Below are positions 1 to 64,000 of a DNA stretch of 64,000 bases, piece by piece. The notes beneath the pieces were generated by a model. It was not told the origin of the DNA, did no database searches, and was given only the letters and a program-made list of their open reading frames with translations. Source of the stretch: Sulfurimonas sp. GTDB lineage: Bacteria; Campylobacterota; Campylobacteria; Campylobacterales; Sulfurimonadaceae. The translations under genes were made by a program, and so were the position numbers. The DNA is taken from assembly GCF_026991475.1 (NCBI RefSeq), contig NZ_JALXBK010000047.1:1-64000 (forward strand), given 5' to 3'. Each line of letters begins with the position of its first letter. Position 1 is the first letter of the stretch.

Positions 1-1
1 T

Positions 2-169
2 TCTCAAAAGCTTCTACTTGAAGTCTCTCTAGCCCTTTTAAACAAGGTCTCTCTGTTTGTGGATGGGAATTATAGAGAAGTGATGCTTAATAGTTACTTA
101 ATGCGTTGGGAAATTTGGGGAGAATTTGAAATTCCTTTTCCAAGTACCCTTTTTACAATCAATTACTAA
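2..169 (+). CDS. C-terminal end of an unidentified protein, 5' part outside the window
   Basis: An open frame runs from base 2 to a TAA at 167-169 (55 codons) with no upstream stop, so it looks like the tail of a gene entering from the left. The visible residues end in an amphipathic stretch followed by EIPFPSTLFTINY. The pattern of a Trp/Phe-rich stretch and then IPFP loosely recalls the C-terminal beta domain of MscS-type mechanosensitive channels. That resemblance is weak and the function is not established. It converges with the minus-strand carboxypeptidase gene and overlaps its stop codon by four bases, which supports a real gene end. Confidence 0.5.
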   Translation, partial: SQKLLLEVSLALLNKVSLFVDGNYREVMLNSYLMRWEIWGEFEIPFPSTLFTINY

Positions 170-2754
170 TTATTGACCTCTATAAATACAGGCTCAGAAA
201 AATTCGGTACATCATCATAAGAGAACACCGCATAATACTTATGGACATCTATATCACCAAAATTATCATAAGTGTAATTATCACTTCCTCCATATAGTTT
301 CTGTCCATCATAAGGGCTACATGGAACTCTAAATCTATTTTTCACAACTATTACACCCTTATATCCATCATCATCTGGATTCGTCCATGTAAGTTTAATC
401 ATACCATCTTCTATTTTTGTAGATAAATCTTCAACTTGCTTTGGTGGATTTTTACGCTTTCTAATATAGTCTATACTTAATGTTGGCTTGTTTATATGTT
501 TTTTATCTATCCAATTTATATTTACAGAGTGACTATTTTCTTTTTCTGATGTAGTGGACAAAATAAACATTGCTTTTGTTTGAGTTTTTGACATTTCAAT
601 AAGCTGTTCTAAAGTATATGTATCAAATACAAATCTTTGTTTTTTAGAATTTTTTACATCTTGAGTGCTAACATCATATCCTACTCTTTCTATAACATTC
701 CTATTTTGAATTTTTTCATATGTCACTTCACCTTCTATAGATTCAATAAGCTCAACATGAAAACGTAAAGTATTTTCTTTTACATTTATCGTAGCAGCTT
801 CAATATCTATATAAGCATCAGAAAAAACGGTATTATCTAAATCTGGAAGATTTAATAAGTCAAACTCAATACAAGCATATTTTTTCATGCCATTTTTATC
901 AAAACCAGAAATTAGAGTATCTTCTTTAAAATTATTTACACTAACACTAAAAACAGAAGATGACTCTATATCTATTTTTGCTTCTTTGATTGTATATGTA
1001 ATATCTAACTTTGGTCTATAGGTAAGTCCTCCACTAAATTTTCCATATCCTATATCCCACTGCATCATTTGTGAAGCCCTATCTAATGGTAAAGAGCTCG
1101 GTCCTTCCATCCTAAAGTATGCTTCTCTTCTTTTTAAAGCTTTTTGAAGTACTTTTAACTCTTGTGCAGCAAATTGGTATGTTCTCCATACTCCTTGAGA
1201 TAGTTGATGTGAACTCGTAGGTCTATCAATATAAGAGAGCATCTTTGCATTTTTTATATCATCAAAGCTATCTATATCATCAATAGTTCTCTCATCCATC
1301 TGTCCAACACGCCATTCACCATATTTTTCAACCTGAACAGCAACTCTATTCATAGGATAAAATGATATTTTTGCTTCTGTTAAAACTGCATTTTCAGGAA
1401 TACTATTTAAGGCAAACCCACATACTCCATAACATTCACCTTTTTGTTCTGAGATACCTACAAAAAGAGAGTTGTTTCCAAAGTGCTCTTGATTTTTCTT
1501 TGTTTTTTCACCAACATAACCTATTTTAGCATCTAAAGGATATAAAATTTTAGAGAACATACTCTCTGCTGGTTTTGTTCTTACACTTAAGACCTGTGCA
1601 TATGGTGACTTAACGCCTTTAGCTTTACATACAGCACGAATATAATAGTAGTAATTGTTAGCACTCTTCAAGTTTGAATCTACATAAGTTTTAGATTTTG
1701 TTAGAGCTATTCTATTTGAAGCCTGTGCAAATCCCTTAAGTTTATTTGAACGATATATTTCAAAATAGATAGTTTCATCATCAGAATAATCCCAAGCAAG
1801 TTCTATCTCTTTAGCTTCTATTGTTTGTGCTACAAAATTTAATACTCTTGGTAAAGCATTTTCTTTTTTATAATTATTCACTTCAGATAAAGCCATAATA
1901 AGTGCTGGAATATTTTCCTCAATATTTTCACTCATATTTTCTTGATAATCACTAATGTTTCTCGTCCCAACTTCTGCCACTAAAGAGAGTGCTCCTTGTG
2001 AATAATAAAATTCTCGTCCGCTTCCAGATATAAGATGTACAGGAGGTTTTCCCATATGTATTCCATATTCACGAGAGGACTCTTTTCTAATCTCTTCTGC
2101 CATATTTCCAGCTAAGAGGTTCAAATCTATAGCGTCATCAGCATCTTCATGAATAAAATTATGCGCGGGGAAGAAGACATTACCTTGCGAATGATAATCC
2201 AGCGCTATAGTAATATTATTATGACCTAGCACGAAATCTCGTAATGCAGCAGTTTCTGGCTCACTAAACGCAGCAGGTCCAGAATAAACATTAGATGTAT
2301 AAGTTTTGTTTGGAGTAAATCCCACACTAAAGTTTCTATTTAAATCAACTCCATAACTACCATCTGGATTTTTTCTACGATTTTTTCTCCAAAAAGCAAA
2401 ATGGTTTCTTGAGTATTCAAAACCATCAGGATTAGCACAAGGAACCATATAAAGTGTTGTTTTATCTAAAATCTGATTTAGTATAGGGTCATAATCTATA
2501 TGTTCAAGTATATATTTGGCAAAACTCAAAGATAATTCTATTCCAATCCATTCTCTTGCATGGATAGTTCCCGTATAAAAAAGTGCAGGTTTATCTAAAT
2601 TAGTTTTTACATTTTTTGTAATACTAACTGCTATTATCTCTCTATTTTCCCATGTTGTACCGATTTTTTCGACTTGGAAAAGCTCAGGATTTGTTTTTTG
2701 TGCAGAGTTGAAAAACTCCACACACTCATCATAGGATGTATATTGTTGTCTCAA
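166..2754 (-). CDS. M14 zinc carboxypeptidase with fibronectin-III-like and beta-sandwich modules
   Basis: The N-terminal 280 residues form an M14 metallocarboxypeptidase domain. H65 and E68 in HAREW and H188 in DYHSQG are the expected zinc ligands. The substrate-carboxylate segment DLNRNF lies at about 137-142, and the catalytic Glu is E261 in LVAEVGTRN. After it come an FN3-like segment (about 305-395), two beta-rich DNRLRE-like modules (about 400-760) and a second FN3-like module at the C terminus. The start is a TTG preceded by GAAGG at seven bases; a stop lies 14 codons upstream, and there is no obvious signal peptide, which is odd for a protein with FN3 modules. It is the last gene of a three-gene minus-strand string, after an ATP-grasp ligase and an M20 peptidase. 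Family is clear from the motifs; substrate is unknown. Confidence 0.88.
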   Translation of the reverse strand: MRQQYTSYDECVEFFNSAQKTNPELFQVEKIGTTWENREIIAVSITKNVKTNLDKPALFYTGTIHAREWIGIELSLSFAKYILEHIDYDPILNQILDKTTLYMVPCANPDGFEYSRNHFAFWRKNRRKNPDGSYGVDLNRNFSVGFTPNKTYTSNVYSGPAAFSEPETAALRDFVLGHNNITIALDYHSQGNVFFPAHNFIHEDADDAIDLNLLAGNMAEEIRKESSREYGIHMGKPPVHLISGSGREFYYSQGALSLVAEVGTRNISDYQENMSENIEENIPALIMALSEVNNYKKENALPRVLNFVAQTIEAKEIELAWDYSDDETIYFEIYRSNKLKGFAQASNRIALTKSKTYVDSNLKSANNYYYYIRAVCKAKGVKSPYAQVLSVRTKPAESMFSKILYPLDAKIGYVGEKTKKNQEHFGNNSLFVGISEQKGECYGVCGFALNSIPENAVLTEAKISFYPMNRVAVQVEKYGEWRVGQMDERTIDDIDSFDDIKNAKMLSYIDRPTSSHQLSQGVWRTYQFAAQELKVLQKALKRREAYFRMEGPSSLPLDRASQMMQWDIGYGKFSGGLTYRPKLDITYTIKEAKIDIESSSVFSVSVNNFKEDTLISGFDKNGMKKYACIEFDLLNLPDLDNTVFSDAYIDIEAATINVKENTLRFHVELIESIEGEVTYEKIQNRNVIERVGYDVSTQDVKNSKKQRFVFDTYTLEQLIEMSKTQTKAMFILSTTSEKENSHSVNINWIDKKHINKPTLSIDYIRKRKNPPKQVEDLSTKIEDGMIKLTWTNPDDDGYKGVIVVKNRFRVPCSPYDGQKLYGGSDNYTYDNFGDIDVHKYYAVFSYDDVPNFSEPVFIEVNN

Positions 2755-2812
2755 AGTAAGGCCTTCAAAGTAGTTTAGTAATGCAATTATACTTTAAAAT
2801 GCTTCTCTTATC

Positions 2813-3730
2813 TTATTTTTTTGTTTTTCTATCTATTAAATCTACAATTAATTTTATCTTTTTATCATTGAAATCAAGACCTAATTTTTCTTGTTCTGGA
2901 GTTGCAAAAGCAGGAATACCATTTACTTCGAGTACTATATACTCCTCTTTTTCTCTATCATATATAATATCAACTCCACCAATATCTACACCAGTCGCAT
3001 TACAGGCTTTTATTGCAACATCAATTATTTCATCATTTGCTTCTCGCATAAAAACACTCCCACCACTGGTTACATTTGTGCGCCAATCATCTCCACTCGC
3101 TTTACGCCCATAACAACTTACAAATTGTCCATCAACTATATCTACACGAAAATCTGTGTTATCATAATCTATAAATTTTTCTATATAAAAATATCGTAAA
3201 TCCATCTGATTTAAAAATGGCATAAGCATATCTAAATTTGCTTCACTCTCTATTTTTGTTAAACCGACTCCACCCCAACCATCTGTTGGTTTATAAACCA
3301 TTTTATCCCATTTCTTTATAATTTTTTTCAACTCATGCCCATCATCTCTATGACAAAGGTTATAATCAGGTGTCGCAATCTTATGATTACGCAAAACAAA
3401 AGAGGTATGGAATTTGTCTTCAGTCAAAGCAAAAGCATCATAAGAGTTTATCATCGGTATCACTCTATTGAGAGCTTGATATAAATACATTTGGTATTGT
3501 GTCTGCTCTCCGGCATTATAAGAGAAAAAGAGATCTAGTTTATTTAATTTTTCGCCATAATGCTCTTCTCCTCTATAAATAATATTGCCATTTTTAGCGA
3601 TTGCATGACGCAAACTAACATCATCTAATGTCTCAATTTCTCTCTCTTTTAACTCTTTAATAATCTTTTTGGCAATTTTATCTCCGCCACCATTTTTATA
3701 TAACCACATACCTATTTTTCTATTTGCCAT
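2813..3730 (-). CDS. RimK/LysX-like ATP-grasp carboxylate-amine ligase
   Basis: Predicted to use ATP to join an amino acid to a carboxylate, as RimK, LysX and MptN do. The C-terminal half has the ATP-grasp signature: the glycine-rich loop KPTDGWGGVGL, RVDIVDGQFV with the following RTNVTSGG, and the metal-binding VLEVNGIPAF near the end. The usual RimK SPG is altered to GIP. The N-terminal third resembles a pre-ATP-grasp fold. I place the start at the ATG at 3730 (MANRKIG) because it has GGGGAT five bases upstream; a longer frame begins nine codons earlier inside the preceding gene. The chosen start overlaps the end of the M20 gene by 11 bases, implying translational coupling. The substrate is unknown, but with two carboxypeptidase-type neighbours an oligo-amino-acid tail is a reasonable guess. 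Confidence 0.85.
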   Translation of the reverse strand: MANRKIGMWLYKNGGGDKIAKKIIKELKEREIETLDDVSLRHAIAKNGNIIYRGEEHYGEKLNKLDLFFSYNAGEQTQYQMYLYQALNRVIPMINSYDAFALTEDKFHTSFVLRNHKIATPDYNLCHRDDGHELKKIIKKWDKMVYKPTDGWGGVGLTKIESEANLDMLMPFLNQMDLRYFYIEKFIDYDNTDFRVDIVDGQFVSCYGRKASGDDWRTNVTSGGSVFMREANDEIIDVAIKACNATGVDIGGVDIIYDREKEEYIVLEVNGIPAFATPEQEKLGLDFNDKKIKLIVDLIDRKTKK

Positions 3731-4847
3731 TGCTATCCCCTTTTTTAAAATCACCATGTTGTATAAAATATTGAAATAATTTTTTGCTTAAATCTATCCG
3801 ACTTACAAAACTCTGTTTATCTGCTCTTTCATGTACTGTATGATCACCATCACCATAAGGTCCAAAGCCATCTAAAGTCACTACACCACAGGAGCTTACA
3901 ATATTTGCATCGCTTACTCCCCCTCTAGCTTCATGCAGAATTTCTTGAGAGCTTATACGCTTAATATCTTCTAGTAAATCTAATGATTCACAACTTTGTT
4001 GCATCACATCCCTTTGAATGCCACCACTTAACTTCGATTTTGTACCAGAGACATAAGAAGTATTTACAATATGATTCACTGCGTTTAGAACCCTTTGGCG
4101 TTCATCAATAGTGGTGTATCGCAGTTCAAAAACCATATGCGCATGGGGAGAAATTGTATTTGCACCTATTCCACCCTCTATTTTTCCAACATTTACTGTA
4201 GTTCCCCTTTTTAAGTCTGTAAGTTTTACCAACTCTTGAAGTTTATAGGAAAGTTCCAAATTTGCATCATAACCATCTGAATAATGGTTTCCAGCATGTG
4301 CTGCTTTTCCCTCAATATCTATAAAAAAAGTACCTACACCTTTACGAGCAGTTACAACTTCCATATTTTTTCCAGCTGCTTCATAAACGAAGCAGTAATC
4401 ATAATTTTTTGCTAATTCGGCTGTTAAATGTTTAGAATCATCACTTCCACTCTCTTCATCACTGACAAAAAGAATATCAATATTTCGAATATCTAAGCCC
4501 TCTTTTTTAAGTGCTCTTAATGCCTCAACTAAGACGATGTTACCGCCTTTCATATCACAAACACCAGCTCCATAAACCCACTTTTCATCAACCCTATACT
4601 CCTCAAATTTTCCTTGAGGAAAAACTGTATCTAAATGACCTAAGAGAAGTAATTTTTTTGAGAATTTATCATGCGAAGAGAGATAGTGTCTATGATTTCC
4701 AATAGCATCACGCTTATGTATCTTTGGTGTATAACCCAAATCTTGCAGCCATGTATCAAATAAAAGACCAACTCTATCAACGCCACGTTTATTTTTTGTA
4801 TAGGAATTAATTTTTACAACAGATTCTAAATCTTTTAAATATTGCAT
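3720..4847 (-). CDS. M20 family metallopeptidase (carboxypeptidase G2 / ArgE-like)
   Basis: A dinuclear zinc exopeptidase or deacylase of the M20A type. The sequence shows H71 and D73 in GHLDTVFP, the bridging D98 in CDMKGG, the catalytic/metal pair E131-E132 in SDEESGS, and the C-terminal DGDHTVHE. The central dimerisation insert begins around residue 175 (GKAAHAG). Length (375 aa) is normal. ATG start with GGAG five bases upstream. It is the first gene of the M20 / ATP-grasp / M14 string. A TATAAT on the minus strand at 4882-4887 and a palindrome at 4932-4949 lie upstream. Carboxypeptidase G2 relatives remove glutamate, but specificity cannot be read from sequence. Confidence 0.88.
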   Translation of the reverse strand: MQYLKDLESVVKINSYTKNKRGVDRVGLLFDTWLQDLGYTPKIHKRDAIGNHRHYLSSHDKFSKKLLLLGHLDTVFPQGKFEEYRVDEKWVYGAGVCDMKGGNIVLVEALRALKKEGLDIRNIDILFVSDEESGSDDSKHLTAELAKNYDYCFVYEAAGKNMEVVTARKGVGTFFIDIEGKAAHAGNHYSDGYDANLELSYKLQELVKLTDLKRGTTVNVGKIEGGIGANTISPHAHMVFELRYTTIDERQRVLNAVNHIVNTSYVSGTKSKLSGGIQRDVMQQSCESLDLLEDIKRISSQEILHEARGGVSDANIVSSCGVVTLDGFGPYGDGDHTVHERADKQSFVSRIDLSKKLFQYFIQHGDFKKGDSNGK

Positions 4848-4881
4848 AATACTCCACTATCTTGAAAACTGATTTTGAGTT

Positions 4882-4949
4882 ATTATACTATGTATGTTTG
4901 AAGTTTGTTAAAAATTTTGATGAAATTTTCTACACTATACATATAGTGT
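4882..4949 (-). promoter_or_regulatory. Promoter and candidate operator of the M20/ATP-grasp/M14 operon
   Basis: On the minus strand TATAAT (4882-4887) is placed for a transcript starting near 4875, about 28 bases before the M20 start. At 4932-4949 is a near-perfect 18-bp palindrome: ACACTATA, CA, TATAGTGT. It would centre about 65 bases upstream of the start point, where an activator commonly binds. It has no T-run and so is unlikely to be a terminator. No regulator is identified. Confidence 0.4.
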
Positions 4950-4992
4950 GTAAAGGGGGAATATTCTAAGGATTTATAGAGCTCAAGAGCTC

Positions 4993-5011
4993 AGAAGAAT
5001 TATTTTCTTCT
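4993..5011 (-). terminator. Weak hairpin at the end of rplS
   Basis: AGAAGAA and TTCTTCT pair across a five-base loop that contains the rplS stop codon. It may mark the 3' end of the rpsP-rplS transcript. There is no strong U-run, so this is tentative. Confidence 0.3.
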
Positions 5012-5359
5012 AAGTTCTTTAATACGAGCTTTTTTACCTGCAAGATCACGAAGATAAAAGAGTTTAGCACGACGAACACGACCGCGACGAATAACTTTTA
5101 TCTCTGCAATTGAGTCAGAATAAAGTGGGAAAATTCTTTCAATACCAACACCGTTAGCACCGATTTTACGTACTGTAATAGTTTGACCAGTACCTTGACC
5201 ACGTTTTGCAATACAAACACCCTCGTAGTTTTGAACACGAGTTTTGTCACCTTCTTTAATTGTTACTGCTAAGTTAACAGTATCACCAGCACGAAAATCT
5301 GGAATATTTTTCTCTGCTGTTTGTGCTTTTTCAAAGTTTTCAATATACTTATTTCTCAA
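5000..5359 (-). CDS. rplS: 50S ribosomal protein L19
   Basis: Large-subunit protein at the 30S-50S interface. The 119 residues show the L19 core: [11 protein letters not shown] near the N terminus, [13 protein letters not shown] with the following TITVRKI, the [15 protein letters not shown] block, and the basic [14 protein letters not shown] tail. The start is a TTG with AAGGAT six bases upstream; no ATG is available nearby. It is the last gene of the rpsP-khpA-rimM-trmD-rplS operon, 18 bases after trmD. Confidence 0.97.
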
Positions 5360-5377
5360 GATTAAATCCTTAATTTT

Positions 5378-6076
5378 TTACAGCTTTACTGTAACTTTAT
5401 ATCTTTTTAGCTCATCTGGTCTGAAAAATTTTGTTTTACATTCAGACAAGGCTAATTTTAGTGAGCGAATTTTACTATGATTTCCCTTTAAGTATTCTGA
5501 TGGAACACTTAGGCCTTCATATATTTTTGGTTTTGAAAATGATGGTGCTTCTAAAAGTGGCGTTTCAAAACTCTCAACCTCTAAAGATTGTGAATTTCCA
5601 AGTACCCCTTCTATATTTCTACTCGTTGCATCACATATTATCAAGGAGGCTAGTTCGCCACCTGTTAATATGTAATCACCAATAGAAAAAACTTCATCAG
5701 CATATTTTTCTATAACTCTCTCATCAATTCCCTCATATCTTCCACTCACAAAAGCTATATGGGATTTTTGTGCTAAACGCTTTGCATCATTTTGTACAAA
5801 AGGTTTTGCAACAGGAGTTAAAAAAACAATATGAACATTTTCATCTTTACATTTTAAATCATCCAAAGCATCAAATAGTGGTTGAGGATTCATAACCATC
5901 CCTGCTCCACCACCAACTGCCGTGTCATCTACTTTAAAATGTTTGTTTTTTGAGTAATCTCTAGGATTAAGATAATCTATCTCAATAACATCCTTATCAA
6001 TCGCTCTTTTTAAAATTGAGTCTTTAAAATAACCCTCTATAAGGTTAGGAAAAAGAGTAACAAATGTGTATTTCAT
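5378..6076 (-). CDS. trmD: tRNA (guanine-37-N1)-methyltransferase
   Basis: Methylates G37 next to the anticodon in tRNAs reading CNN codons, preventing +1 frameshifts. The SPOUT-class knot is recognisable: [17 protein letters not shown] and the following [19 protein letters not shown] are the SAM-binding core, and [13 protein letters not shown] is the N-terminal signature. 232 aa, a normal length. Its ATG overlaps the rimM stop by one base, so translation is probably coupled. Order and neighbours match the conserved ribosomal-maturation operon. Confidence 0.97.
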
Positions 6077-6600
6077 TATGATGCTTCTAAAATATCCATA
6101 GCACCACTCAGCGTGATAACTTTTTTATCTATATCAACATTCACTTTAAAAGGTTCCATAAAAGGAACTAAAAAGTTTTTTGCAAAACCCTCGTTCAGTA
6201 AAATTTCATCTGTTACTATACTCAAATAATTGGTAATACCAATTCTCTCAACTTCATGTACATTACCTAACTTCTTTCCATCTTCGTAAACATCACAATC
6301 TTCTAAATCAAAAAAGAAATATTCGCCTTCATTTAAATGACAATTCTTTCTTGTATCTTCATATGTTGTAAAAAGTTTCGCATTTGTAAACTTTTTTGCA
6401 TCTTCAAGATTTGTAATATTATTCAATTTCACAAGTCCACGACCAAGGTTCACATCACTTAAAGTGACTTTATCCTTTTTATTTATAAAAAAAACTGCGC
6501 CTTTTACAAACTGTTCTGGAAAATCAGACTTAATATGTAATTTCATATCGCCTTTTAAACCAACTGTTTTACCAATTGTTGCGATATGAAGAAGTTTCAT
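6076..6600 (-). CDS. rimM: 16S rRNA processing factor RimM
   Basis: Binds S19 in the 30S head and helps late 30S maturation. The N terminus [20 protein letters not shown] is the RimM beta-barrel signature, and a PRC-barrel half follows ([20 protein letters not shown], then the LVPFMEPF region). A longer frame starts at 6621, overlapping the KH gene by 17 bases. I prefer the ATG at 6600 because the conserved family sequence begins there. The ribosome binding site is weak for both, consistent with coupling to khpA. Confidence 0.9.
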
Positions 6601-6604
6601 TGTG

Positions 6605-6841
6605 TTAAACTGCTTCAACATTGATTCGATAACTCACACCATCTTTAGCTTTACAGCCAGAAATAACAGTTTTAATCGCACCAATCATCTTACCACTTTT
6701 ACCTATGAGCTTACCAATATCTTCTTGGTTTGCATAGAGAATTATTTGTGTTATTTCGTCACCCTCTTGTACTTCAACTCTTATATCATCCGGATTAGAT
6801 GCTATCAGTTTTGCAAATTGTGCGACAAAATCAGCTATCAT
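6605..6841 (-). CDS. khpA: KH-domain RNA-binding protein KhpA
   Basis: A 78-residue single KH domain. The RNA-contacting GKLIGKSGKMIGAIKTVI (GxxG loop) is central, and the N terminus MIADFVAQFAKLIASNPDDI is typical of the KhpA/YlqC family. It sits between rpsP and rimM, the usual place in this phylum and in Firmicutes. KhpA partners KhpB/Jag in some bacteria; no khpB is visible here. ATG start, five bases after the rpsP stop. Confidence 0.93.
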   Translation of the reverse strand: MIADFVAQFAKLIASNPDDIRVEVQEGDEITQIILYANQEDIGKLIGKSGKMIGAIKTVISGCKAKDGVSYRINVEAV

Positions 6842-6846
6842 AACTA

Positions 6847-7068
6847 CTAACGACCAGTTATCTTTTTAACACGGTCACTCATTTGAGCACCAACACCTAA
6901 CCAATAATCAACTCTTTCATTATCAACTTTAAGTTCTTTTGTCATTGGATTATAGTAACCAATAAGTTCAATCCAACCACCATCTCTTCGTTTACGGCTA
7001 TCTGTTACCGCGATACGGTAAAATGGTTGTTTTTTTCTTCCCATACGAGTAAGTCTAATTACTGTCAT
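6847..7068 (-). CDS. rpsP: 30S ribosomal protein S16
   Basis: Small-subunit assembly protein. [20 protein letters not shown] and the following [21 protein letters not shown] are diagnostic. 73 aa, slightly short as usual for this phylum. The ATG is preceded by ATAGGAAACAAA. First gene of the operon. Its upstream region (7069-7353) holds a 150-bp inverted-repeat element instead of the ffh gene that normally lies next to it in relatives. Confidence 0.97.
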
Positions 7069-7090
7069 TTTGTTTCCTATTTTTTTAATT

Positions 7091-7240
7091 TACCTATTAC
7101 TGGTTACATTTGTGCATCGTGAGAAAAGTAGTTGAAGGGGAAGTGTAAATGAAGATATAAATAAAATCTATATAGTTTTAGCTTCCCTCTTACCATCTCT
7201 ATAGTTGGATGTACACATGTAACCAGTAAATAGGTTACAA
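7091..7240. repeat. 150-bp long inverted-repeat (MITE-like) element upstream of rpsP
   Basis: The left arm, 7091-7118, begins TACCTATTACTGGTTACATT. It is matched by the reverse complement of 7211-7240, which begins TAACCTATTTACTGGTTACA. The arms agree over about 28 positions with two single-base indels and two mismatches. The roughly 90 bases between them also pair partly: GGGAAG against CTTCCC. If transcribed with rpsP the whole block could fold into one long imperfect hairpin. No ORF is contained. It could be a miniature inverted-repeat element or a structured leader. Confidence 0.6.
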
Positions 7241-7276
7241 ATCTTCTTATCACAGAGGTATTGTTTAAGAAGATTT
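7239..7276 (-). terminator. Hairpin downstream of the lipoprotein gene
   Basis: AAATCTTCTTA (7239-7249) and TAAGAAGATTT (7266-7276) form a perfect 11-bp stem with a 16-base loop. It lies about 80 bases past the stop of the minus-strand lipoprotein gene and just outside the inverted-repeat element. The loop is large and the U-run short, so termination is plausible, not certain. Confidence 0.35.
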
Positions 7277-7353
7277 TAATTTCGAGCGAATTATAACTAA
7301 ATAATTCTTAAATTATCTCATTCCTTGTGATATAGTTTCTATAAAAGCATTTT

Positions 7354-8691
7354 TTAATCCTTGAGACAGCGAACCGAAAAGCCGAAAGCACGACAGCCGT
7401 TGCCCGTGCCCGCATCGTCTGAAACGAAGTACAGATCGTACGAGCCAGAACCAGCCGGGCTACTTGACCAAATGATACCGCCTGAACCCTGATAATTCAG
7501 AGTGCCATCACCGCGGCCGCGGTCACCTGCAGATGGCAATTTTAAAAAATTATTAAAAACATCTGTATTATTTTCAAAGGAATCACCTCCACTGTTATTA
7601 ACAGTTTCTGCTGCTAATTCATCTAGCGTTGGAACTCTAAAGCCTGCTGGGCAGACTGAATTGCCATCTGTTTTGCTCCAAGCTGTACTTCTTAAACTTC
7701 CGTTGTCATCTACACCACTTTCTGCACAGTCGCATGGTGAATTGCTATTTGTTATAAATTTACCATTTTCATTTGTAGCATTGATGTCTGTTGCTAGAGT
7801 TGCGGTTGTTGTGGAGTTGGACTTCTGGTGTCCATCTGCAGCTCTTCCCCACTGGTAGTAGTCTCCATAACTTTGATTGTCATCCACTGCCGTTGCTACT
7901 CTGGATGCTCCCAAGTTTCTGTCAAGCCAAATTTTTCCTGTATAAGGTGAGGCAACTTGACCATAGGTTTTTCCTCTCCATGTGATAGTTGCAAAAGTAG
8001 ATTTATAGGTTTTGAGCATCGATTCATACGATGAAACAGCTACAGTAGTGTTTATCTCTTTTACTTTTTGTACAAAAACTCTCATATTGTTTTGTAGAGT
8101 CGTATCTGTAACAGTTGCGTTTATATCACTCTGTATCTGGGTATAGAGTGCATTGAGGCTTGTTGCATTCATATCTGCTCTTAGTTTATGAGTAAGATTG
8201 CCATCTTTTTCTACTACATAAAGCAGTTGCGCAAGTTTAGCCAGGTCTGTGTTGTTTGCAGCTATATAATCAACTGAAAAATCTGAGAGCGTTGCAGGAT
8301 TATCACTAAGAGCTAAGTTTGCCAACTTTCCTAAAACTGTAGAGTTTCCATCTATAAATGTTGTAATGGGAGATATAACACTCCCACTACTACAACTCAT
8401 ATTTATATCAAAGCTTGTGTTTGTATCTTCATATGCTCCACCTGTAAGTGTAAGTGGATATGCTACAGAAGATGTAAAAGTATATTTTCCGCCTGCTCCG
8501 CTGTATGTTGCTGTTTGTCCCGAAGCATCTTTAAGCGTTGCATTTTTTATGTAACCATCGAGTGCCGTTACATTTGTTCCCGTTGAGCCTACATTTGTTG
8601 AATCAGGTGAGGAATTATTTCCTCCACTATTACAAGCATTAAAGCTTAGAGTAAGTGCTAGCAAAAGAGTTACTGAAATATATTTTCTCAT
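7354..8691 (-). CDS. Lipoprotein with C-terminal Fibrobacter-succinogenes-major-paralogue (C-type-lectin-like) domain
   Basis: Signal peptide MRKYISVTLLLALTLSFNAC has a lipobox ending in Cys20, so the protein is probably anchored in a membrane. Residues 20-230 are low-complexity and helical with no recognised domain. From about 232 (ITWRGKTYGQVASPYTGKIW, then LDRNLGAS) to the end is the FISUMP domain, ending GFSVRCLKD. The last 61 codons are abruptly GC-rich (about 56 % by hand count) and use many codons of the form NNC/NNT at loop positions, unlike the AT-rich codons before them. This is the pattern of a variable region diversified by a retroelement. SD AAAGG seven bases before the ATG; TATAAT on the minus strand at 8719-8724. 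The gene interrupts the usual ffh-rpsP neighbourhood. Confidence 0.82.
   Translation of the reverse strand: MRKYISVTLLLALTLSFNACNSGGNNSSPDSTNVGSTGTNVTALDGYIKNATLKDASGQTATYSGAGGKYTFTSSVAYPLTLTGGAYEDTNTSFDINMSCSSGSVISPITTFIDGNSTVLGKLANLALSDNPATLSDFSVDYIAANNTDLAKLAQLLYVVEKDGNLTHKLRADMNATSLNALYTQIQSDINATVTDTTLQNNMRVFVQKVKEINTTVAVSSYESMLKTYKSTFATITWRGKTYGQVASPYTGKIWLDRNLGASRVATAVDDNQSYGDYYQWGRAADGHQKSNSTTTATLATDINATNENGKFITNSNSPCDCAESGVDDNGSLRSTAWSKTDGNSVCPAGFRVPTLDELAAETVNNSGGDSFENNTDVFNNFLKLPSAGDRGRGDGTLNYQGSGGIIWSSSPAGSGSYDLYFVSDDAGTGNGCRAFGFSVRCLKD
7357..7539 (-). other. Candidate DGR-type variable region in the lipoprotein gene
   Basis: This segment encodes the C-terminal FISUMP loops from LPSAGD to the last codon. 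GC content jumps to about 56 % against AT-rich flanks. Runs such as GAC CGC GGC CGC GGT are what AAC/AAT template codons become after adenine-directed mutagenesis. The end encodes GFSVRCL, the position where mutagenic-homing sequences lie in lectin-fold targets. No reverse transcriptase or template copy is in the window, so this is inference. Confidence 0.4.
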
Positions 8692-8718
8692 TTTTTTGCC
8701 TTTTTTTAAGTATTATTA

Positions 8719-8775
8719 ATTATAGTGTTCATATATTTAATATTTTGTTATTTTTCGGTTTGAAATGGGGGGGGG
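8719..8775 (-). promoter_or_regulatory. Lipoprotein promoter with upstream poly-G tract
   Basis: Reading on the minus strand, a TATAAT lies at 8719-8724, about 28 bases before the start codon. A tract of nine G residues (nine C on the coding strand) occupies 8767-8775, about 55-63 bases upstream of the predicted start point. Homopolymer G/C tracts this long in an AT-rich genome of this phylum are usually slippage-prone. Here length change would alter promoter spacing rather than reading frame. Confidence 0.45.
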
Positions 8776-8799
8776 ATTTTCATGAGTAAATATGTAACA

Positions 8800-8821
8800 T
8801 TTCATATCTAAAGATATGAAA
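8800..8821 (-). terminator. Hairpin downstream of ffh
   Basis: TTTCATATCT and AGATATGAAA form a perfect 10-bp stem with a two-base centre, about 34 bases beyond the ffh stop. There is no long U-run after it, so it may be a weak terminator or a protein-binding palindrome. Confidence 0.35.
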
Positions 8822-8854
8822 TGAATGAGGTTTAAAATATGAACGAGGAGTCTT

Positions 8855-10210
8855 TTAACGAAGAAGTCCGCCCATTCCACCAGGACCACCTGATTGTCCC
8901 ATCATTGCTTGGAGCTGTTTCATGCCATTTTTACCGGAGAATTTCTTTGCCATTTTACCAGCATTTTTGAACTGTTTTATCATTCTGTTTATCTCAACAA
9001 CCTCAAGTCCACACCCTTTTGCGATTCTCTGTTTTCTTGAGTTGTTTAAAAGGTCTGGGTCTTCTCTCTCTTTTTGCGTCATAGAGCTTACCATCGCTTT
9101 GATGTTTTTAAGCTCACCGGAGTTTTCAAAGTCAAAGTCTTTAATGGCTTTAGACATATTGCCCATACCTGGAATCATTCCCATGATTGAGCTCATTGAA
9201 CCCATCTTTTTCATCTGCTCCATCTGTTCTAAAAAGTCATTGAAGTTAAATTTTCCCTTTTGAATCTTTTTTGTCAGTTTTTTTGCTTGCTTTTCATCAA
9301 TGACATTTGTTACCTTTTCAGCAAGTCCCTCGACATCTCCAAATCCCATAAGACGATTGACAATTCTCTCAGGTAAAAAGACTTCCAAATCTTCCATCTT
9401 CTCACCCATACCAATGAAACGCAATGGTACTTGTACTTGAGATGATAACCCAAGAGCAACCCCACCTTTTGCATCACCATCATATTTTGAGAGAATTACA
9501 CCATCAATGCCGATTTTTTCTTTAAAAGTAGTCGCTGTTCTTACTGCATCTTGACCTGTCAGTGAATCTGCTACATAAAAAATCTCATCAGGCTTTGCAA
9601 CCTCTTTTACATCATGAAGCTCCTGCATCAACTCATCATCAATCGCTAAACGCCCTGCGGTATCTATAAGGACAACATCAAAAATTTTCGAGTTTGCGTA
9701 CTCAATCGCAGCTTTTACTACTTCTACTGGATTTTTAGTCGCTTCATCTTCATAGAGTTCTACTTCTATTTGTGCCGTGATTTGACGGAGCTGTTCAACC
9801 GCAGCCAAACGCTGTAAATCGGCTGCAACAATTAAAACTTTTTTTTGTCTGTTTTTTAAATATGTTGCAAGTTTACCCGTTGTTGTCGTCTTACCAGAAC
9901 CTTGAAGACCTGTCATTAAAATAACAGTTGGAGGGTTTGGAGCAAAAACAAAGCCTTTGTTTCCTCCAACTTCTAAAAGTTCATTAAGTGTTTCACGGAG
10001 TGCTTCTAGGAATTGATCTTTTCCTATCCCCTTCTCTTTTGTGCGTGTCTGCACTTTTGTAATAAGTTCTTTGACAACTTTATGATTTACATCTGCTTTT
10101 AAAAGATTTTTCTTTAGCTCATTAAGAGCCTTTGAGAGTGCTTTATCATCATCATGAAACCGAATCTTTTTTATAGCATTTGTAAACGAATCCGTTAAAG
10201 TACCAAACAT
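8855..10210 (-). CDS. ffh: Signal recognition particle protein Ffh
   Basis: SRP54 GTPase that binds signal sequences and 4.5S RNA and delivers ribosomes to FtsY. N domain about 1-90. G domain contains the P-loop GLQGSGKTTTTGK near 107, DTAGR, and the SKYDGDAKGG G4 region. The methionine-rich M domain runs from about 310, with QMEQMKKMGSMSSIMGMIPG and a GMKQLQAMMG tail. 451 aa, the normal length. The ATG is preceded by AGAAAGAGG. In Helicobacter the next gene is rpsP; here a 1.8-kb insert separates them. Confidence 0.97.
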   Translation of the reverse strand: MFGTLTDSFTNAIKKIRFHDDDKALSKALNELKKNLLKADVNHKVVKELITKVQTRTKEKGIGKDQFLEALRETLNELLEVGGNKGFVFAPNPPTVILMTGLQGSGKTTTTGKLATYLKNRQKKVLIVAADLQRLAAVEQLRQITAQIEVELYEDEATKNPVEVVKAAIEYANSKIFDVVLIDTAGRLAIDDELMQELHDVKEVAKPDEIFYVADSLTGQDAVRTATTFKEKIGIDGVILSKYDGDAKGGVALGLSSQVQVPLRFIGMGEKMEDLEVFLPERIVNRLMGFGDVEGLAEKVTNVIDEKQAKKLTKKIQKGKFNFNDFLEQMEQMKKMGSMSSIMGMIPGMGNMSKAIKDFDFENSGELKNIKAMVSSMTQKEREDPDLLNNSRKQRIAKGCGLEVVEINRMIKQFKNAGKMAKKFSGKNGMKQLQAMMGQSGGPGGMGGLLR

Positions 10211-10263
10211 TGCATAACCTCTTTCTCTATAGTATAATTTTTTATCGTATTGTAGCCAAGTTT

Positions 10264-10998
10264 TTATTCAAAAGTTTTAAAACTCTTTGGTTCAGGTGCA
10301 GTAAATTCCATACCTAAAAGTCTTACTTTATGTGCATGAAGCATAACACGTTTAGCCCGACGACCACCGTATTGTTCATCACCTACAATAGGATGATCAA
10401 TATATCTTGCATGAACACGAATCTGATGTGTACGCCCATTATGAATAATCACTTTTACTTTTGTCTTTTTTGCACTCACAATATCTGGAAAAAATTCTGT
10501 TCTTGCAGGTTTTCCTTTTGGTGAGACATTTGAATAGGCTCTGTTGTTTTTCTTTTGTGTAACAATAGCCTTATCCACTTCTATAGGTTCGGTTACAATC
10601 CCCTCTACCCATGCAATATACTCTTTATAGACTTTATCTTGAGCAAACTCTTTTATTGCTTTTTGGCGGAACTCTTCATTTTTTACAAGCATTAGAACAC
10701 CACTTGTTTCACGGTCAAGTCTATGTAAAAGTCTTGTGCCTCGAAATTGTCTCTCAATCTCATCAGAGTTTACATAAGCTGGTTTATCTATGACTATAAT
10801 GTCATCGTTTTCAAAAATTGGTTTCGCTTTTTCTATCTTTATCACTCTAAACATAGTCCGCTCATCAATCTCTCCACGAGCTATCATTACCTTTTTGTTT
10901 CCAACATATACAAGTCCACGGTCTATCATAGACTTTGCGTTTGAATTTGAAATTCCCTCTTGTTGTGCCAATAATTTATATGCTTTTTGGGTTGCCAT
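10264..10998 (-). CDS. RluA-family 23S rRNA pseudouridine synthase
   Basis: An N-terminal S4-like RNA-binding segment (residues 10-60, with SNSNAKSMIDRGLVYVGNKK) is followed by the pseudouridine-synthase catalytic motif RLLHRLDRETSGVLML. The catalytic Asp lies in HRLDRETSG. Later NGRTHQIRVHARYIDHPIVG matches the RluA/RluC/RluD subfamily. Exact uridine target is not deducible. The gene precedes nothing else in the string: it lies three bases after waaA in transcription order, matching the Helicobacter order rlu-waaA-flgZ-nif3. Confidence 0.92.
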   Translation of the reverse strand: MATQKAYKLLAQQEGISNSNAKSMIDRGLVYVGNKKVMIARGEIDERTMFRVIKIEKAKPIFENDDIIVIDKPAYVNSDEIERQFRGTRLLHRLDRETSGVLMLVKNEEFRQKAIKEFAQDKVYKEYIAWVEGIVTEPIEVDKAIVTQKKNNRAYSNVSPKGKPARTEFFPDIVSAKKTKVKVIIHNGRTHQIRVHARYIDHPIVGDEQYGGRRAKRVMLHAHKVRLLGMEFTAPEPKSFKTFE

Positions 10999-11001
10999 AT
11001 T

Positions 11002-12168
11002 TTATTCCTTAATTTTATCAATAACTTTTTGTAAATCTATCTTCTCTTCGACCATTGAAGGAGGAAGTTCTTTTGCTGCGTTTAGCGCTGCGTTTAACTC
11101 TGTTGCTTCTACATACTGCACATGATGTACATATTTAAAAAGCTCTTTTTGGTGAAAAAAGTGTTTACCTGTAATAATTTTACAACCAAAATATGCAGGT
11201 TCTAAAGGATTATGTCCACCAACATCATCTCTAAACGCTCCACCTAAAATTGCTATATCACTAATGGCATAAATATTATTTAATTCACCCATCATATCAA
11301 CAAGTATCAAATCACTTGTAAAATTTTTATTTTGTGAAAAACGCTCAAGTGACAAATGCTCTTTTAACGCGAACTCTTCCATCAAAGAGTACACCTCTTC
11401 AAATCTCTCTGGATGACGAGGAACAATAACAAGTTTTGCTCCGCTGTTTGCAGTTTTATAGCTACTAAACGCAGCCAATACACTTTCCTCTTCATCTGGA
11501 TGTGTACTTCCTGCTACTATTAGCTCACAATCAGGTTTCACATAGTCATAGGTTTTTTTAATCTCACCTGCAAGTTTAATATTCCCAATCACTTCAATAT
11601 TTTTTGCACCAAGTGCAAAAAATCTATTTTTATCCACTTCACTCTGCACATACAAAGTAGAAACATTTGCCAGAAGTTTTTTGTAAAACCATGCAAATTT
11701 CATATACTTATCAACGCTTTTATCAGAAATTCTTGCGTTTAAAAGTATTACCTCCGCACCTCTAGCATGAGCCATAACAAAAAGCATATACCAAAACTCT
11801 GCCTCTAAAACAATAAGCTTCTTTTGTGGTTTTATCCAAAAAGGCAGATACATTTCATAAGGCAGGTATCGGATTTCAGCATCATACTTTTTAGCCTCAT
11901 CCTGTCCAGTTTGTGTAATGGTCGTAATAACAACCTTCTCTTCATTTAATCTATCTAAAATAGGCTTCAGCGCTCGTGCTTCACCAAGTGAGCATACATG
12001 GAACCAAATAGATTGAGAATTTTTAAAAGGTGGATTTTTAAAAAGAAAAAAGCGTGAGGGAATTGACTCTTTGTATTTTTGTTTAAACGAAAGAATAATG
12101 ATAAGTGGAAGTGCTACTAAAAAGAGCACAACACTTAAAATATAGTAGAAAAGAAAAAACGGCTTCAA
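11002..12168 (-). CDS. waaA: 3-deoxy-D-manno-octulosonic acid (Kdo) transferase
   Basis: Transfers Kdo from CMP-Kdo to lipid A precursor at the inner membrane. One N-terminal membrane helix (FFLFYYILSVVLFLVALPLI, residues 3-22) anchors a GT-B glycosyltransferase. Family marks include SIWFHVCSLGEARALKPILD near 54, VIVPRHPERFEEV around 250, and the GGAFRDDVGGHNPLEPAYFG loop near 310. The start is TTG; upstream GAAGAAGAG could serve as the binding site. It begins two bases after the flgZ-like stop. Two AAACGCAG copies sit 4 bases apart near its 3' end. Confidence 0.94.
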   Translation of the reverse strand: MKPFFLFYYILSVVLFLVALPLIIILSFKQKYKESIPSRFFLFKNPPFKNSQSIWFHVCSLGEARALKPILDRLNEEKVVITTITQTGQDEAKKYDAEIRYLPYEMYLPFWIKPQKKLIVLEAEFWYMLFVMAHARGAEVILLNARISDKSVDKYMKFAWFYKKLLANVSTLYVQSEVDKNRFFALGAKNIEVIGNIKLAGEIKKTYDYVKPDCELIVAGSTHPDEEESVLAAFSSYKTANSGAKLVIVPRHPERFEEVYSLMEEFALKEHLSLERFSQNKNFTSDLILVDMMGELNNIYAISDIAILGGAFRDDVGGHNPLEPAYFGCKIITGKHFFHQKELFKYVHHVQYVEATELNAALNAAKELPPSMVEEKIDLQKVIDKIKE

Positions 12169-12170
12169 GC

Positions 12171-12887
12171 CTACTCTTCTTCATTCGCTTTCATATAGAG
12201 AATACGTCCACAGTGAGGACAGTTTGTAATGTCTTCACCTTTGATTACATCAGCGTAAACTTTATCGCTTATAACCATGTGACAGCCCATACATGCTTGG
12301 TCTTCAACAGGTACAACAGTCGTATTTTTAGCCCAACGACGGATTTTTTGGTAAAAAGCTAAACCTTTTTGGTTTATTTCAGATAAAAGTTTCTCTTTCT
12401 TTTTGAAAACTTCTTGTCTTTCATTGTTGATTTTTTCCAATTTTGTATCAACATCAGCTTTTACATTTTCAAGATTTGCACTCAACTCTTCGAATGTCAC
12501 TTTTGCCGCTTCTATCTGCTCTTTTTTTGCTTCAATGATTTTTTCAAGTCTTTGAATCTCTTCATTAGCAAATGTCACTTGCTCTTTTGCAATCTCTTCT
12601 TCAAGTTGCAAAGATTTCATTTCACGTTCAGTTTTCACTTCTGAACTTTTTTTTGCATTCTCTTCAAGTTTTTGAGAAAGTTCTGCAAGATGAAGCTCAT
12701 TTTTTGCTTTTTTAACTTCTTCGTCTTTTATCTCATTCGTTAAGTTTTCAATATCTGACTCAATACTTTTTGTTTTTGCAAGTGCAGCTTCATAATTGTA
12801 GTTTGCTTCTTCAATTTGAGGTTCAAATGCATCAATTTCTTTGTCAATAATTGAAAGGTCGATTAACTGTTGTAAATGTTTATTCAT
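12171..12887 (-). CDS. flgZ: Coiled-coil zinc-ribbon protein, FlgZ (HP0958) family
   Basis: Residues 1-170 form an almost continuous antiparallel coiled coil. A C4 zinc ribbon follows, with CMGC near 201 and CPHC near 224. This is the architecture of Helicobacter HP0958/FlgZ, which stabilises RpoN and binds flaA mRNA. The same neighbours (waaA, nif3-like, rlu) occur in Helicobacter. Whether the local protein acts in flagellar gene control is inference from orthology. ATG start, AAGGACACCA upstream. Confidence 0.85.
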   Translation of the reverse strand: MNKHLQQLIDLSIIDKEIDAFEPQIEEANYNYEAALAKTKSIESDIENLTNEIKDEEVKKAKNELHLAELSQKLEENAKKSSEVKTEREMKSLQLEEEIAKEQVTFANEEIQRLEKIIEAKKEQIEAAKVTFEELSANLENVKADVDTKLEKINNERQEVFKKKEKLLSEINQKGLAFYQKIRRWAKNTTVVPVEDQACMGCHMVISDKVYADVIKGEDITNCPHCGRILYMKANEEE

Positions 12888-12913
12888 TGGTGTCCTTTGG
12901 GCTTAAATATATA

Positions 12914-13636
12914 TCAAATATATGTGAATGGGTTTTCTGATGATGCAATTATAACTTTTAAACCTAAAATTTTCAAATGCTTTTGTAAAATTTGAGCAAA
13001 AAAGCACTCACTTTCATAGTGTCCGATGTCAATTAAAGAGAGTTTTATGCTTTTAGCTTCCATTGCATCATGGTACTTAATATCCCCTGTCAGAAAGCAA
13101 TCAGCATCTAAACTACGCATCAAAGAACAGCCCGAACCAGTCGTTAGCGCCACTCTTTTGACCCTATTTGCACATTTTACAGTTTTTGCACATTTAATAC
13201 CAAACGCAGACGATACTTTTTTCACAAAAACATTAAAATCCTCATCTACATTAAGATAAGCAACAAATCCATTTTTTTCTTTAATTTCATAACCAAGTAC
13301 CTCCGTTGCTACATAATCATTAAGGTGTGTTTGATCAAAATTTGTATGCATTGCAATATTTGAAATGTTTTTTTGAATCATTTTTTGAATTAAATTTGCA
13401 GGATATTTCGAAAAATTTAACTGCTTTAATCCGCCAAAAATAATAGGATGATGGGTAATTAAAAGTGTATTTTTTTCTAAAGAATCTATAAGTTTTTCAT
13501 CTACATCTATACTTAGTGCAATGTTTGAAATATCATCTTCAAAATCACCAATTAAGAGCCCTGAATTATCCCAAGACTCCTGCAGATTAAAAGGTGAGAG
13601 TTTGTCTAAAAATTCATAAATTTCGCCTATTTTCAT
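12914..13636 (-). CDS. Nif3-like dinuclear metal-centre protein (DUF34)
   Basis: A Nif3/DUF34 family protein that forms a toroidal hexamer with a two-metal site. Visible signatures are LQESWDNSGLLIGD near the N terminus, LLITHHPIIFGGLK, NIAMHTNFDQTHLNDYVA and near the C terminus ADCFLTGDIKYHDAMEA plus DIGHYESE, with the metal-binding His/Asp/Glu. 240 aa is the short form without the inserted PII-like domain. The reaction is disputed for the family (a GTP cyclohydrolase activity has been reported). It starts one base before the end of the upstream TPR gene's stop, i.e. the genes abut. Confidence 0.92.
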   Translation of the reverse strand: MKIGEIYEFLDKLSPFNLQESWDNSGLLIGDFEDDISNIALSIDVDEKLIDSLEKNTLLITHHPIIFGGLKQLNFSKYPANLIQKMIQKNISNIAMHTNFDQTHLNDYVATEVLGYEIKEKNGFVAYLNVDEDFNVFVKKVSSAFGIKCAKTVKCANRVKRVALTTGSGCSLMRSLDADCFLTGDIKYHDAMEAKSIKLSLIDIGHYESECFFAQILQKHLKILGLKVIIASSENPFTYI

Positions 13637-14236
13637 CTATGCTTCCTTTGTAAGTTTGTCTAGCTCTTCTTGTGCTTCTTTCATATTGCTATCTAAACGC
13701 AGTGCATTTTCATACATTTTTTTTGCCCCATCAAAATCTTTCATATCAACAAGTAGATTTCCATAATTGTAGTATGTAATAGGATTGTTTGCATCAAGTG
13801 AAAGTGAATTTTCTAAATGATCTTTTGCCTTCTCAAACGCAGCCATTTTTCTATAAAGTGATGCCATCGCCTGATGTATGTAGCTATTGTTAGGATCAAG
13901 TGCAAGAGCCTCTTTGTAATATTCTAGTGCCTCATCATCTCTATTTTGCTGCCCAAGAGTATATCCCATTTTAAAAAGTGTCTCAGGATTATTAGGTGCC
14001 TTAATATTTGCTTCTGAGTAGATTGCAAGTGCTTTTTGCAAGTCACCTTTTTGCATCTCTTCATCTGCTTTATCAATCAAAGATGAAGCATCAAACGGTG
14101 AAAAAGCCTCTGCTGTTCTAGGTGTATCATGCTTCATATCACTCTCTTGTGGATCTTGAAGTGTTTGAATATGTTCATAAATTTTATATGCAAAAAATGC
14201 CGAAGCACCAAGCATTAAGAGTTGAAATAGTGTCAT
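13637..14236 (-). CDS. Membrane-anchored TPR protein
   Basis: One N-terminal membrane helix (MTLFQLLMLGASAFFAYKIY) is followed by a linker and about four tetratricopeptide repeats from residue 50 to 190. The repeats show the W/Y-G-A-Y-A pattern, for example DEALEYYKEALALDPNNSYI and KAKDHLENSLSLDANNPITY. TPRs bind proteins; the partner is not known. It abuts the nif3-like gene and overlaps the M23 peptidase gene by four bases, so it is part of the same operon. Confidence 0.85.
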   Translation of the reverse strand: MTLFQLLMLGASAFFAYKIYEHIQTLQDPQESDMKHDTPRTAEAFSPFDASSLIDKADEEMQKGDLQKALAIYSEANIKAPNNPETLFKMGYTLGQQNRDDEALEYYKEALALDPNNSYIHQAMASLYRKMAAFEKAKDHLENSLSLDANNPITYYNYGNLLVDMKDFDGAKKMYENALRLDSNMKEAQEELDKLTKEA

Positions 14237-15102
14237 TTTTTTCCTTTTAATAAATTATTGTTTAGTAGTGTAATCAACTGTAAGGGATCAACCTGTACTC
14301 CGTCAACTCTTGCACTAAAGTGTAGATGTGGCCCGGTTACTCTGCCACTTTTTCCTGAGAGTGCAATTATTTCTGAGCGTTTGACAAACGCACCTTTTTT
14401 TACTTTAAAACTGCTCAAATGAAAATAGCAGGTATAAATTCCCTCTCCATGATCTATAATCACCGTACCACCAGAATAAAATCTTTTCCGTGCTAAAACA
14501 ACGCGACCATCATTTGCAGCTTTTATGGGTGTTCCCATTTTTGCGTGAAAATCTGTACCGCTATGGTAACCTTTGAGTGAATTATTATATACTCTAGCTG
14601 TTCCAAAGGGACTTGTAATGTTACTCTCAAGTGGTAAAATAAACTTCTTGGAGATATAACTCTTTTTATCAACAGTGTTGTAAATTTGCATAGCTTCTTT
14701 ATACTCTTTTGCTATGCGTTTTTTTACACTTGCTGCTTTTGGATTTACCTTTTTACTTGAAACTTTTATCTGCTCTTTTTTATATTCCCCCACAAGCACA
14801 TCTAAACGCAGTGCATGTTCTCTTTTTTCACCTGCGTTTAAATACTCAATTTCCATCTTTTTACTGCCAACACGCATATAATATGAAATCGGAACTAAGG
14901 CAAAATAGTATCCTTTCTTCATAGGATGTTTAAAAATAGGAAATTTCTTTTTATCAAATATAATATCTAAGTATTTTATGTGAGATGTCGCATGAAGTTC
15001 TACAAACGCAGTGCTTCCTCTTGCTACCTCATCATTTATCACACGAACACTAAACGCAGATAAAGAGGAGATAAGTAGACAAAAGACAACTAGATACCTC
15101 AT
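14233..15102 (-). CDS. Secreted M23 (LytM-type) peptidoglycan endopeptidase
   Basis: A signal peptide ([18 protein letters not shown]) leads to a beta-rich N-terminal region and a C-terminal LytM domain. Zinc-site elements are GYHSGTDFHAKMGTPIKAA (H and D) and HLHF in GRVTGPHLHFSARVDG; the intervening DHGEGIYTCYFHLSSF has the usual third His region. It probably trims peptidoglycan cross-links in the periplasm; relatives in this phylum affect cell shape. It overlaps the TPR gene by four bases and the smpB stop by one. Confidence 0.92.
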   Translation of the reverse strand: MRYLVVFCLLISSLSAFSVRVINDEVARGSTAFVELHATSHIKYLDIIFDKKKFPIFKHPMKKGYYFALVPISYYMRVGSKKMEIEYLNAGEKREHALRLDVLVGEYKKEQIKVSSKKVNPKAASVKKRIAKEYKEAMQIYNTVDKKSYISKKFILPLESNITSPFGTARVYNNSLKGYHSGTDFHAKMGTPIKAANDGRVVLARKRFYSGGTVIIDHGEGIYTCYFHLSSFKVKKGAFVKRSEIIALSGKSGRVTGPHLHFSARVDGVQVDPLQLITLLNNNLLKGKK

Positions 15103-15554
15103 TAGTAATCCTTCATTGCCCTTGCAATATCTCTCTTTTGTGCTTTCTCTTTTAAGTCATTGCGTTTATCATGCAAAAGCTTCCCTTTGGCAATTCCTAT
15201 TTGCACTTTTGCAATATTTCTATCATTAAAATAGAGTTGCAACGGCACTATTGTATAGCCATCACGGGTCACTGCTTTTTCCATCTTTTGCAGCTGTTTT
15301 TTATGTAACAATAACTTCCGTGTACCTCTCTCCTCATGCCCATAGTAGTGGTGTGTAGTGTTTAATCTGCCAATGTGTGCATTAAATAAAAATGCCTCTC
15401 CTTTTACCAATCTAACAAAACTATCTTTGAGGTTTACTCTATGTGCACGCAAACCTTTGACCTCACTCCCACTCAAAACAATCCCTGCTTCAAACTTCTC
15501 TTCAATAAAATAGTCATGATATGCTTTTTTATTTTTTGCTATTGTTTCACCCAT
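15102..15554 (-). CDS. smpB: SsrA-binding protein
   Basis: Delivers tmRNA to stalled ribosomes in trans-translation. [20 protein letters not shown] at the N terminus, then [21 protein letters not shown], the YNDR-like [20 protein letters not shown], and a basic [17 protein letters not shown] tail are all SmpB signatures. 150 aa, normal. It overlaps both neighbours slightly. The tmRNA gene itself is not in this window. Confidence 0.97.
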
Positions 15555-16344
15555 TGTTGTCCTCTTTTACTTTAAAAAAACTACTTCCGCTTCCACTAAA
15601 AAAATAATTTTCTCTGTAATGACTCTCTAGCGCTGGATACTCTTTGAGTGCTGGCGCAAAGAGGTCATTTGCTTCTTTTGGAGTCATACTTGCTAAAATT
15701 GCTTGAGAAGTCATCTTTTTAAGTGACTGCGTTTGAAATCCATCAATAGGATTATAAAAATTTTCTCTATATGATTTGTAAACTTTTGGTGTACTAATTT
15801 CTATATTAGGAGTAAAAATATCAAAAGAGAGCAAAGGCTCATCAAACTGCTCCACCACCTCACCAATACCACTGACATTAGCACTTTCATAACCATAGAT
15901 AAAAAATGGTACATCTGCACCTACTCCAAGACCAATCACGGCAAGTTCGTTAAGACTCAAGCCCAAATGCAGCACTTCATTACACATTTTCAGGTAAGTT
16001 GCCGCATCACTGCTTCCCCCACCAAGTCCAGCGAAAGCAGGAATACTCTTCTCAACTTTTATAGCATGAGTATGCATCAAATTTTCTAAAGCTTCACTAG
16101 AAGTTGCTTTTTGCAGGGAAACATAGGCTTTATATATTGTATTTTGTTTTGTATTACATGAAAAATTACCTATAATTTTAAACTCAGAAGATGTTGCAGA
16201 AAGATCTTTTTTAGAGACAAAGCACAGCTCATCATAGAGATTATTTACTTTCATAAATCGTGAGACTATTTCATGGTAGTTATCTCGCATCCCAGTTATT
16301 TTTAAAAATATATTTACCTTTGCGAAAGCCCTGTATTTTTTCAT
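15547..16344 (-). CDS. ispE: 4-diphosphocytidyl-2-C-methyl-D-erythritol kinase
   Basis: GHMP kinase of the MEP isoprenoid pathway. [21 protein letters not shown] at the N terminus holds the substrate Lys, and [20 protein letters not shown] is the GHMP ATP-binding loop. [12 protein letters not shown] and the C-terminal [10 protein letters not shown] complete the family pattern. 265 aa. Its end overlaps the smpB start by eight bases, and it starts four bases after csrA. Confidence 0.96.
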
Positions 16345-16348
16345 AATC

Positions 16349-16582
16349 TTATGAGTTTCCTAACAATTTAGAGATAGCTGTAATGTCATTCTCATCAGAG
16401 TTGCCCATAGCCGCCCTATTTGTTTTTGCAATCTCTTCTAAAAGTTCACTACGCATAATAGAGATCTCTTTTGGAGCATCAATGCCAAGTTTTACGACAC
16501 CATTTTCCACAGCAATTACTTTTACGACAATATTGTCTCCAATAACAATAGATTCATCTATTTTTCTTGCCAATACTAACAT
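16349..16582 (-). CDS. csrA: Carbon storage regulator / translational repressor
   Basis: A dimeric RNA-binding protein that blocks translation at GGA-loop sites; in this phylum FliW antagonises it and flagellin mRNA is a main target. MLVLARKIDESIVIGDNIVV plus GIDAPKEISIMRSEL are diagnostic. 77 aa, with a slightly longer, hydrophilic C-terminal tail than Escherichia coli CsrA. Sits between truB and ispE, overlapping truB by seven bases. Confidence 0.97.
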   Translation of the reverse strand: MLVLARKIDESIVIGDNIVVKVIAVENGVVKLGIDAPKEISIMRSELLEEIAKTNRAAMGNSDENDITAISKLLGNS

Positions 16583-17397
16583 TCTATCCTGCCTAATTCA
16601 TATTTTACGTCTGCTGCGTTTAGTGTTACAACAGAGATGTAGTTACCATTATCAATCCAGTAAGTTCCTGCTTCTTGCACTTTGAAATCTTTTAAAGCAA
16701 GAACTCTTCCATATCTAATATTATCATAATCACCCAAATAATAGTTTTGAGGGATATTAAGAGAGCTCTTTATATCTAAAGCTTTCTCATTCTCATAAAA
16801 AAACTGTCCCTCATTAAGCCGTTCAAGCATAGTTAGAGAGCCAAACTCTATGCCAAGTCTCTGTGAAACAATCAATCCAAGAGAACGGATATATGTCCCC
16901 TCACTCACCGTAGCTTCAAAAGTTACATATGGATGTGAGTAATGAATAAGCTTTGTACTATAAATTGTAGAGTTAATTTTGTTTAGAACAACCTCTCTAC
17001 CAGCACGAGCCAAATCATAAGCACGCTCACCATTTATACGCTTAGCACTAAAGATAGGTGGTTCATACTCCAAATCACCCTCTAAAGATTGAATAACCTC
17101 TGCTACTTTTTGCTGTGACAACTCTGGTAAGATTTCAATGTCTTTTATCATCTCACTATCTAAAGTATCACTCTTTGCACCAAGCCAAAGTGTTGCACGG
17201 TATGTTTTTGGTGTTTTATTTAAAAAGCGAAAAAGTTTTGTATGCGAACCAAATCCGACAAGCAAAACTCCTTTTGCAAAAGGGTCCAGTGTTCCTGCAA
17301 AACCAGCCTTTTTTTCTGAGTACTTGCGTTTAAGAGTGTAGAGAAATTTATTTGAACCAATTCCGGAGGGTTTATATGCAACTATGAGTCGATTCAT
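16576..17397 (-). CDS. truB: tRNA pseudouridine-55 synthase
   Basis: Makes pseudouridine 55 in the T-loop. GIGSNKFLYTLKRKYSEKKA replaces the usual G-x-S-S start, GFAGTLDPFAKGVLLVGFG holds the catalytic Asp, and GERAYDLARAGREV and GTYIRSLG follow. 273 aa; the C-terminal PUA region is only weakly recognisable. It overlaps the helicase gene upstream by four bases and csrA downstream by seven. Confidence 0.96.
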   Translation of the reverse strand: MNRLIVAYKPSGIGSNKFLYTLKRKYSEKKAGFAGTLDPFAKGVLLVGFGSHTKLFRFLNKTPKTYRATLWLGAKSDTLDSEMIKDIEILPELSQQKVAEVIQSLEGDLEYEPPIFSAKRINGERAYDLARAGREVVLNKINSTIYSTKLIHYSHPYVTFEATVSEGTYIRSLGLIVSQRLGIEFGSLTMLERLNEGQFFYENEKALDIKSSLNIPQNYYLGDYDNIRYGRVLALKDFKVQEAGTYWIDNGNYISVVTLNAADVKYELGRIEC

Positions 17398-19442
17398 AAT
17401 CTCTCAACAAATGATGCCAGTATTTCTCGTTTTGTTCCAGCAAAATTAATGTTTAATTTAAACTCTCTACCAGATTTACTGATGCCATTTATTCGACCTG
17501 TACCAAAAATTTTATGGCGAACTAGGTCACCCTTTTTAAACGCAGTGTTTTTCTCTACTATTAAAGAGCCTTCACAAAGTCCCGCTTCATTGAAAAATCT
17601 GCTTTTTTCCAAATCACTTCTTCGTCCCTTATAAAAACGACTTGCGGCATGACAAAGAGTAAGCGTCTCTTTTGCACGGGTAAAGGCAACATACCCCAAG
17701 CGCCTCTCCTCTTCAAGGTCACTACCCTCTCCAACAAGTGGCAAAAAGCCCTCTTCCATTCCTATAACAAATACATGTTCAAATTCCAAGCCTTTTGAAG
17801 CGTGAATACTCATCATATATATACTTTCACCTTCAACCTGATCCTGCTCACTTTGCAGTGTCAACTCATTTAAAAACTCATCTAAAGTCGCCTCTGGAGA
17901 TTTTTTGATAAAGTCTCGAAAGAGTCCGTAAAATTCATCCATATTAAGTAGGCGTTCTTGTGCATCTTGTGTATTTGAATATATATCTTTAACATGAAAA
18001 GTCTCTTCTAATATATCTATAAAATCATAAGTAGACTCTTTTGTAGCTGCAGCGACATCCTCTAAACTTTGCATAAAAGTTTTCAAGGTAAGCGTATTCT
18101 TTTTCTTTACTAAAGCTTCTAGCTCTTTGACATCTACATTTTTAATATATTGAAAAATTGAGCTCCCCTGTGCATTAGCGGCCAGTTCAATTTTATCTAT
18201 ACTCGCTTTTCCCAGACCACGCTTTGGTTTATTTATAATTCTTTTTAAAGAGAAATCATCATGAGGGTTTGTAATGACTCTAATATATGAAATAAGGTCT
18301 TTTATCTCCGCTCTATCATAAAAGCGAAGTCCTCCTACCAGCCTGTAATTTATACCAGAACGATTTAAACCTTCTTCAATAGAACGAGAGAGAACATTAA
18401 CACGGTACAAAACAGCTATCTCTTTTGCATGCACACCAGCATCTAAAAGTTTTTGAATATTTTGTGCTATTTTTCTTGCCTCTTCATTTTCATCATTGGA
18501 ATTTAAAATAGTAACATCTTCACCGCTTCCTCTTGTAGCAATTAACTTTTTGCCTAAGCGTGAACGATTATGCTCAATAAGTGCATTCGCAACCTTTAAA
18601 ATAGGTGAACGAGAACGGTAGTTCTCTTCAAGTTTAAATACTGTTGCACCATTGAAATCTTTATCAAACTCAATAATATTTCTAATATTCGCACCGCGCC
18701 AGCCATAAATACTCTGATCATCATCACCCACTACACAGAGGTTATTATGAGAAGTGCAGAGCTTTTGTAGAAGTTTTAGTTGTAGTTCATTTGTATCTTG
18801 ATACTCATCAATCATTATATATTTGTAACGCTCAGAAGTTGCCTTTGCAAGCTCAGGGTTTTCATCAAGCAGTCTATATGTAATAGCAATCAAATCATCA
18901 AAGTCAACAAGATTATTCTCTTTGAGATACTTTTCATACTCTGCATAAACCTCTGCTATCTGTTTATAGTTAAAAAGTTCCGTTTGCTTATATGCATCAT
19001 CAGGAGAGAGGAGTGAATTTTTATATCTTGAGATTTCACTCGCTATTAGTGGCGTTGGTAATTCTGAATTTATCTTTTTAATGATGCGTTTTTTATCATC
19101 CGTATCTATCACAACAAAATTATTTGCTCTTCCTATAAGATGGATATTAAATTTTAAGAATAATAAGCCAAACTTATGAAAAGTACAAAGCAGAGGAGGA
19201 TAAGCAATATTTTCTATCATTGCAAGAGAACGCTCTTTCATCTCTTTTGCTGCTTTATTTGTAAATGTCAGCGTCAAAGTATTGGATGCTGGGATACCAA
19301 CTACTTCAATTAAGTATGCCAAACGTGAAACAATTGTAGTAGTCTTCCCACTCCCTGCACCTGCTAAAATAAGCACAGGACCTTCTGTCTGCTTGACTGC
19401 GTTTGCTTGTGACTCGTTTAATTTATTAAATATTTTTTCCAT
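17394..19442 (-). CDS. UvrD/PcrA/Rep-type superfamily 1 DNA helicase
   Basis: A 3'-5' SF1A helicase. Walker A is ILAGAGSGKTTTIVSRLAYL near 30, followed by TFTNKAAKEM (Ia), IMIDEYQDTNELQ (II), VGDDDQSIYGWRGA (III), LEENYRSR (IV), MSIHASKGLEFEHVFV (V) and YVAFTRAKETL (VI). The tail GDLVRHKIFGTGRINGI is the PcrA/UvrD C-terminal motif. I use the ATG at 19442; a TTG two codons earlier has no better ribosome binding site. First gene of the helicase-truB-csrA-ispE-smpB string, divergent from the LysR gene. Rep, PcrA and UvrD cannot be separated with confidence. Confidence 0.93.
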   Translation of the reverse strand: MEKIFNKLNESQANAVKQTEGPVLILAGAGSGKTTTIVSRLAYLIEVVGIPASNTLTLTFTNKAAKEMKERSLAMIENIAYPPLLCTFHKFGLLFLKFNIHLIGRANNFVVIDTDDKKRIIKKINSELPTPLIASEISRYKNSLLSPDDAYKQTELFNYKQIAEVYAEYEKYLKENNLVDFDDLIAITYRLLDENPELAKATSERYKYIMIDEYQDTNELQLKLLQKLCTSHNNLCVVGDDDQSIYGWRGANIRNIIEFDKDFNGATVFKLEENYRSRSPILKVANALIEHNRSRLGKKLIATRGSGEDVTILNSNDENEEARKIAQNIQKLLDAGVHAKEIAVLYRVNVLSRSIEEGLNRSGINYRLVGGLRFYDRAEIKDLISYIRVITNPHDDFSLKRIINKPKRGLGKASIDKIELAANAQGSSIFQYIKNVDVKELEALVKKKNTLTLKTFMQSLEDVAAATKESTYDFIDILEETFHVKDIYSNTQDAQERLLNMDEFYGLFRDFIKKSPEATLDEFLNELTLQSEQDQVEGESIYMMSIHASKGLEFEHVFVIGMEEGFLPLVGEGSDLEEERRLGYVAFTRAKETLTLCHAASRFYKGRRSDLEKSRFFNEAGLCEGSLIVEKNTAFKKGDLVRHKIFGTGRINGISKSGREFKLNINFAGTKREILASFVERL

Positions 19443-19516
19443 ATACAACCACTATTAACTTCAAATTAATAATATTATAACAAAATAATTTGAAATTATC
19501 ACAAAACTATTGCAAT

Positions 19517-19539
19517 AATTATAATATTGAGTTATAATT
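19517..19539. promoter_or_regulatory. Inverted repeat in the LysR/helicase divergent region
   Basis: AATTATAA (19517-19524) and TTATAATT (19532-19539) are perfect inverted arms seven bases apart, 31 bases before the LysR start. The ATAAT-N-ATTAT geometry and position suit autoregulation by a LysR protein, but the region is very AT-rich. Confidence 0.35.
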
Positions 19540-19569
19540 TTGATATTATTATTACTTATAGGAATTATT

Positions 19570-20472
19570 ATGTTAAGAGATTTTGCTAAATTACAAACTT
19601 TTTTGATGGTTATCAAAGAGAAGAGTTTTTCAAAAGCGTCAGCAAAACTGGGAATTTCACAGCCTGCTGTGACACAACAAATCAAGTTTATAGAAGAGTA
19701 TATTGACACCAAAATTGTTGAGAGAAAGAAAAACGGAATTGTGCTTACAAAAGAGGGAGAAGATCTCTATAGAATTGCACAAAGACTTGAAAAAGCGATA
19801 CAGGCAAGTGAAAAGGATTTACTAAAAATTATTAACAAAGAGTTTACCTTTGTTATGGGTTCTTCATTTTCTATTGGCAACTATGTCCTTCCAAATTATC
19901 TTGGTGAAATAAAAAAACGTATTGGCAATGAAGTATTTATGAATGTTGATGTTTCAGAAAAAATCATCGACCAGCTTGAAGATAAGAAAATAGATGTTGC
20001 CCTTATTGAATCACCAATATTTAGAGATGGGATTATTTATAGAGAGTGGGTAGAAGATGAACTAGTTCTCTTTTCAAACCAAGCTATAAAAAAACATGTT
20101 GGTGCTGATGATTTATTAGATTTTGATTGGATATGTAGAAATGAAGATTCACATACAAGACGCTTAACTGCTGAAACTTTTGAAGAGTTAGGTGTAAACT
20201 GTAACAATTTCAATGTAATTGGTGTCCTTACAAGTCCAACTTCAATAAAAGAGACAATAATGCATGCTGATAAAAATGCAGAGAGACCTCTTGTTTCAAT
20301 TATGTCACGCCATGTTATTAAATCTGAAATTGAAGAGGGAAGACTTTTTGAAGCAAAACTCAAAAATCATAAAATTACAAGACACTTCTATATTGCTTAT
20401 CTTAAAGAGAGAAAGCATGATGCCTTTGTTGACAATGTAGTCAACTACCTTTTATCACTACACAGAGTATAA
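19570..20472 (+). CDS. LysR-family transcriptional regulator
   Basis: N-terminal winged helix-turn-helix (residues 1-60: FLMVIKEKSFSKASAKLGIS, then QPAVTQQIKFIEE) and a C-terminal periplasmic-binding-protein-like effector domain. The first frame begins ten codons earlier with a hydrophobic run. I prefer the ATG at 19570, where the family alignment starts and AGGAATT lies just upstream. It is divergent from the helicase operon and convergent with the SspB-like gene. Effector and targets are unknown. Confidence 0.92.
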   Translation: MLRDFAKLQTFLMVIKEKSFSKASAKLGISQPAVTQQIKFIEEYIDTKIVERKKNGIVLTKEGEDLYRIAQRLEKAIQASEKDLLKIINKEFTFVMGSSFSIGNYVLPNYLGEIKKRIGNEVFMNVDVSEKIIDQLEDKKIDVALIESPIFRDGIIYREWVEDELVLFSNQAIKKHVGADDLLDFDWICRNEDSHTRRLTAETFEELGVNCNNFNVIGVLTSPTSIKETIMHADKNAERPLVSIMSRHVIKSEIEEGRLFEAKLKNHKITRHFYIAYLKERKHDAFVDNVVNYLLSLHRV

Positions 20473-20490
20473 AAGGGAAAAACTTCCCTT
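20473..20490. terminator. Bidirectional terminator between LysR and SspB-like genes
   Basis: AAGGGAA, loop AAAC, TTCCCTT: a perfect 7-bp stem just after the LysR stop and overlapping the last codon of the opposing gene. On the minus strand it is followed by TTAT, on the plus strand by ACTTT. Confidence 0.55.
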
Positions 20491-20944
20491 ACTTTAAAAA
20501 CTTAGAATTCTCTGGATTTGACAAAAATGAAGCCATTGAGTTCTTCACACCACTTTCATCTGTCTTAGTCGTTTTTTCTTCGCGCTGCGTTTGCACTGCT
20601 AAATTAATAAGAACTGGTGTCTCATCTACAATCACCTGAATAATGCTCAATAGTGGTACACTTACAATACTTCCAAAATTATCACTACCAAAACCAGCCT
20701 CAAAAATAAGGTATCCATCTTCAATTCGAGCTGTCTCAAATGTATAACCTGCTAGAAAAAAGAGTGTTAATGGTCTAAACTCGCTATTTATATCTTCGGG
20801 AAGTTCAGGATTAAATGAAATCTCTTCAATTTTGCACAGTATTCCAAAATTTTGTTCTTTTTCAAAGAATAAAATAATTAAATCCTGAATATTTTTCTTC
20901 ATTAAGCCGCCAAAATCTTCATCTTGAATTATCTTTTCTAACAA
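20489..20944 (-). CDS. Unrecognised protein with SspB-like features
   Basis: 151 aa. The segment EDGYLIFEAGFGSDNFGSIV and the following SVPLLSIIQVIVDETPV resembles the core beta strand and helix of the ClpXP adaptor SspB (F-x-A-x-F-G-G then V-P-x-x-a-V-x-x-I). A variable charged tail ending NPENSKFLK also fits an adaptor with a flexible ClpX-binding tail. This is a visual match, not a proven homology; the N-terminal half is not diagnostic. The start is a TTG with AGAGGA seven bases upstream; an ATG 14 codons later is the alternative. It overlaps the upstream pabC-like gene by seven bases. Confidence 0.6.
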   Translation of the reverse strand: MLEKIIQDEDFGGLMKKNIQDLIILFFEKEQNFGILCKIEEISFNPELPEDINSEFRPLTLFFLAGYTFETARIEDGYLIFEAGFGSDNFGSIVSVPLLSIIQVIVDETPVLINLAVQTQREEKTTKTDESGVKNSMASFLSNPENSKFLK

Positions 20945-21519
20945 ATTATATCCTCTATTTTTTTATAGCGTATTATATCAAAATCTATCATAGCATTCAT
21001 CAAAGCCATACCCTCAAATTTTAATATATCATCCACACTAATTTGTGCCTCTTTGATTTTTCCTTCATCAAGCAAACGAGCCCGCATTGTACCCATAAGT
21101 AGAGGTTCTTTAGGTGTCAACCATTCACCTTTATACAAAAAGGCGCAGTTTGCTATTGTAGTATCTGTAATAAAACCATTTTTTACTATTAAAACATCAT
21201 CTGCGGCAGCTTTTTGGATAAATAGAGTCTCTAAAGTGCCTCTATCGAGATATTTTTTATCATAAACTATTGTATCATCATAAACAAGCTTCAATGTCTC
21301 AACGCTGCGTTTAGTATAAGGATAATAATTTATTTCATAGCTCTCTTCATCATAAACAAGCCGACATCGAAACACTCCCTGCTCTTTTGGAGGGTTTAAA
21401 ATTTCATCTAAACGCAATCTATTTTTCACTAAAGCACGATCTAAACGCAGCTGATGGTATGGCAAATTAAAAACCTTGCCATCCTCTACTTTTATTGTCT
21501 CAAGAAGCTTTTTATTCAC
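20938..21519 (-). CDS. pabC: Class IV PLP enzyme, probable aminodeoxychorismate lyase
   Basis: A short (193 aa) member of fold-type IV PLP enzymes. YHQLRLDRAL near the N terminus, DVLIVKNGFITDTTIANCAF and the GTMRARLLDEGKIKEAQI block match the PabC/IlvE group; the Lys that binds PLP would be in the FIQKAAADD-to-KNG region. Its small size favours PabC (4-aminobenzoate for folate) over a branched-chain aminotransferase. GTG start inside the end of the cysteine synthase gene, so translation is coupled. Confidence 0.75.
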   Translation of the reverse strand: MNKKLLETIKVEDGKVFNLPYHQLRLDRALVKNRLRLDEILNPPKEQGVFRCRLVYDEESYEINYYPYTKRSVETLKLVYDDTIVYDKKYLDRGTLETLFIQKAAADDVLIVKNGFITDTTIANCAFLYKGEWLTPKEPLLMGTMRARLLDEGKIKEAQISVDDILKFEGMALMNAMIDFDIIRYKKIEDIIC

Positions 21520-22435
21520 AAAAGAGTTCTGTACTTAGGTATCTTTCTCCCGTATCACAAAGAATAGTAACTATAGTTTTACCTTGAAATTCTTCCCTTT
21601 GTGCTACTTGCATCGCGGCATATACATTTGCCCCTGCAGAAATCCCCACAAGCAGCCCCTCTTTTTTAGCCAACATTCTTGCTGTCTCTATAGCATCTTC
21701 ATTACTCACTTTTATTACTTCACCGTAACAATGCGTATCTAAAATAGCTGGAACAAATCCAGCTCCTATGCCTTGAATTTTATGTGGAGATGGAGATTCC
21801 CCTGAGAGAATAGCTGAAGCAGCAGGTTCCACTGCAAAAACCGCTATGTTAGCATTATGCTCTTTTAAGACTTTTGATGTACCAGTAAGTGTTCCACCAG
21901 TCCCTACAGCTGCCACAAAAGCATCTACTACACCATCTGTATCGCGTAAAATCTCTTTTGCTGTTGTAAGTTCATGTATCTCTGGGTTCGCGGGATTTTC
22001 AAACTGTTGTAGTATTAAAGAGTCTGGAGTCTCTTTTTGAAGTTCTTCTGCCTTTGCAATTGCCCCATTCATTCCTTTAGCCGCAGGAGTAAGTACAAGC
22101 TCTGCACCAAGTGCTTTTAGAAGATTTCGTCTCTCTATACTCATTGAATCAGGCATAGTCAAAATAAGTTTTAAGTTTTGTGCAGCACAATTTGCCGCAA
22201 GTGCTATTCCTGTGTTACCACTTGTCGGTTCTATTATTGTAGTGTTGGACTGAATCATACCTGCTTCGACTCCTCGTCTAACCATATTAAAACCTATTCT
22301 ATCTTTTACAGAACTTGTGGGATTCATAAACTCACATTTTCCTAAAATAGTAGCTCCACTAAGCGCAGATGGAGTGTTTAACCTTACTAGTGGTGTATTG
22401 CCCACAAGCTCAGTTATATTTTTTGCAATCTTCAT
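21512..22435 (-). CDS. cysK: Cysteine synthase (O-acetylserine sulfhydrylase)
   Basis: PLP enzyme making cysteine from O-acetylserine and sulfide. MNPTSSVKDRIGFNMV contains the PLP Lys, IEPTSGNTGIALA is the substrate loop, VGTGGTLTGTSKVL binds the phosphate, and LLVGISAGANVYAA follows. 307 aa. It could be CysK or CysM; the sequence favours CysK. It is transcribed away from a small gene through a shared, perfectly symmetrical promoter region at 22445-22493. Confidence 0.93.
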   Translation of the reverse strand: MKIAKNITELVGNTPLVRLNTPSALSGATILGKCEFMNPTSSVKDRIGFNMVRRGVEAGMIQSNTTIIEPTSGNTGIALAANCAAQNLKLILTMPDSMSIERRNLLKALGAELVLTPAAKGMNGAIAKAEELQKETPDSLILQQFENPANPEIHELTTAKEILRDTDGVVDAFVAAVGTGGTLTGTSKVLKEHNANIAVFAVEPAASAILSGESPSPHKIQGIGAGFVPAILDTHCYGEVIKVSNEDAIETARMLAKKEGLLVGISAGANVYAAMQVAQREEFQGKTIVTILCDTGERYLSTELFCE

Positions 22436-22444
22436 TTTATAATT

Positions 22445-22493
22445 ACCTCTATTTTTAGTATAATCGTATCATTATTATACTAAAAATAGAGGT
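22445..22493. promoter_or_regulatory. Perfect 20-bp inverted repeat forming a divergent promoter
   Basis: Left arm ACCTCTATTTTTAGTATAAT (22445-22464), a nine-base spacer, and its exact reverse complement (22474-22493). Each arm carries a TATAAT at its inner end and an AGAGG ribosome binding site at its outer end. One arm leads to cysK (minus), the other to the small gene at 22499 (plus). Both transcripts would therefore begin in or near the spacer and carry almost the same leader. Confidence 0.7.
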
Positions 22494-22498
22494 TAAAA

Positions 22499-22756
22499 AT
22501 GGCTATATACAATAGTGATGGAAAAAAATTGGTTGACGTTGAGTATGACGCAGTTCCTCAAGTAGGTGATATTATTGATACAATGCGTGTGTTATCTACT
22601 GATTATAATGAAGAAAATGAGTATGCGGTCTTTTTACTAGAACCAAATACAAGAGTAAGTTGTTATATTTTTGATGAAATTTTCATTATAGGAAATCAGA
22701 GTGGTTTTGAGAGTTTAAATGAAGCAATTTTAGCTTGGAAAAATAGTGAGATTTAA
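22499..22756 (+). CDS. Small protein of unknown function
   Basis: 85 residues, acidic, with no membrane helix or recognised motif. The N terminus MAIYNSDGKKLVDVEYDAVP and predicted beta-rich pattern do not point to a family I know. The ATG is preceded by AGAGG at six bases, which lies within the perfect inverted repeat shared with cysK. It ends ten bases before a convergent tRNA gene. The strong binding site and the symmetrical promoter support a real, expressed gene that may be coregulated with cysteine synthesis. Confidence 0.75.
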   Translation: MAIYNSDGKKLVDVEYDAVPQVGDIIDTMRVLSTDYNEENEYAVFLLEPNTRVSCYIFDEIFIIGNQSGFESLNEAILAWKNSEI

Positions 22757-22765
22757 GCAAATGTA

Positions 22766-22850
22766 TGGTGCGCAGAGGGGGATTTGAACCCCCACACCCT
22801 AAGGCACAACGACCTCAACGTTGCGTGTCTACCGTTCCACCACCTGCGCA
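22766..22850 (-). tRNA. tRNA-Leu (anticodon GAG)
   Basis: On the minus strand the acceptor TGCGCAG pairs with CTGCGCA, and CCA is encoded. The anticodon arm is CAACG, loop TTGAGGT, CGTTG, giving anticodon GAG. A long variable arm is present as in class II tRNAs, and the T arm has GGGGG, loop TTCAAAT, CCCCC. Total 85 bases with CCA. Confidence 0.96.
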
Positions 22851-22873
22851 TATAAAAAGTGGTATAAAATGTC

Positions 22874-22889
22874 CGACTCAAAAGAGTCG
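22874..22889 (-). terminator. Hairpin downstream of atpE
   Basis: CGACTC, loop AAAA, GAGTCG form a six-pair stem about 33 bases past the atpE stop, followed on the minus strand by GACATTTTAT. Plausible but weak terminator between atpE and tRNA-Leu. Confidence 0.4.
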
Positions 22890-22921
22890 AACTGAGGTTT
22901 ACTTAATTTATCGTGAAACGA

Positions 22922-23236
22922 TTAACCTAAGTAAGGGTTAGCGTAAAGTGCGATTAACGCAATTACTAGTGCATAAATAACTTGTGCTTCGATCATTGCA
23001 AGAGCGATGAACATTGTAGTCATAAGTTTAGCACCAAGACCTGGGTTACGAGCAGTTCCAGCGATAGTTGCAGCAGCAGTATGACCCATACCAACAGCTC
23101 CACCTAATGCAGCTAAACCAAGACCAACACCAGCAGCTATCATAGAGTAAGCTTTGATTGTTTGGTTAGCAACGTCACCGTCGTTAGCGAATGCAGCAGC
23201 TGAAAGAGCTACTAAAAGAAAAAGAATTTTTTTCAT
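22922..23236 (-). CDS. atpE: ATP synthase F0 subunit c
   Basis: Proton-carrying proteolipid of the c-ring. Two membrane helices: the first contains the glycine repeat (MIAAGVGLGLAALGGAVGMG) and the second the essential acidic residue in IALAMIEAQVIYALVI. The N terminus MKKILFLLVALSAAAFAND looks like a cleavable signal peptide, as is common for this subunit in the phylum. It stands apart from the other atp genes, next to pnp, as in Helicobacter. It is preceded by a 100-base leader that may be structured. Confidence 0.95.
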   Translation of the reverse strand: MKKILFLLVALSAAAFANDGDVANQTIKAYSMIAAGVGLGLAALGGAVGMGHTAAATIAGTARNPGLGAKLMTTMFIALAMIEAQVIYALVIALIALYANPYLG

Positions 23237-23338
23237 AATGTTTCCTTAAAATAATTACAACCCGTTCGGATAGCGTAACCCCATCAACGATGAAGCAACC
23301 TAAACATAAATGCCCAGATTTCCCTACTAGAAATTGAT
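23237..23338 (-). promoter_or_regulatory. atpE promoter and possibly structured 5' leader
   Basis: TATAAT on the minus strand at 23345-23350 predicts a start near 23338 and a leader of about 100 bases. The leader is richer in G and C than its surroundings and can form at least two short stems (ATTTC with GAAAT; CATC with GATG). AAGGAAAC precedes the ATG. Its length and composition suggest regulation, but I recognise no known motif. Confidence 0.35.
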
Positions 23339-23373
23339 AGTCGAATTATATAAAACTTTTACTAAATTAACTC

Positions 23374-25551
23374 TTATGCGAGACCTAAAGATATTTTATT
23401 TCCCTTAAATTCCAATATTTCTACTGTAACTTTTTGTCCCTCTTTTAAAACATCAGAGACATTTTGTACTCTCTCTTTAGAAATTTTAGAGATATGAAGC
23501 AGTCCATCCGTTCCATCAGGAAGCTCTACAAAAGCACCAAAATCGACAATGCGTTTTACAACACCCTCATATTTTTGACCTACTTCATATTTTATTTTCT
23601 CTTTTTTAGGAGCATTTACAATTCCGTGAATATGCTCTTTTGCACCCTGTACACCACTTTTATTTTTACCGGTAATTTTTACTTTACCATCTTTTTTATC
23701 AATATCTATGGCAACTTCAAATTTTTCAATAATCTCACGAATAGTTTTTCCAGCCTGTCCTATAATCTCACCAATAAATCCTGGATCAATGTGAAAAAAC
23801 TCTGTTGCAGGAAGAACGCCATCATTATACTCAATTGTTTTTTCTGCTTCTAACATAATGTCAATAATATGCGCACGCCCCTCTTTTGCTTGATAAAGAG
23901 CCTCTTTTAAAACACTTAAGCTAATACCACCTAGTTTAATATCCATCTGCATAGCTGTAATACCATCTTTAGAACCAGTTACTTTAAAGTCCATATCTCC
24001 ATCATGGTCTTCAAGCCCCATAATATCTGAAAGAATTGCATACTCATTTTCACGACTTACCATTCCCATAGCAATACCGGCAATAGTATCACTTGTCTCT
24101 ATTTCTGCAGCTTTAAGTGCCATATAGCCACCACATACTGTAGCCATAGAAGAAGAACCATTTGATTCTAAAATTTCTGAAACCAAACGCACAGTTTGTC
24201 CATCAAGATTAATAACAGGCTCCAAAGCACGCTTTGCAAGATTTCCATGACCCAGTTCTCGTCTTTTTGTTCCCATAACAGGTGATGCTTCACCTACAGA
24301 AAAACCTGGAAAATTGTAATGCACCATAAAGTTTTCATTTTGTGTACCACTGTCTGTGAGTGATTCAAACATTTGTGCATCTTTTGCTCCACCCATTGTA
24401 AGTGCCACCAATGCCTGCGTTTGACCGCGAGTAAAAAGACATGAAGAGTGTGCACTTGGAAGTACATTTGTATCTATTGTAATTGGTCGTACCTCATTTA
24501 AAGCACGCCCATCAGCTCGTACTTTATCGTTTAATATCTGCGCACGCACACGCTCCTTTTTTACCGATTCAATAGCAGCTTTAAGTTCTAACTCATCCCA
24601 TTCACTATTATTTTCTAAAATTTTCTTTCGTAAATTTCTCAGTGCAGTTGAGCGTTCAGATTTTGCCATCTGTTTTATAGCTGCATCAATATCTTGCATA
24701 TGATTGTCTGTTACAAAAAGAAGCATCTCTTCATTAAGAGCATCTTCTTTTAAATCAAGTGGCTGTAACTCTTTTTGATGTACTCCAAAAGAGACTTCAT
24801 ACTCCGTATTTGCAGCAAAAAGAGCTTTCTCTGTTTTTGCGAATACTTCTATAAGTTCATCTTCACTCATTGCGTTTGAAACATGTGTATCGAGAATAAT
24901 TGTGCCAAGGCTTGGGTCCATTAAAGGGTCTAACATTGGCTCATAACTATCTTCTACATCTATTTTTTCACTTCCAATTGAACGCATTTCAATCATTAGC
25001 AGGTCAGTTTTTGTACCAGAAAGATACAAGTCAAGTGTAGAATTTTTCAAATCACTCAAAGTAGGATTAAGAACTATTTCACCATCAATTTTAGCAGCTC
25101 TAATAGCACTTACACTTCTATTTATATCGATATTTGAAGTAAAAAGTGCAGCTGAAGCTGCATTTAGTGCAAGTACCTGCATATCTGAATCAACATCAGC
25201 ACTAAAGACCATAATTGTAACCTGCGTAGGATGTCCAAAACCTTTTGGAAAAAGCGGACGCAAAGATCTGTCAACAATTCGTGAAGTTAAAGTTTCAAAA
25301 TCACTCGGTTTTGTTTCACGCTTAAAAAAGCCGCCTGGTATTTTACCAGCAGCGTATGTTTTTTCTATATACTGCACAGTGAGTGGTAAAAAGTCATCTT
25401 TTACAATTTCTGTTTCATCTATTACAACTGTTGCGAGTATTACTGTTTTACCAGATTTAAGCCACGCCGATCCATTTGCCTGTTTTGCAACATATCCAAA
25501 AGAGTACTCTTCGGTTTTGTTTTCTAATTCTAATTTCACATCATATTTCAT
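23374..25551 (-). CDS. pnp: Polyribonucleotide nucleotidyltransferase (PNPase)
   Basis: 3'-5' phosphorolytic exoribonuclease. Two RNase PH domains (about 1-210 and 310-540; the second has FPGFSVGEASPVMGTKRREL and DIMGLEDHDGDMDFKVTGS), an intervening helical region, then the KH domain (FIGEIIGQAGKTIREIIEKF) and the S1 domain (VGQKYEGVVKRIVDFGAFVE). 725 aa, the normal length. ATG start, four bases into the end of the upstream PRTase gene. Confidence 0.97.
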   Translation of the reverse strand: MKYDVKLELENKTEEYSFGYVAKQANGSAWLKSGKTVILATVVIDETEIVKDDFLPLTVQYIEKTYAAGKIPGGFFKRETKPSDFETLTSRIVDRSLRPLFPKGFGHPTQVTIMVFSADVDSDMQVLALNAASAALFTSNIDINRSVSAIRAAKIDGEIVLNPTLSDLKNSTLDLYLSGTKTDLLMIEMRSIGSEKIDVEDSYEPMLDPLMDPSLGTIILDTHVSNAMSEDELIEVFAKTEKALFAANTEYEVSFGVHQKELQPLDLKEDALNEEMLLFVTDNHMQDIDAAIKQMAKSERSTALRNLRKKILENNSEWDELELKAAIESVKKERVRAQILNDKVRADGRALNEVRPITIDTNVLPSAHSSCLFTRGQTQALVALTMGGAKDAQMFESLTDSGTQNENFMVHYNFPGFSVGEASPVMGTKRRELGHGNLAKRALEPVINLDGQTVRLVSEILESNGSSSMATVCGGYMALKAAEIETSDTIAGIAMGMVSRENEYAILSDIMGLEDHDGDMDFKVTGSKDGITAMQMDIKLGGISLSVLKEALYQAKEGRAHIIDIMLEAEKTIEYNDGVLPATEFFHIDPGFIGEIIGQAGKTIREIIEKFEVAIDIDKKDGKVKITGKNKSGVQGAKEHIHGIVNAPKKEKIKYEVGQKYEGVVKRIVDFGAFVELPDGTDGLLHISKISKERVQNVSDVLKEGQKVTVEILEFKGNKISLGLA

Positions 25552-26204
25552 CTATTTTCCTCTAGTAATTTTTCAAGTTCTTCATCATTTACATCATTAA
25601 AATCTTTATAATAGAACTCTGTTTGTACATAATCCTCTATATCATAAAGAAAAAATATCTCATCCACAAAAGTTTCTAATATTTCGAGTACATCAGTAGG
25701 GATGAGCGGTACAGCTATATAAACAGCTTTTGGCTTTTGCGCCAAAATAGTTTTAAGTGCCGTCATAAACTTGCTACCCGTTTCGCTTCCATCATCTACA
25801 AGGAGCACCACCTCATTTTGCATATCTGGGAAGGGCTTTCCTTTTCTGTATTGATAGATATAGCTAAGTATATCTTCTTCATGCTTTCTATGAGCTTCCC
25901 CATAAATGTAGTCATATTGTACACCAAAAGAGTTTATAAGCTCCTCATTTAGTACTATCTCCTCATTTTCACTTACACGGGCAATTTCACATTCAGGATT
26001 GTTTGGTGCCATAATCGCTTCTGAAAACAAAATATCTAGGTGATTAGAATACTTTCCCCGTATTGTCATACCAAGTTCAAGTCCTGCACGAGAGACTGCA
26101 ACTATATTCCATTTTTCATCTCTAAACTTTTGCATAGGAAGAATATCTACAAGTTTTCGTGCAGCATCAGTTCTATTTAACAGTATATTTTTATATCTTT
26201 GCAC
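25548..26204 (-). CDS. Phosphoribosyltransferase-like protein
   Basis: The PRPP-binding signature VVLLVDDGSETGSKFMTALK is at about 131-150, with an N-terminal SRAGLELG loop and a long helical C terminus. This gene lies between lptD and pnp in Helicobacter and Campylobacter too. Substrate unknown; it may not be a purine salvage enzyme. GTG start preceded by AAAGGT. It overlaps pnp by four bases. Confidence 0.83.
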   Translation of the reverse strand: MQRYKNILLNRTDAARKLVDILPMQKFRDEKWNIVAVSRAGLELGMTIRGKYSNHLDILFSEAIMAPNNPECEIARVSENEEIVLNEELINSFGVQYDYIYGEAHRKHEEDILSYIYQYRKGKPFPDMQNEVVLLVDDGSETGSKFMTALKTILAQKPKAVYIAVPLIPTDVLEILETFVDEIFFLYDIEDYVQTEFYYKDFNDVNDEELEKLLEENR

Positions 26205-26216
26205 TCTATTTTACCT

Positions 26217-28385
26217 TTAGTTCGCTAATTTATATGAAAACAGGGAATTATTCGCACTAGGTTTCATAAATGGTTTTAAAATAATTGTTAAATAGATATA
26301 TTTATCATACACAGATGACTTACTTGTTTCACTATTTGTCAAAATAGGTCTATTATTCTCAGTGTATTTTATCCCAAAATCCCAACATCTTTTCTTATAC
26401 ATAAAACCAATTGAAGCACTTTTTTTCTCTTGTGTTTGCAAATCATAATTATAACTTGCATTATATGAGTAGTGAGATGAGTAGATATAATTAAGATTTG
26501 TTGTCAAATAACTTGTATATCTTTCATGATTTATAGTTTGTGGTAAAAAATCATCTTTAAAAAGATGTGAAGTAGAAAGTGTTACACCATAATTATGAAG
26601 GCTAATTTTATTAAATATTTTTGAAAATCTATTTTTATCATAATTATAAAACATATTATTATAGATTGAAAAGTAACTGTTCACCCTATAGTCCAGCTCA
26701 TTTTCCAACTCTCCATACCTTTGTTGAGAATTTGAGTATGAAATTCTTTGTGAGAGTCTCTGATAAAATATCTCTTTTTGTTTCGCATCATATAAATACT
26801 GTGTAAAATCAATTTTGGCAGCATTTTCTATATCACTTAAATTGTAAAATTCACACTGAGCATCAGCTTGATTTTCAGGATTTGAACAATAATCAGCGAC
26901 ATCTTTATAATATCCAGTTTTTCTTTCCCATGATGATTGGTTATAACTCATAGCCATTCCAATTACATGCGTATATTTTTCATACCTTTTTGTTAATTGT
27001 GTTGAAGCAGCAAACGTATGGTAGTTTCTAGCAAAATAACCTGTTTTGTAAGTAGAGTTTTCAGAAGCCGTTATAGCTGTTCCAAAGAAATTTGAATGCT
27101 GCAGATAAAGATTTGCTTGATAAGACAAATTTAGATACTCATCAAAGAGTGAAGTTTGCAATGCTATAGGAAGATTAATATCTGTTTGAATAACTTTTTT
27201 ACCCTTTTTTCTATAAATATTATTTCCTTGAACATCCAATGAATAAAGTAGATGGTTTTTTAATAATGTATTTAAATAGTGATGATAATGCAGTGTAGGA
27301 ATTTTTTGCAGAGTCTCATCATTTGAAGGAAGTGTTAAATCTTCATAATACTTCAAGTATGTACCAAAATAGTTCTCATTTGTATTGTAAAAGAGATTCA
27401 CTCTTGAGAGAATTTGTGTCGCTGTTGTCTGCCTTATTGTATCATTTGAGCTAAGGTTAATATAATCAACATCATTCATATGGTTTAAATCAACGTATAT
27501 GCCAGACTGTCCTTCATAATTTTCATGAAACCACTGATTAAGAAAATCACTGTTTTTATATTTAAAATTAAATCCAAAATGTGATTGATTAAGTAAATTA
27601 TTCTCTTGAAAATATGCATCTTTTTCTTTAAAATAACCTGCTCGAAATTCACCACCTGAGGTTGGAGAGTCTACAAAACGAAAATTTTCATAGATTCCTA
27701 CGCCTCTATTTGTTCGTACCTGTGGTAATAGTTCTAAATCCCACCAATTTTGTTCAGCAATATAGAGAGGTTGTTGAAAATAAAACCCTTCAGAGCTAGA
27801 GAGTCCTAAATCTGGAGTAAGCAAACCTGTACGTCTTGTAGTATCTAGGGAGTATCCAAAATAAGGTGTATAAAACAGAGGGATGTCATAAATATAGAGT
27901 CTTGTATTATATAGATTAACCCATTTTGTTTGAGTATTATAATCAGATGAGCTAAACTCCATTGTCCAGAGGGGATCTACAGGATTACATCCACTCACAA
28001 CACCAGAGGAGATCTTAATATTCTCCTTTTTACTCTCTCCCTTCTTTGCACTCATCCAAACTTGCGATCTATTCTCAAGCATATAAAAAGGCTGAAAACT
28101 TTTCTCTTTTTTAGCAATATTTAATTTTGCATAGTTTCCTAAAATTTTATATTTACCCTTGTTGTCAATACGAATATTATCGTAAAGTTCCAAATCTCCT
28201 GTTTTGCGATTATAAATTGCCCTTTTAGCTGTTAAAAGATAGTCTTTATAAGAAACACTCACCCCTCCACTTGCTTCTATCATACCATTTTTACTACTGA
28301 GAGTTGTAGCGTAAATTGCTACTTTGTCATCTGCGTTTACACAAGATAAAAAAAAGATAAAGAATAGAAGAAGAAATTTAAGCAT
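26217..28385 (-). CDS. lptD: LPS-assembly protein LptD
   Basis: Outer-membrane barrel that inserts lipopolysaccharide. Signal peptide MLKFLLLFFIFFLSCVNADD, then the LptA-like jellyroll (GMIEASGGVSVSYKDYLLTA and DLELYDNIRI, residues 30-120), then a large barrel of alternating aromatic strands with the conserved PLFYTPYFGYSLDTTRRTGL stretch near 172. 722 aa. Several cysteines are present (C95-type and C-terminal CWDFGIKY), matching the disulfide architecture of the family. Between PRTase and RDD genes, the conserved order. Confidence 0.93.
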   Translation of the reverse strand: MLKFLLLFFIFFLSCVNADDKVAIYATTLSSKNGMIEASGGVSVSYKDYLLTAKRAIYNRKTGDLELYDNIRIDNKGKYKILGNYAKLNIAKKEKSFQPFYMLENRSQVWMSAKKGESKKENIKISSGVVSGCNPVDPLWTMEFSSSDYNTQTKWVNLYNTRLYIYDIPLFYTPYFGYSLDTTRRTGLLTPDLGLSSSEGFYFQQPLYIAEQNWWDLELLPQVRTNRGVGIYENFRFVDSPTSGGEFRAGYFKEKDAYFQENNLLNQSHFGFNFKYKNSDFLNQWFHENYEGQSGIYVDLNHMNDVDYINLSSNDTIRQTTATQILSRVNLFYNTNENYFGTYLKYYEDLTLPSNDETLQKIPTLHYHHYLNTLLKNHLLYSLDVQGNNIYRKKGKKVIQTDINLPIALQTSLFDEYLNLSYQANLYLQHSNFFGTAITASENSTYKTGYFARNYHTFAASTQLTKRYEKYTHVIGMAMSYNQSSWERKTGYYKDVADYCSNPENQADAQCEFYNLSDIENAAKIDFTQYLYDAKQKEIFYQRLSQRISYSNSQQRYGELENELDYRVNSYFSIYNNMFYNYDKNRFSKIFNKISLHNYGVTLSTSHLFKDDFLPQTINHERYTSYLTTNLNYIYSSHYSYNASYNYDLQTQEKKSASIGFMYKKRCWDFGIKYTENNRPILTNSETSKSSVYDKYIYLTIILKPFMKPSANNSLFSYKLAN

Positions 28386-28827
28386 TTACTACCAGAGTTT
28401 TGGCAGTTTTATCATGCCATGTTTGACGGGTAGGATTCATTACTCCCCATAAAAATCCAAGATAAAAAAGCATTTCACTTATTATTCTAAAAATAGCACG
28501 ATTAAGGGAAACTACAAAACTTGGATTTGCCAAAGTTGCTATTTCTATCACTCGTATTTTAACCGCCAATTTTCCGAGTGTCGCACCATACTGCATTACA
28601 AAAAATGTCTGATAAACTATTTTCATCAGTAAATATTCAAAAAGATAACTGTTCGTTACTATAATAATATCTTGCATAGTTTTGGCATTTGAAAAAGTAT
28701 CAGACATTGCAATAACCAATAAAAATGAGAGTAGTATCTCATCTATCAAAAATGCCAAAGCCCTCTTTTGTATAGAGGCTAGTGTTAAATGTTCACGATG
28801 GAGTAAATTTTGGATATTTTCATTCAA
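28378..28827 (-). CDS. RDD-family membrane protein
   Basis: RDD domain with the marker ASIQKRALAFLIDEILLSFL and the GATLGKLAVKIRVI motif, three membrane helices and a C-terminal LGFLWGVMNPTRQTWHDKTA block that is typical. The frame is open back to a GTG at 28902, but this would overlap purD by 62 bases. A TTG at 28827 preceded by AGGA avoids that and gives 149 aa. Its end overlaps lptD by eight bases. Function unknown; adjacency to lptD is conserved in the phylum. Confidence 0.83.
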   Translation of the reverse strand: MNENIQNLLHREHLTLASIQKRALAFLIDEILLSFLLVIAMSDTFSNAKTMQDIIIVTNSYLFEYLLMKIVYQTFFVMQYGATLGKLAVKIRVIEIATLANPSFVVSLNRAIFRIISEMLFYLGFLWGVMNPTRQTWHDKTAKTLVVNA

Positions 28828-28840
28828 AGTTATCAGTTTC

Positions 28841-30106
28841 CTAAAGTGCTTGGTAGGCAATATCTCTGCGAAGTTTTTTTCCGGCAAAATGGACTTGACC
28901 ACATCTTAAATATGCTCTATCTCGTGCCTGCTTAATGCTATCACCCAAGCCAATACAGACTAAAACGCGTCCACCTGTTGCATAGAGTTTTCCATCTTCA
29001 AGCGTTACCCCAGCAAAAGAGATATGTGTATTTTTTGCAATCTCTTCATGTTTTACATCATCTAAAATAATCTCAGCTGGAGTAGAAGAACCATACGGAT
29101 AGTTTTCACTTGCCATTACAACACCAACAGCATACTGGTCTGAAAATTCTACTTTTATATCAGCTAAACGATTTGTAGCAGCCTTGTAAAACATATCAGA
29201 AACAGGAGATGTCATAAGAGGCATTAAAATCTCACATTCAGGATCACCAAAACGAACATTAAACTCTAAAGTTATTGGTTCTCCATTAACAACCATAATT
29301 CCAATAAAAAGAACACCTTCAAATGGTGCACCCTCTTTTTGCATACCGTCAAGCGTAGGACGAATAACTCTATCACGTACTTTTTGGTAAAGCTCTTCAT
29401 CAACAAGCGGTGTCGGTGCGTAAGCTCCCATTCCACCAGTATTTGGACCAGTATCTCCATCACCAATGCGTTTATGATCTTGTGCAGCAGGAAGTAAAAT
29501 GTAATCTTTACCATCACATACGGCAAACATAGAAAGCTCATAGCCATCTAAGAACTCTTCAACAATTACTTTTTTACCTGCATCTCCAAAGCTTTTACCA
29601 CTAAGCATCTCAGAAATTGCTTTTTTTGCTTCATCATGTGATTGGGCAATAATTACACCTTTACCACCACAAAGTCCATCTGCCTTAACTACGATTGGAG
29701 TGCTTAAACTATTTGTAAATTTAAATAAATCTTCAATAGAATCACTCTCAATATATTTCGCAGTAGGAATATTATACTTTGCCAAAAAGTTTTTCATATA
29801 AACTTTTGAACCTTCAAGTTGAGCAGCCTCTTTAGAGGGTCCAAAAATCGTAAGTCCATTTTCTTTAAATATATTAACAATACCATCAACCAAAGGTGCT
29901 TCTGGTCCTACTATTGTCAGTTCAATTTCATTCTCTTTTACAAATGTAACAAGTGCATCATAATCGCTAATAGCAATGTTTTTACCAAGTTCATTTGTAG
30001 CACCATTTCCAGGCTGAAAAAAGAGTTCATGTTCCTCTTGCTCATTTTTAATAGCACGACCTATAGAGTACTCTCTACCACCGCTTCCCAAAATTAATAT
30101 TTTCAT
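28841..30106 (-). CDS. purD: Phosphoribosylamine-glycine ligase
   Basis: Second step of purine synthesis. MKILILGSGGREYSIGRAIK at the start, the ATP-grasp block VVKADGLCGGKGVIIAQSHD and GPNTGGMGAYAPTPLVDEEL are diagnostic, with NVRFGDPECE near 290. ATG at 30106 with GGAG five bases upstream; an earlier frame start at 30157 is inside the leader. About 72 bases before it ends a 193-base structured RNA on the same strand. Confidence 0.97.
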   Translation of the reverse strand: MKILILGSGGREYSIGRAIKNEQEEHELFFQPGNGATNELGKNIAISDYDALVTFVKENEIELTIVGPEAPLVDGIVNIFKENGLTIFGPSKEAAQLEGSKVYMKNFLAKYNIPTAKYIESDSIEDLFKFTNSLSTPIVVKADGLCGGKGVIIAQSHDEAKKAISEMLSGKSFGDAGKKVIVEEFLDGYELSMFAVCDGKDYILLPAAQDHKRIGDGDTGPNTGGMGAYAPTPLVDEELYQKVRDRVIRPTLDGMQKEGAPFEGVLFIGIMVVNGEPITLEFNVRFGDPECEILMPLMTSPVSDMFYKAATNRLADIKVEFSDQYAVGVVMASENYPYGSSTPAEIILDDVKHEEIAKNTHISFAGVTLEDGKLYATGGRVLVCIGLGDSIKQARDRAYLRCGQVHFAGKKLRRDIAYQAL

Positions 30107-30177
30107 AAATTCTCCAAATAAAATAAAAAGTTTAATCAATCCACCATAATGGAGCAAATAAACTTTTCAAAAGAAGT

Positions 30178-30370
30178 ATCCAAGTAGCCGTCACACGTTG
30201 GCTTGGTTCTAAAAGCCGAATTTGGGTGAAGAGAAAATTGCCTAACGGCGACAGTTTCATCGGCAGAGTTAACATACCTCAAACGAAATCATCGACACAC
30301 GACAACCTTACTAATTCACGATTTGTATATGTAGAACCCGCATTGATGTGTTGACACGCACTACTCAGAT
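30178..30370 (-). ncRNA. ssrS: 6S-like RNA (purD RNA motif)
   Basis: On the minus strand TATAAT lies at 30377-30382, so a transcript should start near 30370. Its first ten bases ATCTGAGTAG pair perfectly (with two G-U) with CTACTTGGAT at 30178-30187. The stem continues with UGUC/GACG and ACAC/GUGU, and further in GGTTCTA pairs with TAGAACC. A long closing stem, a large internal bubble and about 193 nt are 6S RNA features. A conserved RNA upstream of purD in this phylum has been described as the purD motif, and I recall that it corresponds to 6S RNA. The fold is hand-drawn. Confidence 0.75.
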
Positions 30371-30405
30371 GGCGTTATTATACTAAAAAGATACTTGATT
30401 TATTT

Positions 30406-32967
30406 TTATTTTTCATCAAGATAGAGCTCAATTTCACTCAACAGTCGTAATAGATGTGCTTCAAAATTTTGAAATGCTTTTAATATTTTAGGATATTCTT
30501 GACGTTCTAACTCATATTCTAAAGATGCAACACTTTCACAAACTGAATATGCGCCAATATTTAGAGATACATCTTTTAAATCTCGTGCCAACATAATTGC
30601 ATCTTTATATTTTTTTTCTCCTATCATATTATTAAATGATTCAGCAGAGTTTGCATACATTGTTTGAAAATCACGTAGTAAAGATTTATAAAAATCTTTC
30701 TCTCCGTCAAACTTTCCTAACTCTTTGAGTGTTGCCAACTCACTCTCATCATCCTCTTTTGTTACATTTTCATCTACATTTATCTCTATTTTATTCGATA
30801 AAGCATCATAAATTTTTTGATAAAAATCATCTAAAATAATAGGCTTTGTAATATATCCCTGCATACCAACTGCAAAAGCTTTATCTTTTGCTTCTTGTTT
30901 AGATTTAGCACTCAACGCGATAATGGGGATATTATTATTCGTTTCATCTTTTCTAATCTCTATTGTAGCATCATATCCGTTGACAATAGGCATCTCAAGG
31001 TCCATAAGAATCAAATTATATTTATTGCCTTTTTTAATCAGATTAATAACCTCTTGCCCATTTGTCACAAAACTAATATCTGCTCCCGTTTTTTCCAAAA
31101 GATTTGCTAACACTTTATGATTTAATTTATTGTCCTCTGCAACTAGTATTTTCTTTAATGAGATCTCTTTAATTTTCTCTTTTGTTCTACTTACATCTAC
31201 TTCTGTTTTTAGCTCTTTAACACCATACATACCTACAAGTGTATCAAGTACATTTTGTTGTGTAAATGGTATTTTTAAAAAACCTGATATATCAAGTTTA
31301 TTCATTAGATTATCATCAATTTTCGTAAATCTATATGTTGTTAAAATAATTTTGCTCTTTGCTCTATTTTTAAAGTGCATTTTTTGAAGATTTTCAATTG
31401 ATTTTTCATTTATTTGTGCTTGATTAATAACAATTACATCATACTTCATTGTACTCTTAATCATATCTGCATCAAGATATGGTACAACATGCGTTTTATA
31501 TCGAAAGTAACGGAAGGCACGTAAAAGTGCAATCACATTTTTATTTGAATTTTCTACAATCAGAATAGTTTTGTCGAGATAATTTTTAGATGGAAGATGA
31601 TAATGACGATTGTTGTCAATATCAAAAACTTTTACCTCTGCTGTAAAGACAAAGGTAGTCCCAACATCTTTTTGACTGCGTACTTTTATAGTTCCACCCA
31701 TCTTTTCCACTAACTCTTTAGAGATTAAAAGCCCTAAACCAGTACCACCAAACTCTCTGGATGTTGAAATTTCAGCCTGTGAATAAGATTTAAAAATTTT
31801 CTCCAGTTGCTCCTGTGTCATTCCAATACCATCATCAATAACACTAAATTCTAAAATTATACTCTGTGTTCGTGTCTCTTTTTTTCTGATTTTTAAATTT
31901 ATATTTCCATTTTTGGCAAACTTGATCGCATTAGAGAGAAGATTGACAAGAACCTGCCCTAAACGCAGTGAATCACCAATAATATTTGCAGGAACACCAT
32001 TTTCAACTTCTAATGTAACATCAATATTATTATGTTTAGCTTGCAAATATGTACTACTTAACACATGTTCTATCATAGCATTAATGTTAAATTCTCTATT
32101 TTCTATTCTTAATTCACCTGCATTTATCTTTGAAATATCTAATATATCATCAATAATTTCTAAAGCTTTCTCTGCAGATTGTTCTATATTTTGTACATTC
32201 TCTTTTTGAAAAGTTGGTAGCTCATTTTCTAAAATCAATTGACTAAGACCCATCACTGAAGCGATAGGATTACGTAGTTCATGACTAACATGTGAAAGCA
32301 TTTTTTCTTTTGATTGCAGCTTACAATTTTTATTAGACAATTCAAATGACATCGTCTCATTCTTATTTTTCAACACACTGATTTTACGCATTAAAATCAA
32401 TATAATAATAAGTAATGCCACAATTATTAAGCCTATAATTAATAAGACGATAATTATATTTTCAGATTTAAAATTTTGAGGCTCTGTAACTACAGCAGGT
32501 TTCTCTTTTATCTCTTTTTTTACAATTTTTTCTGTTGCTTGAACCTTAGGAACTACTGGCATAACTTTTTTTTCTACTACAGGTCTCTTTATCTTAGGAG
32601 TTTTAATTTCTATTTTTTTAGGCTCTATCTTTTCTACCTTCACAGGTAAAGGTTTTATTTTTTTAGGATATGCACTTTTATACTTTATTCTTAAAGTATC
32701 TAGTAGTTTTTGTACAACTTCTTTATTTGTTAGCGGTTCTAAAACTATTATGTAGTATTCATTTGATTTAATTATTTTAAAATGAAAATGATACTTCTCT
32801 TGATACATCCGCATCTCTTTATGAGAATAAAGAAATTTTTCTGCTTTCTTAAGTGTTTGTTTTGCTGGAAGCTCTGACAAAAAAGAGCCTAATCGTATAC
32901 TTCTTACATATGTTGATGCATTCAAAGAGCTAAACATCACAAAGAACACCAATATTACATATCTCAT
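30406..32967 (-). CDS. Hybrid sensor histidine kinase with two REC domains and a degenerate HPt
   Basis: Membrane protein with signal peptide, a periplasmic lysine/proline-rich region and one transmembrane helix (about 172-196). The HisKA box is SHVSHELRNPIASVMGLSQL with phosphoacceptor His; a HATPase follows (NLLSNAIKFAKNG, DDGIGM, GGTGLGL). A first REC-like domain has VIVINQAQ where Asp is expected. The second REC is canonical (LVAEDNKLNH, LILMDLEMP, SAKSK, TKPI). The C terminus looks like an HPt but has ARDLKDVSLN with Arg in place of His. I choose the ATG at 32967; the ATG two codons earlier has GGG directly against it. Ligand unknown. Confidence 0.9.
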   Translation of the reverse strand: MRYVILVFFVMFSSLNASTYVRSIRLGSFLSELPAKQTLKKAEKFLYSHKEMRMYQEKYHFHFKIIKSNEYYIIVLEPLTNKEVVQKLLDTLRIKYKSAYPKKIKPLPVKVEKIEPKKIEIKTPKIKRPVVEKKVMPVVPKVQATEKIVKKEIKEKPAVVTEPQNFKSENIIIVLLIIGLIIVALLIIILILMRKISVLKNKNETMSFELSNKNCKLQSKEKMLSHVSHELRNPIASVMGLSQLILENELPTFQKENVQNIEQSAEKALEIIDDILDISKINAGELRIENREFNINAMIEHVLSSTYLQAKHNNIDVTLEVENGVPANIIGDSLRLGQVLVNLLSNAIKFAKNGNINLKIRKKETRTQSIILEFSVIDDGIGMTQEQLEKIFKSYSQAEISTSREFGGTGLGLLISKELVEKMGGTIKVRSQKDVGTTFVFTAEVKVFDIDNNRHYHLPSKNYLDKTILIVENSNKNVIALLRAFRYFRYKTHVVPYLDADMIKSTMKYDVIVINQAQINEKSIENLQKMHFKNRAKSKIILTTYRFTKIDDNLMNKLDISGFLKIPFTQQNVLDTLVGMYGVKELKTEVDVSRTKEKIKEISLKKILVAEDNKLNHKVLANLLEKTGADISFVTNGQEVINLIKKGNKYNLILMDLEMPIVNGYDATIEIRKDETNNNIPIIALSAKSKQEAKDKAFAVGMQGYITKPIILDDFYQKIYDALSNKIEINVDENVTKEDDESELATLKELGKFDGEKDFYKSLLRDFQTMYANSAESFNNMIGEKKYKDAIMLARDLKDVSLNIGAYSVCESVASLEYELERQEYPKILKAFQNFEAHLLRLLSEIELYLDEK

Positions 32968-33035
32968 GTTCATCCCTATTTTTTCTTTGAAGCATATTTA
33001 ATTTTCACTTAAGAAAGTGTTAAAAATCTATATTT

Positions 33036-33668
33036 TTAGATATTTTTTGCCAATTCTACACAACTTTCAATAGTGGTATTCTCACTAATGTGATACTCAA
33101 TCCCTTTTGGAACTGCCTTTGCCGTTGTCTTTCCTATAACAATAAGAGTACTGCGTTTAGAGAGAGTATGTGTTTGTAAAAAACACTCCAAACTAGAAGG
33201 AGATGTAAAAATCAGTATTGACTCTTCTACTACTTCTACATTAAGAATATCTTTTGAACATTCGCTCACATAAACAATTGCTTCATCTATAAGATAACCC
33301 TCTTTTTTAGATACAAAAACAAAATCAGAAGCAACTACTTTCGCCCTCAAATAGAGCCATCGCATACTTTTAGGATAGTTTTTTATTTTTTGTACTAAAT
33401 TATCTCCATATCCTTCACCAACATCTAAAACCCTGCCACCAATTGCCTCATAACTTTTTGCACTTGCCTTTGAAACACAAAGTGCAGGAATATTTTGAAA
33501 TAACTGCGTTTGATACTGTTGCAGTGCTTTTGATGCCTGTTTAGAAGTGATAATAAAAGCATCATATTTTGAAAAATCAATTTCAGGTTGTAAAAAAGTA
33601 ATAGAGAGAGAATTGACACTCACCGTATCAGGATGAGAGGATATAGAAAAGAGATAAACTGGACGCAT
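33036..33668 (-). CDS. hemD: Uroporphyrinogen-III synthase
   Basis: Cyclises hydroxymethylbilane in haem, sirohaem and cobalamin synthesis. The family is poorly conserved; here KYDAFIITSKQASKALQQ near 36, YGDNLVQKI, the central KSMRWLYLRAK, and SILIFTSPSSLECFL and LIVIGKTTAKAVP in the second half fit the bilobed HemD. 210 aa. It lies 15 bases after guaA in the same direction. Alternative assignments seem unlikely. Confidence 0.85.
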   Translation of the reverse strand: MRPVYLFSISSHPDTVSVNSLSITFLQPEIDFSKYDAFIITSKQASKALQQYQTQLFQNIPALCVSKASAKSYEAIGGRVLDVGEGYGDNLVQKIKNYPKSMRWLYLRAKVVASDFVFVSKKEGYLIDEAIVYVSECSKDILNVEVVEESILIFTSPSSLECFLQTHTLSKRSTLIVIGKTTAKAVPKGIEYHISENTTIESCVELAKNI

Positions 33669-33683
33669 GGGAAAAGCTTTCGC

Positions 33684-35234
33684 CTATTCCCACTCTATAG
33701 TTGCTGGTGGCTTACTAGATATGTCGTAAACCACTCTATTTATGCCATCAACCTCGTTGATAATTCTTCTTGAGATTCTCTCAAGTAAATCATGTGGAAG
33801 GTGTGCAAATGTTGCTGTCATTCCATCAACTGCTTCAACAACACGCACACATACTGTGTTGTCATAAGTACGGTTATCACCCATAACACCTACAGATTTT
33901 ACATTGAGTAAAACTGCAAATGCTTGCCATGTTTTTGCATAGTATCCACTTGCTTTTAACTCATCTAGTAAAATTACATCTGCTTCACGAAGAAGATCTA
34001 AATCAGCAGGATTTACATCTCCCATAATGCGAATTGCAAGTCCTGGTCCAGGGAATGGATGACGATTTACCATTGATTCTGGAAGGCCTAGTTCAAGTCC
34101 AATTTTACGTACCTCATCTTTAAAAAGTTCACGCAACGGCTCAATAAGTTCAAAATCCATCCAGTCAGGAAGTCCACCAACATTATGGTGAGATTTAATC
34201 ACTTCAGATGGTCCATTTACAGAAATAGACTCAATAACATCAGGATAAAGTGTTCCTTGTGCTAAAAATTTAATACCATCATGCTTTTTAGCCTCTTTTT
34301 CAAACTCTTCTATAAATGTATGTCCAATAATTTTACGCTTTTTCTCAGGATCACTCACACCTGCAAGTTTTGAGAGGAAACTCTCTCTTGCATCTACAAC
34401 AACTAAAGGAACTTTGAGGTTAATTTTAAAGACCTGCTCAACTTGCTCACGTTCACCTTTTCTTAAAAGTCCATTATCTACAAAGACAGGAACAAGTTGC
34501 TCACCAATTGCTTCATAGAGCATTGCTGCAACAACAGAACTATCAACACCACCGCTGAGTCCACAAAGAACTTTGCCATCACCAACACGTTCTCTTATAG
34601 ATTCTATTTGTTGTTTTAAGAAGTGTTCCATTTTCCATTTTTCAGCTACACCACAAATATTTTTTGCAAAATTACGAAGCATTAAGTAACCCTCTTCTGA
34701 GTGTTGTACTTCTGGATGAAATTGCATTGCATAGACGCGTTTTTCATCATTTGCAATTGCTGCATATGGAGAGTTACTTGAAGTTGCAATAACTTTAAAC
34801 CCTTCAGGAAGTGTCTCAACTCTATCTGAATGACTCATCCATACAATTCTATTATTGTCACAATCTTTAAAAAGTGGCGAAACATCATCAGGATAGCCCA
34901 CTAATTCAAGCTCTGCTTTTCCATATTCATGATGATCAGAACGAATAACACTACCACCAAAATCCACTGCAATTCTTTGCATACCATAACAGATACCAAG
35001 AATAGGCAGACCCATATCGTAAACACCCTGATCCACTTCATAAGCATTTTCATTATAGACTGATGAAGGACCACCACTCAAAATAATACCTTTAGGATTT
35101 TTTGCTTTTATATCTTCTACTTTTGTATGATAAGGAAGAATTTCGCAGTAAATTTTATCTTCACGCAGACGACGAGCTATAAGTTGTGTATATTGAGAAC
35201 CAAAATCGAGGACGATAATGCTAACATTTGTCAT
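33684..35234 (-). CDS. guaA: GMP synthase (glutamine-hydrolysing)
   Basis: Converts XMP to GMP. N-terminal class I glutamine amidotransferase with [13 protein letters not shown] (Cys) and [13 protein letters not shown] (His). The ATP-pyrophosphatase domain has [15 protein letters not shown]. The C-terminal dimer domain has [17 protein letters not shown] and ends PPATIEWE. 516 aa. Upstream of its start lies the AAACGCAG inverted pair. Confidence 0.98.
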
Positions 35235-35300
35235 TTGAAATGCCTTTTTAAAATATGATAATTAATGAGAAAGAATACTATAAAGTAGATTAATATTTGA

Positions 35301-35329
35301 TTTAAACGCAGCCATTAACTGCGTTTAAA
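35301..35329 (-). terminator. Inverted AAACGCAG pair, probable nhaD terminator
   Basis: TTTAAACGCAG (35301-35311), loop CCATTAA, CTGCGTTTAAA (35319-35329): a perfect 11-bp stem, 12 bases past the nhaD stop. It consists of two copies of the over-represented octamer in opposite orientations. Inverted uptake sequences are used as terminators in Neisseria and Haemophilus. Confidence 0.7.
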
Positions 35330-35340
35330 AGTTAAAAATT

Positions 35341-36648
35341 TTAGTAAAGTCCTAAAATTTCAAATTGAACATACCAAATAGCAATTGAAACGAAGTATCC
35401 AGCCAAAACTGTCCATGAGTGTTTCATATGTGAACCAAAAGTATAAACACCACGCATTTTACCCATAACACCCACACCTGCAGCAGAACCAAAACTGATT
35501 AGACTACCACCAATACCTGCTGTCATTGTTACAAGCATCCACTGGTCTGTATCCATAGATGGAGATGATTTCAAAATAGCACTCATAACAGGAACATTAT
35601 CAATAACTGCAGAGAGGAAACCTACACCAATATTTGAAGCTGTTGCCCCTGCCATTGCATAAACATCATGTACGTATTCTAAAAAGCCTAAAAAGTGTAA
35701 AGCTCCAACTGCTGAGAGAATACCAAAGAAGAAAAGAAGTGTATCGTTTTCCACTTTTTCCATATTTACATAAATATTAAATGCATTTGCACCTTTTCTT
35801 TTTAACTGAAATGAGTAGAGTTTTAAAATTGCAAGTCCAAACATCATACCCCACATTGCTGGAAAATGGAAAAATGTATGTCCTAAAACTGCAATAACAA
35901 TAGTAAGCACACCTAAATATGCGACAGTCATACCACCATCTAAAACAACAGGTTTTTTCTCAGTTGAAGCATCAAAGGGAGGCTGACCATCAGGAAGGGA
36001 AAGACTTAATAAAAATGCTGTTACACCCCATCCTATTACTGAAGCTGGAAAAAGATAAAGAAAATCTACAAATTGACCTTTTTCTGCAGTCCAAGACATG
36101 AGTGTTGTAATATCTCCAAATGGAGACCATGCACCACCTGCATTTGCAGCAACAACAATATTTATAGCCCCTGGAACTAAAAATGAAATATTTTTCTTAT
36201 CAATTGTAAAAAGAACAGTTGAGAGAATAAGCGCTGTTGTTAAGTTGTCTGCAACAGGAGAGATAAAAAATGCTAAAAGACCTGTTAGCCAAAAAAGTTT
36301 TTTATATGTATAACCCTTTGAAACAAGTTTATACTTCATCAAATCAAAAACACCACGCTCAAGCAGTGTTTCGATGAAGGTCATAGCCACTAAAAGGAAG
36401 AAGAATATTTCAGAAATTTCTAAAATTAATCTCTCAAGTTCTTTATGTAAAGGCATTGGATCAAGCCCGTTTATAGCATAGTAAATCCCAATAAGCATAA
36501 ACATAAATGTTCCGGCAAAAAGTGATGGTTTTGCCTTATTTATCTCGTACTTCTCTTCTGTAGCTATAAAATAGTACGCTATAACAAAGACTGCTAAACT
36601 TAGCCATCCTACCCATGTCGTTGCAAGATTAATTGCTTCGTGTTCCAT
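35341..36648 (-). CDS. nhaD: NhaD-type Na+/H+ antiporter
   Basis: Ion-transporter superfamily antiporter with about 12 membrane helices. GVFDLMKYKLVSKGYTYKKL, SPVADNLTTALILSTVLF, VAANAGGAWSPFGDITTLMS and FLSAVIDNVPVMSAILK contain the D-N and S-P-G motifs of NhaD. The family is common in alkaliphiles and marine bacteria and suggests sodium homeostasis. The ATG overlaps the nadB stop by one base, so it is coupled to NAD synthesis only by operon organisation. Confidence 0.9.
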   Translation of the reverse strand: MEHEAINLATTWVGWLSLAVFVIAYYFIATEEKYEINKAKPSLFAGTFMFMLIGIYYAINGLDPMPLHKELERLILEISEIFFFLLVAMTFIETLLERGVFDLMKYKLVSKGYTYKKLFWLTGLLAFFISPVADNLTTALILSTVLFTIDKKNISFLVPGAINIVVAANAGGAWSPFGDITTLMSWTAEKGQFVDFLYLFPASVIGWGVTAFLLSLSLPDGQPPFDASTEKKPVVLDGGMTVAYLGVLTIVIAVLGHTFFHFPAMWGMMFGLAILKLYSFQLKRKGANAFNIYVNMEKVENDTLLFFFGILSAVGALHFLGFLEYVHDVYAMAGATASNIGVGFLSAVIDNVPVMSAILKSSPSMDTDQWMLVTMTAGIGGSLISFGSAAGVGVMGKMRGVYTFGSHMKHSWTVLAGYFVSIAIWYVQFEILGLY

Positions 36649-38099
36649 TATTTCTCCTCTTGTATTGTGTGAACCCCTATAGATTCACTGCGTTTAAGTG
36701 CTGATGTTACTATCTCTTTTGCGGTTAGTAAACGAAATCTAAGTAGTTTACCAATATTTTCATTTAAAAGAGCATTAATTGTCTCTAAAGCATCATTTAA
36801 TCCACTTTTTGTCCGAACTATAGAGACATTTTCCCACATTATTCGTCTTAATTGATTTTTAATGTTTTTATCATTTTTAAGGCTCATCTCTTCATCTTCA
36901 AGATCGAACCTTATATCTTCTTTCTCTTCATCTATATGCTTTAAAATATCATCCACTGCTCTTGCGGCAAACACCATTCCCTCAAGTAAAGAGTTTGAAG
37001 CAAGGCGATTCGCACCATGCACTCTGGTAGATGCGACTTCACCAACAGCATAAAGATTTTTTACGCTTGGTACTTTTGCATCTAAGTCTGTTTTAATGCC
37101 ACCAATAGCATAGTGAAACGCAGGAGAGATTGGTACCCGTTGTTGTGGTACTTTGTAGCCTAAACTTCGTAAATTTTTATAAATATTTGGAAAACGGTGT
37201 GCAAAATACTCTTCATTAAAATTATTAAACGCAAGATAAATTTTTAACCCTGTTTTTCTTGAGTAGTGATACATCGCTTTTGAGACAATATCACGAGAAG
37301 CAAGCTCTCCTCTCTCATCATAATCAAATAAAAATCTTCTACCATTTTCATCTTCCATTGTTGCACCCTCACCACGAAGCGCTTCTGTAAGCAACATTTT
37401 TTGTGCATTTGTAGAGTTTACAAAAACAGTTGGATGAAACTGCAACATCTCCATTCTATCGAGTGCTATGCCTTTCATCACACAAAGCCCTTGCATATCT
37501 GCACTAATGCAGGGTGCATTGGTATGGTACTCAAAGAGTGAACCAACACCACCACTCGCTATAATGACATTTTTAGCATAAATATTTCGTCGCTCTCTAT
37601 GCTCAAGCAGGGTCACTCCATAACACTCGCCATCTTTAATGAGCAAATCAACAACTCTAGCATTACCAAGCATAGCGTGCGTGTTTTGTTCGAGTAAGAA
37701 GTAGTGTAAATAGCGCCCCGTAGCATCACCACCAGCATGTAAAATACGTTCACAAGAGTGTGCTGCCTCTTTTGTATAGAGAAGTTTGCCATTTTCATCT
37801 CTGTCAAATTCAAATCCATTTGCTATTAAATCATCAATGGCTGCGCGTGAATTTTCACTCAAAACATTGACAGCTTCTGTGTCACACAAACCTGCACCAG
37901 CTTCTAGTGTATCTTTTATATGAAAAGGTATATCTGCTTTATCGCGAGCAAGAGCTACACCACCTTGTGCATAAAAAGTATTGCATTTAAAAGTTTCACG
38001 CTTATTGATGAGCAGGACTTTTTTATCTTTTGGCAGATTCATAGCCGCATAAAGCCCTGCTACGCCTGCTCCTATTATTATTACATCATATCTTATCAT
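36648..38099 (-). CDS. nadB: L-aspartate oxidase
   Basis: FAD enzyme making iminoaspartate for quinolinate in NAD synthesis. The dinucleotide fold VIIIGAGVAGLYAAMNLP is at the N terminus. CNTFYAQGGVALARDKADIP, HSCERILHAGGDATGRYLHYF, HPTVFV and GANRLASNSLLEGMVFAARA are NadB/fumarate-reductase-type signatures, with the active-site Arg and His. I use the ATG at 38099; a TTG three codons upstream is also possible. It overlaps the small lipoprotein gene by four bases. Confidence 0.94.
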   Translation of the reverse strand: MIRYDVIIIGAGVAGLYAAMNLPKDKKVLLINKRETFKCNTFYAQGGVALARDKADIPFHIKDTLEAGAGLCDTEAVNVLSENSRAAIDDLIANGFEFDRDENGKLLYTKEAAHSCERILHAGGDATGRYLHYFLLEQNTHAMLGNARVVDLLIKDGECYGVTLLEHRERRNIYAKNVIIASGGVGSLFEYHTNAPCISADMQGLCVMKGIALDRMEMLQFHPTVFVNSTNAQKMLLTEALRGEGATMEDENGRRFLFDYDERGELASRDIVSKAMYHYSRKTGLKIYLAFNNFNEEYFAHRFPNIYKNLRSLGYKVPQQRVPISPAFHYAIGGIKTDLDAKVPSVKNLYAVGEVASTRVHGANRLASNSLLEGMVFAARAVDDILKHIDEEKEDIRFDLEDEEMSLKNDKNIKNQLRRIMWENVSIVRTKSGLNDALETINALLNENIGKLLRFRLLTAKEIVTSALKRSESIGVHTIQEEK

Positions 38100-38290
38100 T
38101 GGCTGCAACTCGCATTATTATCTTTTTGTAACTCTTTTTTTTGAATTATAAACTTCACATTTTTATCGCTAAAGCCTTTCTCCTCTTTGTAATATGGAGC
38201 AGCTTTATAGCCACATCCACTAAAACCTAAGAAAAAGCCTGCTATAATTAACAGATGAAAAATGTTAGCGATATTCTTAATTCTCTTCAA
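38096..38290 (-). CDS. Small lipoprotein of the LptM/YifL-like type
   Basis: 64 residues from a TTG at 38290 with GAGG six bases upstream; a longer frame reaches 38320. A hydrophobic signal ([18 protein letters not shown]) ends in a lipobox Cys, then GYKAAPYY, the pattern of small LptM-type lipoproteins that help LptD folding. The rest is charged. The assignment rests on the short motif only. It runs opposite to the DciA-like gene and overlaps its 5' end by 36 bases. Confidence 0.7.
   Translation of the reverse strand: MKRIKNIANIFHLLIIAGFFLGFSGCGYKAAPYYKEEKGFSDKNVKFIIQKKELQKDNNASCSQ
38243..38248 (+). promoter_or_regulatory. Extended -10 box abutting the DciA-like start
   Basis: TATAAT on the plus strand ends six bases before the ATG at 38255, so transcription would begin at or next to the start codon. 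No AG-rich binding site lies between. This suggests a leaderless transcript. Confidence 0.4.
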
Positions 38291-38710
38291 AATAAACCTC
38301 AGTTTTCTAAGCTTTCGCACTATAAATGCATCTCTAGGATACAGTCGTTATTTTCGCCACCTTTACAAAAGATGGTCAAGTTTGCATACATAAAAAACAA
38401 CACACTTTTTTTTGTACTCAACCATCCAGGTGCCAAACAAGAGTTTGATAATAATATACAAAGCATTAAAAGTGCTTTAAAGTTCTATAATCCTGATGAG
38501 TGTCAAGCAGATAACATCCAAGATATTAAAGCATTTGTTACACATACTCCTACAAAAGTATTCACATTAGAAAAAAAAGAGCCTCAAAGATACACAGAAC
38601 GCTCAAGTGGAGAGTTTGAAATAAACATTCATAACCAAGAACTCAAATCGCTTGTAGCGTCTATTCAAAACATCATAAAAGAGAAAAATGCAACTGTTAG
38701 AGACGATTAA
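38255..38710 (+). CDS. DUF721/DciA-like protein
   Basis: DUF721 family: a short N-terminal helical part and a KH-like fold, with [20 protein letters not shown], then [20 protein letters not shown] and [16 protein letters not shown]. DciA proteins load DnaB helicase in bacteria that lack DnaC-type loaders. 151 aa. The start is an ATG with no upstream binding site. Its end overlaps uvrC by 23 bases. The role in replication is inferred from family. Confidence 0.75.
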
Positions 38711-40490
38711 ACAACTCCCCTCTTCTGCGGGAATTTACCAATACTTCGATAAAAATGGTCACCTTTTATATGTTGGCAAGGCAAAAAATCTTGCAAACAG
38801 AGTGAAAAGCTATTGGAAATTTACACCGAAATTAGGGGCAAATACAAATCTTTCTGTGCGTATAAAAAAGATGATAGAGCAGACAGTCTCCATGAATTAC
38901 ATCGTCGTAAACTCCGAACATGATGCACTCATTCTTGAAAACTCTCTTATCAAGCAACTCAATCCAAAGTACAATATACTCTTAAGAGATGATAAAACCT
39001 ACCCCTATATTTACATTGACAACTCTCAGGAGTATCCCCGTTTTGAAATAACACGAAAAATTATAAAGAGTAAAGACATTACCTACTTTGGTCCCTATTC
39101 TGTTGGTGCAAGAGATATTTTAAACTCTATCTATGAAATCTGTAAACTTGTCCAAAAAAAGGGTTCTCTTAAATCAAAAAAACTCTGTTTATACTATCAA
39201 ATAGAGAAGTGTTTAGGGCCATGTGAACTTCCAGTTTCAAAAGAGCGTTATCAAAAAGAGATTGATTTAGCTACAAAACTCATTAAAAACAAAACATTTT
39301 TAACAAAAAACTTAAAAGAAAAAATGAACTTTTATGCCCAGGAGTTGCGTTTTGAGGAGGCAGGTGAACTGCGTGATAGAATAGAGAGGATTGAGCGTTC
39401 AGAGATTAAAAGTGACATAGATTTCGCAACAGATGAAAATTATGATATTTTTGTTATAGAGCACTCCCCCAAACGTGCCGTTGTTGTGCGTATATTTATG
39501 CGTCATGGTAAAATCATCTCCTCTACTCACAACTATATAAATCTAAATGAGGGATTTAATATAAATGAGGCCTATTCCCGTGCCTTGATTGATTTTTATA
39601 AAGATGAAAAGCCCCCTATCGTTGCACCTATTTTAGTTGCAAATATGTTTGATGACTTAGAGCTTATAGAAGAGCATTTAAGCAAGATATTTGAAAAAAA
39701 AGCCTCTATATCGATGCCACAAAGAGGTAAGAAAAAAGATTTAATCGCTCTTGCAAAACTAAACGCAGCAGAGTTACTCTCAAGAGAAACAAACATATCT
39801 AACACTAAAATAGTAGAAGATATTCAAGATTTATGCCACTTAGAAAGAGTCCCTCTAAGAATTGAGACTTTTGACAATTCACATATGGCAGGGGTGGCTA
39901 CTGTTGGGGCTATGATTGTCTATGAAAACGGAAAGTTTGATAAAAAATCTTATAGAACTTACCATCTAAACGCAAGAGATGAATATGCGCAAATGAGAGA
40001 GACACTCTCTCGTCGCGTTGCAAGTTTTTCTAAAAATTCTCCACCAGATTTATGGATACTCGATGGTGGAGCAACACTTTTAAAACTTGCTTTAGAAATT
40101 TTAGAATCAAATGGCGTTTTTTTAGATGTTATTGCTATTTCTAAAGAAAAAGTTGATGCAAAGGCACATCGAGCTAAAGGAAAAGCAAATGATATTATTT
40201 ACACAAAAGAGGAAGCTTTTAGACTAAAAAACAGTGACAAAAGATTACAATTTATCCAAAATTTACGAGATGAATCACATAGAGCAGCTATTACCTTTCA
40301 TAAAAAAACCAAGCTCAAACTCGACCAAGAGAGTAAACTGCTCAATCTAAATGGAATTTCACCGGCAAAAGTGCAAAAACTTTTAAACCATTTTGGAACT
40401 TTTGAAGCACTCAAAAATGTTACCCAAAATGATATTTCTTCACTTTTAAATACAAAAGATGCAAAAACCATCAAAAATATTTATAAATAA
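38688..40490 (+). CDS. uvrC: Excinuclease ABC subunit C
   Basis: Dual-incision nuclease of nucleotide excision repair. GIY-YIG domain at the start ([20 protein letters not shown] with [11 protein letters not shown]), UVR domain near 200 ([17 protein letters not shown]), the RNase H-like nuclease ([28 protein letters not shown]) and the C-terminal helix-hairpin-helix pair ([20 protein letters not shown]). 600 aa. ATG preceded by AAAGAG. It is followed by a T-run without a clear stem. Confidence 0.97.
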
Positions 40491-40559
40491 GTTTTTTTTT
40501 TATCCCTTTATGATATATTTGTGATAGATTAATAATTCAAACAATTATAAGGTTTTTTT

Positions 40560-40973
40560 ATGAGTAAGGTTATCCCAAAAGATAAAGAGTATTTTTTTGA
40601 TGACAATGTGATCATTAGCCAAACAGATATAAAAGGTATTATTACATATGGAAATAGAGTTTTTTTTCAAGTTTCAGGATATAAAAAGGATGAGTTAATA
40701 GGTCAATCACATAATATTCTCAGACATCCAGATATGCCTAAAGAGGTATTTAAAAAGATGTGGAAAGCAATTCAATCTGGACAAGCTTGGAACGGACTTA
40801 TAAAAAACCTGCGTAAAGATGGTCTTTACTATTGGGTGGAGACAGAAATACTTCCTGTACGGGATAATAATGATGAAATCATAGGTTACATAGCAGCAAG
40901 AAAAGCTGCTTCGAGAAAAGATATTCAAGAACATGAAGAGATTTATCAAAAAATGTTAGAGACGCAAAAGTAA
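40560..40973 (+). CDS. Single PAS-domain protein, Aer/CetB-like
   Basis: One PAS domain (residues 20-120). TDIKGIITYGNRVFFQVSGY plus the following KKDELIGQSHNILRHPDMPK is the Aer/CetB-type flavin-PAS pattern. No transmembrane helix is present; the C-terminal end is an acidic helix. In Campylobacter, PAS-only CetB works with the signalling protein CetA in energy taxis. Here the downstream genes are an HPt protein, a hybrid kinase and a REC protein. FAD binding is inference. SD TAAGG upstream. Confidence 0.85.
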   Translation: MSKVIPKDKEYFFDDNVIISQTDIKGIITYGNRVFFQVSGYKKDELIGQSHNILRHPDMPKEVFKKMWKAIQSGQAWNGLIKNLRKDGLYYWVETEILPVRDNNDEIIGYIAARKAASRKDIQEHEEIYQKMLETQK

Positions 40974-40982
40974 GGAGAGACA

Positions 40983-42479
40983 ATGTTAATATATAATTTT
41001 CAAAAAGAATTTTTAGGTATAGATGCTAAAGATCTCCAAGAACTGGGCTATCATGATCTATCTTCATTAAGAAGTGAAGTAACAGATTTTGCTGATTTAT
41101 TTGTAAAAACACCTGGTTATATCCACAATTTTCAACATGTGCATTGGATAGATTTTATTGATTGTGCAGATGATGGTGAAATACAAAAAGTTATTATTAA
41201 TGCAAATGGGAAAAACTTTACCGCCAATCTCTTAATTACATATGCTTATCTCAGCGATAATCCAATAGAAAAAGCATATCTTATTCATCTCAACAACTTA
41301 AGAGTTTTATCTAATGGAGAAGTTGAGCATATTCATGATGATATTTTGCAAAAATCTACTCCGATACATAACAAACCTATAGTAGAACCAGTTCATGAAA
41401 CAGAGCAAATCCTGACACCAGAAATAGGAGAAACACCAGTACAAGATATATTGCCTCCAGAAGGTGAGAGCAATAATATAGATGAATTTATACCTCAAGT
41501 TCAAGAAAGTGTACAGGAGAATGTTCAAGAAGTCCCTGCTGTCGAAGATGTATATGACACTAATGATATAAAACTTGATATTGACTTCAAGGAAGAACCT
41601 TTTGCGAATGTCACACCTCCTACCAAAATAGCTAAAAAAGAAAAATTTGACAATGGATATATTTATAACCCAGAAGTAGCTTCAAAAGAGTTAGGTCTAC
41701 CACTTGATTTAATAGAAGAGTTCATTCAAGATTTTATAGAACAAGCTGAAGATTTCAAACCTGAACTTTATAGTTCACTAAATGATGGAGATATTGACAA
41801 TGTTAAAACCTTGTCTCATAAACTCAAAGGTGTTGCTGCTAACTTAAGAATTGAGGATGCATTTGAAGTTCTCGCACTTATTAATACTACTCCTGATATT
41901 TCAGTTATTCAAACAAATTTAGATCTGTTTTACAAAATTATTGCTAAACTAGCTGATAAAGAGATCGATGAAATAGTTACAGTTGAAGCAGAACAAGTGC
42001 AAGAGCAAAATCAAGGGAAAGAAGAGAAACAAGAAGAATTTTCACTTGAGCTTAAAGATGATGTTATTGAAGAGCCTATAAAAATCCAAGAAGAAGAAGA
42101 ACTACCACTCACCTTTAAAGACGAACCTCAAGAAATCATTCCAGAAGAAGCTCAAGAAACTATTGAAATCAACTATTCAAAAGAGAAAGTAGCAAATGAA
42201 ATTGGACTTGATATTGAAAGTTTCAAAGAACTCTTTAGTGATTATATTCATGAAACAAACATACTTATCAAAGAGATGCAAAATGCCGCTGAAAGCAACA
42301 ACTTTGAGCTCGTTAACTTTGAAGTAATGAAACTCCAGGGAATGAGTGAAAATATGAGAATAAATAGTTTTAATAGTGAACTTAAAGCACTTACACACTC
42401 AACAAATCAAGATGAGTCATTCAAGCTCATTCATAAAATTCAAAATATTGTAGACCAGTTATCAAAAGTAGGAGCTTAA
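40983..42479 (+). CDS. Protein with two HPt-like domains, the second lacking histidine
   Basis: An N-terminal region (about 1-125) with a globular, PAS-like look, an acidic Gln/Glu/Pro-rich linker (130-215), and an HPt domain at about 225-325 with [14 protein letters not shown] (phosphoacceptor His). Another acidic linker and a second HPt-like helical domain at about 395-495 follow, in which the corresponding sequence is [12 protein letters not shown], with Met in place of His. SD GGAGAG. It lies between the PAS gene and the hybrid kinase gene, so it is probably part of one phosphorelay. The second domain may only bind. Confidence 0.85.
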
Positions 42480-42481
42480 CA

Positions 42482-45400
42482 ATGCAACTCAGCTTAAAAA
42501 ACAGATTACGACTTATCAGCCTACTACCAATTGTTATTCTATTTTTTGTAACAAGTTACTTTGTGTATACTTCTTACGACAGTTATAAAGCTGCCCAACT
42601 GTTACAAAATAAGCTCTCAACTAATAGAGAGCTCAATGACCTACTTAATAATATCTCACGAGAGAGAGGTATGACCGTTATTTACCTTGCAAACTCCTCA
42701 CAAAACACTCTTAAATCTTTAATAAAGCAGAGAAAAATTGTAGATACCTTAGCAAAAAAATATCTACAAAATATCAAAAAATCTCCTAACAGACTAAGTG
42801 TTGCTTTAAAAGAGATTCAACAATCTCGTCTATTGGTAGATGAGCATAAAATAAGTTTTGAAAATGTTTATCAAAATGTATACGCAAAAGCTCGAAATAT
42901 TGCAATTGAAGAACTTGAAAAAATTACGAATGAGCAACTCGACACAAATATCAATGAATACGCGAACAAGTATATAGAATTTGTTCGAGCAAGTGCATAT
43001 ACTGCAGCAGAAAGAGACTACCTCTCATATACTATTGCTAAATCGACCCCTTTAAATGAAGAATCAATTAATAAATGGATTTCCCTTATTGCAAAAGCAG
43101 ATGCCTTAGACTATGATACTTTAAAGAATAAAATGCTAGTATCAAAGCTTAACAATATCTTTAAAAATGAGGATGCAACAGAATTATTAGAAGATATAAA
43201 TGGCCAAAGAGCTGCAATTTTGGTTGAGGCCGCGCAAGGGAAATATGATACAAACGCGGGTGTTTGGTTTGCTATGCTTTCTGAAAAAATTAATATGATT
43301 TCTAATGCTGAAGAGATACTACTTGAGACAATGGATGCAAGAGCTGCCACCATTAAAACAGATGCTCTACAACTCCTTGCAATTACCCTTACAATTTGGC
43401 TTATTTCAGTTATATTAGCAATTTTTGGATTTTTACTCTCTAATGAAATTGCTAAAAATATTCTTAATCTGGAAAATGTTTTAAAAAGAGTTGCAGATGA
43501 TACAAATGACACTTCCCAAAAAAGAGAAATAAATCTTCATACCGCAAAAGGTACGGAAAAAGCTTATAATCTTCTTGAACATATTATTGAGCAAACACGG
43601 CTTGATAAGGAGAGTGCACAAGAAGCAAGTGAAGCAAAATCAATGTTTCTAGCAAACATGTCACATGAGATACGAACGCCACTCAATGGTATCGTTGGAT
43701 TTACTGAACTTTTAAAAGATACAGATCTTCAAGACGAACAATCTGAATTTGTTGAAATTATTGAAAAAAGTTCTGAAAATCTTTTAGAAATCATCAATAA
43801 TATTCTTGACCTTTCAAAAATTGAGAGTAATAAATTAGAAATTGAAGATGTTATTTTCAATCCTATAGAAGAGTTTGAAAGTGCTGTTGAAGTTTACTCT
43901 GTTCGTGCTAGTGAAAAACAGATTGACTTAGCCTGTTTTATAGATCCGGAACTTGAACAGCCAATTAAAGGTGATCCAACAAAAATTAAAGAAGTAATCA
44001 TAAATCTTCTATCAAACGCAGTCAAGTTCACAAGTAGCTCTGGAGTGATTAATGTCGACATTAGAAAACAAACTTCACTGCAAGAGGGTGTTACAAGAGT
44101 TAGATTTGAAGTGGAAGATAGTGGTATTGGTGTTACAAGTGAGCAAAAATCAAAAATATTTGAAGCCTTTTCACAGGCAGATACTTCTATTACACGTAAA
44201 TATGGTGGTACAGGTCTAGGACTTACCATTTCTGCTAGATTTATTGAACTTATGGGCGGACAACTTGATTTACAAAGTGAACCAGGAGAGGGAACAACTT
44301 TCTTCTTTACCCTTGACTTTGAAGAGATTAAAACGAAGAATAGGACTCTTAAAGGAGCTTATTCAAAAATTAATGCTCTTATTTTAGAATCAAAACATAA
44401 AACAAAAAGACAAGATAGTTACCTCTTAGAATACCTTGATTTTTATGGTGTAAGTTATACAAAATACAAAGATTTAGCTGAATTAGAGAGTCTTCAAAAA
44501 CAAATTAACTATGATTTACTTTTTGTTGATTATGAACACTGTAATGAAAGAGAGCTTAATTGGTATGCATCTCTTCGCCAAAAACTGATTTTAATCACAA
44601 AATCATTTTATATGAAGACTATTGAGAGTTTTGATATTGAAATATTTAAAACACTCTATGAACCACTCAACAATACAAAATTAAAAAGTGCACTTGAGAG
44701 TTATCAAAGTGAAAATTTTATAACTCTAATACAAGAGAAAAGGGTTCTAACTAATATTGATATGGAATCTGCAAAATTTAATGCAAAAGTTTTAGTTGCT
44801 GAAGACAATATTATCAATCAAAAATTGATAAAAAGGACACTTGAAGATTTAGGTCTTACAGTTAGTATTGCATCCAATGGGCTTGAAGCATTCCAAAAAC
44901 GTAAAGATGGTTATTTTGATCTTATATTTATGGATATTCAAATGCCATTCCTTGATGGTATTGAAGCGACAAAAGAGATTTTAGAGTTTGAAGAAGATTA
45001 CCATAGAATTCATGTTCCTATTATTGCACTAACAGCAAATGCCCTTAAAGGTGATAGAGAAAGATTTATAGAAGCTGGGCTTGATGAATACACCACAAAA
45101 CCACTTGTACGTTCTGAAATTGTACTACTATTGACACAATTTTTATCTGATAAAATCATAGATGCAAGAGAAGAACCAGACATTAAAATTGAGCCTGAAG
45201 CAGCAATAGAAGAAGAACTAACAGAAGAAATAAAAGTAGAGGAACCAGAAGCTGCTGTAGAAGAACAAGAGGTAGAAGAGGTAGCAGTAGAGGAAGAAGA
45301 ACAAATACCAGAGCAGAGACAAAAACAGGAGTACAAAGCAGATATAATCCTTGCTAAAAAAAGTCCTTTTGAAACAAAACTTTTTCAGAAAGTTTTAGAC

Positions 45401-45688
45401 TCACTCGGCTATAGCTATGACGTTGCTAACACTACTGCAGAGCTAGAGAGTATGATTGCAGATAACAATTACAAAGTTATTCTTTTTGACAAAGAGTTAC
45501 AAAACTTAAACATTGAAGCATTTTCAAAACTTGTTAAATCAGCAAGTCAAGAGAGTAATTTAGAAACATACCTTGTCTTAATGAATAACAATGACAATAA
45601 TGGCGAAGATCTAGCTTATGTACACGAAACCATACGCAATATAGTAAATAAAGATTTACTGCGTTTAGTTATTGAAAAATTTATATAA
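42482..45688 (+). CDS. NIT-domain hybrid histidine kinase with multiple REC domains
   Basis: N-terminal membrane helix (about 13-29), a periplasmic nitrate/nitrite-sensing (NIT)-like domain beginning [20 protein letters not shown], and a second helix at about 300-320. HisKA is [20 protein letters not shown], HATPase follows ([22 protein letters not shown]). A REC-like domain ([10 protein letters not shown]) lacks the usual acidic pair. A canonical REC ([36 protein letters not shown]) is next. After an acidic Glu-rich linker a third degenerate REC-like domain ends the protein. Ligand is not established; the NIT fold is also used for other small molecules. Confidence 0.88.
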
Positions 45689-45698
45689 AGGAAAATAG

Positions 45699-46076
45699 AT
45701 GCAAAGAACTGATTTGATCGTCCTAGCAGTAGATGATGATATAATTAATTTAAAACTTTTAAAATCTATGCTGATGAAAAATAGTCATGTCAAAGAGGTT
45801 GTAGAAGCAAAAAATGGCTCTGATGCCATTGGGGTACTCAAAGCAAGAGATGACATAGACTTAATACTTTTAGACATTATAATGCCCATAATGAATGGCA
45901 TAGAGATGCTAAAAGTCGTAAGAGCAGATGACAACCTTCGTCAACTTCCTATTATTGTTCTAACAACAGATGAAACTAAAAAAAATGAGGCACTCGAATC
46001 AGGTGCAAATGGATTTCTCATGAAACCAATTAGAAATGATGACCTGCTCAAAAAAATGGCAACGGTCATCCTCTAA
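45699..46076 (+). CDS. Single-domain response regulator
   Basis: A stand-alone CheY-like receiver. DDD residues near 11-13 (AVDDDIIN), phosphoacceptor Asp in LILLDIIMPIMNGIEM, Thr in VLTTDETKK and Lys in FLMKPI are all present. No output domain. SD AAGGAAA. It ends the PAS-HPt-kinase-REC operon and is followed by a strong convergent terminator. Confidence 0.93.
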   Translation: MQRTDLIVLAVDDDIINLKLLKSMLMKNSHVKEVVEAKNGSDAIGVLKARDDIDLILLDIIMPIMNGIEMLKVVRADDNLRQLPIIVLTTDETKKNEALESGANGFLMKPIRNDDLLKKMATVIL

Positions 46077-46085
46077 TAAACATGC

Positions 46086-46110
46086 AACAAGTTCTACACG
46101 AGAACTTGTT
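46086..46110. terminator. Bidirectional terminator between the REC gene and lon
   Basis: AACAAGTTCT (46086-46095), loop ACACG, AGAACTTGTT (46101-46110): a perfect 10-bp stem followed by TT and AAAA on the plus strand. It overlaps the lon stop codon and lies ten bases after the REC stop. Confidence 0.8.
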
Positions 46111-48511
46111 TTAAAACCTCTTCAACTCTTTTAACGGGAACAATCTCAAGTGCTTCTTGCACCTCTTTTGGAATATCTTCTAAATCTCTTTCATAATTTT
46201 TTGCAGGAATCAATACTTTTGTCATTTCAGCCTTATATGCTGCAATAAGTTTCTCTTTTAAACCGCCAATAGGAAGCACATCTCCACTCAAAGAGACCTC
46301 TCCTGTCATTGCAATCTCAGAACGAATTTTACGTGAGCTTAGTATAGATGCTATAACGCTTACCATAGCAATACCAGCACTTGGTCCATCTTTTGGAGTT
46401 GCTCCATCTGGAACATGAATATGTAGATCATAGCGCTTATAAACTTCACTAGAATCAACTTCCACAATCTCCTCTTTCTCTTTAAATGTCAAAGGGATAT
46501 TATCTTGTGAAATACGTAGTTTTCTTTTATCTATAAGTGTTTTGACAACACTCATGGCAATGCGCGCTGATTCTTTCATCACATCACCAAGACTACCAGT
46601 GAGCTGAAGCGTTCCTTTACCTTTGATGCGTATACTCTCAATTTTAAGTACGTCACCACCAACCGCAGTCCAAGCCAAACCATTTACAACACCTACAACT
46701 GGAATTCTATCAGTCTTTTCAATCTCAAAAACACTCTTATCAAAAAATGTTTTTAAATTTTTCATAGATACAGAGACCTTATTCATCTCAGGATGTTTAA
46801 GTATATCTAAGGCAGCTTTTCGAGACATCTCTGCAATTCGTCTACGTAAATTTCTCACTCCCGCTTCACGTGTATAAGAGTGTATTAAATCTTTTAAAGC
46901 CGGCTTAGAAATACTAAGCTCATTTTTTTTCAGTCCATGCTTTTTTAACTCTTGTGGAATCAAATAGCGACGCGCTATCTCAAACTTCTCCTGAGGAGTA
47001 TAAGAGCTGAGTGTAATAAACTCCATTCTATCACGAAGTGGAGCAGGAATACGCCCAATATCATTTGCAGTGGCAATAAAAATGACATTACTTAAATCTA
47101 AATCGAAATTAAGATAATAATCACGAAATTCACTATTTTGCTCTGGATCCAATATCTCTAAAAGTGCTGCGGTAGGGTCACCTCTTTGTGAGCGTGTTAT
47201 TTTATCTATCTCATCAAGGACAATCACCGGATTTATTTTTTTAGCATCAATCAAACCTTGAGTAATACGCCCAGGCATAGCCCCAACATAAGTACGACGA
47301 TGACCACGAAGTTCATTTACATCTTCAAGTCCACCAAGTGCTATTCTTACAAGAGGACGCTTTAGTGCAGTTGCTATTGAGTTAGCAAGTGATGTTTTTC
47401 CAACCCCTGGAGGTCCTGCAAAACATAAAATTGCACCCGCACTTTTTTTCGCAGTAATACCGCGAAGCTCAAGCAGCTCTTTAACTGCAAAATACTCTAC
47501 TATACGCTCTTTTGGTTTCTCAAGTGAAAAGTGATCTTTGTCCAGCTGCTCTTCTACTGTCTCAATCTTTAGTGATTTTTTCGCTAAATTTCCAAAAGGG
47601 ATATCTAAAACCCAGTCAAGATAGGTCTGCGTCATAGAAGCATCAGAAGAGTCAGGATGCATACGAGAAAATCTCTCTAACTGTTTAGAAATCTCTTTAT
47701 AAGCATCTTCTGTCATCTTCTCTTTTTTTGCTTCAAGTTGTTTCTTATACTCTTCTATCTCTTCATCACGAGAAGTATCAACACCAAGTTCTTGCTGAAT
47801 CTGCTTCATCTGCTCTTTTAAGAAGTACTCTTTGTTTACCTCTTCAATATGTGAATGCACTTTTGAGCGAATCTCTTTTTGCAACTTATTTGCTTCTATC
47901 TCTTCAATAAGATAATCAATCAAATCCAAAAATCTTTTTTCAGTATCACTCTCCACAAAAAGTTTATATGCCTGCTCTTTTTTAAGCTTAATAGTAGAAC
48001 AAATCAAATCAATAATACGGTTATGGTCATGATTCTCTTCTATAGTTCTGAGCAAATCGGGAGGAAAATAGTTACTTACCGTAGAGAGCGCTCTTACCTT
48101 TTCTCTCACTACTTCTAAAATGGCATCAGCCTTAAGTGTATCAACATCTGAAGACTCAATTATATCAACATGTGCTATAAGAGGATTTTGTGAGATCTGA
48201 TAAAGAGATTTTGCACGTGCAAGTCCTTGAAAAAGCACTTTTACCCTTCCATCAGGTAGAGAGACCTTACGCATAATAGAGCCAACAACACCCGTATCAT
48301 ATAAAGCATCAAAATCCCGCTCACCTTCATGTCCTGCTTTACTTGTACATACAATAACAAGAGAGTTGTTATCTATAGCTTTTGTTGCTGCGTTTATGTT
48401 CTCTTTATCACTTAAAAAAAGTGGCGATATCATAAACGGGTATAAAAAAAGTTCATCTTCTGCTATTACTGGAATATCAGCAGGAAATTCTCCATAATTA
48501 CTCAATTTCAT
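46094..48511 (-). CDS. lon: ATP-dependent protease Lon
   Basis: Serine-lysine AAA+ protease. N-terminal LON substrate domain to about 200, Walker A GPPGVGKTSLANSIATALKR, Walker B with NPVIVLDEIDKI, and the protease domain with catalytic Ser in PKDGPSAGIAMV and Lys in GGLKEKLIAAYKAE. 805 aa. ATG start 13 bases after bamD. Its own stop sits in the shared terminator. Confidence 0.97.
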   Translation of the reverse strand: MKLSNYGEFPADIPVIAEDELFLYPFMISPLFLSDKENINAATKAIDNNSLVIVCTSKAGHEGERDFDALYDTGVVGSIMRKVSLPDGRVKVLFQGLARAKSLYQISQNPLIAHVDIIESSDVDTLKADAILEVVREKVRALSTVSNYFPPDLLRTIEENHDHNRIIDLICSTIKLKKEQAYKLFVESDTEKRFLDLIDYLIEEIEANKLQKEIRSKVHSHIEEVNKEYFLKEQMKQIQQELGVDTSRDEEIEEYKKQLEAKKEKMTEDAYKEISKQLERFSRMHPDSSDASMTQTYLDWVLDIPFGNLAKKSLKIETVEEQLDKDHFSLEKPKERIVEYFAVKELLELRGITAKKSAGAILCFAGPPGVGKTSLANSIATALKRPLVRIALGGLEDVNELRGHRRTYVGAMPGRITQGLIDAKKINPVIVLDEIDKITRSQRGDPTAALLEILDPEQNSEFRDYYLNFDLDLSNVIFIATANDIGRIPAPLRDRMEFITLSSYTPQEKFEIARRYLIPQELKKHGLKKNELSISKPALKDLIHSYTREAGVRNLRRRIAEMSRKAALDILKHPEMNKVSVSMKNLKTFFDKSVFEIEKTDRIPVVGVVNGLAWTAVGGDVLKIESIRIKGKGTLQLTGSLGDVMKESARIAMSVVKTLIDKRKLRISQDNIPLTFKEKEEIVEVDSSEVYKRYDLHIHVPDGATPKDGPSAGIAMVSVIASILSSRKIRSEIAMTGEVSLSGDVLPIGGLKEKLIAAYKAEMTKVLIPAKNYERDLEDIPKEVQEALEIVPVKRVEEVLKQVLV

Positions 48512-48524
48512 AAATTTTCATCCT

Positions 48525-49265
48525 TTACTTCGTTATATTTTCATCACTATCGCTCACTGTATTTCGTGAAACAACACTTTTTGTATCTGGTATTAAAAAA
48601 GCATACCAACTTGATTTACCATCTCCAACAAACCACTCTCTATACCAAGGAATCTTAGCTGGCGTAACATTTTTCCAGTTTATCCATGGTTGAGGATCAA
48701 GATCTCTATAATATCTTGCTGCTCTTGGTTTATCAATTCTATCATACAAGCCTGCAATACTCTCATCAAACGAAGCCCTTCCAAGATAAAGTCTCGTAAG
48801 CATTGTATCTACTAAAGAGTAATACATAGAGCGTGGATAGTTCCTCTCAAACGATTCAGCTTGTTTAATAGCCTCTTGAATAAAAACCTGATCTCTTCTT
48901 GGGTGTGGCAGTGATTTATATTTTGCTTTGATTTTTAAATACTCTGCAAACTCTATCTCATTGGCGTTTGCATAACGCTTGATATAATCATTTAAAAAAT
49001 GTTCCGTTAAAAGGTACTCCCCATTATGCATGTGTGCAATTGCCAAAATCATCGTTGCCTCGGGTAAAAGTGGTGAACCAATATGCTCACCTTGCAGTGA
49101 TGAATAGTAATCATCAGCCTTATCATAGTTTCCATCTGAGAGGGATTCTATAATTTTACCATACCAATAAACGGCCGGTTTATTATACTCATCAACATTT
49201 TTTGAACATCCACTAAAAAGCAGACTCAACGCAAACAAACTCAAAAATATATACATTCTCTTCAT
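48525..49265 (-). CDS. bamD: Outer-membrane assembly lipoprotein BamD
   Basis: Lipoprotein signal MKRMYIFLSLFALSLLFSGC, then a TPR-rich domain with HNGEYLLTEHFLNDYIKRYA and NPRSMYYSLVDTMLTRLYLG-type repeats. This matches BamD, a Bam-complex partner of BamA. The YWYGKIIESLSDGNYDKADD start is typical of the phylum. 246 aa. Start by ATG. Confidence 0.85.
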   Translation of the reverse strand: MKRMYIFLSLFALSLLFSGCSKNVDEYNKPAVYWYGKIIESLSDGNYDKADDYYSSLQGEHIGSPLLPEATMILAIAHMHNGEYLLTEHFLNDYIKRYANANEIEFAEYLKIKAKYKSLPHPRRDQVFIQEAIKQAESFERNYPRSMYYSLVDTMLTRLYLGRASFDESIAGLYDRIDKPRAARYYRDLDPQPWINWKNVTPAKIPWYREWFVGDGKSSWYAFLIPDTKSVVSRNTVSDSDENITK

Positions 49266-49444
49266 AGAATAGACTTCCTTTCGTAATTAGATTGTTATTT
49301 TATCTAAAAGATATATAACACGCATTAAATAAAAGAGATTTCAGCTTCTTTAAAGCTTACTCATTAGATAATGCAATATAGTAACTATGCTTTGCTACTG
49401 AGCCCTATTATGTGGTGCAGTGATTTTACTCTAAAGGGGACGCT
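49266..49444 (+). promoter_or_regulatory. Leader region of the large surface protein gene
   Basis: 179 bases between divergent genes. Upstream of the surface protein ATG there is AAAGGGG with five bases of spacing. The last 80 bases include short pairing stretches (CTGAGCC against GGTGCAG) that could form a hairpin, but I recognise no known riboswitch. Confidence 0.3.
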
Positions 49445-52400
49445 ATGAAAACTATAAATTTTATCAAAACTTTCACCATTTTTACATCCTTATTTATTTT
49501 CACATCGCCATCTCTTTTTGGAGATACTGCCTGCCCTGCAGGTTCTACTGCAAACTGTAGATACAATGTAACAGCGGAGGAACTAGCAGCACAAATTCAG
49601 GGTGTTGGAATCACAATTACAAACCCAAAAATCACTCATGGATCAGGAAAACAGGTTGGTATCTACACAAACGGCTCAGGTGCAAACCTTGAAATTGACA
49701 AGGGTATTATTCTTACCGGTATGAATGTGCAAGAATCTTTTACAACAAACTCTTCATGGCAGACTTCTATCAGGGAGTCAGGAACATATAACGATCCAGA
49801 TTTGACAGCTATCGATACACGTTCAATTTATAATCCTGTTATTTTTGAATTTGATGTTACCCTTGATGAAAATACAAGACTTTTATTGATTGATTATCAA
49901 TTTGCCTCAGATGAATACAATGAGTATGTTGGTTCTAGATTTAACGATGCTTTTGGATTTTTTGTCTCTGGGGGTGATTTAAACCAAACATACAATATTG
50001 CACGGGTTGTAGATAACCAGACTTATGTTAAGATTGATAATATCAATAATTACGCACCAGTAACAGTCAATAATGTGAACGATGGTTCAGTTGGGGTATA
50101 TAATGATCCTAATATACCAGAAATATTGACAAATACTTCTTATTTTATCAATAACTGTAATACAGGTAATGGTGGTCCAAATTGTACACAATCCACCTCT
50201 CCAATACTTGTAGAGTATGATGGTCTTACACATAAGCTTCATGCAACACTTGACAACTTAACACCAGGTGAAACCTACCATTTTAAAATGGCTATTGCCG
50301 ATACCGATGATGCAAATTGGGATACCGGTGTATTTGTAAATAAGATCAACGGTCTAAGAGAGCCAAATATCTGCTACGATTATGCTTATAAACAAAACGG
50401 CATCTACCTTACAGAGGGCTATGACTCAAGTAAAGGTCCCTACATAAATGCAGCAAATGTTGTAGCAAATAATCCAAACCAGCCGATTGAACTTGCTATG
50501 TACTTTAAAAATACAAAAGATTCTGAAATTGTTGCAAGCAACATTGTATTTAACCTTATTGATATTAATACAACACAAGCAACCTACCACAGAGACAGCG
50601 TATGGGTAACAGAGCCAAACAGCTTTACAAGAACAAAAGTTAATGACTCACAGCTCAATGTCAGTGACAGCTATGTAAAAGGTATTCCTGTTAGTTCGTT
50701 TAATGCGTTTGACTACTTTTATATCTATGCATCACTTGATCCTCATCAGCGATCTCTAGAGCTTCCTATTATTGCACGTATAGATTATGATTTGACTATC
50801 CCTCTGTCGGCAAATGATAGTATCACTATAAATAGATCAAGCTTTATTGACAAAGATATTCCTATTTGTAGTGGAGGTATCGGTACCTATGCACCGGTTT
50901 ATGGCTACTTCAACATAATTGAGAATGGTCTCTATACAGATGATTCCAACTACTACTACAATATAAACACACAAGTAACCAATAGACGTGGTGATTTAAG
51001 TGTTGTCTCTGTCGATGCGAACACAACGACAAACCCTGATTTGCATACTCTTAAAAACATCAGTACCGTTGTAGGTGTCGACATGCTTGACCTAAAATCT
51101 TTCCACTACACTACAGCAACCTGTAGTGAAGTCACAAACTCTATCAGTGATAGAGTCTGGGTTGTTTTTAATGCACAGTCTAAAGTACCGCTTATACCTG
51201 ATGATGTAACATTTAACAAAATTGCCCGTGAAGATGCTGCGTTTAGAATAAGTTATAATCTTGCAGGTGAAGATGGAGACTTACTTCAACTTGAAACTCT
51301 TGTCAATAATAACAATAATAACAATAATAACAATAATAACAAATACAATATACTCAATTTACCAAATGATACTGAATATAACCAATGTACAAAGAGTAAT
51401 GGTGGTTCATGTACAACATCAGGCACTAACTATGACGATGCAATGACAAAAACAGAACTTGATACCTGTATGGAGTGTATCTACGGTATCAATACAAAAC
51501 TCATCTGTTCCCGCGACAACTTTGCTATACGCCCTGAGTCGTTTTCAGAAAACATTTATGACCAAGATCAAAATACTACGGGTCTGCCAAATATTAATCT
51601 AACGCCAAATTATACAGGCGCGACAACACTCACGGCTCAAAACTTACATCTTGCTGCTGGCTACCCTTATGTTCTTGAGGTAAACGCAACAAACCATATA
51701 GATAACAACTCATCACGAGGTTATAATGTAAAATATGAAGATATATCAGGAGCAAGTGCAAAATATTTTTGGTCACCATCTACTGCAAAACCTTCATGTC
51801 TTGATACTACTGATAAAAATGCAAGCGTAAATTTTTGGGATGGACATAGTGACAAAAACAACTCGGTATCACAGATAGGTGAATACCGACTCTCTTTACT
51901 TGACACTTCATGGACAAAAATAGACAGCATTGTGCAGAGCCACCATACAGGATCTTACTTTAAACATACTCCGGATTGTGTACTTAACAGCGCTTATGTA
52001 GCAGGTGAAAATGCATTTGATCATTTTAACGGATGTAATATCAGCTCAGTACATACCAACATTGACAACCACAGAAAATATGTAGATATCAATATAACTA
52101 TACACCCTTATGAATTTGATCTCTCAGGGGTAACACCTTCTGTTGGCATCAATAATGATGCGAACATTACAGCTGATACTTTTATATATATGTCAGATAT
52201 GAACAAAAGTAGTGATGAGAACATGTCTTTTCATCTCGATGGAAATATCAAAGCAGTTGGAAAAAATGCTATTGTAACAACAAATTTTGTAGATGGCTGT
52301 TATGCCAAACCATTAGAAGCAAAAGTGGACAAAGTTACCATCAACCTACCCGTTGCCTATCAGTACAAACTCCACATCTTAGATGAAAATTCTACACAGA

Positions 52401-53197
52401 TTAGAGAAGAGTTTAAAGACTTGAACAATACACAAAATACTATCTCTTTACCAAGCTCAGATTTTATTCCCACTGCAAAAGGAGAGGTAAAAACAATTCT
52501 AAATCTTAACTACTCACGAGCTGTAAATAAAGCTATAAATCCAGAGCTCATTACTTTTAAAACTTATAAAGTTGAATGTAGTACTCCTGCAAACTGTGCA
52601 TATGCAGCTGACCTCAATCTCTCAAACGCAGCAGAGGGGAAAAAAGATTTAAACTATAAAATCAAGCACTATTATGGTAGAGCACATGCATTAAGACAGA
52701 GATATTTTGGTTCTGATGGAAATGTTTCTATCTATTATGAGGTCTATTGTGACTTATCGAATGATGGTAATAAATCAAATGATGGTAACAAATCACTCTT
52801 ACAAGATAAATTTAACTCAAAATACAGTGATGATCCCAGATGGTTTATAAATACAGAACATAAAACTGCTAAAGATGGTCAAGTAAACAGCATCAATCAA
52901 AGAGGCTTTCCTTTGGGTTCGGGTAATGTTAAAGCCACTGCAATCGATACCCAAACACCAACAAAAGCACATCTTAAATACTCCACGGCAAGCACTAATG
53001 GCTACCCATATAAAACAACAATGGAAATAAATGCTTCTAATTGGTTGATTTATAATAAATACAATCAAAATGCAAAGAAAAATGGATTTGAAGTTGAATT
53101 TATAAATAGTTCAGCAGGTTGGGCAGGAGAACACGAAACCGATTCTACAACCAAAAAGAGTGCAGCAGATATTACAAATAGGAGACTAATGTGGTAA
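49445..53197 (+). CDS. Large secreted surface protein with choice-of-anchor-L-like domain, pilus-associated
   Basis: A signal peptide (FTIFTSLFIFTSPSLFGDTA) leads into a domain with NVTAEELAAQIQGVGITITN and FASDEYNEYVGSRFNDAFGF, the choice-of-anchor-L pattern. Middle beta-rich repeats follow, then a poly-Asn run (12 residues near 621-632). The C-terminal third contains RDNFAIRPESF and FGSDGNVSIYYEVYCD, motifs of MshQ/DUF6701-like pilus-associated proteins. 1250 aa. Three pilin-like genes follow immediately, the first overlapping the last codon. A role as pilus-tip adhesin or accessory protein is inference. Confidence 0.75.
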   Translation: MKTINFIKTFTIFTSLFIFTSPSLFGDTACPAGSTANCRYNVTAEELAAQIQGVGITITNPKITHGSGKQVGIYTNGSGANLEIDKGIILTGMNVQESFTTNSSWQTSIRESGTYNDPDLTAIDTRSIYNPVIFEFDVTLDENTRLLLIDYQFASDEYNEYVGSRFNDAFGFFVSGGDLNQTYNIARVVDNQTYVKIDNINNYAPVTVNNVNDGSVGVYNDPNIPEILTNTSYFINNCNTGNGGPNCTQSTSPILVEYDGLTHKLHATLDNLTPGETYHFKMAIADTDDANWDTGVFVNKINGLREPNICYDYAYKQNGIYLTEGYDSSKGPYINAANVVANNPNQPIELAMYFKNTKDSEIVASNIVFNLIDINTTQATYHRDSVWVTEPNSFTRTKVNDSQLNVSDSYVKGIPVSSFNAFDYFYIYASLDPHQRSLELPIIARIDYDLTIPLSANDSITINRSSFIDKDIPICSGGIGTYAPVYGYFNIIENGLYTDDSNYYYNINTQVTNRRGDLSVVSVDANTTTNPDLHTLKNISTVVGVDMLDLKSFHYTTATCSEVTNSISDRVWVVFNAQSKVPLIPDDVTFNKIAREDAAFRISYNLAGEDGDLLQLETLVNNNNNNNNNNNNKYNILNLPNDTEYNQCTKSNGGSCTTSGTNYDDAMTKTELDTCMECIYGINTKLICSRDNFAIRPESFSENIYDQDQNTTGLPNINLTPNYTGATTLTAQNLHLAAGYPYVLEVNATNHIDNNSSRGYNVKYEDISGASAKYFWSPSTAKPSCLDTTDKNASVNFWDGHSDKNNSVSQIGEYRLSLLDTSWTKIDSIVQSHHTGSYFKHTPDCVLNSAYVAGENAFDHFNGCNISSVHTNIDNHRKYVDINITIHPYEFDLSGVTPSVGINNDANITADTFIYMSDMNKSSDENMSFHLDGNIKAVGKNAIVTTNFVDGCYAKPLEAKVDKVTINLPVAYQYKLHILDENSTQIREEFKDLNNTQNTISLPSSDFIPTAKGEVKTILNLNYSRAVNKAINPELITFKTYKVECSTPANCAYAADLNLSNAAEGKKDLNYKIKHYYGRAHALRQRYFGSDGNVSIYYEVYCDLSNDGNKSNDGNKSLLQDKFNSKYSDDPRWFINTEHKTAKDGQVNSINQRGFPLGSGNVKATAIDTQTPTKAHLKYSTASTNGYPYKTTMEINASNWLIYNKYNQNAKKNGFEVEFINSSAGWAGEHETDSTTKKSAADITNRRLMW
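51305..51340 (+). repeat. Four perfect 9-bp repeats (AATAATAAC)
   Basis: Four tandem copies of AATAATAAC lie in frame in the surface protein and encode twelve Asn. Slippage would change the protein in steps of three residues without a frameshift. Confidence 0.9.
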
Positions 53198-53817
53198 AAA
53201 AGTCTGCATTTACTCTTATTGAGTTAATTTTTGCGATTGTTATTATTGCAATTACTGTACTTACTCTACCTATGATGACTCGCGCTACAGAAAAAGGTAT
53301 TGAAAGCAGCATTATCCAAGAAGCTATATTTGCAGCAGCAACTGAATTAAACGAAGCAACAACATACCATTGGGATGCAAATTCTATAAATCCTACGACA
53401 CCTAACTCTTATGCAAAAGTCATTGATATTAATGGACAGTGTGATAACAATACTAGTTCTCCTCGTTATAGACTCCTCCCTGGTCAAATTGAACAGCCTT
53501 TACATAGAAGATGCTTAAATAGTAATATAACAATGCCTGCAGATAGTAATTCAACAACTGTAGAAACTGTTGAGAATGCTGCACATGGCTATAAATTAAT
53601 ATTTTTAAATCCAACTCCAGATAAAGAAGGTTATAAAGATAAATATAAATCTGAAGTTATAGTAGGAAATAAAGCTACATTTGGTGACTTAAATAATAAT
53701 ACAAATATTAAACCTATTCAAGTCACTATAAAAAATTCAAATGGTACTATTTTAACATCACTTAAAACATATGTAACAAATATCGGTGAAACCGATTACT
53801 ACAAAAAGGCCTATTAA
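53191..53817 (+). CDS. Type IV pilin-like (minor pseudopilin) protein
   Basis: Prepilin-type N terminus: KKSA, then FTLIELIFAIVIIAITVLTL, with the conserved Glu five residues into the mature protein. The residue before the cleavage point is Ala rather than Gly. A cysteine-containing C-terminal body follows. GTG start preceded by AGGAG; the ATG-TGG-TAA of the surface protein overlaps. Probably a minor pilin assembled by the type IV pilus or DNA-uptake machinery. 208 aa. Confidence 0.87.
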   Translation: MVKKSAFTLIELIFAIVIIAITVLTLPMMTRATEKGIESSIIQEAIFAAATELNEATTYHWDANSINPTTPNSYAKVIDINGQCDNNTSSPRYRLLPGQIEQPLHRRCLNSNITMPADSNSTTVETVENAAHGYKLIFLNPTPDKEGYKDKYKSEVIVGNKATFGDLNNNTNIKPIQVTIKNSNGTILTSLKTYVTNIGETDYYKKAY

Positions 53818-54720
53818 ATGAAAAAGCATGCTGCGTTTACCATGGTCGAACTAATTTTTGTCATTGTTATTATGGGAATAATTGGAAAATTTGGTGTGGA
53901 ATTTTTAGCAAAAGCATACCAAAGTTTTATATTTGCGAAAATTAATAATGAACTTCAGTCAAAAAGTGAAACTGCTGTTGAAACAATTGCTGCTCGTCTT
54001 CAATATAGAATAAAAGATTCTGTTATAGCGAGAACCTCTAAAAATGCAAACCCTATAGCCATTGCCGATGCAACAGGCAACAATTATAAAGTTTTAGAGT
54101 GGGTTGGTATTGCCCAAGAGAGCCGAAGAGGGTTAGATCTCAACACCAGTGGAACACCTTATCTTCCAGATTGGAGTGGCATAATAGACCTAGATGCAGG
54201 AGCTAAAAATAGACTTATTTCTCCTCAAACAAATACCACTAATATAAATACAATGATTAGTGATTTAAGTGATGGGAATACAACTATAAATGATGCCGCT
54301 ATTTACTTTGTAGGATCAAACAGTAATGTACAAACAGGATATGGTTGGAATGGAGCACTTAACAACCAACAAGGAGCAATGCATCCCATAACAAGCGTAG
54401 CAGGTACAGCCAATGCCTTTACAAGCTCAAATGGAGTGGACTTTAGTGGTGTGGATGTTTATGAGTACTATTTGCTTGCATGGACAGCCTACGCTATTGT
54501 CTATGAACCTGGAACAAACAACAAAGGAACACTGCGTTTATATTATGACTATCAACCATGGAACGGTGCAAAAATGACAAACGGTAAGAGTTCCATTTTA
54601 ATGACAGATGTAAGCACATTTCAGTTTATGTCTATAGGTTCAATTATGAAGATTCAAGTTTGTACCAAAAGTGACTTAGCAGAGGAGTACTCTTTATGCA
54701 AAGAAAAAACAATTTTTTAG
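53818..54720 (+). CDS. Type IV pilin-like (minor pseudopilin) protein
   Basis: KKHAA then FTMVELIFVIVIMGIIGKFG gives a prepilin N terminus with Glu five residues in. The 300-aa body is larger than a major pilin and could be PilW-like. It starts one base after the stop of the preceding pilin gene and ends 25 bases into the next frame. Same operon as the surface protein. Function inferred from family. Confidence 0.86.
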   Translation: MKKHAAFTMVELIFVIVIMGIIGKFGVEFLAKAYQSFIFAKINNELQSKSETAVETIAARLQYRIKDSVIARTSKNANPIAIADATGNNYKVLEWVGIAQESRRGLDLNTSGTPYLPDWSGIIDLDAGAKNRLISPQTNTTNINTMISDLSDGNTTINDAAIYFVGSNSNVQTGYGWNGALNNQQGAMHPITSVAGTANAFTSSNGVDFSGVDVYEYYLLAWTAYAIVYEPGTNNKGTLRLYYDYQPWNGAKMTNGKSSILMTDVSTFQFMSIGSIMKIQVCTKSDLAEEYSLCKEKTIF

Positions 54721-55178
54721 CCAATAGAAAAGCGAAACCAGCTTTTGCTATGATTATGGCAATAGCTCTAATAGTTGTCATCTCGACAATAATGGCATTA
54801 GCCATGTTTTTAAGTGCAAAGTCCACGAAAAAGACAGCTGACCTCTATCTCTATGAACAAGCCGTACTAGAAGCACATAGTGCAGCAGAATACTCTCTTT
54901 TAAAAATTGCCAAAGATGGACCCTGCACACATTTTAATGATTTACACTTCATACAAGACGGTATTTATCAAATTGACATTACAAATAGATTTATCTATAC
55001 AACTCCACTTCCTGCCGGATGTGTGGATGATGGCACGGCAAATGACAATGTCTATGCCACTGTTATCACTCCCGAACAAAATGGTTCTGTTTTGATGGAT
55101 ATATCAGTAAGTGTAGTTAATCCGACTGTAGTTAGTGAGCCTATTCGATATTTTAAAAGAAGCATACAAAAATTATAA
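54696..55178 (+). CDS. PilX-like pilus assembly protein
   Basis: A single N-terminal hydrophobic helix (AFAMIMAIALIVVISTIMAL) without the usual Glu resembles PilX/PilX-N-type minor pilins, then a small domain with two Cys. It overlaps the preceding gene by 25 bases. 160 aa. It completes a surface protein / PilV-like / PilW-like / PilX-like string; the individual names are approximate. Confidence 0.75.
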   Translation: MQRKNNFLANRKAKPAFAMIMAIALIVVISTIMALAMFLSAKSTKKTADLYLYEQAVLEAHSAAEYSLLKIAKDGPCTHFNDLHFIQDGIYQIDITNRFIYTTPLPAGCVDDGTANDNVYATVITPEQNGSVLMDISVSVVNPTVVSEPIRYFKRSIQKL

Positions 55179-55208
55179 ATTTATAATCCTTTATCAACTT
55201 TTTAATGC

Positions 55209-55214
55209 TATAAT
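55209..55214 (+). promoter_or_regulatory. Extended -10 promoter of hpf
   Basis: TGCTATAAT is an extended -10 element (TG at 55206-55207, TATAAT at 55209-55214), 28 bases before the hpf ATG. It lies just after the end of the pilin operon, so hpf is likely transcribed separately. Confidence 0.55.
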
Positions 55215-55242
55215 TGACTTATATCACAAAAAAGGATTTAAA

Positions 55243-55776
55243 ATGAATATTAGTATGACAGGAAGAAATATTGAACTTACTGATGCTATTAAAGAGCATA
55301 TCTCATCTTCTATAGAAACATTAAAAAAATTTAATCTTGACATTATTTCAGTCAATGTCATTGCATCTTCACAAACAAAAAAAGGCAAAGAACATGCATT
55401 TGTTGATTTTGTTATCAACTTAGCTCATAAAAATACAATTATAATTAAACAAAATGATGAAGATTTATATGTTGCTATTGATTTAGCTACAAATAGAGCA
55501 CAAAAAGCGCTCCGTCGTCTACATGACAAAGTTACAGATCATCAAAAAGTTGGTCTCAATGAAGTTAAAGCAGAAAATATTGATGTGAAAGAAGCATCTC
55601 AAGAGATAGAAGATGAAATCGTTCCGGTTGAATTAGATCTCTACAAACCTCGTGAAGTTGAAGATGTTTTAGAAGATCTCAAAGCAAGTGGTAAAATGTT
55701 TGAAATCTTTTTAGACAACGAAAACAAAACACGCGTTCTCTACAAACGCAACGATGGAAAATTTGGGCTTTATTAA
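55243..55776 (+). CDS. hpf: Long-form ribosome hibernation promoting factor
   Basis: Dimerises 70S ribosomes to 100S in stationary phase. NISMTGRNIELTDAIKEHIS and RAQKALRRLHDKVTDHQK form the N-terminal ribosome-binding domain. The C-terminal dimerisation domain (VELDLYKPREVEDVLEDLKA to RNDGKFGLY) marks the long form. ATG at 55243 with AAGGA seven bases upstream; a longer frame from 55135 overlaps the pilin gene and is not the start. Confidence 0.95.
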   Translation: MNISMTGRNIELTDAIKEHISSSIETLKKFNLDIISVNVIASSQTKKGKEHAFVDFVINLAHKNTIIIKQNDEDLYVAIDLATNRAQKALRRLHDKVTDHQKVGLNEVKAENIDVKEASQEIEDEIVPVELDLYKPREVEDVLEDLKASGKMFEIFLDNENKTRVLYKRNDGKFGLY

Positions 55777-55784
55777 GCTCAAAT
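55761..55784. terminator. Bidirectional terminator between hpf and recG
   Basis: ATTTGGGCTT, loop TATT, AAGCTCAAAT (one G-U), followed by TTT on the plus strand. It contains the end of both convergent genes, whose stops are three bases apart. Confidence 0.65.
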
Positions 55785-57572
55785 TTTCAAGTCTCGTTTT
55801 ACTTGCTTAACCACTTTTTCATCCTCTGCAAAATCAATCCATCTAAACTGACTTCCACTTTGTGAGAGACCTTTAAGCAAATCACCACTTTTGCGAAATT
55901 TCAAATCCAAATTTGCTATGTCAAATCCACTTGTAGTATGTACAAACTCTTCAAGCCTTTGTGATTTTTGCTGGTTTGTGTAAAGATAACAGTAGCCTTT
56001 AAGCCCCGTTCTACTCACTCGTCCGCGAAGCTGATGCAGTGTTGAGAGCCCAAGCCGCTCCGCTCCTACAATCACAACAGTGGTAAGTCGAGGCAAAGAT
56101 ATGCCAACCTCTACAACAGTTGTGGAGATAAGCAAATCTCCTTTTTCTCTAAAATCCATAAGTACCTGCTCTTTTTCTTTGTCCTTTCCATGCGTCACAT
56201 AAACATTCTCAAAGTTCTTCTCCCAATACCCTCGTGCCTCATCAATACTCTGATAATCAAGCATCTCACTCTGCTCTACTAAAGGATAAACAATTAAGAC
56301 TTGGTTTTTTTTCGCAATTTCAGCTTTTATATGCGTTAAAAGTGTAGAAAAATCACTTTTATGAATAACTGATGAATCAATATCTTTTGTAAAGGGTGTC
56401 GAAGTAATCAAGCTTACATCAATGTGCGCACTCTCTATCATAGCTTGTGTTCTAGGAATAGGTGTTGCAGAAAATTGCAAATAGTGTGGTCTTTTTTCAT
56501 TAGCACTCACAAGTTTTTCAAGCATATTTCTCTGCAATGTTCCAAAGCGGTGCTGCTCATCCACCATCACAAGCGCTGCGTTTGGTAACTCTCTGTATAA
56601 AAGTGCATGAGTACCAATGATGAAATCATAAGCACTCAAATCCTCTTTTTTTGTTTTGTTTGTTACAAGGGCTATTTTTATATCTGGTAGAAATTTTTGC
56701 GCCTCTTCAAAGAGTTGATTTGCCAGTATTGTTGTAGGTGCCATCAAGATGGATCGCTCTGGAAGCATCATATAGGCTGCTGCTAAAATCACCATGGTTT
56801 TACCACTCCCAACATCACCCACTACCATTCGTTTTGCTGCTACATCTTTTTTCAAATCATTTTGTATATCTTCTATTGCCTTTATCTGCTCATCAGTAAG
56901 CACAAAAGGCAGAGTTTCAGTCCATGGAGCGTAATTTCTACTTGAAGATTTCAGTGCTTTAAAGTAGCGTCTTTTCCCAGCTAAGAGACGCATATAAGAG
57001 TAGAGCTCTATATACTTCAGTGCTTCTAAAGATGTTTTATTTAGCTCTCTTGCATCAAGTGTCTCTACATTTGGAAAATGAAGTTGCAGCACGGTATCTG
57101 CTATCGCTGCGTTTATACCCTCACTTAACAAGTTCTCTTTTGTAAGGTATTTCTCCACCAAACGCAGCATAACATCATTCCTTAGTGCTGTTTTATATTT
57201 TGGTGTGATTTTACCAATGTTTGTCACTTTTTTTGGCATGCTCATTGAGCAATGTCCCTGTTTACAATCTATAATTCCATAGTAGTAATCTCTATCTCCC
57301 ACTTTAAACTGATGCAACATATAGGGTTTAGGACGAAAAAGAACACCTTGAATGGTATATCCTAAATTATGTGCAAAAAAGGTTACTTGTATGGAATTTG
57401 GTGCTTTATAAACAGATTCAACAGTTGCATCTATAAGTTGTGCTTTTTGTGGAAGAAGTTGCGAGTGCAGTCTGTAATCTTCATAGGAGTGAGGAATTAA
57501 AAGAGAGAGTTCTAAAAAGGAATCAATACCAAGCTTTTTAAATTTCGCTGCAATATCTTTGGATAAATTCAT
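55779..57572 (-). CDS. recG: ATP-dependent DNA helicase RecG
   Basis: Branch-migration helicase. SF2 motifs: VVGDVGSGKTMVILAAAYMM (I), VMVDEQHRFG (II), QFSATPIPRTQAM (III), RLTTVVIVGAERLGLSTLHQ with the QLRGRVSR motif (VI). The N-terminal wedge is shortened: 597 aa compared with about 690 in E. coli, as is common in this phylum. ATG lies five bases after the stop of a 35-codon ORF, so it may be coupled to it. Confidence 0.95.
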   Translation of the reverse strand: MNLSKDIAAKFKKLGIDSFLELSLLIPHSYEDYRLHSQLLPQKAQLIDATVESVYKAPNSIQVTFFAHNLGYTIQGVLFRPKPYMLHQFKVGDRDYYYGIIDCKQGHCSMSMPKKVTNIGKITPKYKTALRNDVMLRLVEKYLTKENLLSEGINAAIADTVLQLHFPNVETLDARELNKTSLEALKYIELYSYMRLLAGKRRYFKALKSSSRNYAPWTETLPFVLTDEQIKAIEDIQNDLKKDVAAKRMVVGDVGSGKTMVILAAAYMMLPERSILMAPTTILANQLFEEAQKFLPDIKIALVTNKTKKEDLSAYDFIIGTHALLYRELPNAALVMVDEQHRFGTLQRNMLEKLVSANEKRPHYLQFSATPIPRTQAMIESAHIDVSLITSTPFTKDIDSSVIHKSDFSTLLTHIKAEIAKKNQVLIVYPLVEQSEMLDYQSIDEARGYWEKNFENVYVTHGKDKEKEQVLMDFREKGDLLISTTVVEVGISLPRLTTVVIVGAERLGLSTLHQLRGRVSRTGLKGYCYLYTNQQKSQRLEEFVHTTSGFDIANLDLKFRKSGDLLKGLSQSGSQFRWIDFAEDEKVVKQVKRDLKI

Positions 57573-57577
57573 AATAA

Positions 57578-57685
57578 CTACTCGATTTTGTCTTCGAGTT
57601 TTTTTACTCTTTTATATAAATTTCCTATCATAAAGACCATAATTACTATAATGAGAGTTAAAACCATATCTTCTAAATTTTTCAT
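57578..57685 (-). CDS. Small ORF (35 aa) upstream of recG
   Basis: MKNLEDMVLTLIIVIMVFMI, then GNLYKRVKKLEDKIE: a single membrane helix followed by a short charged coiled-coil. ATG with AAGGA five bases upstream; the stop is five bases before recG. The good binding site and the tight spacing favour real translation. Function unknown; it could couple recG translation or act as a small membrane protein. Confidence 0.5.
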   Translation of the reverse strand: MKNLEDMVLTLIIVIMVFMIGNLYKRVKKLEDKIE

Positions 57686-57702
57686 AATTTTCCTTTTTAT
57701 GA

Positions 57703-57708
57703 TATAAT
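57703..57708 (+). promoter_or_regulatory. Candidate antisense promoter opposite the 25-aa ORF
   Basis: TATAAT on the plus strand, with TTCATA 16 bases upstream. A transcript from about 57714 would begin with a hairpin (57721-57744) and run antisense to the small ORF at 57740-57817. No RNA evidence; sequence only. Confidence 0.35.
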
Positions 57709-57720
57709 CTGCTTTAAGGG

Positions 57721-57744
57721 ATTAGAGGGTTGTGCCCCTCTAAT
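57721..57744 (-). terminator. Hairpin at the end of the 25-aa ORF
   Basis: ATTAGAGGG, loop TTGTGC, CCCTCTAAT: a perfect 9-bp stem that contains the stop codon of the minus-strand ORF. It could also be the 5' hairpin of an antisense RNA. Confidence 0.5.
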
Positions 57745-57817
57745 TTACTGCCTGATAAATTTTAATCATCATATAAACGATAGTTAAAACTTTCAGGATA
57801 GTGTCAAGATATTTCAT
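57740..57817 (-). CDS. 25-residue hydrophobic peptide, candidate type I toxin
   Basis: MKYLDTILKVLTIVYMMIKI, then YQAVN: one hydrophobic helix with a few Lys residues. A near-consensus GGAGG lies six bases before the ATG, far better than most binding sites in this window. TATAAT on the minus strand at 57873-57878 gives a start near 57866, so the transcript begins with an 8-bp hairpin (57844-57863) and ends in a 9-bp hairpin. Stable 5' hairpin, tiny membrane peptide and opposing promoter are features of type I toxin-antitoxin loci such as AapA/IsoA in this phylum. No sequence homology is claimed. Confidence 0.5.
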   Translation of the reverse strand: MKYLDTILKVLTIVYMMIKIYQAVN

Positions 57818-57843
57818 CTTTGACCTCCAAAAAGCAGATTTGT

Positions 57844-57863
57844 CTTGCCGAGTAATCGGCAAG
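57844..57863 (-). other. 5' hairpin of the 25-aa ORF transcript
   Basis: CTTGCCGA, loop GTAA, TCGGCAAG form a perfect 8-bp GC-rich stem. On the minus strand it begins three or four bases after the predicted transcription start; on the plus strand it could end an antisense RNA. Confidence 0.5.
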
Positions 57864-57923
57864 AACACCCACATTATAGAAAAAAATCAAAAAACATTTT
57901 AAAAATATGACAGATTGAAATAT

Positions 57924-58808
57924 TTATGCGTTTATACGCTTGTTACGCTCTTCCTCTTGTGCTTTGTAGAGTTCTGCACATCCGCGTGAGAGTTCACGAA
58001 TTTTTAAAATGTAGTTTTGTCTTTCAGTTTGTGAAATGGCTTTTCTTGCATCAAGGACATTAAAAGTATTTGAAGCGAGCATACATAAATCATAAGCAGG
58101 CAAAGGATATCCAGCTTCTAGTGTTCGTAAACACTCATCACTTTTAGCAGTAAAATCAGCAAAAAGCATCTCAGTATCTGCTATTTCAAAATTATAGTGT
58201 GAAAACTCTATTTCACTCTCTTTATGCACATCTTTATAGAGTGTTTTATTCCCATTTGCATCTACATTCCAAACAATATCAAATACAGTGTCAACACCCT
58301 GTAAATACATCGCAAGTCTCTCTGTACCATAGGTAATTTCAGCAGTTACTGGCTTACACTCTATACCACCAACTTGTTGAAAATAGGTAAACTGAGTCAC
58401 CTCCATACCATTAAGCCAAACTTCCCAGCCAAGTCCCCAAGCACCAAGTGTAGGTGATTCCCAGTTATCTTCAATAAAACGGATATCATGCTTACTTACA
58501 TCAAGTCCTAAATACTCTAAAGACTGTAAATAAAGTTCTTGAATATTGTCTGGTGATGGCTTGATGATAGCCTGAAACTGGTAATACGAACCAAGTCTAT
58601 TTGGATTTTCTCCATATCTTCCATCAGTCGGACGACGAGATGGAGCAACATAAGCTGCTGCCCAAGGAGTAGAATCGAGTGATCGAAGAAAAGTAGCAGG
58701 GTGAAATGTCCCAGCCCCTGCAGGAATATCATAAGGCTGTACAATATTACACCCCTGTTTCATCCAAAATTCTTGTAGTTTTAGTAACATTTCGCTAAAA
58801 GTTATCAT
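57924..58808 (-). CDS. glyQ: Glycyl-tRNA synthetase alpha subunit
   Basis: Catalytic subunit of the heterotetrameric Gly[22 protein letters not shown], then [20 protein letters not shown] and [20 protein letters not shown] are diagnostic. 294 aa. The beta subunit is not adjacent here, as in Campylobacter. ATG preceded by AGAGAGAAAAAATG. Confidence 0.97.
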
Positions 58809-58857
58809 TTTTTCTCTCTTATAAAATTATTTTGCCATTATAGCCAAAGAGACTTTT

Positions 58858-59646
58858 TTAGTATTTAAACGTAAAGCCAAACTTAATATATTGGTTATTT
58901 GCTGTACTATCTGGCTCATATATTGTATTATAATACTTACCATCTATATAACCTGATACAAAATTTGATTTAGCTATATTTTGCTGTGAGATCACATATT
59001 CAGTAAAAATATTTACTTGATTATTATATTTATATATAAATGGAATAGATAACTCTATTGTACTAGTCGTACCTAATTTAAAATCATCAGAAAATGAATT
59101 TGCTTTCATTTTTGGATTAAGTGCATATTTGTATTTCAATAATAATTTTATATCAAAATTTTTATATATTTCTTTACTTATACCAATTGTAGGAGCAGCA
59201 TAAAACCAATAATATAATTCGTTTTGATTAGAACTTAGCTCTCTATACCATGAATGATACCCTCCTTCTAAACCATACAAAATTCCAAAGTTTTCCAACT
59301 TTCTCTTTTCTAAATAAGCTAAACTAATATCATATACATTTTCATATGTCGAAGATACTGTAGGGTTACCACTAATTAATTCGGCACCTTCATAATTAGC
59401 ATATCCTGAAAATTCACTTGCTTTCAATACAATACTCGAATATCTTTTTAAATCACAATTTAAATTAAATGTATAACCTATTTCCCATCCAAAAATGGAA
59501 TTTGCCTTTTCACTATCTAAAATATTTCCATTTGCATCGAATTCTCTATAATCCATTTGCATATTAATAAGAGAGAAAGAGTAACTACCGCTAGCCATAA
59601 GATTAGTCACAAAAAAGAATAAAATAAATATCCGCAGAAATTTCAT
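58858..59646 (-). CDS. Predicted outer-membrane beta-barrel protein
   Basis: Signal peptide FLRIFILFFFVTNLMASG, then alternating aromatic/hydrophobic beta strands throughout and a C-terminal FTFKY compatible with Bam recognition. No family recognised. I use the ATG at 59646; ATG at 59655 and TTG at 59664 are alternatives in the same frame. It sits between glyQ and the DUF89 gene, which lie close to purE in Campylobacter without this gene. More AT-rich than its neighbours. Confidence 0.72.
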   Translation of the reverse strand: MKFLRIFILFFFVTNLMASGSYSFSLINMQMDYREFDANGNILDSEKANSIFGWEIGYTFNLNCDLKRYSSIVLKASEFSGYANYEGAELISGNPTVSSTYENVYDISLAYLEKRKLENFGILYGLEGGYHSWYRELSSNQNELYYWFYAAPTIGISKEIYKNFDIKLLLKYKYALNPKMKANSFSDDFKLGTTSTIELSIPFIYKYNNQVNIFTEYVISQQNIAKSNFVSGYIDGKYYNTIYEPDSTANNQYIKFGFTFKY

Positions 59647-59656
59647 TCCCTTCATC

Positions 59657-60514
59657 CTATACAACCTTACAAATTATATCGCCAACCTCAGCACCTAAAA
59701 AGTTAGCGATCACATTACATTTTACTTTGAATAAAAAATAGACCTTTTCTCTATGTGTGGGAGTAAGTGACTCAAAATTTCCCATCCCCTTTGAAATTAC
59801 TATATCGGCACTGTCATAGAGTGCTTTTGCCTCATCATTTGCACGAGCATAGTCAAAGCCTGGAGTATTCACACCACTATCTACTAAGTTGCAAAGTGAG
59901 TCAAAACCTGCCTCTTTAGCCTCTTTCATCGTTACATCATTAATAATGGGCACACCACGCACCATATAAGAAAACGCTGCGTCTGGATAGAGCTTTTGTA
60001 ATGTCTCTATAAACACATAATCAAAAATATGCTCTCCAACGTTATCTCCAATGACCAAAACAGTCTTTGCATTTTCCAAGCTGCGTTTGAGCTGTGCAAA
60101 ATCATCATGTGTAAACTCTGTTTCAAAGATTTTATAGAGCTCCTCTTCAAGGTCAAACGCAACCTCAGCAGCTAAATCTATAACATTGCCTGCAACTGCT
60201 ATTTTTGTAGCTGTTAAGAGTTTGTCATCACTTTTTGCAAGTTCTTCGCGCAGTTGTGGCACAAAAGAGCGTGCTTTTTGTGTAGAGTGCTCTTTCATCT
60301 CATCATACAGATCACTTTTACCTGCAATGAGAGCCATTTTTTCATATACATAGGCTGCGATTTGGGGAGGAGTCTGTGAAAAGGAGAAAGATTTACTCAT
60401 CTCTTCAACGGTAGAGATAAGCTGCGTTTGGAGTTTTTCATCTGCATGAATGGCATCTGCCACCCTTGCACTTTGATTGATAATACAATCTACACAAGCA
60501 TCTTGAATTTTCAT
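59657..60514 (-). CDS. DUF89/ARMT1-like metal-dependent protein
   Basis: DUF89 family (metal-dependent phosphatase or damage-control enzyme). The N-terminal CVDC with helical domain (residues 5-95), then VIGDNVGEHIFDYVFIETLQ, with the family Asp-Asn metal site, and the C-terminal ISKGMGNFESLTPTHREKVY plus KVKCNVIANFLG are typical. 285 aa. Substrates suggested for the family are sugar phosphates; the local one is unknown. ATG start directly after DUF3972. Confidence 0.88.
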   Translation of the reverse strand: MKIQDACVDCIINQSARVADAIHADEKLQTQLISTVEEMSKSFSFSQTPPQIAAYVYEKMALIAGKSDLYDEMKEHSTQKARSFVPQLREELAKSDDKLLTATKIAVAGNVIDLAAEVAFDLEEELYKIFETEFTHDDFAQLKRSLENAKTVLVIGDNVGEHIFDYVFIETLQKLYPDAAFSYMVRGVPIINDVTMKEAKEAGFDSLCNLVDSGVNTPGFDYARANDEAKALYDSADIVISKGMGNFESLTPTHREKVYFLFKVKCNVIANFLGAEVGDIICKVV

Positions 60515-60988
60515 TTAGTTGGTATGCTCTTCTATGGCTTTATTCCACATCATTTTATATTTACGACGCATAAATTCTACTTCTTGCTGGGAGAGTTTGA
60601 GCTGTTCTTGCAGAGTATGGATGGTTTGTCTATCTTCATCATAAAGTTCTTGTAAAGAAGCAAGTGCTTCTCGCAAAAATTCATTCTCTACGCGTACTGC
60701 TTCGAGCGTTTCATCTTTTGCATCGAGCACTTTTTCATGCAGATTTATAATGGTTCCAATGGTTTTCTCAACAAACTCTGGCTGTACTAGCATCTCATGT
60801 CTGTTCTTTTCACTTAGCTCTTTGAGCTTTGCAGGGACAACAACCTCAGTAGCCCCTTTTGATGGATCAATGTATCGCACACCATCTTCAGTTTTTACTG
60901 TAAGTTTACCATGCTCTACTAAATCATTGACTGCGTTTATATCCAGCCCAGTAAGTTTGCAGTACTCATCATCACTCATCCATGTCAT
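60515..60988 (-). CDS. DUF3972-type protein with N-terminal HTH and coiled coil
   Basis: A short DNA-binding-like head (SDDEYCKLTGLDINAVNDLV) followed by a long coiled coil (residues 60-150). This domain order is seen in an uncharacterised protein next to purE and glyQ in Campylobacter and Helicobacter, named DUF3972. AGGGG seven bases before the ATG. The gene abuts the DUF89 gene. Function unknown. Confidence 0.75.
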   Translation of the reverse strand: MTWMSDDEYCKLTGLDINAVNDLVEHGKLTVKTEDGVRYIDPSKGATEVVVPAKLKELSEKNRHEMLVQPEFVEKTIGTIINLHEKVLDAKDETLEAVRVENEFLREALASLQELYDEDRQTIHTLQEQLKLSQQEVEFMRRKYKMMWNKAIEEHTN

Positions 60989-61003
60989 TATCTGCCCCTA
61001 TGA

Positions 61004-61501
61004 CTATTTTATTATTGTCTCAATCTCTAGTGAATCCATCTCAACTTTTTTTGCTTTTGCTATTCTGTCTTCTTGGAGTTTTACACTTAGTTCTTCATTG
61101 TCAAGTGCTAAAATTTGCATTGCCAAATAAGCTGAATTAATTGCACCAGCTTTTCCTATAGCAACAGTAGCAACAGGCATTCCAGCTGGCATTTGAACAG
61201 TTGAAAGTAGAGCGTCTATACCACTAAGAGCCGATGCAGACATAGGAACACCAATGATAGGCTTAATAGTCTTTGAAGATAAAACACCTGCTAAATGCGC
61301 TGCCATTCCAGCAGCAGCAATGAAAACCTGTGCACCCTTTCTCTCAGCCTCAGCAATGTACTCTTTTGTTCTCTCAGGAGAGCGATGTGCAGAGGAGATA
61401 ATCAACTCATAACTCACACCAAACGCCTCAAATGTATCAGAGCATGATTTCATCACTTCATAATCACTTTTTGAACCTATAATAATTGAAACAAATTTCA
61501 T
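61004..61501 (-). CDS. purE: N5-carboxyaminoimidazole ribonucleotide mutase
   Basis: Purine synthesis enzyme. SIIIGSKSDYEVMKSCSDTF binds CAIR, ISSAHRSPERTKEYI carries the active-site His-Arg, and GMAAHLAGVLSSKTIKPIIG and PAGMPVATVAIGKAGAINSA complete the pattern. 165 aa, PurE class I. It is upstream of DUF3972 in transcription order, 15 bases apart. Confidence 0.97.
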   Translation of the reverse strand: MKFVSIIIGSKSDYEVMKSCSDTFEAFGVSYELIISSAHRSPERTKEYIAEAERKGAQVFIAAAGMAAHLAGVLSSKTIKPIIGVPMSASALSGIDALLSTVQMPAGMPVATVAIGKAGAINSAYLAMQILALDNEELSVKLQEDRIAKAKKVEMDSLEIETIIK

Positions 61502-61530
61502 ATTTTTTACCCTTTTTTTCTTAAATTATT

Positions 61531-62823
61531 TTATTTTTTTGGAGCTGTATTCATATCTGGATGTGCGGGAATCCTAAAAAAAGTATATGATGGAAATTTT
61601 GTTGGTAGCTCTATTGGATTAACATTGCCACTATGCACCTCATCCCAAACTTTTCCATTTTCTGCTTTTAGTTGTTTGAGTTTTACAAAAAACTTACCAT
61701 CTCTCTCATAAGTTGAACCTATCTCATTATCTACTATTGCAACTTCTGAGCCAAGAGGAAAAACAACCTCCATCTCATCATTTGGAAGCGTTTTATATTT
61801 ACACAAGAAGTGTGTACCCGCTGCGTTTACTACACCACTTACTTGATGTGTTCCTAGTTGCATTGTAAAATCAAGAGATTGAGTGTCATGCTTTTCAAAA
61901 GGTCGTGAAATCAGATAAGCATCTGTATATCCACGATTTTGCAAAGATTGGAGCTCATACTGATAACGCTCACTATCTACTTTGTCTGCATAATAATCAT
62001 CAATAGCCATTCTATACGCTTTTGCAGTTGTAGCAGCATAGTAAGCTGTTTTTGTTCGTCCCTCAATCTTCACCGAATCAACTGCACCACTATCTAAAAT
62101 CTCTTTTATATGTGAAGCAAGGTTCAAATCTTTTGAGTTCATAATGTAAGTACCAACACCCTCTTCCTCTTCAAGCTTAAAGAGTGTTCCTGTCTCAGGG
62201 TTGGCTGCATACATCTCATAAGGAAAACGACAATCATTTGCACAACTGCCACGATTTGGCACACGACCACTCTGCAATGTAGAGATAAGACATCGTCCAC
62301 TATATGCAAAGCACATAGAACCATGAACAAAAACTTCTAACTCAAGATCGGGTAACTCTTTTTTTATCTCTTTTAAATCTCGAAGTGAAATCTCACGAGC
62401 AGTAATAATACGCGTAGCACCCATATCTGCATAGATTTGAGCATCAAGAACATTCATTACATTTGCTTGTGTTGAGAGATGAAGCGGCATATCGGGTGCT
62501 AAATCATGACAAAGTTTTAACACTCCAGGCGTTGCAACAATGAAAGCATCAGGCTTTAGCTCTGCCATTTTAACTATATGTTTTTTTAAAAGATTAAGTT
62601 GTGAGTTAAAAGGAAAGCCATTTATAGTGGCATAGACTTTTTTCCCTCTCTCATGTGCATATTTTATACCAGCTTCAAAATCTTCAAAAGTAAACTCTTT
62701 TCCAGAACGAATACGCAAAGAGAAGTGACTCACACCTCCATAAACAGCATCTGCACCAAAATCAAGTGCAATTTTTAATTTTTCTAAAGTTCCCGCAGGA
62801 GATAATAGTTCTACTTTTTTCAT
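61531..62823 (-). CDS. U32 family peptidase/hydroxylase (TrhP-like)
   Basis: MKKVELLSPAGTLEKLKIAL then DFGADAVYGG is the U32 start. EVFVHGSMCFAYSGRCLIST, then NRGSCANDCRFPYEMY with cysteines for an Fe-S cluster, and DLNLASHIKEILDSGAVDSV follow. 430 aa. U32 proteins include RlhA, TrhP and UbiU/V-like enzymes; size favours TrhP (tRNA U34 hydroxylation), but the assignment is not certain. In Helicobacter and Campylobacter it is next to cheZ, as here. Confidence 0.88.
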   Translation of the reverse strand: MKKVELLSPAGTLEKLKIALDFGADAVYGGVSHFSLRIRSGKEFTFEDFEAGIKYAHERGKKVYATINGFPFNSQLNLLKKHIVKMAELKPDAFIVATPGVLKLCHDLAPDMPLHLSTQANVMNVLDAQIYADMGATRIITAREISLRDLKEIKKELPDLELEVFVHGSMCFAYSGRCLISTLQSGRVPNRGSCANDCRFPYEMYAANPETGTLFKLEEEEGVGTYIMNSKDLNLASHIKEILDSGAVDSVKIEGRTKTAYYAATTAKAYRMAIDDYYADKVDSERYQYELQSLQNRGYTDAYLISRPFEKHDTQSLDFTMQLGTHQVSGVVNAAGTHFLCKYKTLPNDEMEVVFPLGSEVAIVDNEIGSTYERDGKFFVKLKQLKAENGKVWDEVHSGNVNPIELPTKFPSYTFFRIPAHPDMNTAPKK

Positions 62824-63536
62824 TACTGTCCAAATTGCTCAAGTAAAGCTTCTATATCATCAGTTGATGCCACATCTGTACCAGTATCACCTTCAATATG
62901 TTTTGCAGAAGAGACGCGTTTTTCATCATCTATTTTACCCTCAAAAAGAGTACTCATATAGCGAGAGAGTGAACGCATAACATTTACAACACGCTCAATT
63001 TTTTGTCTGTGAATATCTTGGTACTGCATAATATCCATAACACTCATAATAGCATCACCACTATTTTGCAAACTTTCTAACACTTCATTTACTTTTTCTA
63101 AAGCTTCTTCATTAATTTTATGCTGCGTTTTAAAGGTTTCTATGTCAGGGAACTTGGCACTAAGTGTATCAAAAAGATCCAGGTTTGCATTTAGAGCTTT
63201 TACAACATCGTTAAGTGTCTCTTCTTTATCCATTAAATCATTACTGATATTTTCGATAATATCAAAAATCTCACTTGCTTTTTCTTCACTCTCTTTTGTT
63301 ACATCATCAAGTTGATGCACCATTTTATTTTCATCTGTAGCAGGCAAAGGAAGTTCTGCAGCTTCAATACTTGTAGCTAAAGCATCTGCATCATCTTCAG
63401 CCTTGCTCTCTACTGCTTCCGAAACATCTTCAACATCTTCAACATTCTCATCACTCTGAGTCTCTTCATTCTCTGAGACATCATCATCCATATCAATCCC
63501 ACCACTCATCAATGCATCTAGTTCTTCTTGAGTCAT
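62823..63536 (-). CDS. cheZ: CheZ-like chemotaxis phosphatase
   Basis: Dephosphorylates CheY-P. The four-helix bundle (about 80-205) has the active-site segment MDIMQYQDIHRQKIERVVNV, with the D-x-x-x-Q of CheZ. The C-terminal DDIEALLEQFGQ is the CheY-binding tail, and the N-terminal MTQEELDALMSGG resembles the FliN/FliM start. An acidic linker lies between them. This is the remote CheZ of the phylum. It overlaps the U32 gene by one base and is divergent from the PHP gene. Confidence 0.9.
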   Translation of the reverse strand: MTQEELDALMSGGIDMDDDVSENEETQSDENVEDVEDVSEAVESKAEDDADALATSIEAAELPLPATDENKMVHQLDDVTKESEEKASEIFDIIENISNDLMDKEETLNDVVKALNANLDLFDTLSAKFPDIETFKTQHKINEEALEKVNEVLESLQNSGDAIMSVMDIMQYQDIHRQKIERVVNVMRSLSRYMSTLFEGKIDDEKRVSSAKHIEGDTGTDVASTDDIEALLEQFGQ

Positions 63537-63610
63537 AAACCTGCTCCAAATTGAATAATTTATTAATTCACACTATAATAGCATAAAATATCTAAAAATG
63601 AGACAAAATT

Positions 63611-64000
63611 ATGATAGTAGATTTACATAACCATACACCACTTTGTAACCACGCTGAGGGCACTATAGATGAATATATAAACACAGCTATTACCAAGGGA
63701 ACGAAAATTTTTGGTTTTTCTGACCATGCACCTATGGATTTTGATCCTGAGTATCGCATGGAGTTTCAAGATATGCAGGAGTATGAAAAAAATGTACGCC
63801 TTGCACAAGAGAGATACCAAGATAAAATCACCATTTTACTCAGCTATGAAGTTGATTATTTAAAAGGGCATATGGATGAACGCGTACTGAATGCTAATGT
63901 AGACTATCTGATTGGTTCTGTGCATTTTATTAATGGCTGGGGTTTTGACAATCCTGAATTTATTGGCAGATATGAGAATGAAAATATAGATGAAATTTGG
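63611..64000 (+). CDS. PHP-domain phosphatase, probable histidinol-phosphatase (5' part)
   Basis: MIVDLHNHTPLCNHAEGTID is the PHP metal-binding start (H-x-H), and FGFSDHAP, LSYEVDY and LIGSVHFINGWGFDNPEF match the HisK/HisJ family of histidinol-phosphate phosphatases. 130 codons are visible and the gene continues beyond 64000. ATG preceded by GAG. Divergent from cheZ. Confidence 0.85.
   Translation, partial: MIVDLHNHTPLCNHAEGTIDEYINTAITKGTKIFGFSDHAPMDFDPEYRMEFQDMQEYEKNVRLAQERYQDKITILLSYEVDYLKGHMDERVLNANVDYLIGSVHFINGWGFDNPEFIGRYENENIDEIW

Follow-up and report, generated by a model that had tools for sequence, protein, structure and literature searches.

Orphan in its assembled genome: the 3' end of a Sulfurimonas-like lipoprotein gene has the make-up of a retroelement-diversified variable region

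The last codons of a lipoprotein gene in a Sulfurimonas-like bacterium have the make-up of a variable region of a diversity-generating retroelement (DGR). This is well supported by their composition, by a codon-position comparison with the nearest homologues and by a positive control, the proven DGR targets known from the family; all three agree with a sequence-only reading that had suspected a variable region at this place. A complete DGR is absent from the assembled genome, in which neither a DGR-type reverse transcriptase (RT) nor a near-identical template is present. We infer the DGR behind the segment from this pattern, and regard it as probable that a DGR variable region, orphaned in the assembled genome, makes up the 3' end of the gene; it would have been diversified by a DGR that is now lost, unassembled or located on an unbinned element.

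The window, that is the entire stretch of 64 kb that was analysed, originates from contig C47 (161 kb) of a 2.07-Mb genome of a Sulfurimonas-like genus, which is assembled in 131 contigs and 99.96% complete. Judging from the translations, the lipoprotein gene is presumably flanked by an rplS/trmD/rimM-type block on one side and by ffh on the other. The features considered here are the following:

7354..8691, minus strand: lipoprotein gene, 445 aa, whose C-terminal domain is assigned to the C-type-lectin-like FISUMP (Fib_succ_major) type, as judged from the ORF, profile matches and the lipobox ...LSFNAC in the sequence.
7525..8016, minus strand: constant part of the FISUMP domain with ordinary AT-rich codon usage (GC3 ~0.25, A3 ~0.38).
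7354..7524, minus strand: segment resembling a variable region (codons 390-445 and the stop), DRGRGDGTLNYQGSGGIIWSSSPAGSGSYDLYFVSDDAGTGNGCRAFGFSVRCLKD, marked by a sharp-edged GC3/A3 shift and supported by the codon-position test against two homologues.
7354..7374, minus strand: conserved 3' end GTTCGCTGTCTCAAGGATTAA, a possible homing (IMH-like) end, in which GTT CGC TGT CTC AAG GAT is identical in the window and both homologues, i.e. in two genera.
8767..8775, minus strand: C9 homopolymer (G9 on the plus strand), 76-84 bases upstream of the start codon, a candidate phase-variation switch.

The FISUMP domain comprises the C-terminal 220 residues and is divergent. TIGR02145 matches with E=8.6e-5 and 23.3 bits, below its cut-off of 41.65, the match ending at residue 445, and Pfam Fib_succ_major with E=0.0034 and 18.1 bits, below its cut-off of 33.9. 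As the lipoprotein is also 38-58% identical to FISUMP domains of other genomes, the assignment appears weak but consistent and points to a divergent relative. The predicted structure is of low confidence (pLDDT 40), too poor for use. The stretch that separates the lipoprotein gene from its neighbour contains a strong inverted repeat (7092-7235) with 22-nt arms of 91% complementarity and a DNA fold z-score of -5.2; Rfam gave no convincing match for it, and a 20-mer at 3065-3084 resembles it with 2 mismatches.

The composition of the gene changes abruptly towards its 3' end. In 120-base windows, GC content rises from 0.23-0.41 to 0.55-0.56 over positions 7360-7539 and drops again on both sides, which bears out the jump to about 56% that had been described from the sequence. 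On the coding strand, A decreases from 0.36 to 0.16 in the segment, while GC increases from 0.38 to 0.56. The last ~57 codons have a GC3 of 0.52 and an A3 of 0.11, as compared to 0.25 and 0.38 in the upstream part of the gene, and the break is sharp: 20-codon windows show GC3 values of 0.10-0.15 across codons 351-390 and of 0.45-0.65 from codon 391 to the stop. Among core codons 390-445, NNY accounts for 43 of 56 (77%) and A-ending codons for only 3, against an NNY fraction of 0.52 in the remaining gene. The dominance of NNC/NNT codons and the scarcity of adenine that had been described from the sequence were thus confirmed. The span of 7354-7539 originally proposed holds for ~7354-7524, its start having been set about five codons too early, as LPSAG (7525-7539) is ordinary. 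With amino acids fixed, synonymous codons were drawn from nearby genes or from the remainder of the gene itself; this gave an expected GC3 of 0.20-0.23 and a maximum of 0.43, and none of 20,000 draws reached the observed 0.525. The amino acids therefore do not account for the shift, and the segment is foreign in composition to the gene of which it is part.

If variable codons derive from AAC/AAT in a template, tails from related templates are expected to disagree at bases 1 and 2 but to share base 3, which is the reverse of normal divergence. This was examined at amino-acid-different codons in comparison with two homologues at ~60% identity, Arcobacter sp. LH_M16 (G010; same family, other genus) and Sulfurimonas sp. 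NORP87 (G113; same genus as the window genome), yielding 56 tail codon comparisons. In the tail, the window and LH_M16 agree at bases 1, 2 and 3 in 6, 8 and 17 of 28 codons, respectively, and upstream in 14, 17 and 12 of 44. For NORP87, the corresponding counts are 6, 9 and 18 of 28 in the tail and 10, 19 and 16 of 45 upstream. When both pairs, which have the window in common and hence are not fully independent, are pooled, base 3 is kept in 35/56 tail codons versus 28/89 upstream (Fisher p=2e-4). Out of 251 FISUMP pairs, these two show the highest and second-highest tail-minus-body agreement at base 3 (+0.33 and +0.29; median -0.05). The LH_M16 and NORP87 tails, which agree with each other in 6, 8 and 15 of 30 codons, follow the pattern within the tail as well, but with base 3 kept in 20/43 body codons there is little excess. 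Hence, relative to its closest homologues the segment has changed at positions 1 and 2 of its variable codons and kept position 3. Differences spread evenly over all bases had been named as evidence against a variable region; between genomes the opposite is seen, i.e. concentration at codon positions 1 and 2. Such a pattern is expected after adenine-directed rewriting of AAC/AAT codons, and the proven targets of the family show the same.

These targets belong to intact-looking DGRs of the genus and family, whose RTs carry an IGNxxSQ motif and whose repeats differ at template adenines: 22 of 23 TR/VR differences fall on template A at locus L075, 17 of 17 at L077 and 11 of 11 at L078, with A on the coding strand in the latter case. 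Between different genomes, proven variable regions agree at bases 1, 2 and 3 in 408, 730 and 949 of 1900 amino-acid-different codons, and the bodies upstream of them in 1318, 1260 and 1096 of 4025. Their A3 amounts to 0.00-0.20 versus 0.12-0.45 in the body, with one exception of doubtful frame. The Lcl_C/DUF1566 targets (L070-L074, L076, L138) resemble the window in the A3 and GC3 shift, in the codon-position pattern and in a related C-terminal grammar, ...N.NNNN(K/R)..(Y/S)VRC, but they represent another domain family and have template and RT within ~2 kb. Several apparently intact DGRs were noted in Sulfurimonas-like genomes and relatives (L070-L079, L138, L155, L156). A literature search combining DGRs and Sulfurimonas yielded a single paper, on the pan-genome of Helicobacter pylori. 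Unlike the window genome, NORP87 retains a decayed Lcl_C-type DGR (L153, G113:C8, 879-1919), in which the middle of the RT is missing and N- and C-terminal pieces are left; a template-like repeat is fused to a target gene and a second target lies downstream. The NORP87 FISUMP tail fits the L071 and L073 templates, with 0 of 150 shuffles as good. Lcl_C templates from sister genomes were rejected as a source of the window segment, since their fit to it did not exceed that of shuffles.

The sequence-only reading had suggested that the lipoprotein is the target of a remote DGR in the same organism and had proposed a search for a near-identical template beside a DGR RT. Neither was found genome-wide, an outcome that had been named beforehand as refuting, and this part of the proposal is not supported. 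The RVT_1 profile had no match in the source genome at E≤10, nor did a profile of 11 family DGR RTs, which detects the intact elements in sister genomes. By blastn, a template is absent from the source genome; matches of 14-46 bases look like chance, and those inspected lie in unrelated genes. When the variable codons were set back to Asn and the resulting peptide was searched for, only the gene itself was retrieved. The Lcl_C genes of the source genome (C63, C86) do not conform to the variable-tail pattern. Searches of 228 family and 397 class genomes yielded no FISUMP-type template, the templates found in the family being of Lcl_C/DUF1566 or other types, and phages and plasmids provided no DNA or protein match. 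Across GTDB contigs, the conserved 3' end occurs in the two known homologues, in AUK043, in Fibrobacter and Flavobacteriales FISUMP-like genes and in some chance matches, and no DGR-type RT was present in the stretches that were retrieved.

A sub-case of the preferred reading adds present activity: the segment would be a currently active remote variable region that is rewritten in trans by a DGR on a plasmid, a prophage or a small contig missing from the assembly. This is unlikely. The GC3 of the segment has kept its distance from the host value, which speaks against an old relic and for a diversification or acquisition that was not ancient. Moreover, DGR RTs of the family (~18 of 228 genomes) often reside on contigs of a few kb, and targets distant from the RT escape metagenome surveys (PMC8144416). 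However, the near-complete assembly contains neither RT nor template, and its 161-kb contig crosses the segment cleanly, whereas strong population variation would tend to break or blur the assembly.

Comparison of ~38 FISUMP tails, nearly all from the window's family, revealed that the composition shift is not general to the domain but graded. The drop in third-position A is largest in LH_M16, the window and NORP87, which are mutually close relatives, and is absent in many of the tails. In LH_M16 (L169) and NORP87 (L165), the FISUMP tail resembles that of the window in its composition break and its identical last codons, and both tails are orphans as well. A representative of another family of the same order (G490) has a tail A3 of 0.07 versus 0.38; a 127-base repeat around its FISUMP gene, considered as a template, turned out to be a duplicated piece of a transposase-like gene. 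A milder A3 drop was observed in the FISUMP tails of two complete genomes without RT (G088, G099); some of the shift may therefore have a different origin. The conserved 3' end may serve an IMH-like role, as its position suggests. Genome G145 contains dozens of FISUMP domain copies (L175-L183), several of them with shifted tails, and no DGR RT at E≤1e-20; one RT locus inspected there looks LINE-like by motif and possibly represents eukaryotic contamination.

The segment could also have been brought in by ordinary recombination or transfer from the FISUMP gene of a GC-richer relative, without any retroelement. The closest full-length homologue (57%), that of LH_M16, indeed belongs to another genus, has a local GC content of ~48% and possesses a GC-rich tail, and an isolated C-terminal FISUMP fragment exists in genome G147. 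There, an 86-aa ORF (C21:1004-1264, L101) situated between a Fic-like gene and htpG consists of the C-terminal FISUMP loop segment alone and is a candidate fragment or silent cassette. Yet recombination would treat the codon positions alike, whereas here bases 1 and 2 diverged and base 3 was kept. In addition, the LH_M16 gene itself has the same internal break (A3 0.06 in the tail versus 0.38 in its body), and no whole-gene GC-rich donor was seen, which makes this explanation quite improbable. Least probable is that the shift follows from the amino acids of lectin loops (Gly, Ser, Asp, Tyr and Asn, with NNY or GC-rich codons) plus selection: their loop-rich make-up lifts the expected GC from 0.38 to 0.44 and RT-free complete genomes do show mild shifts, but the observed GC3 lies outside all fixed-amino-acid draws, homologous tails with similar loops show no shift, and control pairs have a median tail-minus-body base-3 agreement far below that of the two window pairs.

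A viral contig (L209) holds a sequence that may resemble the template sought. A non-coding-looking, N-rich stretch of this contig reads AYNLNFNSTSSINPSNNNNRNNGFSVRCLR, and a gene downstream of it ends in AYYLHFSGTSGISPSGSYNRQNGFSVRCI. When the end of the window gene, NGCRAFGFSVRCL, was compared with this stretch, allowing changes at template A, 0 of 150 codon shuffles scored as well, the shared SVRC end supplying part of the score. The repeat pair on L209 is not a clean TR/VR pair, as 21 of its 49 differences are at A, and the record has no RT match. Hence, the contig may be taken as supportive only.

The lipoprotein may in addition be phase-variable. Phase-variable surface genes with poly-G/C tracts are found in Campylobacterota, and the window gene is similar in that a long G/C homopolymer lies upstream of a surface lipoprotein, here in one genome and judged by the location of the tract. 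The C9 tract is the only G/C run of at least 6 in the window, ~0.011 runs of at least 9 being expected, and is positioned ahead of a TATAAT box in the sequence upstream of the lipoprotein gene. In G490, a FISUMP lipoprotein gene carries a G8 tract (L203, 9855-9862) just before its own TATAAT-like box; no comparable tract is present in any other of the 21 FISUMP genes examined, not all of which include upstream sequence. Its location suggests that the C9 tract confers phase-variable expression on the lipoprotein, probably switching it on and off.

We propose that an earlier DGR copied its putative FISUMP-type template, which would bear codons of the AAC/AAT kind and end near ...TCG GTT CGC TGT CTC, by error-prone reverse transcription and pasted the product over the 3' end of the gene at the presumed homing end. 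The pasted copy would alter the putatively ligand-binding, ligand-facing loops of a lectin-like surface lipoprotein, and the retroelement may later have been lost or may persist on a plasmid, prophage or low-coverage contig outside the assembly. That FISUMP folds are DGR targets, as the sequence-only reading had noted, is documented: Fib_succ_major domains have been reported as targets, among them one at the C terminus of a lipoprotein (PMC4159848). These proteins from human gut metagenomes share with the window gene the C-terminal FISUMP domain on a lipoprotein and the variable end, but a matching template is present there, whereas the window genome has neither template nor RT. Since FISUMP domains are documented targets and PMC8144416 states that its survey misses targets distant from the RT, the kind of target described here is already known.

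A bolder and rather doubtful extension is that Sulfurimonas-like bacteria contain a set of orphan FISUMP variable regions on surface lectins, whose tails would be diversified in trans, across genomes or genera, by a DGR that is mobile and seldom assembled. With phase-variable expression in addition, a single lipoprotein would then combine random on/off switching with a randomly varied binding face. If the 3' end of the lipoprotein gene is indeed an orphan variable region, DGR targets would be recognisable without their retroelement, by third-position conservation together with an A3/GC3 break. This would reveal variable regions missed by RT-centred methods, as well as present or past action of DGRs in genomes that are counted as free of them. 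The gene thus makes a case for asking what becomes of variable regions after loss of the DGR, and whether one template serves several genomes.
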